The translations under genes were made by a program, and so were the position numbers. From Deltaproteobacteria bacterium (lineage in GTDB: Bacteria > Myxococcota_A > UBA796 > UBA9615), in the NCBI GenBank assembly GCA_023954745.1, contig JAGSHC010000020.1:1-48476 (forward strand): a DNA stretch of 48,476 nucleotides. Reading direction: 5' to 3'. A model generated the notes under the pieces. The model was not told the origin of the DNA. It did no database searches and saw only the letters and a program-made list of their open reading frames with translations. This document shows positions 1-48,476 of this stretch, piece by piece. The stretch's first letter is position 1. Each line of letters begins with the position of its first letter.

Positions 1-84
1 GGCGACGACGACGACGCCACCGGCGACGACGACGACGCCACGGGCGACGACGACGACGCCACCGGCGACGACGACGACTCGACC
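1..84 (+). repeat. 21-bp tandem repeat encoding GDDDDAT
   Basis: Four 21-bp units (1-21, 22-42, 43-63, 64-84), each coding GDDDDAT or a one-unit variant (GDDDDST in the last). The array is cut by the window edge, so the true copy number is unknown. It is an acidic linker inside the first coding sequence. A related Asp array closes the other end of the window. Confidence 0.95.
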
Positions 85-708
85 GCCCCCGGCGTCCTGA
101 TCTTCACCGCGGACCTCTCCAACCTGGGGAACGTATCCGGTGGCTCCAGCACATCGACGAACCTGTACTTCGAGAACGCCGGGGGCATGTCGATCGTGGT
201 GCAGTTGACGCTCTCGGACCTCTCTGGCGCCTGGCAGATCCCAGGCTCGATCGTGAACGTGGCGCCCTTCTCCACCGAGAGCCGGGCCCTCACCTTCAAC
301 GCGCCGGTGACCCCCGGCACCTTCAGCCTCACGGTGAACGCCGACCACGACGGCAGCAACCCGTCGCCTCAGCAGCTCGTCTTCTCCGCCATGAGCGGCG
401 GCGGTGGTGCCGTCGAGGGCAACTGCACGGACAACATCGACAACGACAGCGACGGCAACACCGACTGCGCGGACTCCGACTGCTCGAACGACCCCGCCTG
501 CACCGGCGGCACCGACCTGTGCTGCAACACCATCGCGAACTTCAACTCGAGCAACTGCAACAATCAGGCTGTGTGGCAGTGCATCTGCAACGGCGACAGC
601 TTCTGCTGCACCGGGTGGGACAGCACCTGCGCTGACTTCTACGTCAACGGCTACACGGGTGCACACGGCTCTGGGAGCTGCTCTCCCTCAGGGACCTGCG
701 GCCCCTGA
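1..708 (+). CDS. Secreted Asp-repeat/Cys-rich protein, 3' part only
   Basis: The reading frame is open from base 1, so the N-terminus lies outside the window; 235 residues are visible. It begins with GDDDDAT repeats, which act as a flexible acidic linker. A roughly 100-residue beta-type domain follows (about residues 30-135). A Cys-rich C-terminus contains an NCTDNIDNDSDG motif continuing into a DCADSDC segment, the calcium-binding-like DxDxDG motif often seen in exported myxobacterial proteins. After that comes a module rich in CC/CxC pairs (about 170-225). Domain style and disulphide-type cysteines indicate an exported or surface protein. No enzymatic motif is visible and the function is unknown. 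Its stop overlaps the probable CTG start of the kinase gene as CTGA. Confidence 0.8.
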   Translation, partial: GDDDDATGDDDDATGDDDDATGDDDDSTAPGVLIFTADLSNLGNVSGGSSTSTNLYFENAGGMSIVVQLTLSDLSGAWQIPGSIVNVAPFSTESRALTFNAPVTPGTFSLTVNADHDGSNPSPQQLVFSAMSGGGGAVEGNCTDNIDNDSDGNTDCADSDCSNDPACTGGTDLCCNTIANFNSSNCNNQAVWQCICNGDSFCCTGWDSTCADFYVNGYTGAHGSGSCSPSGTCGP

Positions 709-2246
709 TCGAGAATCCCCAGCTGGGGGAACCCATCCCGTTCGGCCGCTACGAGCTGCTGGAGCTCGTGGGTGAGGGTGCGATGGCGCAGGTCTTCCGG
801 GCCCGCCGCATCGGGCCGTCCGGGTTTCGGAAGGAAGTGGCGATCAAGCGGCTCCGCCCGGGCACCGTGGGGCGCGACGAACGCATGCGCGAGGCCCTCA
901 TCAACGAGGCCCGCAACGGCGGTCTGCTTCGGCATCCCGGCATCGTGGAGATCCACGAGTTCGACGAGGTCGATGACGAGTGGTACCTCGCGATGGAGTT
1001 CGTCGACGGCTGGACCCTCGAAGAGGTGCTCTGGCGAGCGGCCTCCGAGGAGCTCCCACCTCAGCTTCGCTCGGACACAGGAGCGGCGGGGTTGGCCCAG
1101 GCGGTGGTGCTCGACATCGCCCGGCAGATGGCCCACGCCCTCGTGCACGCACACGAGGCACGAGACGAGCAGGGGCATCCGCTGGGACTGGTCCACCGTG
1201 ACCTCAAACCCGCCAACGTCTTCCTGACTCGGGCGGGAGCAGCCAAGCTCGGCGACTTCGGCCTCGCGAAGTCCCGGGCGAACCTGCGTCAGACCACCGA
1301 CGCCGACCGAACGAAGGGCTCGCCGCTCTATATGAGCCCCGAACAGGTATCCGGCGAGCCCGTCGATGGGCGAAGCGATCTCTTCGCCGTGGGCACCATC
1401 ATCGTCGAGCTCTGTGTGGGGAGCACACCGTTCGAAGGCTCCACTGTCGCCAACACGCTCGTGCGTGTGATGGAAGCAAAGTGGGACGAGATCGAGGACG
1501 TCATGCGTCAGCGAGCTCCCGCCTTGCTACCCCTCTGCCAGCGCCTGCTTCAACAGGACCCGTCCGACCGCTACCCCTCAGCCCGCGCCCTCGCGGCCGA
1601 GCTGGACAAGTTCGCCGGCATGCAACCCCTCGGCTCAGCGTCGTCGATCCTCGCTCAGGCGATGCAGATGGACGAGCCCACGCGAGCCGTGCCCGCTGCA
1701 GACACGCGAGGCAGGACGACGGCGGGGATGAGCATCATCGAGGCCGCTCCTGGCGGGGGCTGGGGTCTGCTCGCCGCCCTGGTCCTGGTGTTGGGACTCC
1801 TGATGACGGCCTTCCTCTGGGTTCTGCGCATGCCAGAGACCTCGAGCGGAGACTTCGCAGGGATCCGCGCGCCGGTGGCCGAGGATCTTGCGCCGCTGGA
1901 AGCGCCCCCGCCACGCCTCAAAGCTCCCGGCACCGACGCATCTGTGGCGGTGGCCGTAGGCGACTCGTTCTTGCACGAGCCTCCCCAGACGGCCCGCCTC
2001 TGGGACGACCTTCATCTCCGCGTCACCCAGGCGGCCGCCGGCGAGTGGGAGTTGCGGGTGGCGTACCGCGTCCCCGGATCCAGCTGGCGGCTCCTGCCCC
2101 TCGGCTGCGAGGCCGCCACCTGTGCAGCGGCGCTGCCGGTGACGTCCAGCGACGGCATGGAGTACTACCTCGAGGCCGACGGGCCCGACGGGCAGACATG
2201 GTCGTACGGCGCCGAGACCCGCCCTGTGCGAGTCGCCGTCAGGTAG
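705..2246 (+). CDS. Transmembrane Ser/Thr protein kinase (PknB type), probable CTG start
   Basis: A eukaryotic-type Ser/Thr kinase. Counting from the CTG at 705 (513 aa), the domain starts with GRYELLELVGEGAMAQVFRA (strand beta-1 and Gly loop, about 16-35). VAIKRL carries the ATP-binding Lys. HRDLKPAN is the catalytic loop (H164, D166), DFGLAKS starts at D184, and a GSPLYMSPEQ activation segment follows. One hydrophobic helix (about 351-373) separates the cytosolic kinase from a roughly 135-residue extracytoplasmic C-terminal domain of unknown ligand. The frame is open back to 636 but offers no ATG, GTG or TTG before GTG 768, which would delete beta-1. CTG 705 overlaps the upstream stop and has AGGGA about 10 nt upstream. 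The kinase call is firm and the start is inferred. It converges on the HEAT gene with a 6-bp gap. Confidence 0.93.
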   Translation: MIENPQLGEPIPFGRYELLELVGEGAMAQVFRARRIGPSGFRKEVAIKRLRPGTVGRDERMREALINEARNGGLLRHPGIVEIHEFDEVDDEWYLAMEFVDGWTLEEVLWRAASEELPPQLRSDTGAAGLAQAVVLDIARQMAHALVHAHEARDEQGHPLGLVHRDLKPANVFLTRAGAAKLGDFGLAKSRANLRQTTDADRTKGSPLYMSPEQVSGEPVDGRSDLFAVGTIIVELCVGSTPFEGSTVANTLVRVMEAKWDEIEDVMRQRAPALLPLCQRLLQQDPSDRYPSARALAAELDKFAGMQPLGSASSILAQAMQMDEPTRAVPAADTRGRTTAGMSIIEAAPGGGWGLLAALVLVLGLLMTAFLWVLRMPETSSGDFAGIRAPVAEDLAPLEAPPPRLKAPGTDASVAVAVGDSFLHEPPQTARLWDDLHLRVTQAAAGEWELRVAYRVPGSSWRLLPLGCEAATCAAALPVTSSDGMEYYLEADGPDGQTWSYGAETRPVRVAVR

Positions 2247-2252
2247 AGAGAC

Positions 2253-3020
2253 CTACTGCGCGAGCAGCTTGCTCGCCCGGCGCGCAACGCGGGAGTCAGC
2301 GTCCGCGCTCAGAGTACGGAGCTGCGGGGCCGAGAGTGCGGAGCGGTCGAGGCGGTCGAGGGCGGAAAGAGCCCGCAGACGCACGCTGGCATCAGCATCC
2401 GACAGCAAGGGAAGCAACGCATCGGTGGCCTGCGCGTCACCGACCACTCCCAGAGACTGGGCAGCGGCAGCGCGGACTGCAGCCGAGGGATCGCTGAGGG
2501 AATCGACGAGAGCCGGAGCAACGACCGCGCCGTCGGCGCGACGCGCCACGGTCAGAGCGGCGACCTGCCGGACTTCGGCGTGGGAGTCGCGCAGCGCGAT
2601 GGTGAAGCCCGCCTCGGCCTCGTCTGCGGCGACGCCGCGGAGTCCGAGGACCAACACCGCCCTCACGGAGCCCGCAGGCTCCTCGGCGAGCAACTCGACG
2701 AGGGCATCGCCCCAGTCTGCGGAGAAGCGGCCGACCACATCGGCGAGCGCGGCGCGCACGGGCTCCGGCTCCTCGCCATGGGCGAGACGGTCCAGGGCCA
2801 GGGGAAGCGCGGCCTCGGAGTTGAATTCGGGGCCCATGAACCGGAGGTGCCCGGCGCGGGTCGCCCGGGGCTGCTGGGCCTCGAGGCGGGTCCAGGTGTC
2901 GGGTTGGGTCTGCCACCCCTGGGTCAGCGCGACGGAGAGTCGCTCCTCCCAATCCGCGGCGAGGGCCGTGGTCGGGGCGAGGAGGGCGAGAACGAGGAGA
3001 GGAGTCAGGGTGTTCTTCAT
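2253..3020 (-). CDS. Exported HEAT-repeat protein
   Basis: 255 aa. A signal peptide (MKNTLTPLLVLALLAPTTALA) precedes helical repeats. From about residue 105 to the end, successive units of the form SVRAVLVLGLRG, EVRQVAALTVAR, AVRAAAAQSLG, and SVRLRALSALD fit HEAT/PBS-lyase-like repeats, which form protein-binding solenoids. No catalytic residues are apparent. The start at 3020 is preferred over ATG 3035 because a GAGGA lies about 9 nt upstream and the signal peptide then begins cleanly. The gene starts 4 bp after the PAD lipoprotein stop, so the two are almost certainly co-transcribed. It could serve as a periplasmic partner or scaffold for the upstream enzyme; this is inference from spacing only. 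Confidence 0.85.
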   Translation of the reverse strand: MKNTLTPLLVLALLAPTTALAADWEERLSVALTQGWQTQPDTWTRLEAQQPRATRAGHLRFMGPEFNSEAALPLALDRLAHGEEPEPVRAALADVVGRFSADWGDALVELLAEEPAGSVRAVLVLGLRGVAADEAEAGFTIALRDSHAEVRQVAALTVARRADGAVVAPALVDSLSDPSAAVRAAAAQSLGVVGDAQATDALLPLLSDADASVRLRALSALDRLDRSALSAPQLRTLSADADSRVARRASKLLAQ

Positions 3021-3024
3021 GAGC

Positions 3025-4665
3025 TCAGTCCTCATCCACGAGGGGCCGGATGGAGCGCCCCCAGTCTGACACTGGGGTGCGAATCACGTTGCTGCCGCAG
3101 TGCACCTCGCCCAGACCCATGTGATAGACCCAGAAGTCGTCGAGGAAGTGTAGTTCGTAGTCCGCAGGGAACAGCTCCCGCACCCGAGCAATCATCGGGT
3201 CCGTGCTCTGGTCGTCCAGATCGGTGCGGGTGAAGGGGTCGGCGAGGAAGATCTTCGTTGGCTCTCCCTCGAGGTTGGCCACGATGAGGTTCGCCATGCC
3301 AGGGATGAGGGCGGCGGTGGTCCCGCCGCAGCCTCCAGCCGTCTCGAAGAGCCCCGGAAGCCAGAGGATGTCCTCGTCGTCCAGATTGGCCTCCTCGCGG
3401 AGGATGTCGAGGTTCGGCTCGAGGTAGTCGTCCCAGAGGTCTTCGTTCAAGGCGCGGAGTCCGGCGTCGTTGACGATGTCGCCGACCGTGTCGTGGCCGT
3501 GCCCCTGGGCATAGAGAGGGAGCGGCGTCGCCGGGTCCATCGCGTCGAGGACCTCCCAGGCGCCGGGGATGTCCGTGTAGACGAGGCGCCAGCCCTTGGG
3601 CGCGCCCGGGTCCGGGATCCAGGACATGAACTCGTCGACGTGCCCGACGCAAAGCCAGCTCGAATCGAGCTCAAAGGGGGCCTGGACCACCTGGTCGCCG
3701 AACATGTCGCGGAGCTCGCGGACGACGTTCGACCCGCCGGAGGTGCCCCAGTAGACCTTGCCAAAGGGGTAGTGGACACCATCGACGGTCACCGGGGGGG
3801 TGGCCTCCAGGTTCCCGAAGGAGTCCTGGGAGTTGGCGTTGCCATCACCCCAGGTGCGCACGAGGAACTCAGGCCCCTCGAAGAGCTCTTCGGCGACAGG
3901 ATCGAGACCACGGTCGCGAATCGAGTCGATGACGACATCGATGCGGGCTCCGTTGGCGCTGACCGACCCAAACTCGATCTCGTCCTGGAGCCAGACATCC
4001 CCGCCGTAGTCGAAGCCATCGACGGTGAGGAAGTCATCACCGAGCGCGTCCTGGTAGCCCTCGATGAGGGCGTCGTTGTTGAAGTCCGAGTACCTCACCG
4101 AGACCGCCATCACCTCTTCGGCGGGTTGGAGGTGCTGGTTCATCACCAGCGGAGCAGCGAGGGCTCGGAAGGAGATGGCGTCGATGATGTCGAGGTTGGA
4201 CTTCAGGAAGACGATCTCGAAGGTCGCCTCAGACAGGAAGTCCCTGAACTCCACGTCGAAGCGCACGTCCTCATTCACGCGCTCGACGTCGAACTCGAGC
4301 GGCGAGTCGTCGCCGTCGTTCTCACCGAGGACGAGGCGTCCCGCTTGCCAGACCCGCACTTGCGACTCGCCGGACGTCATGCGCACGCGGAGCGGTCGGG
4401 CCGGGCGCACTGCGTTGGCCACCTCGGCGGGGATGAAGAAGGTGGCGAGGTCGTTGTCGTCCCGCGTCGAGAAGTCTCGCCAGTCGGGGTCACCGTTCTC
4501 GTTGTCGTCGTCGATGTTGGGCACGCCGACGATTCCGGGGAAGTCGTTCTCGGTCAGCTCCGAGAACGCCAGGCGGTCCGCACCGAAGGTCACATCCACT
4601 GTGGGCGTGCACCCGGCGGCGGCGAGGGTGGCGAGGGTGATCAACGCAGTGCGACAGATGTTCAT
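3025..4665 (-). CDS. Peptidylarginine deiminase (animal-type PAD fold), lipoprotein
   Basis: 546 aa. A lipobox (LAAAGC, Cys19) predicts a lipid-anchored envelope protein. The C-terminal two thirds match protein-arginine deiminases, which hydrolyse peptidyl-arginine to citrulline, usually with Ca2+. Catalytic landmarks are all present: WLQDEIEFG (Asp228, cf. PAD4 Asp350), VGHVDEF (His342 and Asp344, cf. His471/Asp473), and GEVHCGSNV (Cys523, cf. Cys645). The segment DSFGNLEATPPVTVDGVHYP (281-300) is nearly the vertebrate signature, and FLDDFWVYH precedes the catalytic Cys. The region before about 215 resembles the middle (PAD_M) domain; the N-terminal PAD_N domain of vertebrate enzymes is not recognisable. 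GGAG sits 5 nt before the ATG. Enzyme identity is strong by motif; activity, Ca2+ need and substrate are untested. Confidence 0.93.
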   Translation of the reverse strand: MNICRTALITLATLAAAGCTPTVDVTFGADRLAFSELTENDFPGIVGVPNIDDDNENGDPDWRDFSTRDDNDLATFFIPAEVANAVRPARPLRVRMTSGESQVRVWQAGRLVLGENDGDDSPLEFDVERVNEDVRFDVEFRDFLSEATFEIVFLKSNLDIIDAISFRALAAPLVMNQHLQPAEEVMAVSVRYSDFNNDALIEGYQDALGDDFLTVDGFDYGGDVWLQDEIEFGSVSANGARIDVVIDSIRDRGLDPVAEELFEGPEFLVRTWGDGNANSQDSFGNLEATPPVTVDGVHYPFGKVYWGTSGGSNVVRELRDMFGDQVVQAPFELDSSWLCVGHVDEFMSWIPDPGAPKGWRLVYTDIPGAWEVLDAMDPATPLPLYAQGHGHDTVGDIVNDAGLRALNEDLWDDYLEPNLDILREEANLDDEDILWLPGLFETAGGCGGTTAALIPGMANLIVANLEGEPTKIFLADPFTRTDLDDQSTDPMIARVRELFPADYELHFLDDFWVYHMGLGEVHCGSNVIRTPVSDWGRSIRPLVDED

Positions 4666-4910
4666 TCACGCTCCAACAGCAAGGCGGACAGATGTCGCTC
4701 CTCACCGACGCAAGCTAGCGCTGTCCGGTTGCGACTGTGTCAAGGCTTTGATGCGTCGCCGCAAAGATGGTTGCGGGCCGCGACGGAGCGGGCGATTCGC
4801 TGCCCGCAATGCCGCGGAGCGGAGGCCACCTCAACTCCTGAGATGCAGGGGCGGGGAACGCGAGAAGCAAGAAGCCACGCGGGACGCGCACTCCGATTAC
4901 GCAACCGGGT

Positions 4911-4933
4911 GGGCGCCGCAGGGGTCCGCGCCC
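4911..4933. terminator. Possible hairpin downstream of the amidinotransferase-fold gene
   Basis: GGGCGC (4911-4916) pairs with GCGCCC (4928-4933) across an 11-nt loop, starting 8 nt after the minus-strand stop at 4941. On the plus strand it is followed by CTTTG, so the U tract is weak. It may end or attenuate minus-strand transcription before the PAD gene. The rest of 4666-4940 shows no gene. Confidence 0.25.
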
Positions 4934-4940
4934 CTTTGCC

Positions 4941-5837
4941 TCAGGACCAGTAGTGGAGCTTCATGCAGAAGACAGACCCACCGGACTTCAGGTACTCGCT
5001 CGTGTCGAGCAACACGATCTCGAGCCCGCGCGCCTCGAGGGCCGCGAAGGTCGACGGACAGCCGGGGTGCACGAGGAAGTGCTGCCCATCAGGGCAGTGT
5101 CCATTGCACACCATGTTCACGGCCTCGGCCTCTTGCACCGCGATGGCCTCGGGGTAGACCGCCTCGATCAGCGCGACCCCTTCGTCGGTGAAGGCCCCTG
5201 GGTAGTACAGCGCGCACTGGGAGTCGATGGGGCTGAGGCAAGTGTCGAGGTGATAGAAGCGCGGGTCCGTGAGCTCGAGGAGGACCACCGGCACTCCGGT
5301 CCACGCACTGATTCGCTCGTAGGCCGCCGTCGTGGAGCGCGGCCCAACCCCGCCGAGCAGCAACGCGCGCTCCGGGTGCCAGGAACCGTCGCCCGTTCCC
5401 TCGAACGCCCGCACGACGTAGGGGTCGAGACGCTCCAGGTGCAGGCCTCGCTCCTCCAACGCGGCCGCATAGGGCCGGATCTCAGGCTGGCGCCGCGACG
5501 ACTTCATGATCGAGAGCACCGCCGACGGCCCCTCAGCGAGCAGCCCAGGGGGTACGGGGAGCGCCTGGTTCGCCGTGAAGACGAAGTCGGGCAAGAAGGG
5601 CTCACCCGGCAGGACCTCGACTGGATCCGACAGCGTCTCGTACGCGCGCCGCAGGCTCAGCCACTGCTGACGAGCCAGAAGGCGATCAACCCCCTCGACG
5701 TATGCCGCCATGTGGGGGTTGATCACGTACTCCACGTCGTAGAACTCGGGCTCGACGAGGAGGATGCGGTTGGGACGAGGGATTCGAGGCAACGCCTCGA
5801 TGTCTGGAAGCTCGGCGACCGTGCGAATCAACTGCAT
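4941..5837 (-). CDS. Amidinotransferase/DDAH-superfamily hydrolase
   Basis: 298 aa, the usual length for dimethylarginine dimethylaminohydrolase (DDAH)-like members of the guanidino-modifying enzyme superfamily. Visible motifs are PDFVFTAN (83-90, substrate loop), EGTGD (146-150, acidic catalytic position), YHLDTCLSP (catalytic His196), and SGGSVFCMKL (nucleophile Cys291 near the C-terminus). No signal peptide is present, so it should be cytosolic. Family members hydrolyse arginine, methylarginine or related guanidines, or transfer the amidino group. The exact substrate cannot be read from the sequence. It starts 18 nt after the GltJ-like gene with no clear Shine-Dalgarno, suggesting read-through from that promoter. 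It lies 275 bp upstream of the PAD gene on the same strand; a functional link through citrulline or methylarginine is possible but inferred. Confidence 0.85.
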   Translation of the reverse strand: MQLIRTVAELPDIEALPRIPRPNRILLVEPEFYDVEYVINPHMAAYVEGVDRLLARQQWLSLRRAYETLSDPVEVLPGEPFLPDFVFTANQALPVPPGLLAEGPSAVLSIMKSSRRQPEIRPYAAALEERGLHLERLDPYVVRAFEGTGDGSWHPERALLLGGVGPRSTTAAYERISAWTGVPVVLLELTDPRFYHLDTCLSPIDSQCALYYPGAFTDEGVALIEAVYPEAIAVQEAEAVNMVCNGHCPDGQHFLVHPGCPSTFAALEARGLEIVLLDTSEYLKSGGSVFCMKLHYWS

Positions 5838-5855
5838 GGTGAGCCGCTCGGTCTC

Positions 5856-7565
5856 TCAGAGCACCGTGAACGGGTAGCGCACCTGCTGGGTATCACCATC
5901 GAAGGGCGGGAAGTTCAGCTGATTCACTTCCTTGCTCACGCACTGGTCGAGGGCCGTCCCGGCGAAGCGAGAGGTCGTGATCCGTGCGCGACTCACCCCA
6001 CCATCCGGGGCGATGCTGAACTTGAGGTAGATCTTCCCGGAGATGTCCGTGCCGCGCGCCTTCTCGAGGGTGAAGCAACGGTTGATGTTCGCGTTGTTGC
6101 GAATGATCGTGTCGATCACGAACGGGCTCGGGCCGGCGGAGCTTCCCCCGGTGCTCTTCTCTTCGGGAGGCGCGCCGGGACCGACGGGCTTGTTCGGGCG
6201 CGTGAGGCCTCGAGGGGTCGGCTCCTCCTTCTTCGGGGCCGGCGTCGGCTGCTCCACCTTGCGGGGAGCGGGCGTGGGCTCGGGCTCCCGAACCGGAGCG
6301 GGCGTGGGCTCCGGGGCCGCGGTGGGCTCCTCATCGGAGAACTTGCGGGCCTCTTCACGCTCAGCGGCGGTCAAGCCGTCGTTGGGCGTGGCGGGCTCGG
6401 CGCTCGCGGCCTCGGGGGCGGTCTCGCCGGGAGCCGCAGGATCCGCGACCGGCTCTGGGGCTGCAGGGCTGGGGTCCTCCAGGGGAATCCCGCCGAGGCT
6501 GTCGGCGGGCTCGGGGGTTGCCCCCGCCCGGGTATGGGCGAGGAAACCAAGCGCGCTGCCCACGAGCAAGCCCAGGAACAGGGCGATCCCCGCCTGACCC
6601 GCTTTGCGACCGCGCTGCGAGAGAATCGGCAGGAAGAGGCACGCCGTGGCGGCAAATCCCGCGAGTGCAATCCCCAGGGTGCTGACCGGCGGAGCGGCGA
6701 GGGTCGCCCCCACACCGAAGAGCCCAAGGGCGCCGAGACCGGCGATGACGCCGAGCTCCGACGAGCCCGACGCGGACGCAGGGGCAGGGGCGGCAGCGGC
6801 GGCCGTCGCTGCGGCCGCCAGGGCGTCGTGCTGACCGGTCTGAAGCTCCGGAGGGATGATCGACGAGGCAGGCTGACCCTTCTTTGGGGGCGCCGGCGCC
6901 GTCATCGGCGGCACGGTGGGCACCGCCGGCAGGTTGCCGGTGGAGGGAGCACCTCCCGGACGCATGCCCGGCTTCGAAGGAGCCGGGGAGCGCGGAGCGC
7001 CGTGCTTCGCCGGGGGAAGCGGCATCTGAGGTACGACCGCCGGGGGCGGGCGGCTCATGGGGCGCGTCGCATCGTCCTCGTTGGAGGGAGGCGCGGGAGG
7101 CACACCGGGCTTCTTGGGAAGCGGGGGGAGATCCGGGCGGGGCCCGTGATACACGGCCGTCGCCGGAGCGTCCTTCGGAGGAATGCCGGGAGGACCGACC
7201 CTCGGAGGAAGCGGCGGGACCGGGGGCGAGGCACCGGTGGCCGGGCTCAACGACGCCGGGCGCGGAGGCGCGACCGGCTGAACTCCGGGCAACGAGATCG
7301 CGCGAAGCTCGGCCGTCAGGCTCCCGATGGCGGGGACCTTTCCGGTGCTCGCGCCGACCTTGTCCAGGCCCTCGACGGACTTGATGACGGTGCGCTCCTC
7401 CGCCTCGGACGGGCGGGCGGCAGCAGCAGCAGCCCGGGCACTTCCGGGCTTGTAGATCACAATCTTGTGCCCGCACCGCTTACAGGTAGCCTTGTTGACT
7501 TCCTTGCTCAGCTTGGAATCGGCGATCTTGTAGACAGCGCCGCAATTGTCGCAGACGACTCGCAT
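5856..7565 (-). CDS. GltJ/AgmX-like zinc-ribbon, TonB-like C-terminal envelope protein
   Basis: 569 aa. An MJ0042-type zinc ribbon opens the protein (Cys5, Cys8, Cys28, Cys31). A long Pro/Ala-rich linker follows (about 50-260), then two or three hydrophobic segments (about 268-320 and 327-345). A second Pro/Glu-rich linker comes next, and finally a TonB/AgmX-PglI-like domain (about 480-569) containing INRCFTLEKARG and SGKIYLKFSIAPDGGV. This order recalls Myxococcus GltJ/AgmX, an inner-membrane component of the gliding machinery whose C-terminal domain is periplasmic. I see no GYF domain, so it may be a general TonB-like scaffold rather than a true motility protein. A GGAGA lies just before the ATG, and a sigma-70-like promoter lies about 100 nt upstream. 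Confidence 0.85.
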   Translation of the reverse strand: MRVVCDNCGAVYKIADSKLSKEVNKATCKRCGHKIVIYKPGSARAAAAAARPSEAEERTVIKSVEGLDKVGASTGKVPAIGSLTAELRAISLPGVQPVAPPRPASLSPATGASPPVPPLPPRVGPPGIPPKDAPATAVYHGPRPDLPPLPKKPGVPPAPPSNEDDATRPMSRPPPAVVPQMPLPPAKHGAPRSPAPSKPGMRPGGAPSTGNLPAVPTVPPMTAPAPPKKGQPASSIIPPELQTGQHDALAAAATAAAAAPAPASASGSSELGVIAGLGALGLFGVGATLAAPPVSTLGIALAGFAATACLFLPILSQRGRKAGQAGIALFLGLLVGSALGFLAHTRAGATPEPADSLGGIPLEDPSPAAPEPVADPAAPGETAPEAASAEPATPNDGLTAAEREEARKFSDEEPTAAPEPTPAPVREPEPTPAPRKVEQPTPAPKKEEPTPRGLTRPNKPVGPGAPPEEKSTGGSSAGPSPFVIDTIIRNNANINRCFTLEKARGTDISGKIYLKFSIAPDGGVSRARITTSRFAGTALDQCVSKEVNQLNFPPFDGDTQQVRYPFTVL

Positions 7566-7670
7566 GTCTCTCCCACGAGGGCACGTATGGGGGCGGGGGG
7601 TCGGTCGGGCGTGGCGCGCTTCTTCCCTCGCGCGCTCGCCGGGGAAGAAAGATCCCGCGTCGAGCCTGCG

Positions 7671-7699
7671 GTTTTATGCCAGTCAGGGCGTCGCGTCAA
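7671..7699 (-). promoter_or_regulatory. Sigma-70-like promoter for the GltJ-like gene
   Basis: On the minus strand TTGACG (7699-7694), a 17-nt spacer and TAAAAC (7676-7671). The -35 matches consensus at 5 of 6 positions and the -10 at 4 of 6. Predicted transcription start is near 7664, giving a leader of about 100 nt before ATG 7565. Confidence 0.4.
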
Positions 7700-7774
7700 T
7701 GGAGCTGTGCCGAACATGTAGCCCGGGGACAGGTGAACCCACCCCTGGGACCGAACGAATCCGGGGGAATCGGG

Positions 7775-7780
7775 TAGTCT
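7775..7780 (+). promoter_or_regulatory. -10-like hexamer TAGTCT before GTG start
   Basis: TAGTCT ends 7 nt before GTG 7788, and no Shine-Dalgarno is present. The spacing fits a leaderless transcript starting at or next to the start codon. It is one of eight such cases in the window. Confidence 0.4.
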
Positions 7781-7787
7781 CCGCGCC

Positions 7788-8420
7788 GTGTCGCAGACCA
7801 GGGCGAAACCGCGGAAGTTCATCGCCGTCGCTGGGAACATCGGCGCTGGCAAGTCGACCATGGTCGACTTCTTGTGCAGCACCTACGGCTGGCGCCCGTT
7901 CACCGAGCCCAACCTGCTCAACCCCTATCTCGATGACTTCTACGGCGACATGTCCTCCTGGGCATTTCATAGCCAGATCAGCTTTCTCGCCCACAAGTTC
8001 CGCATCCACATGGAGGTGATGGCCGAGAAGCAGACCGTGGTCCAGGACCGCACGATCTATGAAGACGCCGAGATCTTCGCTCGGTACCTGTATCAGGCGG
8101 GCTACATCAACGATCGCGACTACGGGACCTACACGGATCTCTACGAGGCCATGAAGCGCGCCCTCGCGCCCCCCGATCTCCTCATTCGACTCGACTGCTC
8201 CGTTCGCGCGGTCCGGCTGCGCATCCGAAAACGCGGCCGCCCCGAAGAGCAGGACATCCCACTGAAGTACATCAAGTCCCTCCAGGCGCTCTACGACGAC
8301 TGGTTCGATCGCTACGACGCATCCCCCGTGCTGGTGATCAACACCGAGCGGCTCGACTACATCGGGGACATGGTCGATCGCCTCGAGGTGCGCCAGGCCC
8401 TCGAGCCCTTCCTTCTATGA
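7788..8420 (+). CDS. Deoxynucleoside kinase (dCK/dGK/dAK family)
   Basis: 210 aa, typical for the family. It phosphorylates deoxynucleosides to monophosphates using ATP in the salvage pathway, in the cytosol. The P-loop is GNIGAGKST (16-24). FTEPN and the QDRTIYED segment (the family's DRS-like catalytic/base-binding motif) follow, and RIRKRGRPEEQ forms the Arg-rich lid. Which base it prefers cannot be decided from the sequence. The GTG start at 7788 has no Shine-Dalgarno but has TAGTCT 7 nt upstream, consistent with leaderless initiation. Its stop overlaps the next start as ATGA, so the repeat lipoprotein is translationally coupled to it. I see no functional logic for that pairing. Confidence 0.92.
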   Translation: MSQTRAKPRKFIAVAGNIGAGKSTMVDFLCSTYGWRPFTEPNLLNPYLDDFYGDMSSWAFHSQISFLAHKFRIHMEVMAEKQTVVQDRTIYEDAEIFARYLYQAGYINDRDYGTYTDLYEAMKRALAPPDLLIRLDCSVRAVRLRIRKRGRPEEQDIPLKYIKSLQALYDDWFDRYDASPVLVINTERLDYIGDMVDRLEVRQALEPFLL

Positions 8421-11290
8421 GGTGGCGCGCGCGCCAGATCACCCTGGGCCTCACCTTCGCGCTGCTCGTGGCGTGTCCAAAGAAGGCACCGGAGCTGGTC
8501 CCCCCTGCGCCGGGACAAGCGCCGATCGATGGGCTGCTCGCCTTGGCAGAGCGCACGCGGGCCGATCTCGCCCTCCCCCGGGCCGACGAGGCCGGCTACC
8601 ACGTCCCCACCTCCTACGACGCCATCGACAAGGCCCTCGCGGAGCCCCTCGCGATTCCGAGCCTCGGCGCCTCCCTTGGCGTAGCCCTCGACGGAGCCAA
8701 CGACCCTGCCTCCCTCTTCGCGGCCCTGGAGCCCGTGGACCCTGCCGGCAGCAACGTCGAGCTCCCCGCCGGAGCGGAGCCGAACCCGCCAGGCGATCGC
8801 CGCGTGGTGGGACTCCCCCTCCCCTCGGAGCTCGTGACCTCGCCGCGCTGGCCGGTGCGGATGCAGCACTTGCCCGCTCCTTGGCCCGAGGCCATCGCTG
8901 AGCTGGCGCTGCTCCTCGAGGAGATCGACGAGAACGCGGCCTCCTGGGACCGACGGGGCCACGCGCCCACCCGCCCAGCGCGCGCCGCCGAGGAGTACTT
9001 CATCGACGGAGAGACCGGCGACTACCGCTTTCTCACCCACCCCGTGGGAGTGCAGCTGGAGTTCCTGGCGCACGCCGGGACCCTCGACCACGCGGCCATG
9101 AGAGACGACGCGCAGCGGGTGCTCGACGCAGCCCGCGCCTGGGCGCCCCGTCTGCAGGAAGCCGCCGCCGCCTTGCCCGAGAGCGACGGCCCGCTGCTTC
9201 AGTTGGAGACCGCCCTCGGCGCGGTCATCCTCGGCAACCTCGGTCCCGACAACTACGAGAGCGACGCGCTGCTGATCATCGACCCGGGGGGGCGGGACCG
9301 GTGGACCGCCGGGGCTGGCTCCAACGTGGGCATCCCCGGCCGCGCGGCCCTGGCCCTCGACCTCGGCGGCAGCGACTCCTACACCGCGCGTCGCGCTCAC
9401 GCTCAAGGAGCAGGCTTCCTGGGTATCGGGGTGCTGGTCGACGCCGGCCCCGAAGGGGATCGCTATCTGGGGATGAACCAGGCGCAGGGCGCGGGGTTCA
9501 TGGGAGTCGGCGTGCTCTGGGATGCCGGCGGCGACGACGGGTACACGGCGGCGGGCTTCGCCCAGGGAGCAGGGACCTTCGGAATCGGTCTGCTGGTCGA
9601 CGAGGCCGGTGACGACTCCGCCGCCGCGCAAGGGCGCGCCCAGGGCTTCGGAAGCACTGGTGGGCTCGGCGCGTTCATCGACTTCGCCGGGAACGACCAG
9701 CGACGCCTCGGCACGAGCGGGGAGCGACTCCTCGGTCCGGGAGGCGGAGGAGGACAGGGGGCGGGCTTCGGTACGCGACCGTTCCCGTGGTCCCTCGATG
9801 CGTCCATCCACGGCGGAGTGGGGCTCCTGTACGACCGCGCGGGCAACGACTCCTACTTCGGCCGCGGGTTCGCCCAGGGCGCCGGGTGGTTCCTCAGCCT
9901 TGGGCTGCTGCTCGAGCGCGCGGGGCGCGACCGCTACACCGGCCAGGAGTGGTCCCAGGGAGCGGCGAACCACCTCGCGGCCGGCCTGCTTCAAGACGCG
10001 GGCGGGAACGACATCTACAGCGCCGCAAGGTTCTCCCAGGCGGCAGCGTCCGACCGGTCGGTGGCGATCCTCCACGACCAGGGCCCCGACGCCGACGGCT
10101 ATCGCCTCGGCTCCATTGGCCCCGGAACGCAGGGGGAGGGCCGCGCCGGAATGGGATGGGCGAGGCAGAGCCGCGCCCTGGCCATGCTCGTGGACGAAGG
10201 CGGCGACGACGTGCGCCGCGCGAACCAACAGGCTCTCGCCACGGGGGTCCCCGCCGCCGCAGAAGGAGAAGACCCCCTGGCGGTCCTTCTCGATCTCGGT
10301 GGGGTCGACAGCTACGAGCTCGGTCTTGTGCCTGCCGGCACCAACCCCGCCGACGGCGCCGCCTGGTTCTCGGGCACCGTCGGTGTCGCTCAGGACGTCG
10401 ATCCCGCGGCCGCTGGCGTGCTCCCCATCGCGGGCTGGTCCCCCTGGCCAACGACCGCCGACGCCGGCTTCTCCTGGGCGGGCCCTCTGGACTCCCTCCC
10501 GGCCCCACCCTTGGTGGACGGGGACCTCGACGGCGGCCCGGCCTCGCTTCAGCGCTGGATCGAGGCGCGGGGCCGCGAGTGGTTGGTCGCACTCCCCGAG
10601 GAGGACGACGTCGCGCTCGAGCGGGTGCGGGAGGCAGCCCGCAAGGACCGGTCGGCGCGGGTCCGACGTGCGGCGGGGCTGGCTCTGCTCTCCGCCGAGC
10701 TGCCCGAGGGGCTCGACGCGGTCATCGACTCTCTCAGCCTCTACTCGGCGGACCACGATCCCGACACACCAGCGGGGTCTCTTGCAGGGCGTCTTCAGGC
10801 ACTCACGGGCCAGGAGCACGGGTTCGATGCCGCTGCCTGGAAGCTGTGGTGGCAAGGGGCCCGCAGCAGCAACCCCCTGGAGGCCCGCCTCCCCGGCTGG
10901 CGGCTCCTCGAGCGCGCGCGGCTAGCGAGCTCGGGCGGAGATCCCGTACAGGCCGCTCAACTCTGTGACCAGGCGCTCGACATGTCCGGCGGGGCCCCAG
11001 GCATCCGTCGATTCGCCGGCTCCATGATGGGCCGGTGGGCGGCGCTCCTCGCGAACCCCGAGACCGGAGCGCTCTACGATCCCGCCGTCTCCGCCGATCT
11101 CGCGCGGCGCGCCCTCCAATGGGACCCTGGCGGGGCCACCCACTTCGCCACTCTCGGTCGCGCCCTCGAAGCGCTGGGCGAGGTCGACCTGGCCAAGCGA
11201 GCCGCCCAACAAGGCACGCTCGCCGACCCCGACGACCCCGACATCAACGCCCTCCGACGACGCCTCGGCCTCGAGCCCGAGGAAAAGTGA
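8417..11290 (+). CDS. Large lipoprotein with GGxDxY/QGAG tandem repeats
   Basis: 957 aa. A lipobox (LLVAC, Cys20) marks an outer-envelope lipoprotein. Residues about 285-635 hold roughly twelve imperfect units of about 26 residues. Their core reads hydrophobic-L-h-D-x-GG-x-D-x-Y, then AQGAG and GhGhL; examples are AGGDDGYTAAGFAQGAG and AGGNDIYSAARFSQ. The regular Asp/Gly turns and alternating hydrophobics suggest a beta-solenoid, possibly metal-binding, but this is not the RTX nonapeptide. A HEAT-like stretch (about 735-780, RVRRAAGLALL) and a C-terminal TPR-like region (about 890-945) follow. The first 280 residues are unrecognised. There is no catalytic signature. It is coupled to the upstream kinase by a 4-bp overlap. 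Confidence 0.85.
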   Translation: MRWRARQITLGLTFALLVACPKKAPELVPPAPGQAPIDGLLALAERTRADLALPRADEAGYHVPTSYDAIDKALAEPLAIPSLGASLGVALDGANDPASLFAALEPVDPAGSNVELPAGAEPNPPGDRRVVGLPLPSELVTSPRWPVRMQHLPAPWPEAIAELALLLEEIDENAASWDRRGHAPTRPARAAEEYFIDGETGDYRFLTHPVGVQLEFLAHAGTLDHAAMRDDAQRVLDAARAWAPRLQEAAAALPESDGPLLQLETALGAVILGNLGPDNYESDALLIIDPGGRDRWTAGAGSNVGIPGRAALALDLGGSDSYTARRAHAQGAGFLGIGVLVDAGPEGDRYLGMNQAQGAGFMGVGVLWDAGGDDGYTAAGFAQGAGTFGIGLLVDEAGDDSAAAQGRAQGFGSTGGLGAFIDFAGNDQRRLGTSGERLLGPGGGGGQGAGFGTRPFPWSLDASIHGGVGLLYDRAGNDSYFGRGFAQGAGWFLSLGLLLERAGRDRYTGQEWSQGAANHLAAGLLQDAGGNDIYSAARFSQAAASDRSVAILHDQGPDADGYRLGSIGPGTQGEGRAGMGWARQSRALAMLVDEGGDDVRRANQQALATGVPAAAEGEDPLAVLLDLGGVDSYELGLVPAGTNPADGAAWFSGTVGVAQDVDPAAAGVLPIAGWSPWPTTADAGFSWAGPLDSLPAPPLVDGDLDGGPASLQRWIEARGREWLVALPEEDDVALERVREAARKDRSARVRRAAGLALLSAELPEGLDAVIDSLSLYSADHDPDTPAGSLAGRLQALTGQEHGFDAAAWKLWWQGARSSNPLEARLPGWRLLERARLASSGGDPVQAAQLCDQALDMSGGAPGIRRFAGSMMGRWAALLANPETGALYDPAVSADLARRALQWDPGGATHFATLGRALEALGEVDLAKRAAQQGTLADPDDPDINALRRRLGLEPEEK
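9269..10322 (+). repeat. About twelve degenerate ~26-codon repeats in the lipoprotein
   Basis: Protein-level repeats (residues about 285-635) with core GG-x-D-x-Y followed by QGAG and a hydrophobic GxGxLxD strand. Two units are expanded, one by a Gly-rich insertion near 9740 and one near 10110. At DNA level the units have diverged and show no long identities, so the array is old. Confidence 0.65.
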
Positions 11291-11341
11291 GCTCGCAGCG
11301 TGCCGCCGATGCGCGGTGAACGCCCGTGGCGTCGTAGCTAC

Positions 11342-11347
11342 TATCAT
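11342..11347 (+). promoter_or_regulatory. -10-like hexamer TATCAT before ATG
   Basis: TATCAT ends 8 nt before ATG 11356, with an overlapping TACTAT three bases earlier. No Shine-Dalgarno is present. It is a candidate leaderless promoter for the hypothetical protein-PilB pair. Confidence 0.35.
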
Positions 11348-11355
11348 CCCCACTG

Positions 11356-12369
11356 ATGCCGTTCCTGCTTCGAGTCGAGCTGCCGCTGGCCCGCCTCCCC
11401 TCGCTCGGGGAGGTGCTGGACCATCTCGGCTCCGTGTTCGAGACCACGGTGCGGCTGGACGAGGACGCCGAGCGGGCCATGAAGCGCGGACTGCGCGCAG
11501 CGTCGTGGTGTCCCTGGCCCATTCGCACGCTCGGGCTCTACGTCGAGGGAGCCTCCTCCCGGGGGACGGAGGTCGCTCTGAACCGCCGGCCCGAAGGCGT
11601 CGAGGTGCAGATCTGCCAGCACGTGATGGGCACCTGGACCGACTGGCGCATGACCCTGGAGCTGGCGATCCATCTCGCTGAGGCCGGCGATGGATACGCG
11701 AACCTTCAAGGGGGTGGTCGGGTCTCGATCAGCGGCCTCAGACGCCGCTACATCGAAGACAGCGAGCAGTACGACCGCGAGTTGCTCGCCGGACTGGACG
11801 CCATCCAGCGCGCAGTCGAAGACCAGCAACGCACCGTCCGGCTCGGTGGCCCTCGTGGCACAGCGGCGGTGGGCCCCCGCACCTGGGCCCGGATCTCCGT
11901 CGCTCACGAGGAGCCCGAAGAACGGGCCGAGGCGGTGGTCGAGGCGCTGCTCGCCTCCCTTGACGCGCGGGGCTTCGAGGGCTTCTACCCCGCAAACCTT
12001 CTGTGCCTCGATGGCCGCACGGGCAGAGAAGTCCTCGCTTCCTTGCTCCCGCCTGACGTGAACACGCTCTTGCGAGACCCCGAGTACGTGCTCTTGAGCG
12101 CGGACCTTGAAGCCGGCCCCCGAGAGCCGCTCAAGGTCCTCCCCTTTGACCGCCTCGATGCCGCGTTTCCAGGTCGTGTCCACTGGATCGATGACTGCAC
12201 CGCAGCCGTCGCAGCGATTCCGCGATCGCAGTGGGTGAACCACATCGCCAACCTCGATGCCATGCTGACCCCCTTGAGTGAACTCCTCGATGGCCCTCCT
12301 GAGGAGGGCGAGCCCGAAGCCTGGCGACGCTTCGTGCCCGACGACGACTCCACCTCCCGCCCTTCCTAG
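11356..12369 (+). CDS. Hypothetical cytosolic protein upstream of pilB-like gene
   Basis: 337 aa with no signal peptide or membrane segment, and not recognised. It is rich in acidic residues and Arg. It opens with PFLLRVELPLARLPSLGEVL, has a mid-region with helix-forming EQYDRELLAGLDAIQRAVED (about 137-156), and contains several Trp-bearing strands. Composition and codon use match the neighbours. It starts 65 bp after the lipoprotein gene with its own -10-like hexamer and ends 8 nt before the TTG start of the PilB/GspE ATPase. That suggests a two-gene operon and perhaps an accessory role in pilus or secretion function; this rests on position only. Confidence 0.7.
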   Translation: MPFLLRVELPLARLPSLGEVLDHLGSVFETTVRLDEDAERAMKRGLRAASWCPWPIRTLGLYVEGASSRGTEVALNRRPEGVEVQICQHVMGTWTDWRMTLELAIHLAEAGDGYANLQGGGRVSISGLRRRYIEDSEQYDRELLAGLDAIQRAVEDQQRTVRLGGPRGTAAVGPRTWARISVAHEEPEERAEAVVEALLASLDARGFEGFYPANLLCLDGRTGREVLASLLPPDVNTLLRDPEYVLLSADLEAGPREPLKVLPFDRLDAAFPGRVHWIDDCTAAVAAIPRSQWVNHIANLDAMLTPLSELLDGPPEEGEPEAWRRFVPDDDSTSRPS

Positions 12370-12377
12370 GACCCTCT

Positions 12378-14180
12378 TTGTTCACAGTCGCGAACCTCGG
12401 TCGCATCTGCGACATGCTCGTCGAAGACGGGCTCATGCATCAGGGCCAGGTCAAGGACGTGCTGGCCCGGTACTCCATCCAGGAGAAGCGCATCCTGATC
12501 AAGCGCCGCACCGAGCTGCGCAAGGCCATGGGACGGCAGCGCGTTCCGTACACCGTGGGCGAGATGGAGATCATCGCCTCCTTCGCGTTTCCCATCCCCA
12601 ACCGGGAGGGGAAGCTCACCGAGCAGGTCATCACCGAGTGCGTGGCGCGTCACCTCTCGATGCCCTTCATGCTGCTCGACCCGCTGCAGCTCGACTACAA
12701 GATGATCACGAGCACCTTCCAGGGCGCCTTCGCCGAGCGGAACATGATCGTCCCTGTCGCGAAGACCCGGAAGACCCTGACGATGGCGGTGGCCAACCCC
12801 TTCGATGAGCAGCTCATCGAGTCTCTGCGGGGATACACCGGCCTCGAGATCTCCACGGTGCTCTCTCCGAAGAGCGACATCACGCGCGTGATCATGGAGT
12901 TCCACGGCTTCAAGAAGTCGGTGGACGCAGCGGCGAAGCAGTTCAGGAGCGAGCTCACCGAGCTGGGCAACCTCGAGGCGTTCTCTCGGATGAAGGCCGT
13001 CGAAGACATCGACGCGTCCGACAAGCCCGTCGTCCAGGCGGTGTGGTTCCTCTTCAACTACGCGTTCGACCAGCGCGCGTCCGACATCCACATCGAGCCG
13101 AAGCGAGAGACGTCCGAGGTGCGCCTGCGCATCGACGGAGTGCTCCATCGCATCCACGTGATGCCGAAGGCCGTGCACCGGGCGGTCATCTCTCGAGTGA
13201 AGACCCTGGCTCGGATGGACATCGCCGAGCAGCGGAGGCCGCAGGACGGCCGCATCAAGACCAACTTCAAGGACGCCGAGATCGAGCTGCGCGTCTCCAC
13301 CGTGCCCACTGCGTTTGGTGAGAAGGTGGTGATTCGCGTCTTCGACCCCGAGGTGTTGATGCAGGAGGTGGGCTCGCTCGGGATGTTCGCCAACGAGCAG
13401 GAGCAATACGAAGGCTTCGTGGCCCGAACGAACGGGCTCGTCCTGGTCACTGGCCCCACGGGCTCGGGCAAGACCACCACGCTGTACAGCACGCTCTCCT
13501 ACCTGCACTCGCCCCAGGTGAACATCACCACCATCGAGGACCCCATCGAGATGGTGCGCGAAGAGTTCAACCAGATCGCGGTGCACCCGCGCATCGGACT
13601 CACCTTCGCCACGGCGCTCCGCAACATCCTCCGCCAGGACCCGGACATCGTCATGGTGGGCGAGGTACGGGACAAGGAGACGGCGGACAACGCAATTCAG
13701 GCCGCCCTCACCGGGCACCTGGTCCTGAGCACGCTGCACACCAACGACACCGCCACGAGCATCACCCGCTTGCTCGACCTCGGGGTGCTGCCCTTTCTGT
13801 TGAGCTCGGTCTGTGTCGGGGTCGTGGCCCAGCGCCTGGTGCGCACTGTGTGCAAGAACTGCAAGGTCGACACCCTGCTCACGCGGGACCAGATCCTGAA
13901 CCTCGACATCAAGGGTGCCGAGGGCCGGAAGCTCAAGATCAGCTACGGCGAGGGCTGCGCGCGATGCCGTGGTACCGGCTACGACGGCCGCACCGGCGTG
14001 TTCGAGGTGATGCCGATCAACGACAAGATCAGGCAGCTCATCGTCGCCCAGCGGAGCGCCGAGGAGATCAAGCGTGAGTCGCTCTCCGAGGGGATGGTCA
14101 CGTTGAGGGACTACGCCATCAAGAAGATGGCCATGGGTCTGACGACCTACGAAGAGGTCCTCCGGGTCACCACGGAGTAG
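12378..14180 (+). CDS. PilB/GspE-type secretion or pilus assembly ATPase
   Basis: 600 aa. Hexameric ATPase of type IV pilus assembly or type II secretion. An N-terminal GspE-N-like region (about 1-180) precedes the ATPase core: the RASDIHIEP motif, Walker A GPTGSGKTTT (about 358-367), the Asp box TIEDPIE, Walker B ILRQDPDIVMVGEVRD, and the His box STLHTND. Two CxxC pairs (CKNC and CARC) form the zinc site typical of PilB/GspE. The frame starts at TTG 12378 with AGGA about 7 nt upstream, overlapping the preceding stop. No PilC, PilT, pilin or Gsp partner lies in the window, so it cannot be assigned firmly to one machine. Confidence 0.93.
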   Translation: MFTVANLGRICDMLVEDGLMHQGQVKDVLARYSIQEKRILIKRRTELRKAMGRQRVPYTVGEMEIIASFAFPIPNREGKLTEQVITECVARHLSMPFMLLDPLQLDYKMITSTFQGAFAERNMIVPVAKTRKTLTMAVANPFDEQLIESLRGYTGLEISTVLSPKSDITRVIMEFHGFKKSVDAAAKQFRSELTELGNLEAFSRMKAVEDIDASDKPVVQAVWFLFNYAFDQRASDIHIEPKRETSEVRLRIDGVLHRIHVMPKAVHRAVISRVKTLARMDIAEQRRPQDGRIKTNFKDAEIELRVSTVPTAFGEKVVIRVFDPEVLMQEVGSLGMFANEQEQYEGFVARTNGLVLVTGPTGSGKTTTLYSTLSYLHSPQVNITTIEDPIEMVREEFNQIAVHPRIGLTFATALRNILRQDPDIVMVGEVRDKETADNAIQAALTGHLVLSTLHTNDTATSITRLLDLGVLPFLLSSVCVGVVAQRLVRTVCKNCKVDTLLTRDQILNLDIKGAEGRKLKISYGEGCARCRGTGYDGRTGVFEVMPINDKIRQLIVAQRSAEEIKRESLSEGMVTLRDYAIKKMAMGLTTYEEVLRVTTE

Positions 14181-14295
14181 CCCTGGGGAAGTGGACAACA
14201 CCACCGCCGGCGACGACTACCGCCCGGTGGCGCGACCGGGGACCTCGCGACCCTCGAGTTCAACCGTCAAGTCGTTGGCCGAGGTCGCCGTCAGC

Positions 14296-15024
14296 TCAGC
14301 CGCCGCGGACCGCCCACCACCGGCCGTCCTCGCCCATGACGAGACGCGTCGGTCCGTCGACGGAGTGCTCCGCGGGATAGAGCTCATCCCCTGGGAGGAG
14401 GATGGTCATTGAGCCGTCGACCTCCTGAAACCTCGGAAGGACAGGGCGCACGGTGCGTCTGGCAGCCTCGTCGAGGACCCTCTGCACGCCCTCGAAACGG
14501 GCGAGGTCCCACAGGGTGTGCCAGGTGGGCGGAGCGAAGACCATCTCCCCTTCGCCATAGCGGTCCAGGGCGACGCGCGGGTCGACCCAGGCGCTGGCCG
14601 TCACCTCGTAGGCGTCGTGGCTCAGCGCGGCGTTTGCTGGGACCCGGGCCACGAAGAACCACGCGTCGAAGCGCTTGCGCTCGAAGGTCGGGGTGATCCA
14701 GCGAGACCAGGACTCCAGGGCCGACGGGTCCTCCAGGCGGAAGAGCGCCTCCTCCTCGACCTCGCGCGCCGCCGCCACGAGATGGGCACGCGCAGCCTCC
14801 AGGTTGAGATCACCCGAGAATCGAGCCAGCAGGGAGGGCTCGTCGAGGTCGATGGTCCCCGCTGCATCCTCCGGGTCGACGCGCCCGCCGGGAAAGACAT
14901 AGGCACCGGGCATGAAGGACGACTTCATCGACCTGCGCACCATGAAGACCGAGTAGCCCGAAGGGCCCGAGTCCTGCCGCAGGAGCAACACCGTCGCGGC
15001 GGGGAACGGAGCGGGAGTGTTCAG
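14296..15024 (-). CDS. Nudix hydrolase, NUDT19/RP2-like, probable CTG start
   Basis: 242 aa counted from CTG 15024. The protein opens with AATVLLLRQDSG, then a split Nudix box: GAYVFPGGRVDPED (GG at 46-47) and AAREVEEEALFRL (R87-E92). The roughly 26-residue excess between the two halves recalls NUDT19/RP2-type enzymes, several of which hydrolyse CoA esters; the substrate here is unknown. Translation from GTG 14991 would cut into the first beta strand. CTG 15024 instead gives a full N-terminus and has GAGGAG exactly 7 nt upstream. The frame is otherwise closed by a stop at 15064-15066 with no ATG, GTG or TTG between. The gene begins inside the last few bases after the TetR stop, so they form an operon. 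Confidence 0.88.
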   Translation of the reverse strand: MNTPAPFPAATVLLLRQDSGPSGYSVFMVRRSMKSSFMPGAYVFPGGRVDPEDAAGTIDLDEPSLLARFSGDLNLEAARAHLVAAAREVEEEALFRLEDPSALESWSRWITPTFERKRFDAWFFVARVPANAALSHDAYEVTASAWVDPRVALDRYGEGEMVFAPPTWHTLWDLARFEGVQRVLDEAARRTVRPVLPRFQEVDGSMTILLPGDELYPAEHSVDGPTRLVMGEDGRWWAVRGG

Positions 15025-15028
15025 GGGG

Positions 15029-15622
15029 TTACTCCTCGGGGCTGCCGATGGCGGTGACCTCGGTCACCAACTCGGTGAGGCGCTCCGCGTGGCGCGGGTC
15101 GACGCCCAGAGTCGGTAGGATCCCGTCGGCGAACATGCTGGCGAGTCCGTGGGCCAGCGCTCGGCCGGCGATCTGAACAATCAGTGGGTGACGGGTGGGA
15201 ACTGGCTGGCCGGAGTCCATGAGGGATGCCAGCCCCGCCCACATGGCCGCCTCTTCGGGGTTCGCGGTCGAGCCCACGACCTCGGGCTCGGTCATCAGCC
15301 GATAGAGGGCAGGGTTCTCGGACGCCCAGCGCACGTACTCGATCCCCACGGCGCGAAACGCCTCGGTGGGGCCAGGCTGGCCGGCCGCTGCTGCATCCAG
15401 GGAATGGCGAAACTGCTGAGAGGCTTCCGCGCCCATGGCCGCGAGGAGATCCGCCCGGTCCTTGAAGTGCCGATACGGAGCCCCGGAGCTCACTCCCGCC
15501 TTTCGGGCGGCCTTCGCCATCACCACGGCTTGCACCCCGCCCTCTTCGAGGAGCTCGAAACAGGCGTCGAGTACTGCCCTGCGCAAGTCCCCGTGGTGGT
15601 AGCTGGTCTTCTCGGAGGGCAT
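15029..15622 (-). CDS. TetR/AcrR-family transcriptional regulator
   Basis: 197 aa. The N-terminal helix-turn-helix reads TSYHHGDLRRAVLDACFELLEEGG, then VSSGAPYRHFKDRADLLAAM (recognition helix region, about 33-52, written here in part). The C-terminal ligand domain resembles the WHG/TetR_C_33 type. ATG 15622 is chosen because family members start with a short basic lead before YHHGDLR. TAGAGT also lies 7 nt upstream, which would place the transcription start at this codon and would be inside the coding region if ATG 15667 were used. It is co-transcribed with the Nudix gene and divergent from the carotenoid-oxygenase gene, its most likely target. Confidence 0.92.
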   Translation of the reverse strand: MPSEKTSYHHGDLRRAVLDACFELLEEGGVQAVVMAKAARKAGVSSGAPYRHFKDRADLLAAMGAEASQQFRHSLDAAAAGQPGPTEAFRAVGIEYVRWASENPALYRLMTEPEVVGSTANPEEAAMWAGLASLMDSGQPVPTRHPLIVQIAGRALAHGLASMFADGILPTLGVDPRHAERLTELVTEVTAIGSPEE

Positions 15623-15629
15623 CGCGCCG

Positions 15630-15635
15630 ACTCTA
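15630..15635 (-). promoter_or_regulatory. -10-like hexamer TAGAGT before tetR start
   Basis: Minus-strand TAGAGT (15635-15630) ends 7 nt before ATG 15622, and there is no Shine-Dalgarno. It is a candidate leaderless promoter for the TetR-Nudix operon. Confidence 0.4.
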
Positions 15636-15652
15636 GCCCGACGAAACCAGCG

Positions 15653-15681
15653 TTGAAATGTAACCACACCTTACTTAATCT
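15653..15681 (+). promoter_or_regulatory. Promoter with embedded inverted repeat, upstream of the oxygenase
   Basis: TTGAAA (15653-15658), a 17-nt spacer and TAATCT (15676-15681) resemble a sigma-70 promoter. Within the spacer GTAA (15660-15663) and TTAC (15671-15674) form an inverted repeat around 7 nt. A repressor bound there would cover the promoter, as expected for autoregulated TetR systems. The half-sites are short, so this is tentative. Confidence 0.35.
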
Positions 15682-15706
15682 GTCGGCCGCAGAATCGAGG
15701 TCGCTC

Positions 15707-17119
15707 ATGAATGCTCTGGCTGCTCCGCCACACCCACTGCATCGCACGCTGTCCCGCCCGCACGGCTACGAGCCCCTCGTGATCGAAGGCGCCTTGCCCG
15801 AGGCCCTCTCCGGGACGCTGTTCCGCGCGGGTCCCGGCATGTTCGAGCGCTTCGGGAAGCCCTACGCCCACCCCTTCGAGGCGGACGGCGCCGTCACGGC
15901 GGTGCGCTTCGGTCGCGGTGTCGCCCACGGCGCCTCGCGCCTGGTGCAGAGCGCGGCGTACCGGGAGGAGGAAGAGGCGGGCAAGCCCCTGTACGGCTCC
16001 CCCGCGAGCTGGTTTCGCCGCGTCGGCAACGCTTGGAAGGGGCGAATCAAGACGAGCGGAAACACGTCTGTCCTTCACTGGCAAGGACGCCTCTTCGCGC
16101 TGATGGAGGCCGGCCTTCCGCAGGAGATGGAGCTCAGCGGCCTCGGTACCCTCGACGCCACGGACCTCGACGGAGTGTTGAACACCTCGTTCTCTGCGCA
16201 CCCGCACCGCATCGCGAAGCGCCGCACGACGATCAACTTCGGGCTTCGCTACGACAAGAAGATGCACGTCGATCTCTTCGAGCTGCCCGACGCCGGTCCG
16301 GCGAAGAAGTTGGGCTCCTTCGAGGCGCCGTGGATGGCGATGCTGCACGACTTCGTGGTCACCGAGAACCACGCGGTGTTCGTCATCGGGCCCGCCCGGC
16401 TGGTGCTGTGGCGGGCGCTGCTCGGTTCCAACGACTTCGGCAAGCTCTTCGAATGGAACCCCGAGATGGGGGTGCAGGTGGTCGTGGTGCCCCTCGCGGA
16501 TCCGGGCGCCCACAAGCGGTTCGACCTCGACCCCTTCTGGGTCTGGCACTTCGGAAACGCCTACGAGAACGGCAGCGGCAAGATCGTCCTCGACATGTGC
16601 CGCTACGACGACTTCGGGTCCCTGGGCGCCATCGCAGCGCCGGAGAAGGAGCTCGCGCCTCCGCTGCTTCACCGCATGGTGATTGACCCACCGTCAGGCG
16701 ACGTCCGCATCGAGCAGCTCTGGGACCAGTTCTGCGAGTTCCCGACCATCCATCCAGACCTGGCCGGACGCGCGCACTCGAGGCTCTGGATGCTCTCCGA
16801 GCGACCGGAGGGTCAGGGGATCACGCGCTTCAGTCTCGACACCCTGCGCGCCCGGACCTGGGAGGCACCCCCTGGGCACCTCGTGTCCGAGCCGATCCCC
16901 GTCCCCAAGACCGCGGGAACCGACTCGGCTGCGTTCCATCTCGAGAACGCGGTGTGGGTCCTCACGCTGGTGTTCGACCCGGACCGTGATCAGTCGTACA
17001 TCGCAGTGCTCGATGGAGAGCGACCCACGTCGGGACCGGTCGCAAAGGTCTGGTTCGATCAGCCGCTTCCCCAGACCTTTCACGGGGCCTGGGTGCGGGG
17101 AGGCGCGACGGTCAGCTGA
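15707..17119 (+). CDS. Carotenoid cleavage oxygenase (RPE65/CCO family)
   Basis: 470 aa, the usual size. These non-haem Fe(II) dioxygenases cleave carotenoids, apocarotenoids or stilbenoid double bonds. All four iron-binding His are in family context: SAHPHR (His165), MLHDFVVTEN (His214), WHFGNAYE (His281) and TFHGAWV (His459). The N-terminal SGTLFRAGPGMFERFG is also characteristic. No signal peptide is seen. ATG 15707 has GAGG six nt upstream. The frame is open much further back, but that stretch is antisense to the TetR gene. The substrate is unknown; no carotenoid synthesis gene lies in the window. Confidence 0.93.
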   Translation: MNALAAPPHPLHRTLSRPHGYEPLVIEGALPEALSGTLFRAGPGMFERFGKPYAHPFEADGAVTAVRFGRGVAHGASRLVQSAAYREEEEAGKPLYGSPASWFRRVGNAWKGRIKTSGNTSVLHWQGRLFALMEAGLPQEMELSGLGTLDATDLDGVLNTSFSAHPHRIAKRRTTINFGLRYDKKMHVDLFELPDAGPAKKLGSFEAPWMAMLHDFVVTENHAVFVIGPARLVLWRALLGSNDFGKLFEWNPEMGVQVVVVPLADPGAHKRFDLDPFWVWHFGNAYENGSGKIVLDMCRYDDFGSLGAIAAPEKELAPPLLHRMVIDPPSGDVRIEQLWDQFCEFPTIHPDLAGRAHSRLWMLSERPEGQGITRFSLDTLRARTWEAPPGHLVSEPIPVPKTAGTDSAAFHLENAVWVLTLVFDPDRDQSYIAVLDGERPTSGPVAKVWFDQPLPQTFHGAWVRGGATVS

Positions 17120-17187
17120 CCTGACGCTGCCCCGACCACTCTTCGGTGGCTTCGCCGTCCTCGAAGGTCGTCACCGCCAGGGTGGCT

Positions 17188-18558
17188 CTACTGCAGACCC
17201 ACGAGCTTCTTGAAGCGCTCGTGCTCGTGCAGCGAGGCGAGGTCCGGGTCGTGCCGGGCATAGGACAGCTCAGAGAAGCCGAGGTCCACGGCTTGCTGGA
17301 GCATGTGGAGCGCCTTGTCCTGCTCGTCACCGAGGGCGTAGAGGCACGCGAGGTTGTAGGACGCGATGGCGTTGGCTGGCTCGAGCTTGAGCAGCTCCTC
17401 GAGGAGGGTGCGGGCGCCGTCGAGATCGCTGGCGCGATAAGCCTCCACGATCTCGTCGTCGATCTCGTCGGCCCGCGCCCAGAGACGAAGCTCGTCGTCG
17501 GAAGGCGCGGTCCACCGCCGGTCGCGAGCTGAAGCGAGCTTGGTCGACGGGGTCGCGACGCCTCCCTGATACCAATATGCGACCGTGGAGAGACGGTCGC
17601 TTCGGGAGTTGTCTGGTCCGCGCTCCACCGTCAGCTCGATGCTCTGGGCGAAGGGAATCGGGTCCTGCACGTGAAACCGGTACATCGACGTGCGCGCCTT
17701 GGCGCGGCCGCCCTCCGCGAGGGTGGCGCCCGAGTACGGATTGCTGTGCGCATTCACGCCGAACATGTTTCCGAAGTAGCGCAGCAGCTTCTCTGAGCCC
17801 GCGCCCCCGCGTGCGTCTCCGTCGACCGTGAAGCCGACTCGACCCGCAGCCACGTTCCCGGGCTCCGTGGCCTGGACCACGACCGACAGACCGACATAGT
17901 GACCCGCGCCGGTCGTGCGAAGGGCCGTCAGGGGTTTCTCAGACGCCTCACCCACCGACTGGGAGTAGGTGGCGTGGAAGTGGAGGGGCGCCGGGCCCAC
18001 GGGAGCGTTGTTGTAGTCCACCTCCCAAGCGAGCACGCGGGTGGCGTGCACGCCCTCGTTGTCGAGAGTGATGGACGCCCTCGACGCGAAGGGCATGGCC
18101 CAGAAGGAAGTGAACGACCGACCGCCCGACTGCACCACCATCGGGAGGGAGGAGAGGTTCTGCCGCGCGCCCGGACCGACGGCGAAGAAGTCGCCGATGG
18201 GGGCCTCCACGGCAGCGACGTCAGAGTCCTCCCACCGGATGCGCAGCACGATGTCGCGCCAGTAGGTCTCGGAGCCCTCGATGGCGATCCAGATGCGGTC
18301 GACCGTGCCGGGACCATCGAGCTCGGCAAGGACGATGGAGCCGCCCGCTTCGAGGACTGGCTCTGCTTCGAGATCCGACGACGAGACCCGCCCAAATGTG
18401 CCGGACTGCGGCTGGGCCAGAGCGCCCAGGCTGTCAGTCGCCGGGGCCATCGCGGGCGGAGGCGGCGTGGGCGCCCGCTTGCGAGCGTGAGCCGGCGTCG
18501 AGATGCAGAGGGCCAGGGCGAAGAGCCCCACGGTGGTCAACAGACGGTGCAGAGGCAT
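17188..18558 (-). CDS. Exported DUF2961/GH172-like protein with C-terminal TPR
   Basis: 456 aa. A signal peptide (about 1-25, ending AHA) is followed by a DUF2961-like domain (about 50-345). Recognisable elements are GPGTVDRIWIAIEG, VEAPIGDFFAVG, FTSFWAMPFASRASI and RFHVQDPIPFAQSIELTVERG. DUF2961 includes glycoside hydrolase family 172, with known members acting on fructofuranose or arabinofuranose linkages; some catalytic acids may be present but cannot be assigned by eye. Residues about 385-456 form a TPR-like pair (LEPANAIASYNLACLYALGD), an uncommon addition. The ATG has no Shine-Dalgarno but has TAGACT 6 nt upstream. It is convergent with the oxygenase gene. Polysaccharide-active function is inferred. 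Confidence 0.8.
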   Translation of the reverse strand: MPLHRLLTTVGLFALALCISTPAHARKRAPTPPPPAMAPATDSLGALAQPQSGTFGRVSSSDLEAEPVLEAGGSIVLAELDGPGTVDRIWIAIEGSETYWRDIVLRIRWEDSDVAAVEAPIGDFFAVGPGARQNLSSLPMVVQSGGRSFTSFWAMPFASRASITLDNEGVHATRVLAWEVDYNNAPVGPAPLHFHATYSQSVGEASEKPLTALRTTGAGHYVGLSVVVQATEPGNVAAGRVGFTVDGDARGGAGSEKLLRYFGNMFGVNAHSNPYSGATLAEGGRAKARTSMYRFHVQDPIPFAQSIELTVERGPDNSRSDRLSTVAYWYQGGVATPSTKLASARDRRWTAPSDDELRLWARADEIDDEIVEAYRASDLDGARTLLEELLKLEPANAIASYNLACLYALGDEQDKALHMLQQAVDLGFSELSYARHDPDLASLHEHERFKKLVGLQ

Positions 18559-18564
18559 GCGGTG

Positions 18565-18570
18565 AGTCTA
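18565..18570 (-). promoter_or_regulatory. -10-like hexamer TAGACT before the GH172-like gene
   Basis: Minus-strand TAGACT (18570-18565) ends 6 nt before ATG 18558. No ribosome binding site is seen. It has the same spacing as the hexamers before the exonuclease and GH105 genes. Confidence 0.4.
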
Positions 18571-18718
18571 TCAAGGGGGCGGCGAGATCCGCACTCGTTC
18601 CGACCGAGCGGCCGAGGCGTGACCGGACCGTTGTCCGCCGCTCGTGAGGAACCCCTGCGCCCTGGGGGCCCGGGTGGGTCCTCGGTCAGCGGGAGGGCCT
18701 CAGTTCCATGAGAAGGCC

Positions 18719-19786
18719 CTAGTGGATGATCTCGTCGTCGGGGGTGTCGCCGGGCTCGGTGTAGATGATGGTCTGCTTGTAGCCCTGCGGAAGCGGCGTG
18801 CTCTCCATGCTCCACCCAGTCCCGAAGAGCGCGGTGTGTACGGACATCTGCGCGGCCACCGCTGCTCGGCGGGCCTCGGCCGCGGCTTCGCGGGCTTCCA
18901 TCGCCGACACCTTGGTGTGGAACGCGCGACGGCGGCGGAACGCGGCGATGAGGAAGATGAGCGCGCCGGCGCCCCAGGTCACCCCGGAGCCACCGATGAC
19001 CGGCAAGAGCGCGTGCCAGAAGGTGATGCGGCCTCGCCAGGCGTCCTCGAGAGCGCTCAAGCGCTGTCCGGTGGCGCGCTCGAGGGCCGCGTCGACGCTC
19101 ACGCCGGAGCTCAGCTCGGCGATGAGCCGGGGGAGCACGTCCTCGCCGCGGTCAGCGAGGTACGCGACAAAGTCCGAGGACTGGGCGTAGGCGAGGCCAG
19201 CGCGGCCCGGGCTGCGAGGCCAGCGGTGCGTGATGTCCTCGAGGTCCAGGAGCGCGCCGCCGAGGGCCGCTTGCACCAGTGTGGCGTGGCCCTGGGCGTC
19301 CATCTCGCCAGCGAAGAGCTTGGCCGATCCTTCGTTGAGCCAGCGGGGGATCTCTCGGTCCCCAAAGGCGCGACCGAGGACGACATGCACCAGCTCGTGC
19401 ACGAAGACCTTGTCGATGGGGTCCGCACCGACGTGGGGCATCCGCGAGCGGAGGTAGACCTCGCCGCGCTCCCAATAGGCGGTGCCGGCGGCCCAGGACG
19501 GGGGGGTGCCCGGCTGCGCGGCGGCGAACTCCGCGAAGGTCGGGGACAGGACCACGTCGATGACCCGCGGGCTCTCGATGCCCGTCTTGGACGCGATGCT
19601 GCTCAGAGCAGCGGGGCCCCGAGCTGCGAGCACGGCGGCGATGCCTTCGTCCTTGGCCCGGAAGTGGAAGCGCAGGCTTCCCGCGGTAAGAGACTCGTAC
19701 CCCGGCGCGGTGGGGGGTGCGGCGCTGGCGAAGCTGGGCAACGCGAGAGCGAGAAGGAGGACAGCAGTGGGGAGGAAGCGGCGCAT
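18719..19786 (-). CDS. Membrane-anchored gluzincin metallopeptidase (peptidase MA-like)
   Basis: 355 aa. A signal peptide (MRRFLPTAVLLLALALPSFASA) leads into an extracytoplasmic domain. The zinc motif is HELVH (130-134), with the third-ligand context WLNEG (Glu152). This is the arrangement of MA-type gluzincins with an Ala/Ser-rich fold. A single transmembrane helix (about 262-284, ending in RRRR) is followed by an Ala/Glu/Arg helical, probably coiled, cytoplasmic segment (about 290-315) and a charged tail. The catalytic domain therefore lies outside the inner membrane. A much longer open frame upstream on this strand is antisense to the exonuclease gene and is discarded. The substrate is unknown. 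Confidence 0.85.
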   Translation of the reverse strand: MRRFLPTAVLLLALALPSFASAAPPTAPGYESLTAGSLRFHFRAKDEGIAAVLAARGPAALSSIASKTGIESPRVIDVVLSPTFAEFAAAQPGTPPSWAAGTAYWERGEVYLRSRMPHVGADPIDKVFVHELVHVVLGRAFGDREIPRWLNEGSAKLFAGEMDAQGHATLVQAALGGALLDLEDITHRWPRSPGRAGLAYAQSSDFVAYLADRGEDVLPRLIAELSSGVSVDAALERATGQRLSALEDAWRGRITFWHALLPVIGGSGVTWGAGALIFLIAAFRRRRAFHTKVSAMEAREAAAEARRAAVAAQMSVHTALFGTGWSMESTPLPQGYKQTIIYTEPGDTPDDEIIH

Positions 19787-19900
19787 GGGTAGGTACTTCG
19801 TCACACCACAGTAGCTTCGCAAGAGGGCCGATCGACCCGGAACTGCCCGTCCCATCGGACAGGCGGGTGCCCCGCTTCTCGTCTCGAAGGAGAGGTCGTT

Positions 19901-19906
19901 TATCCT
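19901..19906 (+). promoter_or_regulatory. -10-like hexamer TATCCT before exonuclease start
   Basis: TATCCT ends 6 nt before ATG 19913. An AAGGAGAGG lies about 25 nt upstream of the start, too far to serve as a ribosome binding site. It is a leaderless candidate, identical in hexamer and spacing to the GH105 promoter. Confidence 0.45.
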
Positions 19907-19912
19907 CACGGC

Positions 19913-20794
19913 ATGCCGCAACGCCCCAAGGTTCACCTCGTTGATGGGACGTATGAGCTGTTCCGCAGCTACTTCGGCTCGCCGGCCCGCACCAACGCTG
20001 AGGGCGCCCAGGTCGGGGCCCTGCGCGGAATCCTCCACTCGATGATCGGCCTGCTTCGACAGGAGGATGTGACTCACGTGGGTGTGGCCTTCGACCACGT
20101 CATCGAGTCGTTCCGCAACGACATGTTCGCCGGGTACAAGACGGGAGCGGGCGTGCCCGTGGAGCTCAGCTCCCAGTTCCATCCGGCGGAGAGGGTGTGC
20201 CGGTCTCTGGGTCTGGTGGTGTGGCCCATGGTGGAGTTCGAAGCGGACGACGGCATTGCCAGCGCGGCCGCTCGCTTCGCGGCGGACGAGGACGTTGGCC
20301 AGGTGGTCATCTGCACCCCTGACAAAGACATGGCGCAGTGCGTCATCGGCGACCGGGTGATCATGGTCGACCGCATGCGGAAGAAGCAGCTCGACGAGGA
20401 TGGAGTCCGGGAGAAGTTCGGGGTGTCTCCGGCGTCCATCCCCGACTACCTCGGGCTCGTGGGGGACGACGCGGACGGCATTCCCGGGATCCCTCGATGG
20501 GGTGCGAAGTCCACCGCCGCGGTGCTGCGGGAGTACGGGCACCTGGAAGCCATCCCCGACGACGTCAGCGCCTGGACCGTCAAGGTGCGCGGCGCGGCCA
20601 CCCTGGCCGGCAACCTCGCCGCCCGTCGGGGGGACGCGATGCTGTACCGCGACCTGGCAGTGTTGCGGACGGATGCGCCGACTCCCGAGTCGCTGGAGGC
20701 CATGCGCTGGACCGGTCCCGCAGACGACTTCGAGGCTGTGTGCGACTGGCTGGGAGACCGACGCGCGCCGAGCCGAGTCCCCGCGGTGAAGTAG
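19913..20794 (+). CDS. Stand-alone 5'-3' exonuclease/flap endonuclease
   Basis: 293 aa, corresponding to the N-terminal nuclease domain of DNA polymerase I without a polymerase (ExoIX/Xni-like). Metal-binding and DNA-binding elements include VDGTYELFRSYF, VAFDH, FEADDGIASAAA, TPDKDMAQ, and the helix-hairpin-helix VGDDADGIPGIPRWGAKSTA. It would remove flaps or RNA primers in DNA replication or repair, in the cytosol. Some ExoIX proteins lack catalytic Asp residues; here the main acidic motifs are visible. The start is supported by an upstream TATCCT and by the usual N-terminus. A DNA ligase gene lies about 450 bp downstream on the opposite strand, a suggestive but unproven link. Confidence 0.9.
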   Translation: MPQRPKVHLVDGTYELFRSYFGSPARTNAEGAQVGALRGILHSMIGLLRQEDVTHVGVAFDHVIESFRNDMFAGYKTGAGVPVELSSQFHPAERVCRSLGLVVWPMVEFEADDGIASAAARFAADEDVGQVVICTPDKDMAQCVIGDRVIMVDRMRKKQLDEDGVREKFGVSPASIPDYLGLVGDDADGIPGIPRWGAKSTAAVLREYGHLEAIPDDVSAWTVKVRGAATLAGNLAARRGDAMLYRDLAVLRTDAPTPESLEAMRWTGPADDFEAVCDWLGDRRAPSRVPAVK

Positions 20795-20808
20795 CCGAGG
20801 GGCGTCGG

Positions 20809-20822
20809 GGGGACGCGTCCCC
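20809..20822. other. 14-bp perfect palindrome after the exonuclease gene
   Basis: GGGGACGCGTCCCC is a perfect palindrome 14 bp after the stop. It lacks a T tract, so it is a weak terminator at best. A binding site is possible. Confidence 0.3.
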
Positions 20823-20936
20823 GCAGGGCGGCGAGTGCGACGCAATCTGTGACACCCGAGAGCGGATCCATCCCCTAGCGTTCCTTCGAACCGAGCGGCG
20901 GGCCTTTGCCGGCGCTCCCACCAAAGGAACTGACTC

Positions 20937-21224
20937 ATGAAGCACCTCGCCCTCTCGATTCTCCTTGTGGCCGCCATGTCCTCGACCGCCCTCGCCGGCA
21001 CGATTCGCGTGCAGAACGGCGACAGCAAGACCCACACCATCGAGCTGAAGTGCAGCGGCTCGAGCAAGAAGGTCGAGATCAAGGCCTCCACCACGGCGTC
21101 GTACACCTTCCACTCGACCTCGGACTCGTGCGACATCGTCGGCGGGTCCATCGAGTTCCCCACCAAGGAGCTCGAGGACGGCCAGAAGTGGACCATCAAG
21201 GGCGACGAAGCGAAGCCCTCCTAG
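20937..21224 (+). CDS. Small exported protein of unknown function
   Basis: 95 aa. A clear signal peptide (about 1-20, ending ALA) gives a mature protein of about 75 residues that looks all-beta: alternating polar/hydrophobic strands such as TIRVQNGDSKTHTIELKC. It has exactly two Cys in the mature part (about residues 39 and 64), which could form one disulphide. AAAGGA lies about 9 nt before the ATG, one of the better ribosome binding sites in the window. No family recognised. It is convergent with the ligase gene, with a 19-bp tandem duplication spanning both stop codons. Confidence 0.8.
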   Translation: MKHLALSILLVAAMSSTALAGTIRVQNGDSKTHTIELKCSGSSKKVEIKASTTASYTFHSTSDSCDIVGGSIEFPTKELEDGQKWTIKGDEAKPS

Positions 21225-21258
21225 AGGCCTAGCCCCCGACGAGAGGCCTAGCCCCCGA
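21223..21258. repeat. Tandem 19-bp duplication across convergent stop codons
   Basis: The 17-bp sequence AGAGGCCTAGCCCCCGA occurs at 21223-21239 and again at 21242-21258, offset 19 bp. It covers the end of the small exported protein gene and the end of the ligase gene; each copy could supply a stop to both. Confidence 0.85.
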
Positions 21259-22312
21259 AGATCTCGCTCAACTCTTGCGGAGGAATCACCTCCATCTGCT
21301 CGTAGGTGCAGTCGGCCGGCTCCTTGTCGGGCCTCCAGCGCTTGAAGTGGCCCGGGTGTCGTAGGCGTCCACCGTCGAACTGGTTGAAGCCCACCTCAGC
21401 CACCAATCCCAGTCGCAGCGGCTGCCAGGACAGGTCCTTCCCGCCGTTCCAGCGGGACTGCTGTCCTGGCCGTCGCTCGTCCTGGGAGAACTTGGCCCAG
21501 TCGGCCCACGGGTGTCCCTCGAGAGCCCCCTCCCGATACGGCGCCAGCTCCTCCACCAGCTCGGCTCGACGCGCCGCCGTGAACGAGGCGGCCACTCCGA
21601 TCTGCTGGAGCTTCTCGCCATCCCACAGCGCCAGGATCAAGGAACCCACGAGCTCTCCCGGCCCGTTCTTGTGCCAGCGGAACCCCGCCACCACACAGTC
21701 CGCGGTGCGCTCGTGCTTGATCTTCACCATCGTGCGCTTGCCCGGCATGTACCCATCGGCCACGCCCTTGGCGATGACCCCGTCGAAGCCCGCTCCCTCG
21801 AACCGATGAAACCAGTCCTCGGCCACGACGCGGTCCGTGGTGGCAGGGGTCACGTACACCGGCGCCTCCACCCCCTGCAGGATCTGCTCGAGCATCTCCC
21901 GCCGCTGCACGAACGGCGTGTCCGAGAGATCGGTGTCACCCAGCGCGATGAGGTCGAAGAACACCACCTGCGTCGGGCACTCGGCTGCCAGCTTGTCGAT
22001 GCGGGACTTCGCCGGGTGCAGTCGCATCTGCAGCGAGTCGAAGCTGAGCCGACCGTTCCGCTCCACCACCAGCTCCCCATCCACGATGCAGCGCTCGGGC
22101 AGCGCAGCCAGCAGGGGCTCCCGAAGCTCGGGGAAGTAGCGGAGCAAGGGCTTCAGGGAGCGGGACTGCAGATAGAGCTCATCCCCGTCCCGAAACACGA
22201 CCACTCGAAAGCCGTCCCACTTCGGCTCGTAGATCCAGGTGTCGCCCCTGGGCAGCTTCTTGGCTGCCTTGGCGAGCATCGGCTTCAGGGGCGGGGCGAG
22301 TGGCAACGTCAT
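21248..22312 (-). CDS. ATP-dependent DNA ligase (LigC-like)
   Basis: 354 aa. ATP-dependent ligase with a nucleotidyltransferase domain and OB-fold, and no DNA-binding N-terminal domain, as in the small LigC-type bacterial enzymes. Motif I is YEPKWDGFR with adenylation Lys31. Other motifs are CIVDGELVV (III), FDGVIAKG (IV) and MVKIKHERTADCVVAGF (V). It seals nicks through an adenylated intermediate and probably acts in repair alongside the essential NAD+ ligase elsewhere. It is not fused to the polymerase or nuclease domains of LigD, and no Ku gene is near. ATG 22312 is chosen over 22351 because TACGCT lies 7 nt upstream and the divergent gene starts only 29 bp away. Confidence 0.93.
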   Translation of the reverse strand: MTLPLAPPLKPMLAKAAKKLPRGDTWIYEPKWDGFRVVVFRDGDELYLQSRSLKPLLRYFPELREPLLAALPERCIVDGELVVERNGRLSFDSLQMRLHPAKSRIDKLAAECPTQVVFFDLIALGDTDLSDTPFVQRREMLEQILQGVEAPVYVTPATTDRVVAEDWFHRFEGAGFDGVIAKGVADGYMPGKRTMVKIKHERTADCVVAGFRWHKNGPGELVGSLILALWDGEKLQQIGVAASFTAARRAELVEELAPYREGALEGHPWADWAKFSQDERRPGQQSRWNGGKDLSWQPLRLGLVAEVGFNQFDGGRLRHPGHFKRWRPDKEPADCTYEQMEVIPPQELSEIFGG

Positions 22313-22319
22313 GGCACCG

Positions 22320-22325
22320 AGCGTA
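22320..22325 (-). promoter_or_regulatory. -10-like hexamer TACGCT before ligase start
   Basis: Minus-strand TACGCT (22325-22320) ends 7 nt before ATG 22312. The whole divergent intergenic region is 29 bp (22313-22341), so a normal untranslated leader does not fit on either side. Confidence 0.45.
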
Positions 22326-22329
22326 CCGA

Positions 22330-22335
22330 TATCCT
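22330..22335 (+). promoter_or_regulatory. -10-like hexamer TATCCT before GH105 start
   Basis: TATCCT ends 6 nt before GTG 22342. It sits back to back with the ligase hexamer in the 29-bp divergent gap, and no Shine-Dalgarno is present. Confidence 0.45.
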
Positions 22336-22341
22336 CGACCC

Positions 22342-23547
22342 GTGCGTTCACTCTCCCCTTCCCTCCTGATCCTCGCCGTCAGCAGCCAGATCATCGCGGG
22401 CTGCGCCTGCCCTCCCGGCAGCCAGTGCATCGATCGTCCGGCCGACCCCGTCGCGAGCCACGAGAACCAGGCCCTCGTCTCCCGCCTCGCGGAGCAGTCC
22501 ACCGAGCGCTGGGCCCCCGCCGACCTGACCCTGGACTGGTCCCAGAGCGTGCTCGCCTGGGGCTTCCTCCGCGCCCACGCCAACGTCCCAGACGCCGGGC
22601 ACGACACGTTCGGCACCGCCTGGATCGAAGGCGCCCTCCCGGACTTCACCGGCGACGACCCACGCACCTTCAACAGCTCCGACTCCATGAGCCCCACCTC
22701 GGTGGCGTCGTCCCTCATGGCGGATGACCCGAGCCGCGACTACACGCTCATCACCGATGCGGCCAACCTGTACCTCGACGAGGTCCCCCGAACCGCCGAC
22801 GGCGCCATCCCCCACTGGGGCCCCGAGCACCCCCTCTTCGGCGACACGCTCCAGGTGTGGGTGGACTCGCAGTTCATGGTGGGCATGACCTGGCTGCAGG
22901 AGTACCGGCGCACCGGGGACGCCTCCTACCTCGACGACTGGGTCGAGCAATACCGTCTCTTCAGTGATCTGTGCCGCGACCCCGACGACCAGCTGTACCG
23001 CCACGCCTGGGACGACGTCGCCGAGGAGAACATCCCCCCGGAGGCTGTCTACTGGAACCGGGGCAACTCCTGGGTCCTCATCTCCGCCGCCGAGTTCCTG
23101 CGCCTCGCCCCTGGTCACGCCGACGCCGGGGAGATCGAGCTGCTCTTCCGCGCGCATCTCGACGCCACGCTGGCCCTCCAACGCGACGATGGCCTGTTCT
23201 GGACGGTGCTCAACGCGCCCTTCGGGAACGACGCTCGCAACTACCCCGAGACGTCGGGCTCCGCCCTCATCGGGTACTCCATCGCGGCGGGGATCAGGGC
23301 AAACATCCTCCCCATCGAGGCCTACGGCGCCCCCCTCTCCCGGATCGTGCGCGGCGTGCGCGACCTCCTCTGGGAGGAGGACGACCGCCTGATGCTCCAG
23401 GGCACCTCCTTCGGCACCAACCCCGGCGACTACGACAACTACGTCAACACCGCCGTCCTGCCGGACCAGATCGTGGGCGTCGGCGCAACCCTGATGCTGC
23501 TCAGCGAATCTCAGGGCCTGCCGGACCCCCTCGAAGAAGCCCAATGA
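22342..23547 (+). CDS. GH88/GH105-family unsaturated uronyl hydrolase, lipoprotein
   Basis: 401 aa. A lipobox (IAGC, Cys21) anchors it in the envelope. The (alpha/alpha)6-barrel signatures include VDSQFMVGMTWL (the usual DD/D-x-x-x-M-x-x-P-L region), HAWDD and WNRGNSWVLISAAEFL. GH105/GH88 enzymes remove the delta-4,5-unsaturated uronic acid left by polysaccharide lyases, using hydration of the double bond. The start GTG 22342 gives a clean signal peptide; the longer frame would run over the divergent promoters. It overlaps the lyase gene by 4 bp (ATGA), matching the expected lyase-then-hydrolase logic. Confidence 0.87.
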   Translation: MRSLSPSLLILAVSSQIIAGCACPPGSQCIDRPADPVASHENQALVSRLAEQSTERWAPADLTLDWSQSVLAWGFLRAHANVPDAGHDTFGTAWIEGALPDFTGDDPRTFNSSDSMSPTSVASSLMADDPSRDYTLITDAANLYLDEVPRTADGAIPHWGPEHPLFGDTLQVWVDSQFMVGMTWLQEYRRTGDASYLDDWVEQYRLFSDLCRDPDDQLYRHAWDDVAEENIPPEAVYWNRGNSWVLISAAEFLRLAPGHADAGEIELLFRAHLDATLALQRDDGLFWTVLNAPFGNDARNYPETSGSALIGYSIAAGIRANILPIEAYGAPLSRIVRGVRDLLWEEDDRLMLQGTSFGTNPGDYDNYVNTAVLPDQIVGVGATLMLLSESQGLPDPLEEAQ

Positions 23548-25661
23548 TGCGCACCCTCCTCCTCGTCCTCGCGGCGCTGCTCGTCGCCTGCCCGTCGGCC
23601 TCCACCACCCCAGACCCCGAGCCGACGCCGGAGCCCACGCCCGCAGCGCCCGTCTACCCCTCGATGATGGTCACCCCCGCGCACAAACAGCTCATCCTCG
23701 ACCGGCTCGGCCGCGAGCCCTACGACGCGGTGCTCGCCGACATCCAGGCCACCGCCGCCGAAGCCTTCGAGGACGACGACCCGGACCAGTGGAACCCTTC
23801 CATCAACGGCCGCAACGCGGAGCGCACCCAGGCTCACGCCTTTCTCGCCTGGCTCCTCGAGGACGAGACCGAAGCGCAGGCTGCCCTCGACGGGTTCGCG
23901 CGCCTCGGCGACCACTGGGACACAAACGACGTGTGGGACATCAACATCCGCATGCCCCACACGCTCATGGGCTACGTGAACGCGTTGGATCTGCTGCGCG
24001 GGACCCCGTGGCTGCCCGCAGAGGCCGACGAGACGTTGGGGCGGACCCTCACGACCATCACCGCCGACTTCTTCGACCACTTCCTCCTCAACGACGGCGT
24101 GCGCGGGCTCGTGCTCGGCCCTGCCCAGAACAACCACCCCATCCGCACCGCCGCCGCCATCGGCTATGTGGCCCTCGCCTTCCCCGAGCACCCTCTCGCC
24201 CCCCAGTGGGCCAACTGGGCCTTCTCGGAGCTCGACTACCTCTGGGGACCCGACGGCCGCTACGTGCAGGCCGACGGCGCCGTCTCCGAGGGGCCCTTTT
24301 ACTTCGGCTTCGCCTGGGGGGTCGCCACCGCCATCTTCATCGCCGTCGACAACCTCGGGGAGATCCCGTTCGACCTGCAGCGGGACTGCCGCAACCGCAA
24401 CGACGTGGACCCCTGGGCCCCCATCGCCTGCACCGATGGCGAGGCGTTCACCTTCAGCAACCCCCTGGGCACCACCGCCTACGAAGCGACGGTGGACTGG
24501 AGCCTCGGCATCTCGTTGCCCTGGGGCAGCCGCCCGCCCCTGGCCGACGCATACTTCAACCCCTTCAACGGGGGCGCCCTGCTCAGCAGCTTCGGCGGCG
24601 ACGGCCGCTACGCCTGGGACTGGCTCGGCAACCGCGACCGCCCCCTGGAGATGCACCACGGGGCCGACCTCGCCGCCCACCACCTCGCCTACTACGACGA
24701 CACCGTCACCCCGACGGAGCCGCCCGAAGCCCACCGGCTCTTCCCGGACGGAGGGCACGCCGTCCTACGCTCGGACTGGGGCGAAGAGGCCCTGTGGATG
24801 CTGCTGATCGGCGAGTCCGGCCCCGCCCGCAAGACCCTGCACGACCACGTGGACGGCACATCCTTCTCCCTCGCCGCCTTCGGTGAGTACCTGCTTGTGG
24901 ACCCGGGCTACTACAAGCCCAACAGCCTCGACAACGCGCGCACCGCCCACTCGCCGGCCCACAACGTGGTGCTCATCGACGGCACCTCCGCGCCCAACAA
25001 GGGCCTGCTGACCAACTGGGGCGACGCGGACGCGCAGATCGGTGGTTTCGCCGCCCACGACGCCGGCAACGCCGTGGCCCAGGCCACCCAGACCTACCAG
25101 GACAGCACCATCACCCGGACCCTCGTGATGGTGGGGGGCCGCTTCGGCGTCGTCTTCGACCACATCACCACCACCCACGCCGACCCCCGGGAGCACCGTC
25201 TGCGCCTGCACGGGTATGCCGGCTTCGACAGTGGTGGGGTCTTCGCCACGTCCCCCAGCGGGGCCCGGTGGGAGCGCCCGAGCGGCGTGGGGATCGACGT
25301 CTGGGTGGGCAGCATCGGAGCCGGGCACTCCATCGAGGAGCCGCCCTACGCAGAGAACCAGGCTCCCCACGTCGGCAAGTTCGAGCTCGACCGTTCTACG
25401 GCCCACCATGGGGTGATGGACGCGGTGCTCACAGCCCAGGCCCCCGACTTCGTGACGGTGCTCGCCCCCTACCCCAACCCAGACTCCCGGCTCTCCATTA
25501 CCGAGAGCCCCGTGGCGGGCGCCGTCGCCGTGCGCATCGAAGACGGCGATGAGGTCTGGGACGTGTGGTTCGAGGAAGGAGCGGCGTCCATCACCGCCGC
25601 AAGCTGGACTCTGACCGTGGACAACACCGGCCCCTCGTACAGCACCACCGGCGCGCAGTGA
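23544..25661 (+). CDS. Heparinase II/III-like polysaccharide lyase, lipoprotein
   Basis: 705 aa. A lipobox (LLVAC, Cys16) is followed by a Pro/Thr/Glu-rich linker. An alpha/alpha-toroid region (about 40-390) contains NDVWDINIRMPHTLMGY and QNNHPIRTAAAIGY. The beta-sandwich heparinase II/III-like domain (about 400-600) has the signature HDHVDGTSFSLAAFGEYLLV and RTAHSPAHNVVLIDG. These enzymes eliminate uronate residues from anionic polysaccharides; candidate Tyr/His catalytic residues lie in those motifs, but the substrate cannot be told. Two Met codons in tandem open the gene and the first overlaps the GH105 stop. The next gene starts inside its stop (GTGA). Confidence 0.88.
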   Translation: MMRTLLLVLAALLVACPSASTTPDPEPTPEPTPAAPVYPSMMVTPAHKQLILDRLGREPYDAVLADIQATAAEAFEDDDPDQWNPSINGRNAERTQAHAFLAWLLEDETEAQAALDGFARLGDHWDTNDVWDINIRMPHTLMGYVNALDLLRGTPWLPAEADETLGRTLTTITADFFDHFLLNDGVRGLVLGPAQNNHPIRTAAAIGYVALAFPEHPLAPQWANWAFSELDYLWGPDGRYVQADGAVSEGPFYFGFAWGVATAIFIAVDNLGEIPFDLQRDCRNRNDVDPWAPIACTDGEAFTFSNPLGTTAYEATVDWSLGISLPWGSRPPLADAYFNPFNGGALLSSFGGDGRYAWDWLGNRDRPLEMHHGADLAAHHLAYYDDTVTPTEPPEAHRLFPDGGHAVLRSDWGEEALWMLLIGESGPARKTLHDHVDGTSFSLAAFGEYLLVDPGYYKPNSLDNARTAHSPAHNVVLIDGTSAPNKGLLTNWGDADAQIGGFAAHDAGNAVAQATQTYQDSTITRTLVMVGGRFGVVFDHITTTHADPREHRLRLHGYAGFDSGGVFATSPSGARWERPSGVGIDVWVGSIGAGHSIEEPPYAENQAPHVGKFELDRSTAHHGVMDAVLTAQAPDFVTVLAPYPNPDSRLSITESPVAGAVAVRIEDGDEVWDVWFEEGAASITAASWTLTVDNTGPSYSTTGAQ

Positions 25662-26197
25662 CCGACTGGGTCTTCGGGTACGGCTCCCTGGTGTGGCGGC
25701 CGGCCTTCCCCTACCTGGAGCGGCGGCCCGCGGCGATTCACGGATGGCTGCGCCGCTTCTGGCAGGCATCCACCGACCACCGGGGCACCCCGGAGGCACC
25801 AGGCCGCGTCGTCACCCTCACCGAAGAGCCGGGGGCGGTGACCTGGGGGACGGCCTACGCGCTCGATCCCGCACAACGCGAGCGCATCCTCGCCGAGCTC
25901 GACCACCGGGAAAAGGACGGCTACCTGCGACTGCACTTGCCCCTGGACTTCGGCGACGGCCCAGGCGACATCTCCGCTCTCGTCTATGTGGCCGGGCCCG
26001 ACAACCTCAACTACCTCGGCCCCGCCTCGGTGTCCGCCATGGCGGAGCAGGTCGGCGGAGCGGTGGGCCCCAGCGGCGCCAACGTAGAGTACGTTGTGCG
26101 TCTCGCTGAGGCGCTGAGAGCCATGGGGCGCCCCGACCCGCACGTGGAGGCGATCGAGGCGCGACTCGAGGCGACGGGGGAGGCCAAGGATGGCTGA
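25658..26197 (+). CDS. ChaC-like gamma-glutamylcyclotransferase
   Basis: 179 aa. ChaC/GGCT-fold enzyme that releases 5-oxoproline from glutathione or gamma-glutamyl peptides in the cytosol. [10 protein letters not shown] is the family's substrate-loop signature and LDHREKDGY carries the catalytic Glu. NLNYLGP and a C-terminal [10 protein letters not shown] helix also match. GTG 25658 is used because the family motif begins a few residues later and it overlaps the lyase stop by 4 bp. Glutathione is not certain as the substrate, since many Myxococcota lack it. Coupling to a polysaccharide lyase upstream and a cyclase downstream is unusual. Confidence 0.88.
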
Positions 26198-27410
26198 GGG
26201 AGACCGACTGGGGCGCGCCCTGGAGCGGGAGAGAGAGCGCAGCGGCGGAGTCGTCGCTGCTCTGCGCGCGGTGACAGGGCTCTTTCTCCTGGCGTTGTCC
26301 GTCTGGTTTGGCCTGGTGAAGGACGCCGACGACTGGGGGGCGAACCTCGGGCCCATGTCGGCCTTTGCCGGCATCGCTGTCCTCATCGTCGGAGCCGGCC
26401 TCCGATGGCCCCTGGTGCGCCGTCTCAATGGCTGGTTCGTGCCCCTCTTCGACGTGCCGATGGCGCTGTTCCTGCTCAACATCGCCTTCGAGAACTCCCC
26501 TCAACCCGAGTGGATCGTGGGTCTCATCGGCACGTTCAGCTGCGCGCTCATCGTCCTGTCCGGCTTCGCATTGGATCGCCGGACCACGCTGGTGACCATG
26601 GCGGTGGCGACGGTCGGCTTCTCGACGTTCCTCATCCGCAGCGAGATCCCCAACGCCGAGCTTGCGGTCGCCCTTCCCATCCTCCTCGGCACCGGCGCCG
26701 CGGTCGTATGGACCCTCGGGCGGGTCCAGGCCCTCGCCTCAGCCGAGGCCCGCCTCTCCCGCATGGCCCGCTACTTCAGCCCTGCCGTCGCCGACCGCCT
26801 GCAGGAGCACGGCTCCGAGGCAAGCGGACCCATCGAGATGGACATCACGCTGCTCTTCTCCGACATCCGCGGCTTCACGGCCTTGGCGGAGACACTCCCT
26901 CCCACGGCGGTGGTCGAGCTCCTGAACGAGTACCACGAGGCCATGGTGGACGTGCTCTTCGCCCACGCCGGCACCCTCGACAAGTTCATCGGCGACGGCC
27001 TGATGGCCTACTTCGGTGCCCCCATCGAAGACAGCCGGCACGCCGACAAGGCCGTGGCCTGCGCTCTTGCGATGCTCGAGCGTCTCGAAGAACTCAACCG
27101 AGTGCGCGTAGCGCGTGGGGAGCCAGAGCTGCGCATCGGGATCGGCGTGCACAGCGGCCGGGCGGTGGTGGGCGACGTCGGGGCGCCCGAGCGGCTGGAG
27201 TACACCGCCATCGGCGACACCGTGAACCTCGCCGCCCGCATCGAGACCCTGACGAAGACCCACGAGGTCGCAGTCCTCGTGTCCGACGACACCCGCTCCC
27301 TCGTCTCGACGCCCTATGCGTGGACCGAGCAGCCGGCGATGCCAGTGCGAGGCAAGACCGACCCCGTCCCCACCTGGGTCCCCGCGGAATCAGCGAGCGG
27401 CGACCGCTGA
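26190..27410 (+). CDS. Class III adenylate cyclase with membrane N-terminus
   Basis: 406 aa. The N-terminal half (about 20-180) has five or six hydrophobic helices with short loops. A linker helix leads into the catalytic domain (about 215-380). Metal-binding Asp residues are FSDIRGF (Asp225) and FIGDG (Asp269). KFIGD supplies Lys265, which favours adenine, and [15 protein letters not shown] contains the transition-state Asn and Arg. It should make cAMP on the cytosolic face in response to an unknown membrane or envelope signal. ATG 26190 overlaps the ChaC stop by 8 bp. Its 3' end overlaps the convergent PKD gene by 21 bp. Confidence 0.93.
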
Positions 27411-27755
27411 ACCCTCCGCCTGGACGGCCTTGAGGACCACGGTCATGGCGCCGGCGCTGTCGAAGACCGTGAGCGTCACCTCGTAGTCCCCTGCCCGAGC
27501 GTAGGCGTGCTCTGCCTTGGCGGTCGTCGCCACGACTCCGTCTCCAAAGTCCCAGTGATACCGGAGGTCTTCGTCCCCTTCGGGATCGGTGGCGATGGCG
27601 GTCCACACGGTGGGCGCGTGGGCGGTGGGTCCTCGCACGCTGACCCAAGGAGCGGTGTTTTCGAGGGCCAACGCATCCGCGGCGGGCGCGGCGAGCGCGG
27701 GGGTGGCAAGGACGACGGCGAGGCAGGCAACGATGCAGGATGGGATGTGGGACAT
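27390..27755 (-). CDS. Small exported PKD-domain protein
   Basis: 121 aa. A signal peptide (about 1-23) and one PKD/immunoglobulin-like domain (about 35-115) with [17 protein letters not shown] and [20 protein letters not shown]. Such domains bind proteins or carbohydrates at the cell surface and are usually part of larger proteins; here it stands alone. GGAGGAG lies 5 nt before ATG 27755, which rules out the longer frame beginning at 27800. It is convergent with the cyclase gene and shares 21 bp with it. The binding partner is unknown. Confidence 0.82.
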
Positions 27756-28059
27756 GAGGACTCCTCCGGTTGCCCCAAAGAGGAGCAGAGACCGTGCCAA
27801 GACCTTCGTTTGCGGCCCGAACGCGCCACGCCTCCCCGCAGACGACCGAGTCAGCCCCCCGCGAGGCCCCGGCGACGAGTGTCCGCGGTCGCCGCCGCGC
27901 GTCCGCGGACAGTCACCACGGCGGCCTCCTTGCCGAGATCGCGGGCACAGAGGACCTCAGACCTGAGGCCTGGGGAGCGCCGAGCGCAAGCAGCCACGAG
28001 GAACGCGGACCGCTCAACGCAACCGAGGGAGCGACGCCGCCATCGGCGCTCCCAGAGCC
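27756..28059. other. Intergenic region with 9-bp perfect hairpin
   Basis: This 304-bp gap between the PKD start and the carB stop holds no convincing gene. TGTCCGCGG (27880-27888) and CCGCGGACA (27903-27911) form a perfect 9-bp inverted repeat with a 14-nt loop. No T tract follows on either strand, so it could be a factor-dependent terminator for carB, a regulatory structure for the PKD gene, or chance in GC-rich DNA. Confidence 0.5.
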
Positions 28060-31320
<3,261 letters not shown>

Positions 31321-31531
31321 GGGGGATCCTCCGTGGGGCGCGTGATAGGCGGAAGGACACCGCCCGCCCGGGCTCCGCGCCGGCCGTTGTTTAGCCTCCA
31401 GACGCGGGAGGATCAAGCGAAGCAGGCCCGCGCTGTCCCAATCTCACGCGCGTCGGGAGGAAGCGCCGATACGGGTGTTTGATACCCTCCGGCCCGATGG
31501 GCGGAGCCCAAGCCGGAGCACCCTGGAGACC

Positions 31532-33237
31532 ATGGCGCCCACGAGTACGGCCGAGCTGGAGCTCCTCGACGCCGCCACGGCGGCGTGGGGAGCCTTCGTG
31601 CGCGCCGTCCGCGCCACCTCGCTGTACGACCCGAGCCACCCCCAAGTGCGTCCCTTCGTGGAGACCTTCGCGAGCGGTATCCGACTGTGCTGCACCTGGG
31701 GGGAGCCCGTGATCTTCACGGTCAACGACCGGTCCCTCGAGGTCAGGGGCATGAACATCGCGGCGACGACGCAGTTTCCGCCACACCTCCTCCAGCGCAT
31801 GCACCACGACGGCGTGCGCCAGCTTCACTTCCGATCGAGCTTCGGTCCGAGCGCGGCGGGAGGCCTGGCCACGGCGCTCGCCCCCTACACGAGCATCGGC
31901 AGCGCGCCCATGGAGCCCCTGTCCGACACGCTCAAGTGGGCAGCCCTGGCCGGGCTGACCTTTGTGATCCACGGGCGAAACAGCTTCGTGGCCGACCCCA
32001 CCACCCGCGCCCAGACCGCATGGCGCGCCCGCGTCCTGGGCCCCCGCCCCCTCCCCGACAGAGAGCACCTGCCTCAAGGCACTCCCCTGGCGCCGGTGTG
32101 GGATGGGCGACGCGGGCGGGTCCCCTGGCCCCCGCCGGTAGACGACATCGCCATTGCTGAGCTGCGCGGCGAGCTGGAGGCGGTCAACCACGCCGGGGTC
32201 CCCATGCGGCGAGTTGGCGAGATCATCGCCGACATCGTCGAGGGTTGGTCCGAAGACCCCCGCCTCGGTGAAATGCTCGACGTCCTCGCGTCTCTCGTCG
32301 ACGGGCTCCTGCAGGAGGGTGTCCCGGACGAAGCGTCCCGGCTCCTTCAGCCCATGGCGCGCTGGTCCGAGCGCCCCGCCCTCGACGCGCCTCGAGCCAC
32401 CCTCAAGCGCGACGTCAGGTCCTTTCTCACGCTGCTCGCCAGCGACTCCCGGTTGGCCCTCCTCCTCGAGGGGGTACAGACCGGACGGCTCAACCCCGAA
32501 CAGGTCGCGGCGTGGTTCGCAGCCCTCCCCTCTTCCGAGCTGCGGCACATCCTCCGCTTCGCGACGGCCGTTCCTCACGGCGCCTACCGCGACCGACTCC
32601 TCGATGTCGCCGCCGAGTTCGGCACCCTGTCCCCCCCGGGCTGGAAAGTGTCCTCACCAGCGGCACCACCGCCGAGGTGCTCCTCGCCCTCGACACCACC
32701 GACCTCATCGATGACATGCGCATCCACGTCACCATGGGGTGTCGCGCGATGGACCGGCCCGAGCCCGCCATCGTGGCCCGAGGCGCCAGGCTCGTGAGCT
32801 CGCTGAACCACCCCGCCGTGCGGGAGAAGATGACGGCGCTCCTCCGGCACCGTGCCTCGGAGCTCCGGACCATCGGCCTGCGTTATGTACAGCGCTTCAA
32901 GGTGGTGGAGGCGGCGCACAACATCGAGGAACTGGCCACCTCGGCCTACTTCGCCCAGATGCAGCGCCCCGAGCGCATCCTCATCGGCCTGGCCTTTGGC
33001 TCTGTGGGCGGCGCGCGCGCTGCGGAGGTGGCCCGTCGCCAGCTCGGTGAGGACTGGGAGTACGTCGACGTCGAACGCGCGGCGCCCTGGGTCCTGTGCC
33101 TCGCCTGCAGCGGCGCGCGCGACGCGGCAAGGCCCCTCAACTGGCTGGAAGACAAGCGGCTCCCGGGCCTGAGTTCCGCTGTCACCGACGCCCGAAACGC
33201 CCTGATGATGAGTCAGTCCCCGGGAGCTCGGCGATGA
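31532..33237 (+). CDS. Helical-repeat protein with Myxo-type N-terminal module, interrupted by a frameshift
   Basis: Two frames must be joined. The first (from ATG 31532) is good coding sequence to about residue 365 near 32630. There a C7 run (32631-32637) followed by GGG breaks the frame, and coding continues in the frame ending at 33237. One extra C would restore GTLSPPGLESVLTSG as continuous sequence, giving about 568 aa. The N-terminal part (about 10-110) has the same layout as the HD-GYP gene downstream: helix, SLYDPSHPQV, a VIFTVNDRSLEVRG strand pair and an HLLQRMHHDGV helix. The rest is helical, partly HEAT-like. It overlaps the next gene by ATGA. Sequencing error, true mutation or slippage are all possible. 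Confidence 0.7.
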
Positions 33238-34661
33238 CCCCCGCGCGGGAGCGGGCAATCGCGGCCCGGACCCTGGTGATCCGGCTCGCCGGAGCCATGC
33301 GGCTCGCCAGGCTTCACGACGCGGACAACGCCGCGCTGCACACCGCGGTAGACGACGTGTGCCGCCGACACCAGGAGGTCTTCAACGACCTCGGGAGCCT
33401 GCGCGTCACGTTCGAGGAGGGCGTCCTGCGGGTCAACGACACGGGGCTGGCGGACCTCACCCGGCCCGGGACCCCTCAGGAGCTGTTCTTCCTCCGGGAT
33501 GCTCTGACCTCCCGCGGACTGAGCGCCCTTCATCTGCTCGAGCCCGTGCAGCACTCCGAGCTACTCCGACTCCTCGACGCATGGACGCGCACGGGCCCGG
33601 ATCTCCATCCAGAGCAGCTTCAGGACTGGCTCCTCGAGATCGGTGTCCGGGCCGTCGCGGTGGAGCTGCCCGGCGAGGGGGACGAGGAACCGTCCATCGG
33701 CCCTGGTTCCGGCGGAGGGGTCGAGCCGCGGGACGTGTTGGAGGCCTACCTCGCGCTGCTGGCCGTGGGGGACCTCCTGGCCGACCCCGGCGAACCCCTC
33801 GACGGCGATCTGCTCACCAAGGCCCAGGCGGCGGTGGAGCACATGAGCGCCCTGACGGACTCGGCGCCTGACCTCGTTCTCTTCGCGACGACCTACCGGG
33901 ACTCCGGCCGCTACGCGTCGGTTCACGCGGCCAACACCTCCACGTTGGTCATGCTGCTGGGCCGAAGACTGGGTTTGGGGCACGAGGCGGTCTCGGAGCT
34001 GGGCCGCGCCGGTCTCTTCTGTGACCTGGGGATGCGAGGGCTCGGGGACGACGTGCGCTACCAAGGCGGGGAGCTCGACGAATACGTGACCCGCGAGGTC
34101 CTGGAACACCCTCTCCGTTCGCTCCTCCTGGGACTGCCTCTCGGGCTCCTCGACCCGGGCCACCGCGCCCAGCTCGTGGTGGGCTGGGAGCACCACACCG
34201 GCCTCGACGGGGACGGATACCCCCACGCGCCCCTTGGGGGAGCCCCGCACCTCTACGCCCGGATGGTCTCGGTGTGCGACGCGTACGACGCCCTGGTGCA
34301 CGACCGCGGTGACCGCGCTGGGCTGGCCCGGCCCCTCGCCATCGAAGCCCTCTACCAAGAGGTGGATCGGCGCTTCGACCGCGAGGTGCTCTTCGCGTTC
34401 TTCGAGATGCTCGGACGGTATCCGCCCGGCTCGGTGGTGCAGTTGGCCGAAGGCTCCATCGGTCTGGTGGGCGCTGCGTCCCTGGACCCTCGACTCTTCG
34501 ACCGGCCCGAGCTGTTCCTCGTGCTCGACGGGCAGGGTCAGCCCTTCCGGGACCCGCGGCGCGTCGATCTGGGGCGACAGCGGGGCGAGCACGCCAGCCG
34601 CATCACCCACACCCTGGACGACCGCCTCTTCGAGGAAAGCCTCTTCCAGCTGGTGTTCTGA
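33234..34661 (+). CDS. HD-GYP-like protein with degenerate HD motif
   Basis: 475 aa. An N-terminal alpha/beta module (about 12-115, containing RLHDADNAALHTAVDDVCRR) is shared in outline with the preceding gene. The C-terminal HD-GYP region (about 225-400) shows H231, EHPLRS (His292), WEHHTGLDGDGYP (His320-His321 and an intact GYP) and CDAYDAL (Asp349). The HD pair itself is LFCDLGMRGL, with Cys263 in place of His, and the usual DIGK Lys is missing. Active members hydrolyse cyclic di-GMP using a metal centre; loss of this His probably weakens or abolishes catalysis, leaving a binding or regulatory role. ATG 33234 overlaps the upstream stop by 4 bp. Confidence 0.87.
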   Translation: MTPARERAIAARTLVIRLAGAMRLARLHDADNAALHTAVDDVCRRHQEVFNDLGSLRVTFEEGVLRVNDTGLADLTRPGTPQELFFLRDALTSRGLSALHLLEPVQHSELLRLLDAWTRTGPDLHPEQLQDWLLEIGVRAVAVELPGEGDEEPSIGPGSGGGVEPRDVLEAYLALLAVGDLLADPGEPLDGDLLTKAQAAVEHMSALTDSAPDLVLFATTYRDSGRYASVHAANTSTLVMLLGRRLGLGHEAVSELGRAGLFCDLGMRGLGDDVRYQGGELDEYVTREVLEHPLRSLLLGLPLGLLDPGHRAQLVVGWEHHTGLDGDGYPHAPLGGAPHLYARMVSVCDAYDALVHDRGDRAGLARPLAIEALYQEVDRRFDREVLFAFFEMLGRYPPGSVVQLAEGSIGLVGAASLDPRLFDRPELFLVLDGQGQPFRDPRRVDLGRQRGEHASRITHTLDDRLFEESLFQLVF

Positions 34662-34689
34662 ACCCCGGTCTGGCGTGTCTGACGGCCCC

Positions 34690-35733
34690 CTAGGGCTGCA
34701 AGACCACCCGGACCTCTTCGCCCATGTGCACCCGACGCGGAAGGCTCTTCGGTAGCTGGAACACCGCGTTCACCCATGCGCTGCCCCCGGCGAGCTGACT
34801 GGACTCCTCGCCCACGGACTGCCAGCGCGCCCGAATGACCTTGCGTCCAGTGCCCCCCAGCTCCGGCAGCTCCACCCAGGCCAGCTCCTTCTCCACCAGA
34901 CGGTCCGCCCGCTTCTTCGGAATGACGATCTGCACGATGAACGACGCCGGATCCACCATCGAGAAGGCAGAGTCGACGCTCCGGGTGTTCCACTCGACGC
35001 CTTGAAGCGCGGTGACGTTGACTACGAGGCCGTTCATCGGCGACTTGAGTTGGCTGTTGTCGATTGCGTTCTCGAGGGTCCGGACCCGCTGCTCGAGGTC
35101 GTCGACGAGGGCGAGCGACAGAGCATCCTCCGAAGCCCGGCGGGCCTGGCGCGTGGAGACCTTGCGCCCACGGGTGTGCCTGGCGTTGATGGCCAGAGCC
35201 CGTTCGACGGCCGCCTCCTCGCCCTGGGTGCGTGCGGTGCGCTTGAAGCTCCCGCGGTCGCCGGTCGCCCGGGCGTTCCGCGCGTCCGCGTCGGCCTGGA
35301 GGCGCTTCGCCTCATCCACCATCCACTGGGGCGGGGGCGCATCGGCCGACGCACGGCTCTTGCCCCGCACCTGGGACCGCGCATCTCCGAGCTTCTTGTA
35401 GGTCTCTTTGAGCTTCGCTTGCCGGGACTCCGTCTCCAGCTCAGCGAGGACCTGCCCCTTCTTGACGCTCTCGCCGACCGTCACGAAGACTCCTCGCACC
35501 TTGCCAGGGACCTCGAAGGACACGTCCGCCACCCGCAGGGGCTCCACGAGGCCCAGGTACACCGGGGCGCCGTCGGGGGCGCCGGGCACGGTCTCCTGAG
35601 AGCTCGCGAGGATGTCGTCCTCGATGCTCGACTCGATCTCCAGCGCCGCGGACTGCATTTGCACGCCATCGTCCTCGTCGCCGCACGCGGCGAGCAGGAC
35701 CAGGGACAGCAGGAGAGAGCGGCGGAACAACAC
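34690..35733 (-). CDS. Membrane fusion protein (HlyD/RND-MFP-like) lipoprotein
   Basis: 347 aa. A lipobox (LLAAC, Cys17) is followed by an acidic linker and a split lipoyl domain. The first half is EVPGKVRGVFVTVGESVKKG, and the second half is SQLKSPMNGLVVNVTALQG (about 230-250). A long helical hairpin lies between them (about 100-230, rich in Lys, Arg, Ala and Asp). A C-terminal beta-barrel with VIPKKRADRL and GEEVRVVL finishes it. These are periplasmic adaptors of efflux pumps or type I secretion. No inner-membrane transporter is in the window. GTG 35733 is used because GGAG sits about 5 nt upstream and the lipobox then lies at normal distance. It overlaps no gene but starts 11 nt after the barrel protein's stop. 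Confidence 0.87.
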   Translation of the reverse strand: MLFRRSLLLSLVLLAACGDEDDGVQMQSAALEIESSIEDDILASSQETVPGAPDGAPVYLGLVEPLRVADVSFEVPGKVRGVFVTVGESVKKGQVLAELETESRQAKLKETYKKLGDARSQVRGKSRASADAPPPQWMVDEAKRLQADADARNARATGDRGSFKRTARTQGEEAAVERALAINARHTRGRKVSTRQARRASEDALSLALVDDLEQRVRTLENAIDNSQLKSPMNGLVVNVTALQGVEWNTRSVDSAFSMVDPASFIVQIVIPKKRADRLVEKELAWVELPELGGTGRKVIRARWQSVGEESSQLAGGSAWVNAVFQLPKSLPRRVHMGEEVRVVLQP

Positions 35734-35744
35734 GTGGACTCCGG

Positions 35745-36785
35745 TCAGAAGCGCAGGCCGATGCGGCCGCCAGGGAGCGGCATGGGCCACCCGTTTCTCG
35801 AGGCGGCGAGCCGTACCGAGAGGCTGACCCACAACGACTTTCGCAGATCGTACCGGGCGCCGAGGAGTCCGTAGGGGACCACCCTCCCATTGCCGCTGTC
35901 GATGGGCGACCACAGGGTCCCATCGATCGAGCGAGCTCCGGGCCCGCCGAGCACGATGACGCCCCCACCGAAGACCGGCGTGAGCCGGAAGGGAATGGGC
36001 GTGAACTGGCCCTCCGCCGAGAAGGCAGCCGCCCCCACGACGTCCCGGCCAAAGGCTCCATCCAGGGGGACGAGGAAGCCCCCGAACCCAAAGTTCACGC
36101 TGGCGAGCCAGTGCGGCCGCACTTCGAAGACACCGCCCACCGTGATGGTGCTGCCCCCCAGGGCCAGCGCCACCGAGAAGTGGTCCTGAGCCCGTGGGTT
36201 GAGACGCTGGCGGCGCGCCTTCTTCGCCTGCGGGGAGCTCGCGGCCGCCTGGGTCTTCGCGCGGCGGCGCGCAATCTCTGCGCGCTCCGCCTCCTCGGCG
36301 GCGCGGTGGGCGTCCTCCTCGGCCTGTCGCGCCGACGCTTGCTCTGCATGACGAGCTTGCGCCTCCGCCTGCTTCGCCGCCGCTTCGGCGCGCCGCAACG
36401 CCGCCTCCTGCTCGCTCATCCCTCCGGGCAGGGGGGAGGTGACCTCGCCGGGCACTGCCGGCGTCGGCCCCGCTGCGACCCGCTGGGCACCCTCGAGGTC
36501 CCCCTCCACGACCAGGCACTCCACGAGATACGCGCGGGCTCGCTCGTGGTCGGGGTCGAGGTCGAGGGCGGCGCGAAAGTGCGCGGCGGCCACGGCGAAG
36601 TGGCTCCCGGTGAAGTGTTCGCGGCCCCTGTCGAACAGGACCTCGGCCTCGACCTGCTCTTCGGTCTGGGGTTGCGTCGAGGCAGGCGCGGAGCTCTCCG
36701 CCGGAGGCGGGGGCATCGCGGGAGGCTCTTGGGCCGCAGCCGGAGCGGCGACCAACAAGAGCGCGATCGTCAGGGCGAAACGCAT
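35745..36785 (-). CDS. Exported TPR/coiled-coil protein with outer-membrane barrel-like C-terminus
   Basis: 346 aa. A signal peptide (about 1-18), a Pro-rich stretch, then a TPR pair (about 45-100, VLFDRGREHFTGSHFAVAAA). An Ala/Glu/Arg-rich coiled coil follows (about 125-190), and a C-terminal region of amphipathic beta strands (about 200-346) ends in GLRF. The terminal Phe and strand pattern are typical of outer-membrane barrels, though 140 residues allow only a small barrel. GAGGG precedes the ATG. It lies 7 nt after the methyltransferase-like gene and 11 nt before the adaptor lipoprotein, so all three form one operon. It could be the outer-membrane or scaffold partner of the adaptor; this is inferred. 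Confidence 0.8.
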   Translation of the reverse strand: MRFALTIALLLVAAPAAAQEPPAMPPPPAESSAPASTQPQTEEQVEAEVLFDRGREHFTGSHFAVAAAHFRAALDLDPDHERARAYLVECLVVEGDLEGAQRVAAGPTPAVPGEVTSPLPGGMSEQEAALRRAEAAAKQAEAQARHAEQASARQAEEDAHRAAEEAERAEIARRRAKTQAAASSPQAKKARRQRLNPRAQDHFSVALALGGSTITVGGVFEVRPHWLASVNFGFGGFLVPLDGAFGRDVVGAAAFSAEGQFTPIPFRLTPVFGGGVIVLGGPGARSIDGTLWSPIDSGNGRVVPYGLLGARYDLRKSLWVSLSVRLAASRNGWPMPLPGGRIGLRF

Positions 36786-36792
36786 TGCGCCC

Positions 36793-37497
36793 TCACCTTA
36801 GGTCCTCTCCCCCACGGATCGCACGCCCCGTGACGAGCAGCCACTCAGCTGAAGCATCAGCGCCGAGCACCCGACGGGCGAGCCGGTCGCGCTTGCGGGA
36901 CCCGCCGACAGCACCCGCAGACGTCAGTCCCAGCCCCCCGGTCTCCAGCAGGCGACGGAGCTCTTCGACGGTGCGGGCGGTGCCTCGTCCCTCGCCCCGG
37001 TGGTCGGGAGACGCCAGCAAGCTGCGAGCCACCCGCCGCGCATTGCGCCCGTTGGGCTCCATCAAGAGGAAGGGCGCGTCGGCGCTCAGGCACGGCGCGA
37101 GCTGACGCAGCAGCGCCCGCAGGGGCTGATCGGCCAGGTCCGCGCAGAGGCCCGCGAACACCACCGCATCGAGGCTGTCGATGCCTTCCTGAGCCATCCA
37201 CTCCGCCAGGGTGTGCAGCCCGTCGAGGCCCTCGGACGGTCCCCACCGGAGCGGGCGCTGACGGTCTTGTCGAAGCGCCCAGGGGTTCCGCCCCGGCGAG
37301 GGACCGGGGGTGGGCACCGCCCGCACTCCAGGCTCCAGGAGGCGCCCCTGGAGAGCGAGGTACACCTGCTGCAACCTCGGAGGAGGAGCCTGCCCCTGCA
37401 ACCAGAGCACCCGCGATGCCCCGCGAAGGAGGGTGATCGATTCGGACGGGTCGACCGCACGGTCGAGGCGCAGGCGCGGCAGGGGCATCAATTCCAT
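36793..37497 (-). CDS. SAM-dependent methyltransferase-like protein, divergent
   Basis: 234 aa. The central region (LDAVVFAGLCADLADQPLRA and FLLMEPNGRNARRVARSLL) resembles the middle beta strands of class I methyltransferases, where a V-V-x-x-L-x-H pattern and a GG-x-LLL strand are usual. The N-terminal SAM-binding GxGxG motif is weak (ITLLRGASRVLWLQGQAPP), so it may be a degenerate or specialised member. The protein is Arg-rich and has no signal peptide. Two in-frame starts exist (37497 and 37488); neither has a strong ribosome binding site. It is first in the operon with the barrel and adaptor genes and divergent from the CAP gene across 57 bp. Confidence 0.6.
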   Translation of the reverse strand: MELMPLPRLRLDRAVDPSESITLLRGASRVLWLQGQAPPPRLQQVYLALQGRLLEPGVRAVPTPGPSPGRNPWALRQDRQRPLRWGPSEGLDGLHTLAEWMAQEGIDSLDAVVFAGLCADLADQPLRALLRQLAPCLSADAPFLLMEPNGRNARRVARSLLASPDHRGEGRGTARTVEELRRLLETGGLGLTSAGAVGGSRKRDRLARRVLGADASAEWLLVTGRAIRGGEDLR

Positions 37498-37554
37498 TGT
37501 GACAGCCCGTCCCCGGTGTGCTTGCATGCACGCGCCGAAGGAGGTTTTGTCGCC

Positions 37555-38607
37555 TTGAAGCCCGGATGGATGCCGCTGCTCGCCCTGCTCTCCCTTCCCT
37601 CTCTGGCCCATGGCTATGGGGAGCCCGAAGGCGTCGAGCCCCACATCGAAGAACGCGCCCTGCACTTCCAGACCGACCGCCTGCGGGTCGATCCCGGCGC
37701 CACGGACGTCCAGTTCGACTCCTACGACCCCGTACGCCCCCTCATCTACAGCGCCGACCTGCACGCCGCCGCGCGCTTCTACGCCGACGACATGGCCGAG
37801 AACGGTTGCTTCCCTGCGGATCACTCGTCGTGTGACGGCACGTCGTTCGGAGAGCGCGTCAGCAGCTTCTACGGCGGCTCGACCATCGGCGAGAACATCG
37901 CCAAGGGCCAGCCCTCCGCCGAGTTCGCGGTGTTCGACAGCTGGCTCTACAGCGACGGCCACCGAACGAACATGCTCAGCGACAGCTGGAACGAGCTCGG
38001 CACGGGGTTCGGCCCCAATGGAAGCCAGCCTCTGTGGGTGCAGGACTTCGGCTTCCGGGGCGGCGTCGAGGAGCCTGTGATCACCAGCGCGACGCACGAG
38101 CCGCTGCGTCCCAGCGCCGAGTCGGACACCCGGTTCTTCGCGGCAAGCTTCGAGCCGAGCGGCGTCGACCTCGCGGACATGCGCCTCGTGGTGACGAACG
38201 CGTGCTTCGACATGGAGATCGATCGGGGCGGCGACGGGATGACGACCTACGTCGCGAACGCGCCCACCGGCCCCGAGGGATGCATGCCCTACTGGTTCTT
38301 CGGCACGACCGAGGCAGGGGACCTCATCTCCTACCCCACCGAAGGCAGCCTGCTCGCCCCGGTGGGCGGAGCGAGCTGCGACTCCTGGACGGACGAGCGC
38401 CGCAAGGCGGACTGCGCCCCGTCCGACCTCGCGGGGTTCAGCGGCTCTGGAGGGGGCTGCGCGAGCGGCGGCGCCGAGGCCTACCCAGACGCCAACGTGG
38501 GACAGAACGCCGAGTACGGCACCTGCGCGCAGAGCGGCGACTCCTCGCCCCGCTGGGTCATGCTCCTCGGAGTGTTTGGCCTCTTGGGGCGACGGCGCCG
38601 GGTCTGA
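37555..38607 (+). CDS. CAP/SCP-domain secreted protein with MYXO-CTERM-like tail
   Basis: 350 aa. A signal peptide (MPLLALLSLPSLAHG within the first 20 residues) precedes a CAP domain (about 35-175). Signatures are HAAARFYADDMAENG, CDGTSFGERV, GENIAKGQ and WLYSDGHRTNMLSDSWNELG. A beta-rich domain with Cys pairs follows (about 180-300). The C-terminus has a Gly/Ser/Cys region, a hydrophobic helix (WVMLLGVFGLLG) and RRRRV. This is the layout of the MYXO-CTERM sorting signal, which is cleaved and anchors proteins in the outer membrane; the canonical Cys context is only partly kept. The TTG 37555 start is preferred: AAGGAGG lies about 10 nt upstream. ATG 37570 is the alternative. Confidence 0.88.
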   Translation: MKPGWMPLLALLSLPSLAHGYGEPEGVEPHIEERALHFQTDRLRVDPGATDVQFDSYDPVRPLIYSADLHAAARFYADDMAENGCFPADHSSCDGTSFGERVSSFYGGSTIGENIAKGQPSAEFAVFDSWLYSDGHRTNMLSDSWNELGTGFGPNGSQPLWVQDFGFRGGVEEPVITSATHEPLRPSAESDTRFFAASFEPSGVDLADMRLVVTNACFDMEIDRGGDGMTTYVANAPTGPEGCMPYWFFGTTEAGDLISYPTEGSLLAPVGGASCDSWTDERRKADCAPSDLAGFSGSGGGCASGGAEAYPDANVGQNAEYGTCAQSGDSSPRWVMLLGVFGLLGRRRRV

Positions 38608-38623
38608 TCAGCGAGAACTCGCG

Positions 38624-39913
38624 CTAGCTGGGGAAGGTCGCTTCGAACACATCCGCGATGGCGGACCGTCCGGCGTCCGTCAGGAACCGGGTTCCGGTGC
38701 CAGCGAAGTTCGCGGCGATGAGACGTGGCGTGCGACTCGGCACCCACTTCTCCTCCAGCGAGTTCCAGCGGAACCACTGCTCCTTGTCCTGATCGAAGAC
38801 CCACAGGGGCTTGTTCCACACCCGAGCGAGCTCGGCGCCCCACCCGGTGCCCCCCTTGACGGTGCCGTCCTCCTTGATGAGGCCGACCACGATGACCTGC
38901 TGCGCGCCGTTGATCTGGTGCCAGATGCTCTGGAGCACCCGCCGGAACGTGGGGGAGGTGGTGAACGTGCGGTTCATGCGCTTGGCCACGTAGGAGAGGG
39001 ACACGTCCCCCTGTCGTAGCTTGCGCTCACCCAGCTCCGTGAGACCGCGGGTGCGGGCCGGGTTGTGCCCCTCGAAGGTGTAGTTCACCTCGTTGAGGTC
39101 GAAGGACTCGGCGTACTCGCCAAAGGTCGCCTCAGCCCCGGGAGCCCCACCTGAGAACAGGGTGTACCGATCCCGAGAGATCCGCGCAGCGACGAAGTCC
39201 CCGGTCTCCCGGTGGTCGACGAGCAGCATGGTGTCGGGATGGAGAGCGAGGGGCGTCGCCTGAGGAGCGATGGAGTCGTGATCCCGGAGCAGCCGCAGGT
39301 CGATGTGGTTCTTGCCCGGGTTGAGATAGACGACGACGTCCAGGGCGTCCTCGAGGGCCGAGAGGGGCGCTGGCAGGCTGCCGTCCTCTCCCGGACCTTC
39401 GTCTCGGGTAGAGCGAGCGCTGGCCCAGAGCGCACAGCCGTGGCGCGCTGCGACCTCCTTGAAGGCCTCAATGGTCGCCGGCGTGCTCGTGGTCCACGGC
39501 AACCCGTCCACGAGGAGGACCTCGGGGGTGAAGGCCGCGTGCTGGGAGAGCATGTCGAGAACCGCCGACAGGCGCGACGACGTGAACGCCGACGTCTCGA
39601 AGGTCTGGATCATGCGGTGCCGCTCGAGCACGACCTGGGCGGCGGGGCGGTCTTCGAGACCCACCCCGCTCGCCAGGTCGACGAACAGCTCGTCGTACCA
39701 GGTGCGCACGTCGTCGACGGAGCCGTCGACGCTGACGTGAAGCACCCGGCGCTCACGGAGCGCGACATCGAGCCCGATCTGCACGAGAAACGCCGTCTTG
39801 CCGACGCCCGGACGAGCCAGGACCACTCCCAGCTCACCAGCCGCGACTCCCCCGCCGATCGTGCCTTCCAGCACCCGCAGCGGGCTGCGTTCGTTGACGT
39901 CCGCTCGAATCAT
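38624..39913 (-). CDS. RecA/DnaB-like ATPase fused to SLOG-like C-terminal domain
   Basis: 429 aa. The N-terminal RecA-fold ATPase (about 1-255) has Walker A ARPGVGKTA (33-41) and Walker B VLLVDG (132-137). It lacks the DnaB N-terminal and primase-binding parts. The C-terminal region (about 270-429) has VIVVGLIKEDG, KGGTGWGAELARVWNKPLWV and a NFAGTGTRFLTDAGRSAI end. That resembles a Rossmann-like SLOG/YspA-type nucleotide-binding domain, but the match is by eye. GGAG lies 8 nt before the ATG. It lies 17 nt downstream of fusA on the same strand, so probably one operon. Possible roles in nucleotide sensing, recombination or defence are speculation. Confidence 0.8.
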   Translation of the reverse strand: MIRADVNERSPLRVLEGTIGGGVAAGELGVVLARPGVGKTAFLVQIGLDVALRERRVLHVSVDGSVDDVRTWYDELFVDLASGVGLEDRPAAQVVLERHRMIQTFETSAFTSSRLSAVLDMLSQHAAFTPEVLLVDGLPWTTSTPATIEAFKEVAARHGCALWASARSTRDEGPGEDGSLPAPLSALEDALDVVVYLNPGKNHIDLRLLRDHDSIAPQATPLALHPDTMLLVDHRETGDFVAARISRDRYTLFSGGAPGAEATFGEYAESFDLNEVNYTFEGHNPARTRGLTELGERKLRQGDVSLSYVAKRMNRTFTTSPTFRRVLQSIWHQINGAQQVIVVGLIKEDGTVKGGTGWGAELARVWNKPLWVFDQDKEQWFRWNSLEEKWVPSRTPRLIAANFAGTGTRFLTDAGRSAIADVFEATFPS

Positions 39914-39930
39914 TCGCGCGCTCCGGCTGC

Positions 39931-42021
<2,091 letters not shown>

Positions 42022-42286
42022 GGCGTCGGTACTCCGGTCGGCCCTTCTGGGGCCCAGGTGGCAGCTGCTGGTGCAGGGGTTCCGTCGGCCCTCTTGGGGA
42101 GAGCCCGAGCCGGCCCGACGGGACGGCGGCGCTCTAATACAGCCAGTTTCCTCACGTGGCAAGGATCAGTCGTAGAACGAGAGCCCGGTGCGACGCCCCG
42201 AGAGGAGCCACCAGGGAGGCCGAGAGTGCGCGCTGCAACTTCCGCGGCATGGCGCTCCTGCCCTAAAGTCGGCCTGTGGGGGACTC

Positions 42287-43825
42287 ATGCGCGCGTTGAT
42301 CACTCTGGGCTTCGCCCTTCTGCTGGCCTCCCCGGCCGAGGCACGACGACTCCCGGTTCGACCGCCGTCCGCCAACCCCGCCGAGCTCCTCGACGGGCCC
42401 CTCGAGATCGTCGTGCGCGACCATCGGGACGTCCTCCCCACCGAGGATGGCGATCTGATCGGCGCGGGGAGAGTCTTCAGCTTCGGCTCCCTCCTGGTCT
42501 TCGGAGTGGGCTCGTCCGTGAAGCCCATGACCCTCGAGTTCGCGTCGCTCCCCGACCTGCTCGTGACTCTGGTGAGCGGCGTCCTCGCCGAGAACGGGGT
42601 TCTGGCCGAGGGAGCGCCAGCGGTCCCTCCCGTGGGAACCATGCATGTCGACGTCCAGGAGTTCTGGTGCCAGAACCCGGCGAGAGACGACGAGGAGTGC
42701 ACTGCGCGGATCGGGCTCGAGCTGCACACCCCGGACGGAGGGCGCCCCTGGAGCACGACCCTGAGCTACCACTCGCGGCCCTGGGAGAGTGGGCGTCGCG
42801 AAGACAGCTACCGCACGATGCTCGTCACGCTGGCCCTGGATCTCGAAGAGGCCATCGGCGACGGCGGGCTGCTGTCCCTGGTGCAAGCCGCCATCGCCCC
42901 GCCGCAGCTGCGAGATGTGTCCGTTGTTCGGGTGGGCTTCGATGGCGGGGGCAGCGCTCTGTTCACGGATCTCGGGGCCTCGCAGTTGGGGCGCTGCGTG
43001 ACCGATGGTCGTCGCGATCTGCTCCTTCCCGTGACGGGTCTCCCCGAGGTCCTGTCACTCCCACGCGCGCGAAGCGGGACGTCGTGGACGACGGCGTGGT
43101 TCGACGACGGCCCACTGACCGGGCTCGAGATCGAGGTGGGGGGGGCGTCGTACCTCTTCACCGATGGCTGGGCGCGTCGTCGAGACGGCAGCTCCACCGA
43201 CTCCTTCGGCGGAGGACACGTCGCGACGAGCTGGATGAACCCCTGCGGTGAGACTCAGCCGGAGGCCTCTCAGCGGGCGCTCCGCCCGCAGGGCTGGGTG
43301 CGCGTGACCCAGGGGAGAGACCCGCTCGACCTCGCCACGTACCAAGGAGGCAAGGCAGGCCGAAGGACGTGGCGGCGTGCGCAGTTGTTCTTGGACGACG
43401 TGCCCCTGAGCGTCCCCGACGGCGTGGAGCTGTTCGCCGACGCAGAGCTGACCGCCCGTCGAGATCGCATGCTCACCGCCCAGCTCGATCGGGCGCGCCG
43501 CGGACGTGGCACCGCCGCAGCCGGAGCTGGGCTCGGAGTTGCGGGAATCGTGATGTTGGGGATTGCCGGCGGCCTCACGCAGTCCACCGGGAACGGTCGG
43601 CTGCCTACAGACGCTGACATCGCCGCCGAGGTCCTGCTGCGCACGTTGGGCGCGGTCTCGGTCGGCTTCAGCATTCCCGTCTTCGGACGCGGGGCGTCGG
43701 AGTGGAGCAAGGGTGGCGAGTGGGCCGCCGGGCTTCGGCGGGATCGATGGGACCTGCTGTACTCGACGGGCGAGTGGGTCCGGGCGGTGCGGCGGCACAA
43801 CCGCAGGGTGTCGACGACCCCCTGA
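42287..43825 (+). CDS. Exported protein of unknown function with C-terminal membrane segments
   Basis: 512 aa. A signal peptide (MRALITLGFALLLASPAEA) is followed by beta-rich sequence without a recognised family. Six or so Cys are spread through the mature part, and a Trp/Asp-rich central region contains SWTTAWFDDGPLTGLEIEVG. Near the C-terminus lie two hydrophobic stretches (about 437-456 and 475-492) and a final basic segment. One may be a hairpin in the membrane. The start ATG 42287 has a GGGGGA about 5 nt upstream and a TAAAGT hexamer further upstream. It is convergent with the small anchored protein and divergent from fusA. The function cannot be stated. Confidence 0.75.
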   Translation: MRALITLGFALLLASPAEARRLPVRPPSANPAELLDGPLEIVVRDHRDVLPTEDGDLIGAGRVFSFGSLLVFGVGSSVKPMTLEFASLPDLLVTLVSGVLAENGVLAEGAPAVPPVGTMHVDVQEFWCQNPARDDEECTARIGLELHTPDGGRPWSTTLSYHSRPWESGRREDSYRTMLVTLALDLEEAIGDGGLLSLVQAAIAPPQLRDVSVVRVGFDGGGSALFTDLGASQLGRCVTDGRRDLLLPVTGLPEVLSLPRARSGTSWTTAWFDDGPLTGLEIEVGGASYLFTDGWARRRDGSSTDSFGGGHVATSWMNPCGETQPEASQRALRPQGWVRVTQGRDPLDLATYQGGKAGRRTWRRAQLFLDDVPLSVPDGVELFADAELTARRDRMLTAQLDRARRGRGTAAAGAGLGVAGIVMLGIAGGLTQSTGNGRLPTDADIAAEVLLRTLGAVSVGFSIPVFGRGASEWSKGGEWAAGLRRDRWDLLYSTGEWVRAVRRHNRRVSTTP

Positions 43826-43893
43826 CGGACAACGCGGCCCTCCCGGGCGCGGGTTCCTGATTTGCTGCAAGCAGGGTCGGCTGGCGCGAGCGA

Positions 43894-44430
43894 TCAGTCG
43901 AAGAGGATCGCCGGGTTCTGGACGAAGTCGAGATCACCGGGAGGGTTGGTGTACGCCAACCCCAGCGCCTGGCCGTCCACGAAGAGCACGCGCTGGGCGC
44001 GGGCGTCGTCTTCGCAGAAGTAGCAGCTACCCACGGGATAGCCGTCCACGTCGCGCACGGTGCCGATGAGCTTCGTCTGCACCCAGAAGACACGCGCCAC
44101 GAGGGCCGACACCTCGTAGTAGGAGCCGCGCTTCACGACACCATCGGTGTTGGGGACCTTGGCCGGGTTCGCCAGGTCCTGGACCGGCACGGATCCCCGG
44201 TACTGGTAGAGGATCACCTCAGGGTTCGCGCCCTCACCAACGATGTCGTTGACCTGATCATTCAGCATCTTGAGGAGGCTCTCGCGGTCCTTGAGGATGT
44301 GCTTGTTCGAGAGCGTGAGTGTGTCGTTGATCTCACCCTGCACGCGCGTGCGCTCGGCCAGATTCAGGATCGGCATGGTCAGGATGGCAAGGACCAGGAC
44401 CATGAGTCCGGCGACGACCTTCGGTTGCAT
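43894..44430 (-). CDS. Hypothetical signal-anchored protein
   Basis: 178 aa. An N-terminal hydrophobic segment (VVAGLMVLVLAILTMPILNL, about 5-24) can act as signal anchor or uncleaved signal. The remainder is soluble and probably extracytoplasmic: a helical stretch (about 40-65, ILKDRESLLKMLNDQVNDI) followed by beta-rich sequence. Two Cys lie close together (GSCYFCEDD, about 138-141). GGAGAG lies 7 nt before the ATG. Not recognised. It is convergent with the preceding exported protein gene and divergent from the aminotransferase. Confidence 0.75.
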   Translation of the reverse strand: MQPKVVAGLMVLVLAILTMPILNLAERTRVQGEINDTLTLSNKHILKDRESLLKMLNDQVNDIVGEGANPEVILYQYRGSVPVQDLANPAKVPNTDGVVKRGSYYEVSALVARVFWVQTKLIGTVRDVDGYPVGSCYFCEDDARAQRVLFVDGQALGLAYTNPPGDLDFVQNPAILFD

Positions 44431-44624
44431 CGAGTCTCTCCAAGCAGCGGCGCAACGCCGCGAGGCAGTGACGATAGCAAGGTCGTGGCGCGCTTCGCCG
44501 CCCTCGCCTTCGGGAGCCTCCAGGGCGGGGACCGGGCGTGGGCTCGCGTGCTATGAACCGCGCGCCCGCGGCACGGGGCTCGACGCCCCCTCTTCCCACC
44601 TGCCCGGGCCAGCGAGAGGAAGCC

Positions 44625-45947
44625 ATGTCCGAGCCTGTGGACTGCCGTGCCCTTTTTCCCACCGGCGATGACGCCGAAGCCTGGCGCCTCGCGTCGCTGA
44701 ACCCCATGTCGTCGGGGCTCAAGGGAAGCTCGATCCTCAAGATCGCCTACGAGATCCGCGCGATGCAGGACGCGGGCAACTCCGTCTGCAACCTCACGGT
44801 GGGCGACTTCTCCCCAGCGCAGTTCTCGGTGCCTGTGGAGCTTCGAGAGGGCGTCGATGCGGCGTTCGCCGAAGGGCAGACCAACTACCCCCCCTCTTTC
44901 GGGACCCCCGAGCTCCGGGCCGCCGTCGTCAGCATGTACGAGCGCGACCTGGGACTCACCTACGGCGTGGACTCGGTCATCGTCGGCAGCGGCGCGCGCC
45001 CTCCGATCTACGCGACGTTCTCCCTCGTGGTGCAGGCCGGCGACAAGGTCATGTTCTGCGCCCCCAGCTGGAACAACCCCCACTACGTGCACATCAACGG
45101 CGCCGAGGCGGTCAAGGTGCACTGCGGCCCCGAGACGGACTTCTTGCCGACCCGGGAGCTGCTCGAGGGCAAGCTCGACGGCGTCTCGCTCATCTGCCTC
45201 AACTCGCCGCTCAACCCCACGGGCACGGTGTTCGACGCCGACCAGCTCGGCGGAATCTGCGACCTCGTCCTCGAGGAGAACGCCAGGCGCGAGGCCCGCG
45301 GGGATCGGCCCCTGATGGTCATGTACGACCAGGTCTACTGGATGCTCACCTACGGAGACGCGAAGCACGTGACGCCTCCGGGGCTCCGGCCGGAGATGGC
45401 GAAGTACACGATCTTCGTGGACGCCATCAGCAAGAGCTTCGCCGCCACGGGACTCCGCGTCGGTTGGGCGGTCATCCCCGAGCCCTTCGCCCTGCCATTC
45501 CGGGCCCTCATGGGGCACATCGGAGCCTGGGCTCCGAAGCCCGAACAGCTCGCCACCGCAAAGCTCCTCAACGACCCTGAGGCCATCACGCGCTACCACG
45601 GCACGATGAAGCAGGGCCTGGAGGACCGCCTCCGGGCGCTGCACGACGGGCTCCAGGCGATGAAGGCCAAGGGCCTGCCCGCCGACAGCATCGCTCCGCA
45701 GGGCGCCATTTACCTCACCGGGCGCTTCGACATCGCCGGCCGCAACTGGAACGGCAAGGTCATCGCGACCGACGAGGACGTGCGCTCGTTCCTGCTGGAG
45801 GAGGCGGGGTTCGGCATCGTCCCCCTGGCGGTCTTCGGACCGAAGGACGTCGTCGGCTGGGTGCGCCTCAGCGTCGGCGCGGTGGGCCTCGACGACATCG
45901 CCGAAGGGCTCGCCCGCATCGAAGCGGCCCTGGAGAAGCTCGACTGA
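44625..45947 (+). CDS. PLP-dependent aminotransferase, class I/II
   Basis: 440 aa. Fold-type I aminotransferase. The substrate-binding SSGLKGSSILKIA region and NLTVGDFSP precede NYPPSFGTPELRAAV. NSPLNPTG binds the cofactor phosphate side, YDQVYW carries the cofactor-stacking Tyr/Asp, and DAISKSFAATGLRVGW has the Schiff-base Lys. The C-terminal small domain ends with VRLSVGAVG. The amino acid substrate is not evident; the family includes aspartate and aromatic aminotransferases. ATG 44625 has GAGAGGA 5 nt upstream, so the 29-residue extension is discarded. The stop overlaps the CTG start of the next gene as CTGA. Confidence 0.93.
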   Translation: MSEPVDCRALFPTGDDAEAWRLASLNPMSSGLKGSSILKIAYEIRAMQDAGNSVCNLTVGDFSPAQFSVPVELREGVDAAFAEGQTNYPPSFGTPELRAAVVSMYERDLGLTYGVDSVIVGSGARPPIYATFSLVVQAGDKVMFCAPSWNNPHYVHINGAEAVKVHCGPETDFLPTRELLEGKLDGVSLICLNSPLNPTGTVFDADQLGGICDLVLEENARREARGDRPLMVMYDQVYWMLTYGDAKHVTPPGLRPEMAKYTIFVDAISKSFAATGLRVGWAVIPEPFALPFRALMGHIGAWAPKPEQLATAKLLNDPEAITRYHGTMKQGLEDRLRALHDGLQAMKAKGLPADSIAPQGAIYLTGRFDIAGRNWNGKVIATDEDVRSFLLEEAGFGIVPLAVFGPKDVVGWVRLSVGAVGLDDIAEGLARIEAALEKLD

Positions 45948-46864
45948 GCCCCAATTGGTTCATTGGCCTCACGGCCCCAGGCGAGGGCTGGCTCCCGGGG
46001 GTTCAGGCCGACGCGCCGGCTCCCCTGCACCGCTTCGTCGCTGCCGACCTGCACGCCACGGTCGCGTTCCTCGGGCCCTGCGGGGAGGACGCCGCGCGCC
46101 GCGCGTTCACTGACGCCGCGCTCGGCTCGTTTCGCGCGTTCGATGTGCGCCTCGGGTCCATGCGCCCCATGGGGCCCCCCTCACGCCCCTCGGCCTTTGC
46201 TGTCGTTCTGCAGGACGACGGGGCCCTCACCCAGTGGATCGCCTCGGTGCGCGACCCGCTGCTCTCCGCCGCCGGAGCGGCCCCGGATCGCTGGGGGACT
46301 CCCCTCCCCCACGTCACGGTCGCTCGGCTCGGGCGCAGCGCCACCGACGAAGATGTCGCGCGGGCCCGGATCTGGGCCGAGGCGACCCCCGTCCCGAACC
46401 GGGGCCTGCGGCTCGACAAGCTCGCTCTGTACACCTGGGCCGACCGCTCGGGAGACTCTCTCTTCCGCATCGTCGATGCCCGCGAGGTCGGCGAGCCCAC
46501 GCGCTACGAGGGCGGCTGCCACTGCGGCGCAGTGCGGTTCGCGGTGACGGTGCGAGACCGGACCGCCCTCGACTGCAACTGCTCCATCTGTCAGAAGAAG
46601 GGCATCCTGCACGTCATCGTCGACGACGCCGACTTCGACCTGCTGGCAGGCGAGCAGGCGCTGTGCACGTACACTTTTGGCACCCACACCGCGAAGCACC
46701 AGTTCTGCTCGGTCTGCGGCATGCACCCCTTCTACCGCCCCCGCAGCCACCCCGACTCCTGGGACGTGAACGCCCGCTGCCTCGACGGCGACGCGCTCCG
46801 CGAGTTCACCGTCACCCCCTTCGACGGACGAAACTGGGAGGACAACGTCGAGTCGATCCGCTGA
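45944..46864 (+). CDS. 2H phosphoesterase (ThpR-like) fused to GFA-type zinc domain, probable CTG start
   Basis: 306 aa from CTG 45944. The first part (about 1-175) is a 2H phosphoesterase: NWFIGLTAP, DLHATVAFLG (H37-x-T39) and PHVTVARLG (H123-x-T125). ThpR-type members hydrolyse 2',3'-cyclic phosphates of RNA. After a short linker comes a GFA/Mss4-like domain (about 186-300) with zinc ligands GCHCGAV (Cys192, Cys194), CNCSIC (Cys213, Cys216) and CSVC (Cys255, Cys258), a family that includes glutathione-dependent formaldehyde-activating enzyme. No stop or start codon separates the two parts. ATG 46145 would remove the first HxT. CTG 45944 gives a complete domain, has GGAGA about 7 nt upstream and overlaps the aminotransferase stop. 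Confidence 0.9.
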   Translation: MSPNWFIGLTAPGEGWLPGVQADAPAPLHRFVAADLHATVAFLGPCGEDAARRAFTDAALGSFRAFDVRLGSMRPMGPPSRPSAFAVVLQDDGALTQWIASVRDPLLSAAGAAPDRWGTPLPHVTVARLGRSATDEDVARARIWAEATPVPNRGLRLDKLALYTWADRSGDSLFRIVDAREVGEPTRYEGGCHCGAVRFAVTVRDRTALDCNCSICQKKGILHVIVDDADFDLLAGEQALCTYTFGTHTAKHQFCSVCGMHPFYRPRSHPDSWDVNARCLDGDALREFTVTPFDGRNWEDNVESIR

Positions 46865-46883
46865 GCGCCTGGCAGGAGCGGGC

Positions 46884-47357
46884 TCAGCCCCCGGGCAGCG
46901 TCGGGTCGAAAGGGTGGCAGTCGAGGCAGGAGGCCCCCTCGAGGGTCAGCTCCTGCTCGAACAAGGCGCCCATCTCGGGGAGGATGACCTCGTCCATCCA
47001 CACCGCGATGGCGCGGCGCTCCGGGTCGTCGATGTCCTCCACGGGGATGTCGGACAGCCCGATGGAAGGGACGACCTCGCTGGGCATCTCCCAGGCGACG
47101 GCCTCCCCATCAGGGCCGTGGCAGGTCGAGCACACGAAGACGGCGTAGGCGTCGGGGTCCCAGGCCACGAAGTGCTCTTCCATGGCGGGGAGAAACAGCC
47201 GCTCCATGAACTCCTCCCGTTCGGGAGGGGTCAGAGCGTCCCAGGGGGCAGGCTGCTCGTAGGGCTCCGGCTCCGGGGCCTCCGGCGCGCAGCCGGCCAG
47301 CGCCGCGAGAACGAGGGCAGCGAGACGGAGCCGTGGGATGCGCGATGGACTGGGCAC
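46884..47357 (-). CDS. Dihaem c-type cytochrome-like lipoprotein
   Basis: 157 aa. A lipobox (LAGC, Cys23) anchors it to the membrane. Two haem-binding motifs are CSTCH (Cys76 to His80) and CLDCH (Cys144 to His148). Between them is a mostly acidic helical region. Met residues that could be distal ligands exist, but none can be assigned. It should carry electrons in the periplasm; the partners are not in the window. GTG 47357 is the start; TAGAGC lies 6 nt upstream, close to the leaderless pattern. Only 24 bp separate it from the divergent M23 gene. Confidence 0.88.
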   Translation of the reverse strand: MPSPSRIPRLRLAALVLAALAGCAPEAPEPEPYEQPAPWDALTPPEREEFMERLFLPAMEEHFVAWDPDAYAVFVCSTCHGPDGEAVAWEMPSEVVPSIGLSDIPVEDIDDPERRAIAVWMDEVILPEMGALFEQELTLEGASCLDCHPFDPTLPGG

Positions 47358-47367
47358 GGGCCTGCTC

Positions 47368-47373
47368 TACCAT
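47368..47373 (+). promoter_or_regulatory. -10-like hexamer TACCAT before M23 gene
   Basis: TACCAT ends 8 nt before ATG 47382, with no Shine-Dalgarno. The gap to the divergent cytochrome gene is only 24 bp, which favours leaderless initiation on both sides. Confidence 0.35.
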
Positions 47374-47381
47374 GCCTCCCG

Positions 47382-48476
47382 ATGTTCACGACGCGACTGG
47401 TCCTCTGCGCTTCCCTGCTCGCCCTCGTCGGTGTGCCGAGCACCGGTGCGGCGCAGCAGTACCGGTTCCCGAGTACGTCGGCCCACTACTCCGAGTGGTA
47501 CCCCACTGCCTACAAGGATTCCGGGGGGCAGGACTGGAACTGCGGAAGCAACTACTACAGCGGCCACGGCGGCAGCGACTTCGGAGGAGGCAGCTGGGCG
47601 GGAATGAGCGCCGGACGCGACATCGTGGCGGCGGCGCACGGCGTGGTGGAGGTGGCCGAGGACGGCTGGCCGGACAACTGCACCACGGCGGACTGCCCGG
47701 GGGGCGGCGGGTTCGGCAACCACGTGAGCCTCATTCACGCCGACGGGCGGCGTACCTACTACGCCCACATGAAGACGAACTCGGTGACCGTCTCCGAGGG
47801 CGACAGCGTCTCCTGTGGCGATCTCCTCGGACAGATGGGCAGCTCGGGGCACAGCACGGGCCCCCACCTGCACTTCGAACTGCGGGAAGGAGGCAGCCCG
47901 GGCCAACCGTATTCCGGCACGCGCACGAACCCCTTCGTTGGGTCCTGTGACTCGGTGCCGTCGACGTCGTGGACGGACCAGGGAACCTACGACGCTCTCC
48001 CGGGCCTGACGTGTGACGGCTCGGCCCCGTGCGCCCCGATCAGCACGCTCTCCTGCGGGGACGCAATCACGGGCAACAACGGCGGCGCTGGCAGCACGAG
48101 CACGAGCGTCATCTACTCCTGCACCGAGTTCTTCTACACCGGCCCGGAGACCGCGTTCACCTTCTCGCCCCCCGCGGGCACCGACGTGTCCGTCAGCCTC
48201 ACGGGGCTGTCTGCCGACCTCGACCTGTTCGTGACCAGCGGCGCCAGCTGCACCCCCAGCGCCTGCGTCGAGGGAAGCACGAGCTCCCAGTCCGCCGACG
48301 AGACCGTGGTCTTCGCTACGGACGGGTCGGACTACACCCTCGTGGTCGACGGCTGGGGCGGGGCGACGTCGGACTTCTCGCTGCAGGTGTCGTGCACGCT
48401 GCCGCCCGGCGACGACGACGACGCGGCGGACGACGACGACGCGGCGGACGACGACGACGCGGCAGACGACGACGAC
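47382..48476 (+). CDS. Secreted M23-family peptidase-like protein with PPC domain, 5' part
   Basis: 365 residues before the window ends; the C-terminus is missing. A signal peptide (about 1-24) precedes an M23/LytM domain (about 40-195). Zinc ligands are visible: GHGGSDFGG (His62, Asp66), YAHMKT and GPHLHFEL. Such enzymes cut Gly-containing cross-links in peptidoglycan or proteins. Cys pairs in this domain suggest an extracellular location. A pre-peptidase C-terminal (PPC) beta domain follows (about 235-335, DLDLFVTSG and DYTLVVDGWGG). It ends in the DDDDAA linker. ATG 47382 fits the signal peptide and has TACCAT 8 nt upstream. Confidence 0.9.
   Translation, partial: MFTTRLVLCASLLALVGVPSTGAAQQYRFPSTSAHYSEWYPTAYKDSGGQDWNCGSNYYSGHGGSDFGGGSWAGMSAGRDIVAAAHGVVEVAEDGWPDNCTTADCPGGGGFGNHVSLIHADGRRTYYAHMKTNSVTVSEGDSVSCGDLLGQMGSSGHSTGPHLHFELREGGSPGQPYSGTRTNPFVGSCDSVPSTSWTDQGTYDALPGLTCDGSAPCAPISTLSCGDAITGNNGGAGSTSTSVIYSCTEFFYTGPETAFTFSPPAGTDVSVSLTGLSADLDLFVTSGASCTPSACVEGSTSSQSADETVVFATDGSDYTLVVDGWGGATSDFSLQVSCTLPPGDDDDAADDDDAADDDDAADDDD
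48411..48476 (+). repeat. 18-bp tandem repeat encoding DDDDAA
   Basis: Three full 18-bp units plus 12 bp, coding (DDDDAA)3 then DDDD, running off the window edge. It differs in period from the 21-bp GDDDDAT array at the left edge but has the same GAC4 core. Confidence 0.95.

Follow-up and report, generated by a model that had tools for sequence, protein, structure and literature searches.

Does a bacterial genome encode a peptidylarginine deiminase (PAD) of the animal type, and what might such an enzyme do on the bacterial cell? The question is raised by an open reading frame in the window, by which we mean the whole stretch of DNA analysed here, 48,476 nucleotides of contig JAGSHC010000020.1 from Deltaproteobacteria bacterium (assembly GCA_023954745.1). 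A sequence-only reading had interpreted the frame as an animal-type PAD exported as a lipoprotein. The gene (positions 3025..4665, (-)) encodes 546 residues plus a stop. According to the Pfam search, residues 162-535 matched the PAD catalytic domain (PAD_C) PF03068 with 198.7 bits (E=2e-58; cut-off 25); the domain spans 3061..4182 (-) and covers PF03068 positions 5-393. In phmmer searches the protein found human PAD1-4 and PAD6, with E-values of 2.6e-45 for PAD2 and 2.9e-44 for PAD4, and it matched PADs in the PDB. An AlphaFold2 model (mean pLDDT 91) matched the fold of human PAD4 along its full length (8r8v_A; TMq 0.75 and E=4.7e-41 over 527 alignment columns). A chance match is excluded, and the frame is a PAD gene of the animal type, as had been proposed.

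The alignment to human PAD4, for which the yardstick stretch was identical to the PDB chains when compared, placed the four catalytic residues exactly where they had been claimed. Asp228 (3982..3984), His342 (3640..3642), Asp344 (3634..3636) and the nucleophile Cys523 (3097..3099), all (-), were in register with PAD4 D350, H471, D473 and C645, respectively. These residues lie in the contexts WLQDE (Asp228), VGHVDEF (His342 and Asp344) and GEVHCGSN (Cys523), and residues 281-300 read directly as DSFGNLEATPPVTVDGVHYP. The D/H/D/C columns were invariant in 96 of 96 aligned bacterial PADs.

Upstream of the catalytic domain, the window PAD searched alone had no Pfam match to PAD_N or PAD_M at E<=1. 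A profile built only from the N-terminal third of 29 relatives nonetheless picked up human PAD4 in its middle domain (chain residues 122-313, E=4.5e-8), and PF08527 (PAD_M) was matched directly in 18 of 67 relatives. We therefore assign residues of about 35-170 (4156..4563, (-)) to a divergent PAD_M domain, which goes beyond the domain reading made earlier. The lack of PAD_N noted in that reading held: profile A4 did not detect it either, its matches to human PAD4 chains starting no earlier than residue 118. The protein is thus PAD_M plus PAD_C without PAD_N, the architecture of the two-domain PADs described from fungi and bacteria by Cummings et al. (PMC8826395). The linker between the M and C domains is VMNQHLQ.

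The calcium sites of the animal enzymes are also recognizable. The Ca2 ligands of PAD4, E351, D369, S370 and N373, correspond to Glu229, Asp247, Ser248 and Asp251; the last three lie at 3913..3927 (-) together with the substrate-binding Arg250 and Arg252, which correspond to PAD4 R372 and R374. The equivalent of PAD4 W347 is kept as well. Both the Ca1 site (Q, E, F, L, E) and the Ca2 site (E, D, S, D) are intact. A Ca3-5-type loop, N50-D52-D53-D54...D61...D72 (4450..4518, (-)), corresponds to the N153/D155/D157/D165 region of PAD4 and has nearly invariant positions. The calcium-switch position (D388 in PAD4, D389 in PAD2) is Glu in the window PAD and Gly in some relatives.

PADs have been reported from fewer than 1% of bacterial species (PMC8826395), and the sequence-only reading had likewise called bacterial homologues few. 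For this phylum that view is outdated: PAD carriers made up 94 of 379 genomes sampled from the phylum, nearly all of the PADs being lipoproteins by pattern, as well as 29 of 71 in the class and 6 of 6 in the family, with 0 of 14 among control genomes. Elsewhere, a scan of genome contigs yielded one locus and plasmids yielded only actinobacterial PADs; searches of viral contigs and phages found none.

The alignment resolved the PADs into four groups. The first, here called EDS, is defined by the E351, D369 and S370 of human PADs and comprises proteins from the window's class, families f30 and f32 and one f15 genome. E351 was present in 39 of its 39 members and D369 in 37, whereas neither was kept in the other 57 PADs. 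The remaining groups are type B, which is actinobacteria-like; QQHHD, which has Q-Q-H-H-D at the Ca1 positions and has mostly lost R372; and a small group with an APW linker. In the QQHHD lineage (L060, L068-L096 and L104; families f13 and f15), Arg372 is mostly replaced by Ala, and the substrate may differ. The APW-linker proteins (L057, L058 and L059; family f27) have an animal-like linker, with GPDFGYVW in L057, and no Ca2 site.

According to PMC8826395, Ca2 and Ca4 are exclusive to late cyanobacteria and animals. Because of that limit, the EDS clade stands as an exception. The EDS linker, N-H-H-L, resembles the other, His-rich type: most EDS members have NHH and the window PAD has NQH, as against the triple His of the published description (PMC8826395). 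Actinobacteria and fungi are reported to have Gly at the calcium-switch position (PMC8826395); in our alignment, Asp occupied it in 24 of 39 EDS members and 46 of 57 non-EDS proteins. The two-type scheme of PADs is blurred, in that EDS proteins combine a Ca2 site with a His-rich-like linker and non-EDS proteins often keep the calcium-switch Asp. One genome, G378, holds both an EDS and a QQHHD protein (L097 and L085), and G128 and G297 each hold type B and QQHHD proteins. No species is reported to have both the three-domain and the two-domain type (PMC8826395); these co-occurrences do not contradict that statement, since our groups differ from its two types.

The window PAD begins with a lipoprotein signal peptide by pattern, MNICRTALITLATLAAAGC (4609..4665, (-)), read directly, in which the lipobox LAAAGC occupies residues 14-19 and Cys19 lies at 4609-4611. 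This bears out the lipobox claim, and the PAD appears, from the pattern, to be tethered to the envelope. The following counts come from a loose lipobox pattern, since a stricter one overlooked genuine cases. All 35 EDS-clade PADs that are complete at the N-terminus carry the lipobox (L019 by eye), as do 48 of 52 others whose N-terminus is not truncated by the end of a contig; the four PADs lacking it include two Streptomyces proteins. Judged by these patterns, predicted lipid anchoring is a phylum-wide habit of PADs and not peculiar to the window gene.

The gene immediately downstream of the PAD gene, which had gone unremarked in the sequence-only reading, is conserved. It encodes a HEAT-repeat protein, predicted to be exported (2253..3035, (-); HEAT_2 E=1.6e-16), with the signal peptide MKNTLTPLLVLALLAPTTALAA. 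Counted from the ATG at 3035, it shares 11 bp with the end of the PAD gene, and an alternative ATG at 3017 lies 7 nt past the PAD stop; at EDS loci the overlap of HEAT start and PAD stop is often 4 bp. Using a profile of relatives, we found a HEAT homologue downstream of the PAD at 37 of 37 EDS loci with readable DNA, L003 and L097 being left out because their DNA ends before the HEAT position. At 36 of these loci the homologue is immediately adjacent (weakly matched in L026, 34.6 bits), and at one it follows a tandem PAD pair, in the order PAD-PAD-HEAT (L125 in G063). By contrast, the partner was missing from all 48 classified non-EDS loci that extend far enough to contain it, and from six further non-EDS loci outside the tree. 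The corresponding Fisher p of 6e-25 assumes independent loci, which these are not, and is therefore only descriptive. PAD and HEAT aside, no gene family was linked beyond family or genus level.

By eye, every HEAT partner carries a signal peptide or a lipobox, the lipobox type occurring in f30 and f32 members. The window's own genome contains no second full-length copy (the partner itself scored 264 bits and the next match 53). Divergence of the HEAT proteins correlated with that of the PADs (Mantel r 0.61, against at most 0.29 in 2000 permutations), a correlation that could come from vertical inheritance alone. The model of the HEAT protein (254 residues, pLDDT 94) is a helical solenoid whose repeats are preceded by a small hairpin. 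We found no published description of a PAD-HEAT unit in the open-licence literature on PAD in myxobacteria or Myxococcota, HEAT repeats and lipoproteins.

On balance, we favour the view that the gene encodes a two-domain PAD that, as an envelope lipoprotein, citrullinates envelope or external proteins and works with the HEAT protein; activity, calcium dependence, location and contact are the elements that we infer. The PAD would be co-translated with its dedicated, exported partner, then exported itself and lipid-anchored on the cell envelope, where it would turn arginine into citrulline in envelope or external proteins. Millimolar calcium outside the cytoplasm would keep the enzyme on, and low cytoplasmic calcium would keep it off before export. 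Calcium-dependent activity is plausible, as a cyanobacterial relative is active and strictly calcium-dependent (PMC8826395). The HEAT protein would most likely be a scaffold that presents substrates or controls access to the active site. Some observations weigh against this view: the Arg374 equivalent is kept in 24 of 39 EDS members, not in all; the calcium-switch residue is Glu in the window PAD; and HEAT homologues exist in genomes that lack PAD.

Since a PAD acts on arginine, and specifically on peptidyl-arginine, the HEAT protein might instead be its substrate or a pseudosubstrate inhibitor. Arg60 (2856..2858, (-)) is the sole residue invariant in all 37 partners, and a high-confidence predicted model places it in a hairpin loop before and outside the solenoid (loop 53-57 in the 254-residue model), from which it could enter the active site. 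In genus g31, 11 genomes encode HEAT homologues but lack PAD; the HEAT protein can therefore act in the absence of the enzyme. Arg60 is kept in 10 of 10 of these homologues whose N-terminal part could be read; its retention where PAD is absent favours a structural role and weakens the substrate reading, which we consider unlikely. With modest confidence, we prefer a scaffold or regulator. In three genomes, the PAD-less HEAT family (L130-L139) lies behind a YHYH (PF14240) protein.

Upstream of the PAD gene, 4941..5837 (-) encodes a cytosolic arginine dihydrolase/DDAH-like enzyme that is syntenic in 5 of 6 family genomes. Its nearest match is the N-terminal portion of cyanobacterial ArgZ (Sll1336, Alr4995), far under the NCBIfam cut-offs. 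This neighbour, together with the free-arginine enzymes of the wider superfamily, lends some colour to a PAD that acts outside the cytoplasm on free arginine, agmatine or small guanidines in arginine catabolism, and not on proteins. Against this, the upstream enzyme has no signal peptide and is unlinked to PAD outside the family, and the peptide-binding Arg250 and Arg252 are kept in the window PAD. We regard small-molecule catabolism as quite improbable. The dihydrolase was rejected as a core component because its linkage is limited to its own family, and it is probably a neighbour, not part of the PAD unit. Two other genes lie nearby. One (5856-7565, (-)), whose order with PAD is kept in its own family, encodes a zinc-ribbon protein that weakly matches TonB C-terminal; the other (8417-11290, (+)) encodes a large putative lipoprotein in which AQGAG...GGxDxY motifs recur and the C-terminal part matches TPR.

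Least likely is a catalytically weak or dead fold serving as a calcium-dependent binding protein: the fold can drift, since some homologues have lost substrate-binding arginines (Ala at R372 in 16 of 57 non-EDS PADs), but the window PAD has all catalytic residues and Ca1/Ca2 ligands intact, and no aligned relative has lost any of the catalytic four.

In the tree, EDS formed one group with support of 100/100. Human PAD2 and PAD4 joined it with 100/99 when all columns were used and with 96/91 when human positions 348-390, the Ca2 region, were removed. According to AU tests on all columns, placement of the human sequences with the APW group (p 0.24), or with APW plus QQHHD (p 0.20), was not rejected; with the Ca2 region removed, neither these placements (p 0.38 and 0.48) nor one with type B (p 0.40) was rejected. 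The human and EDS branches are both long. The tree was sampled without cyanobacterial sequences, the published sister group of animal PADs, and is for that reason silent on the direction of any transfer. The EDS-human grouping in these alignments is accordingly a lead, not a result. The suggestion that the gene could inform the origin of animal PADs stands insofar as an animal Ca2 site is common to the clade and the human proteins group with it; as a phylogenetic claim it is tempered by the alternatives that the AU test keeps and by the sampling.

We put forward a broader proposal more tentatively: that the PAD and HEAT proteins may form an envelope module in which the latter gates or directs citrullination, and that the animal-type calcium site may be old in bacteria, well beyond cyanobacteria. 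If so, traits held to be unique to animal and cyanobacterial PADs would be ancestral, not newly derived. The Ca2 site has been used as diagnostic of the split between animal/cyanobacterial and fungal/actinobacterial PADs (PMC8826395); a large non-cyanobacterial clade in which this site goes with a His-rich-like linker suggests that the two sides are not sharply separated, and it adds another outgroup for tracing where animal PADs came from. A conserved PAD-HEAT two-gene unit offers a defined place to study the role of citrullination in bacteria. The PAD enzyme family itself is known; what this analysis adds to it are the animal-type Ca2 clade outside cyanobacteria and the linked gene for a predicted exported HEAT protein.

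Among known systems, the Porphyromonas enzyme PPAD is also bacterial and exported and makes peptidyl-citrulline. It belongs to a family separate from that of the window PAD, as the sequence-only reading had held: no PPAD-type family was among the Pfam matches at E<=1, and PPAD is phyletically distinct from PADs (PMC8826395). With human PAD4 and animal PADI1-4, the window protein shares the catalytic D/H/D/C, R372 and R374, the Ca1 and Ca2 sites, the lengths of the loops flanking Ca2 and the M+C fold. Unlike those PAD_N+PAD_M+PAD_C proteins, it lacks PAD_N, carries a lipoprotein signal and is about 33% identical over the aligned part; its VMNQHLQ linker is near the His-rich linker of the other type and its calcium-switch Asp is replaced by Glu. 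The cyanobacterial clade Ai PADI (cyanoPADI, Cyanothece), compared by its description in PMC8826395, is likewise bacterial and has the same catalytic residues and Ca1/Ca2 ligands, but it has a degenerate PAD_N where the window PAD has none. The actinobacterial and fungal two-domain PADIs (PMC8826395; here Streptomyces L063 and L064) are similar in having PAD_M and PAD_C and no PAD_N; their linker is His-rich, and the NQH linker of the window PAD comes close to it. They differ in lacking the E-D-S of Ca2, where they have a two-residue insertion and the window PAD has E-D-S-D, and in a Ca3-5 loop insert that is absent from EDS PADs; the Streptomyces loci have no HEAT partner. Finally, the partner protein has HEAT repeats in common with alphaRep (Foldseek E about 5e-6), CpcE/CpcF and the PP2A scaffold. 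What sets it apart from those solenoids is its predicted export and an additional hairpin, bearing an invariant Arg, ahead of the repeats.
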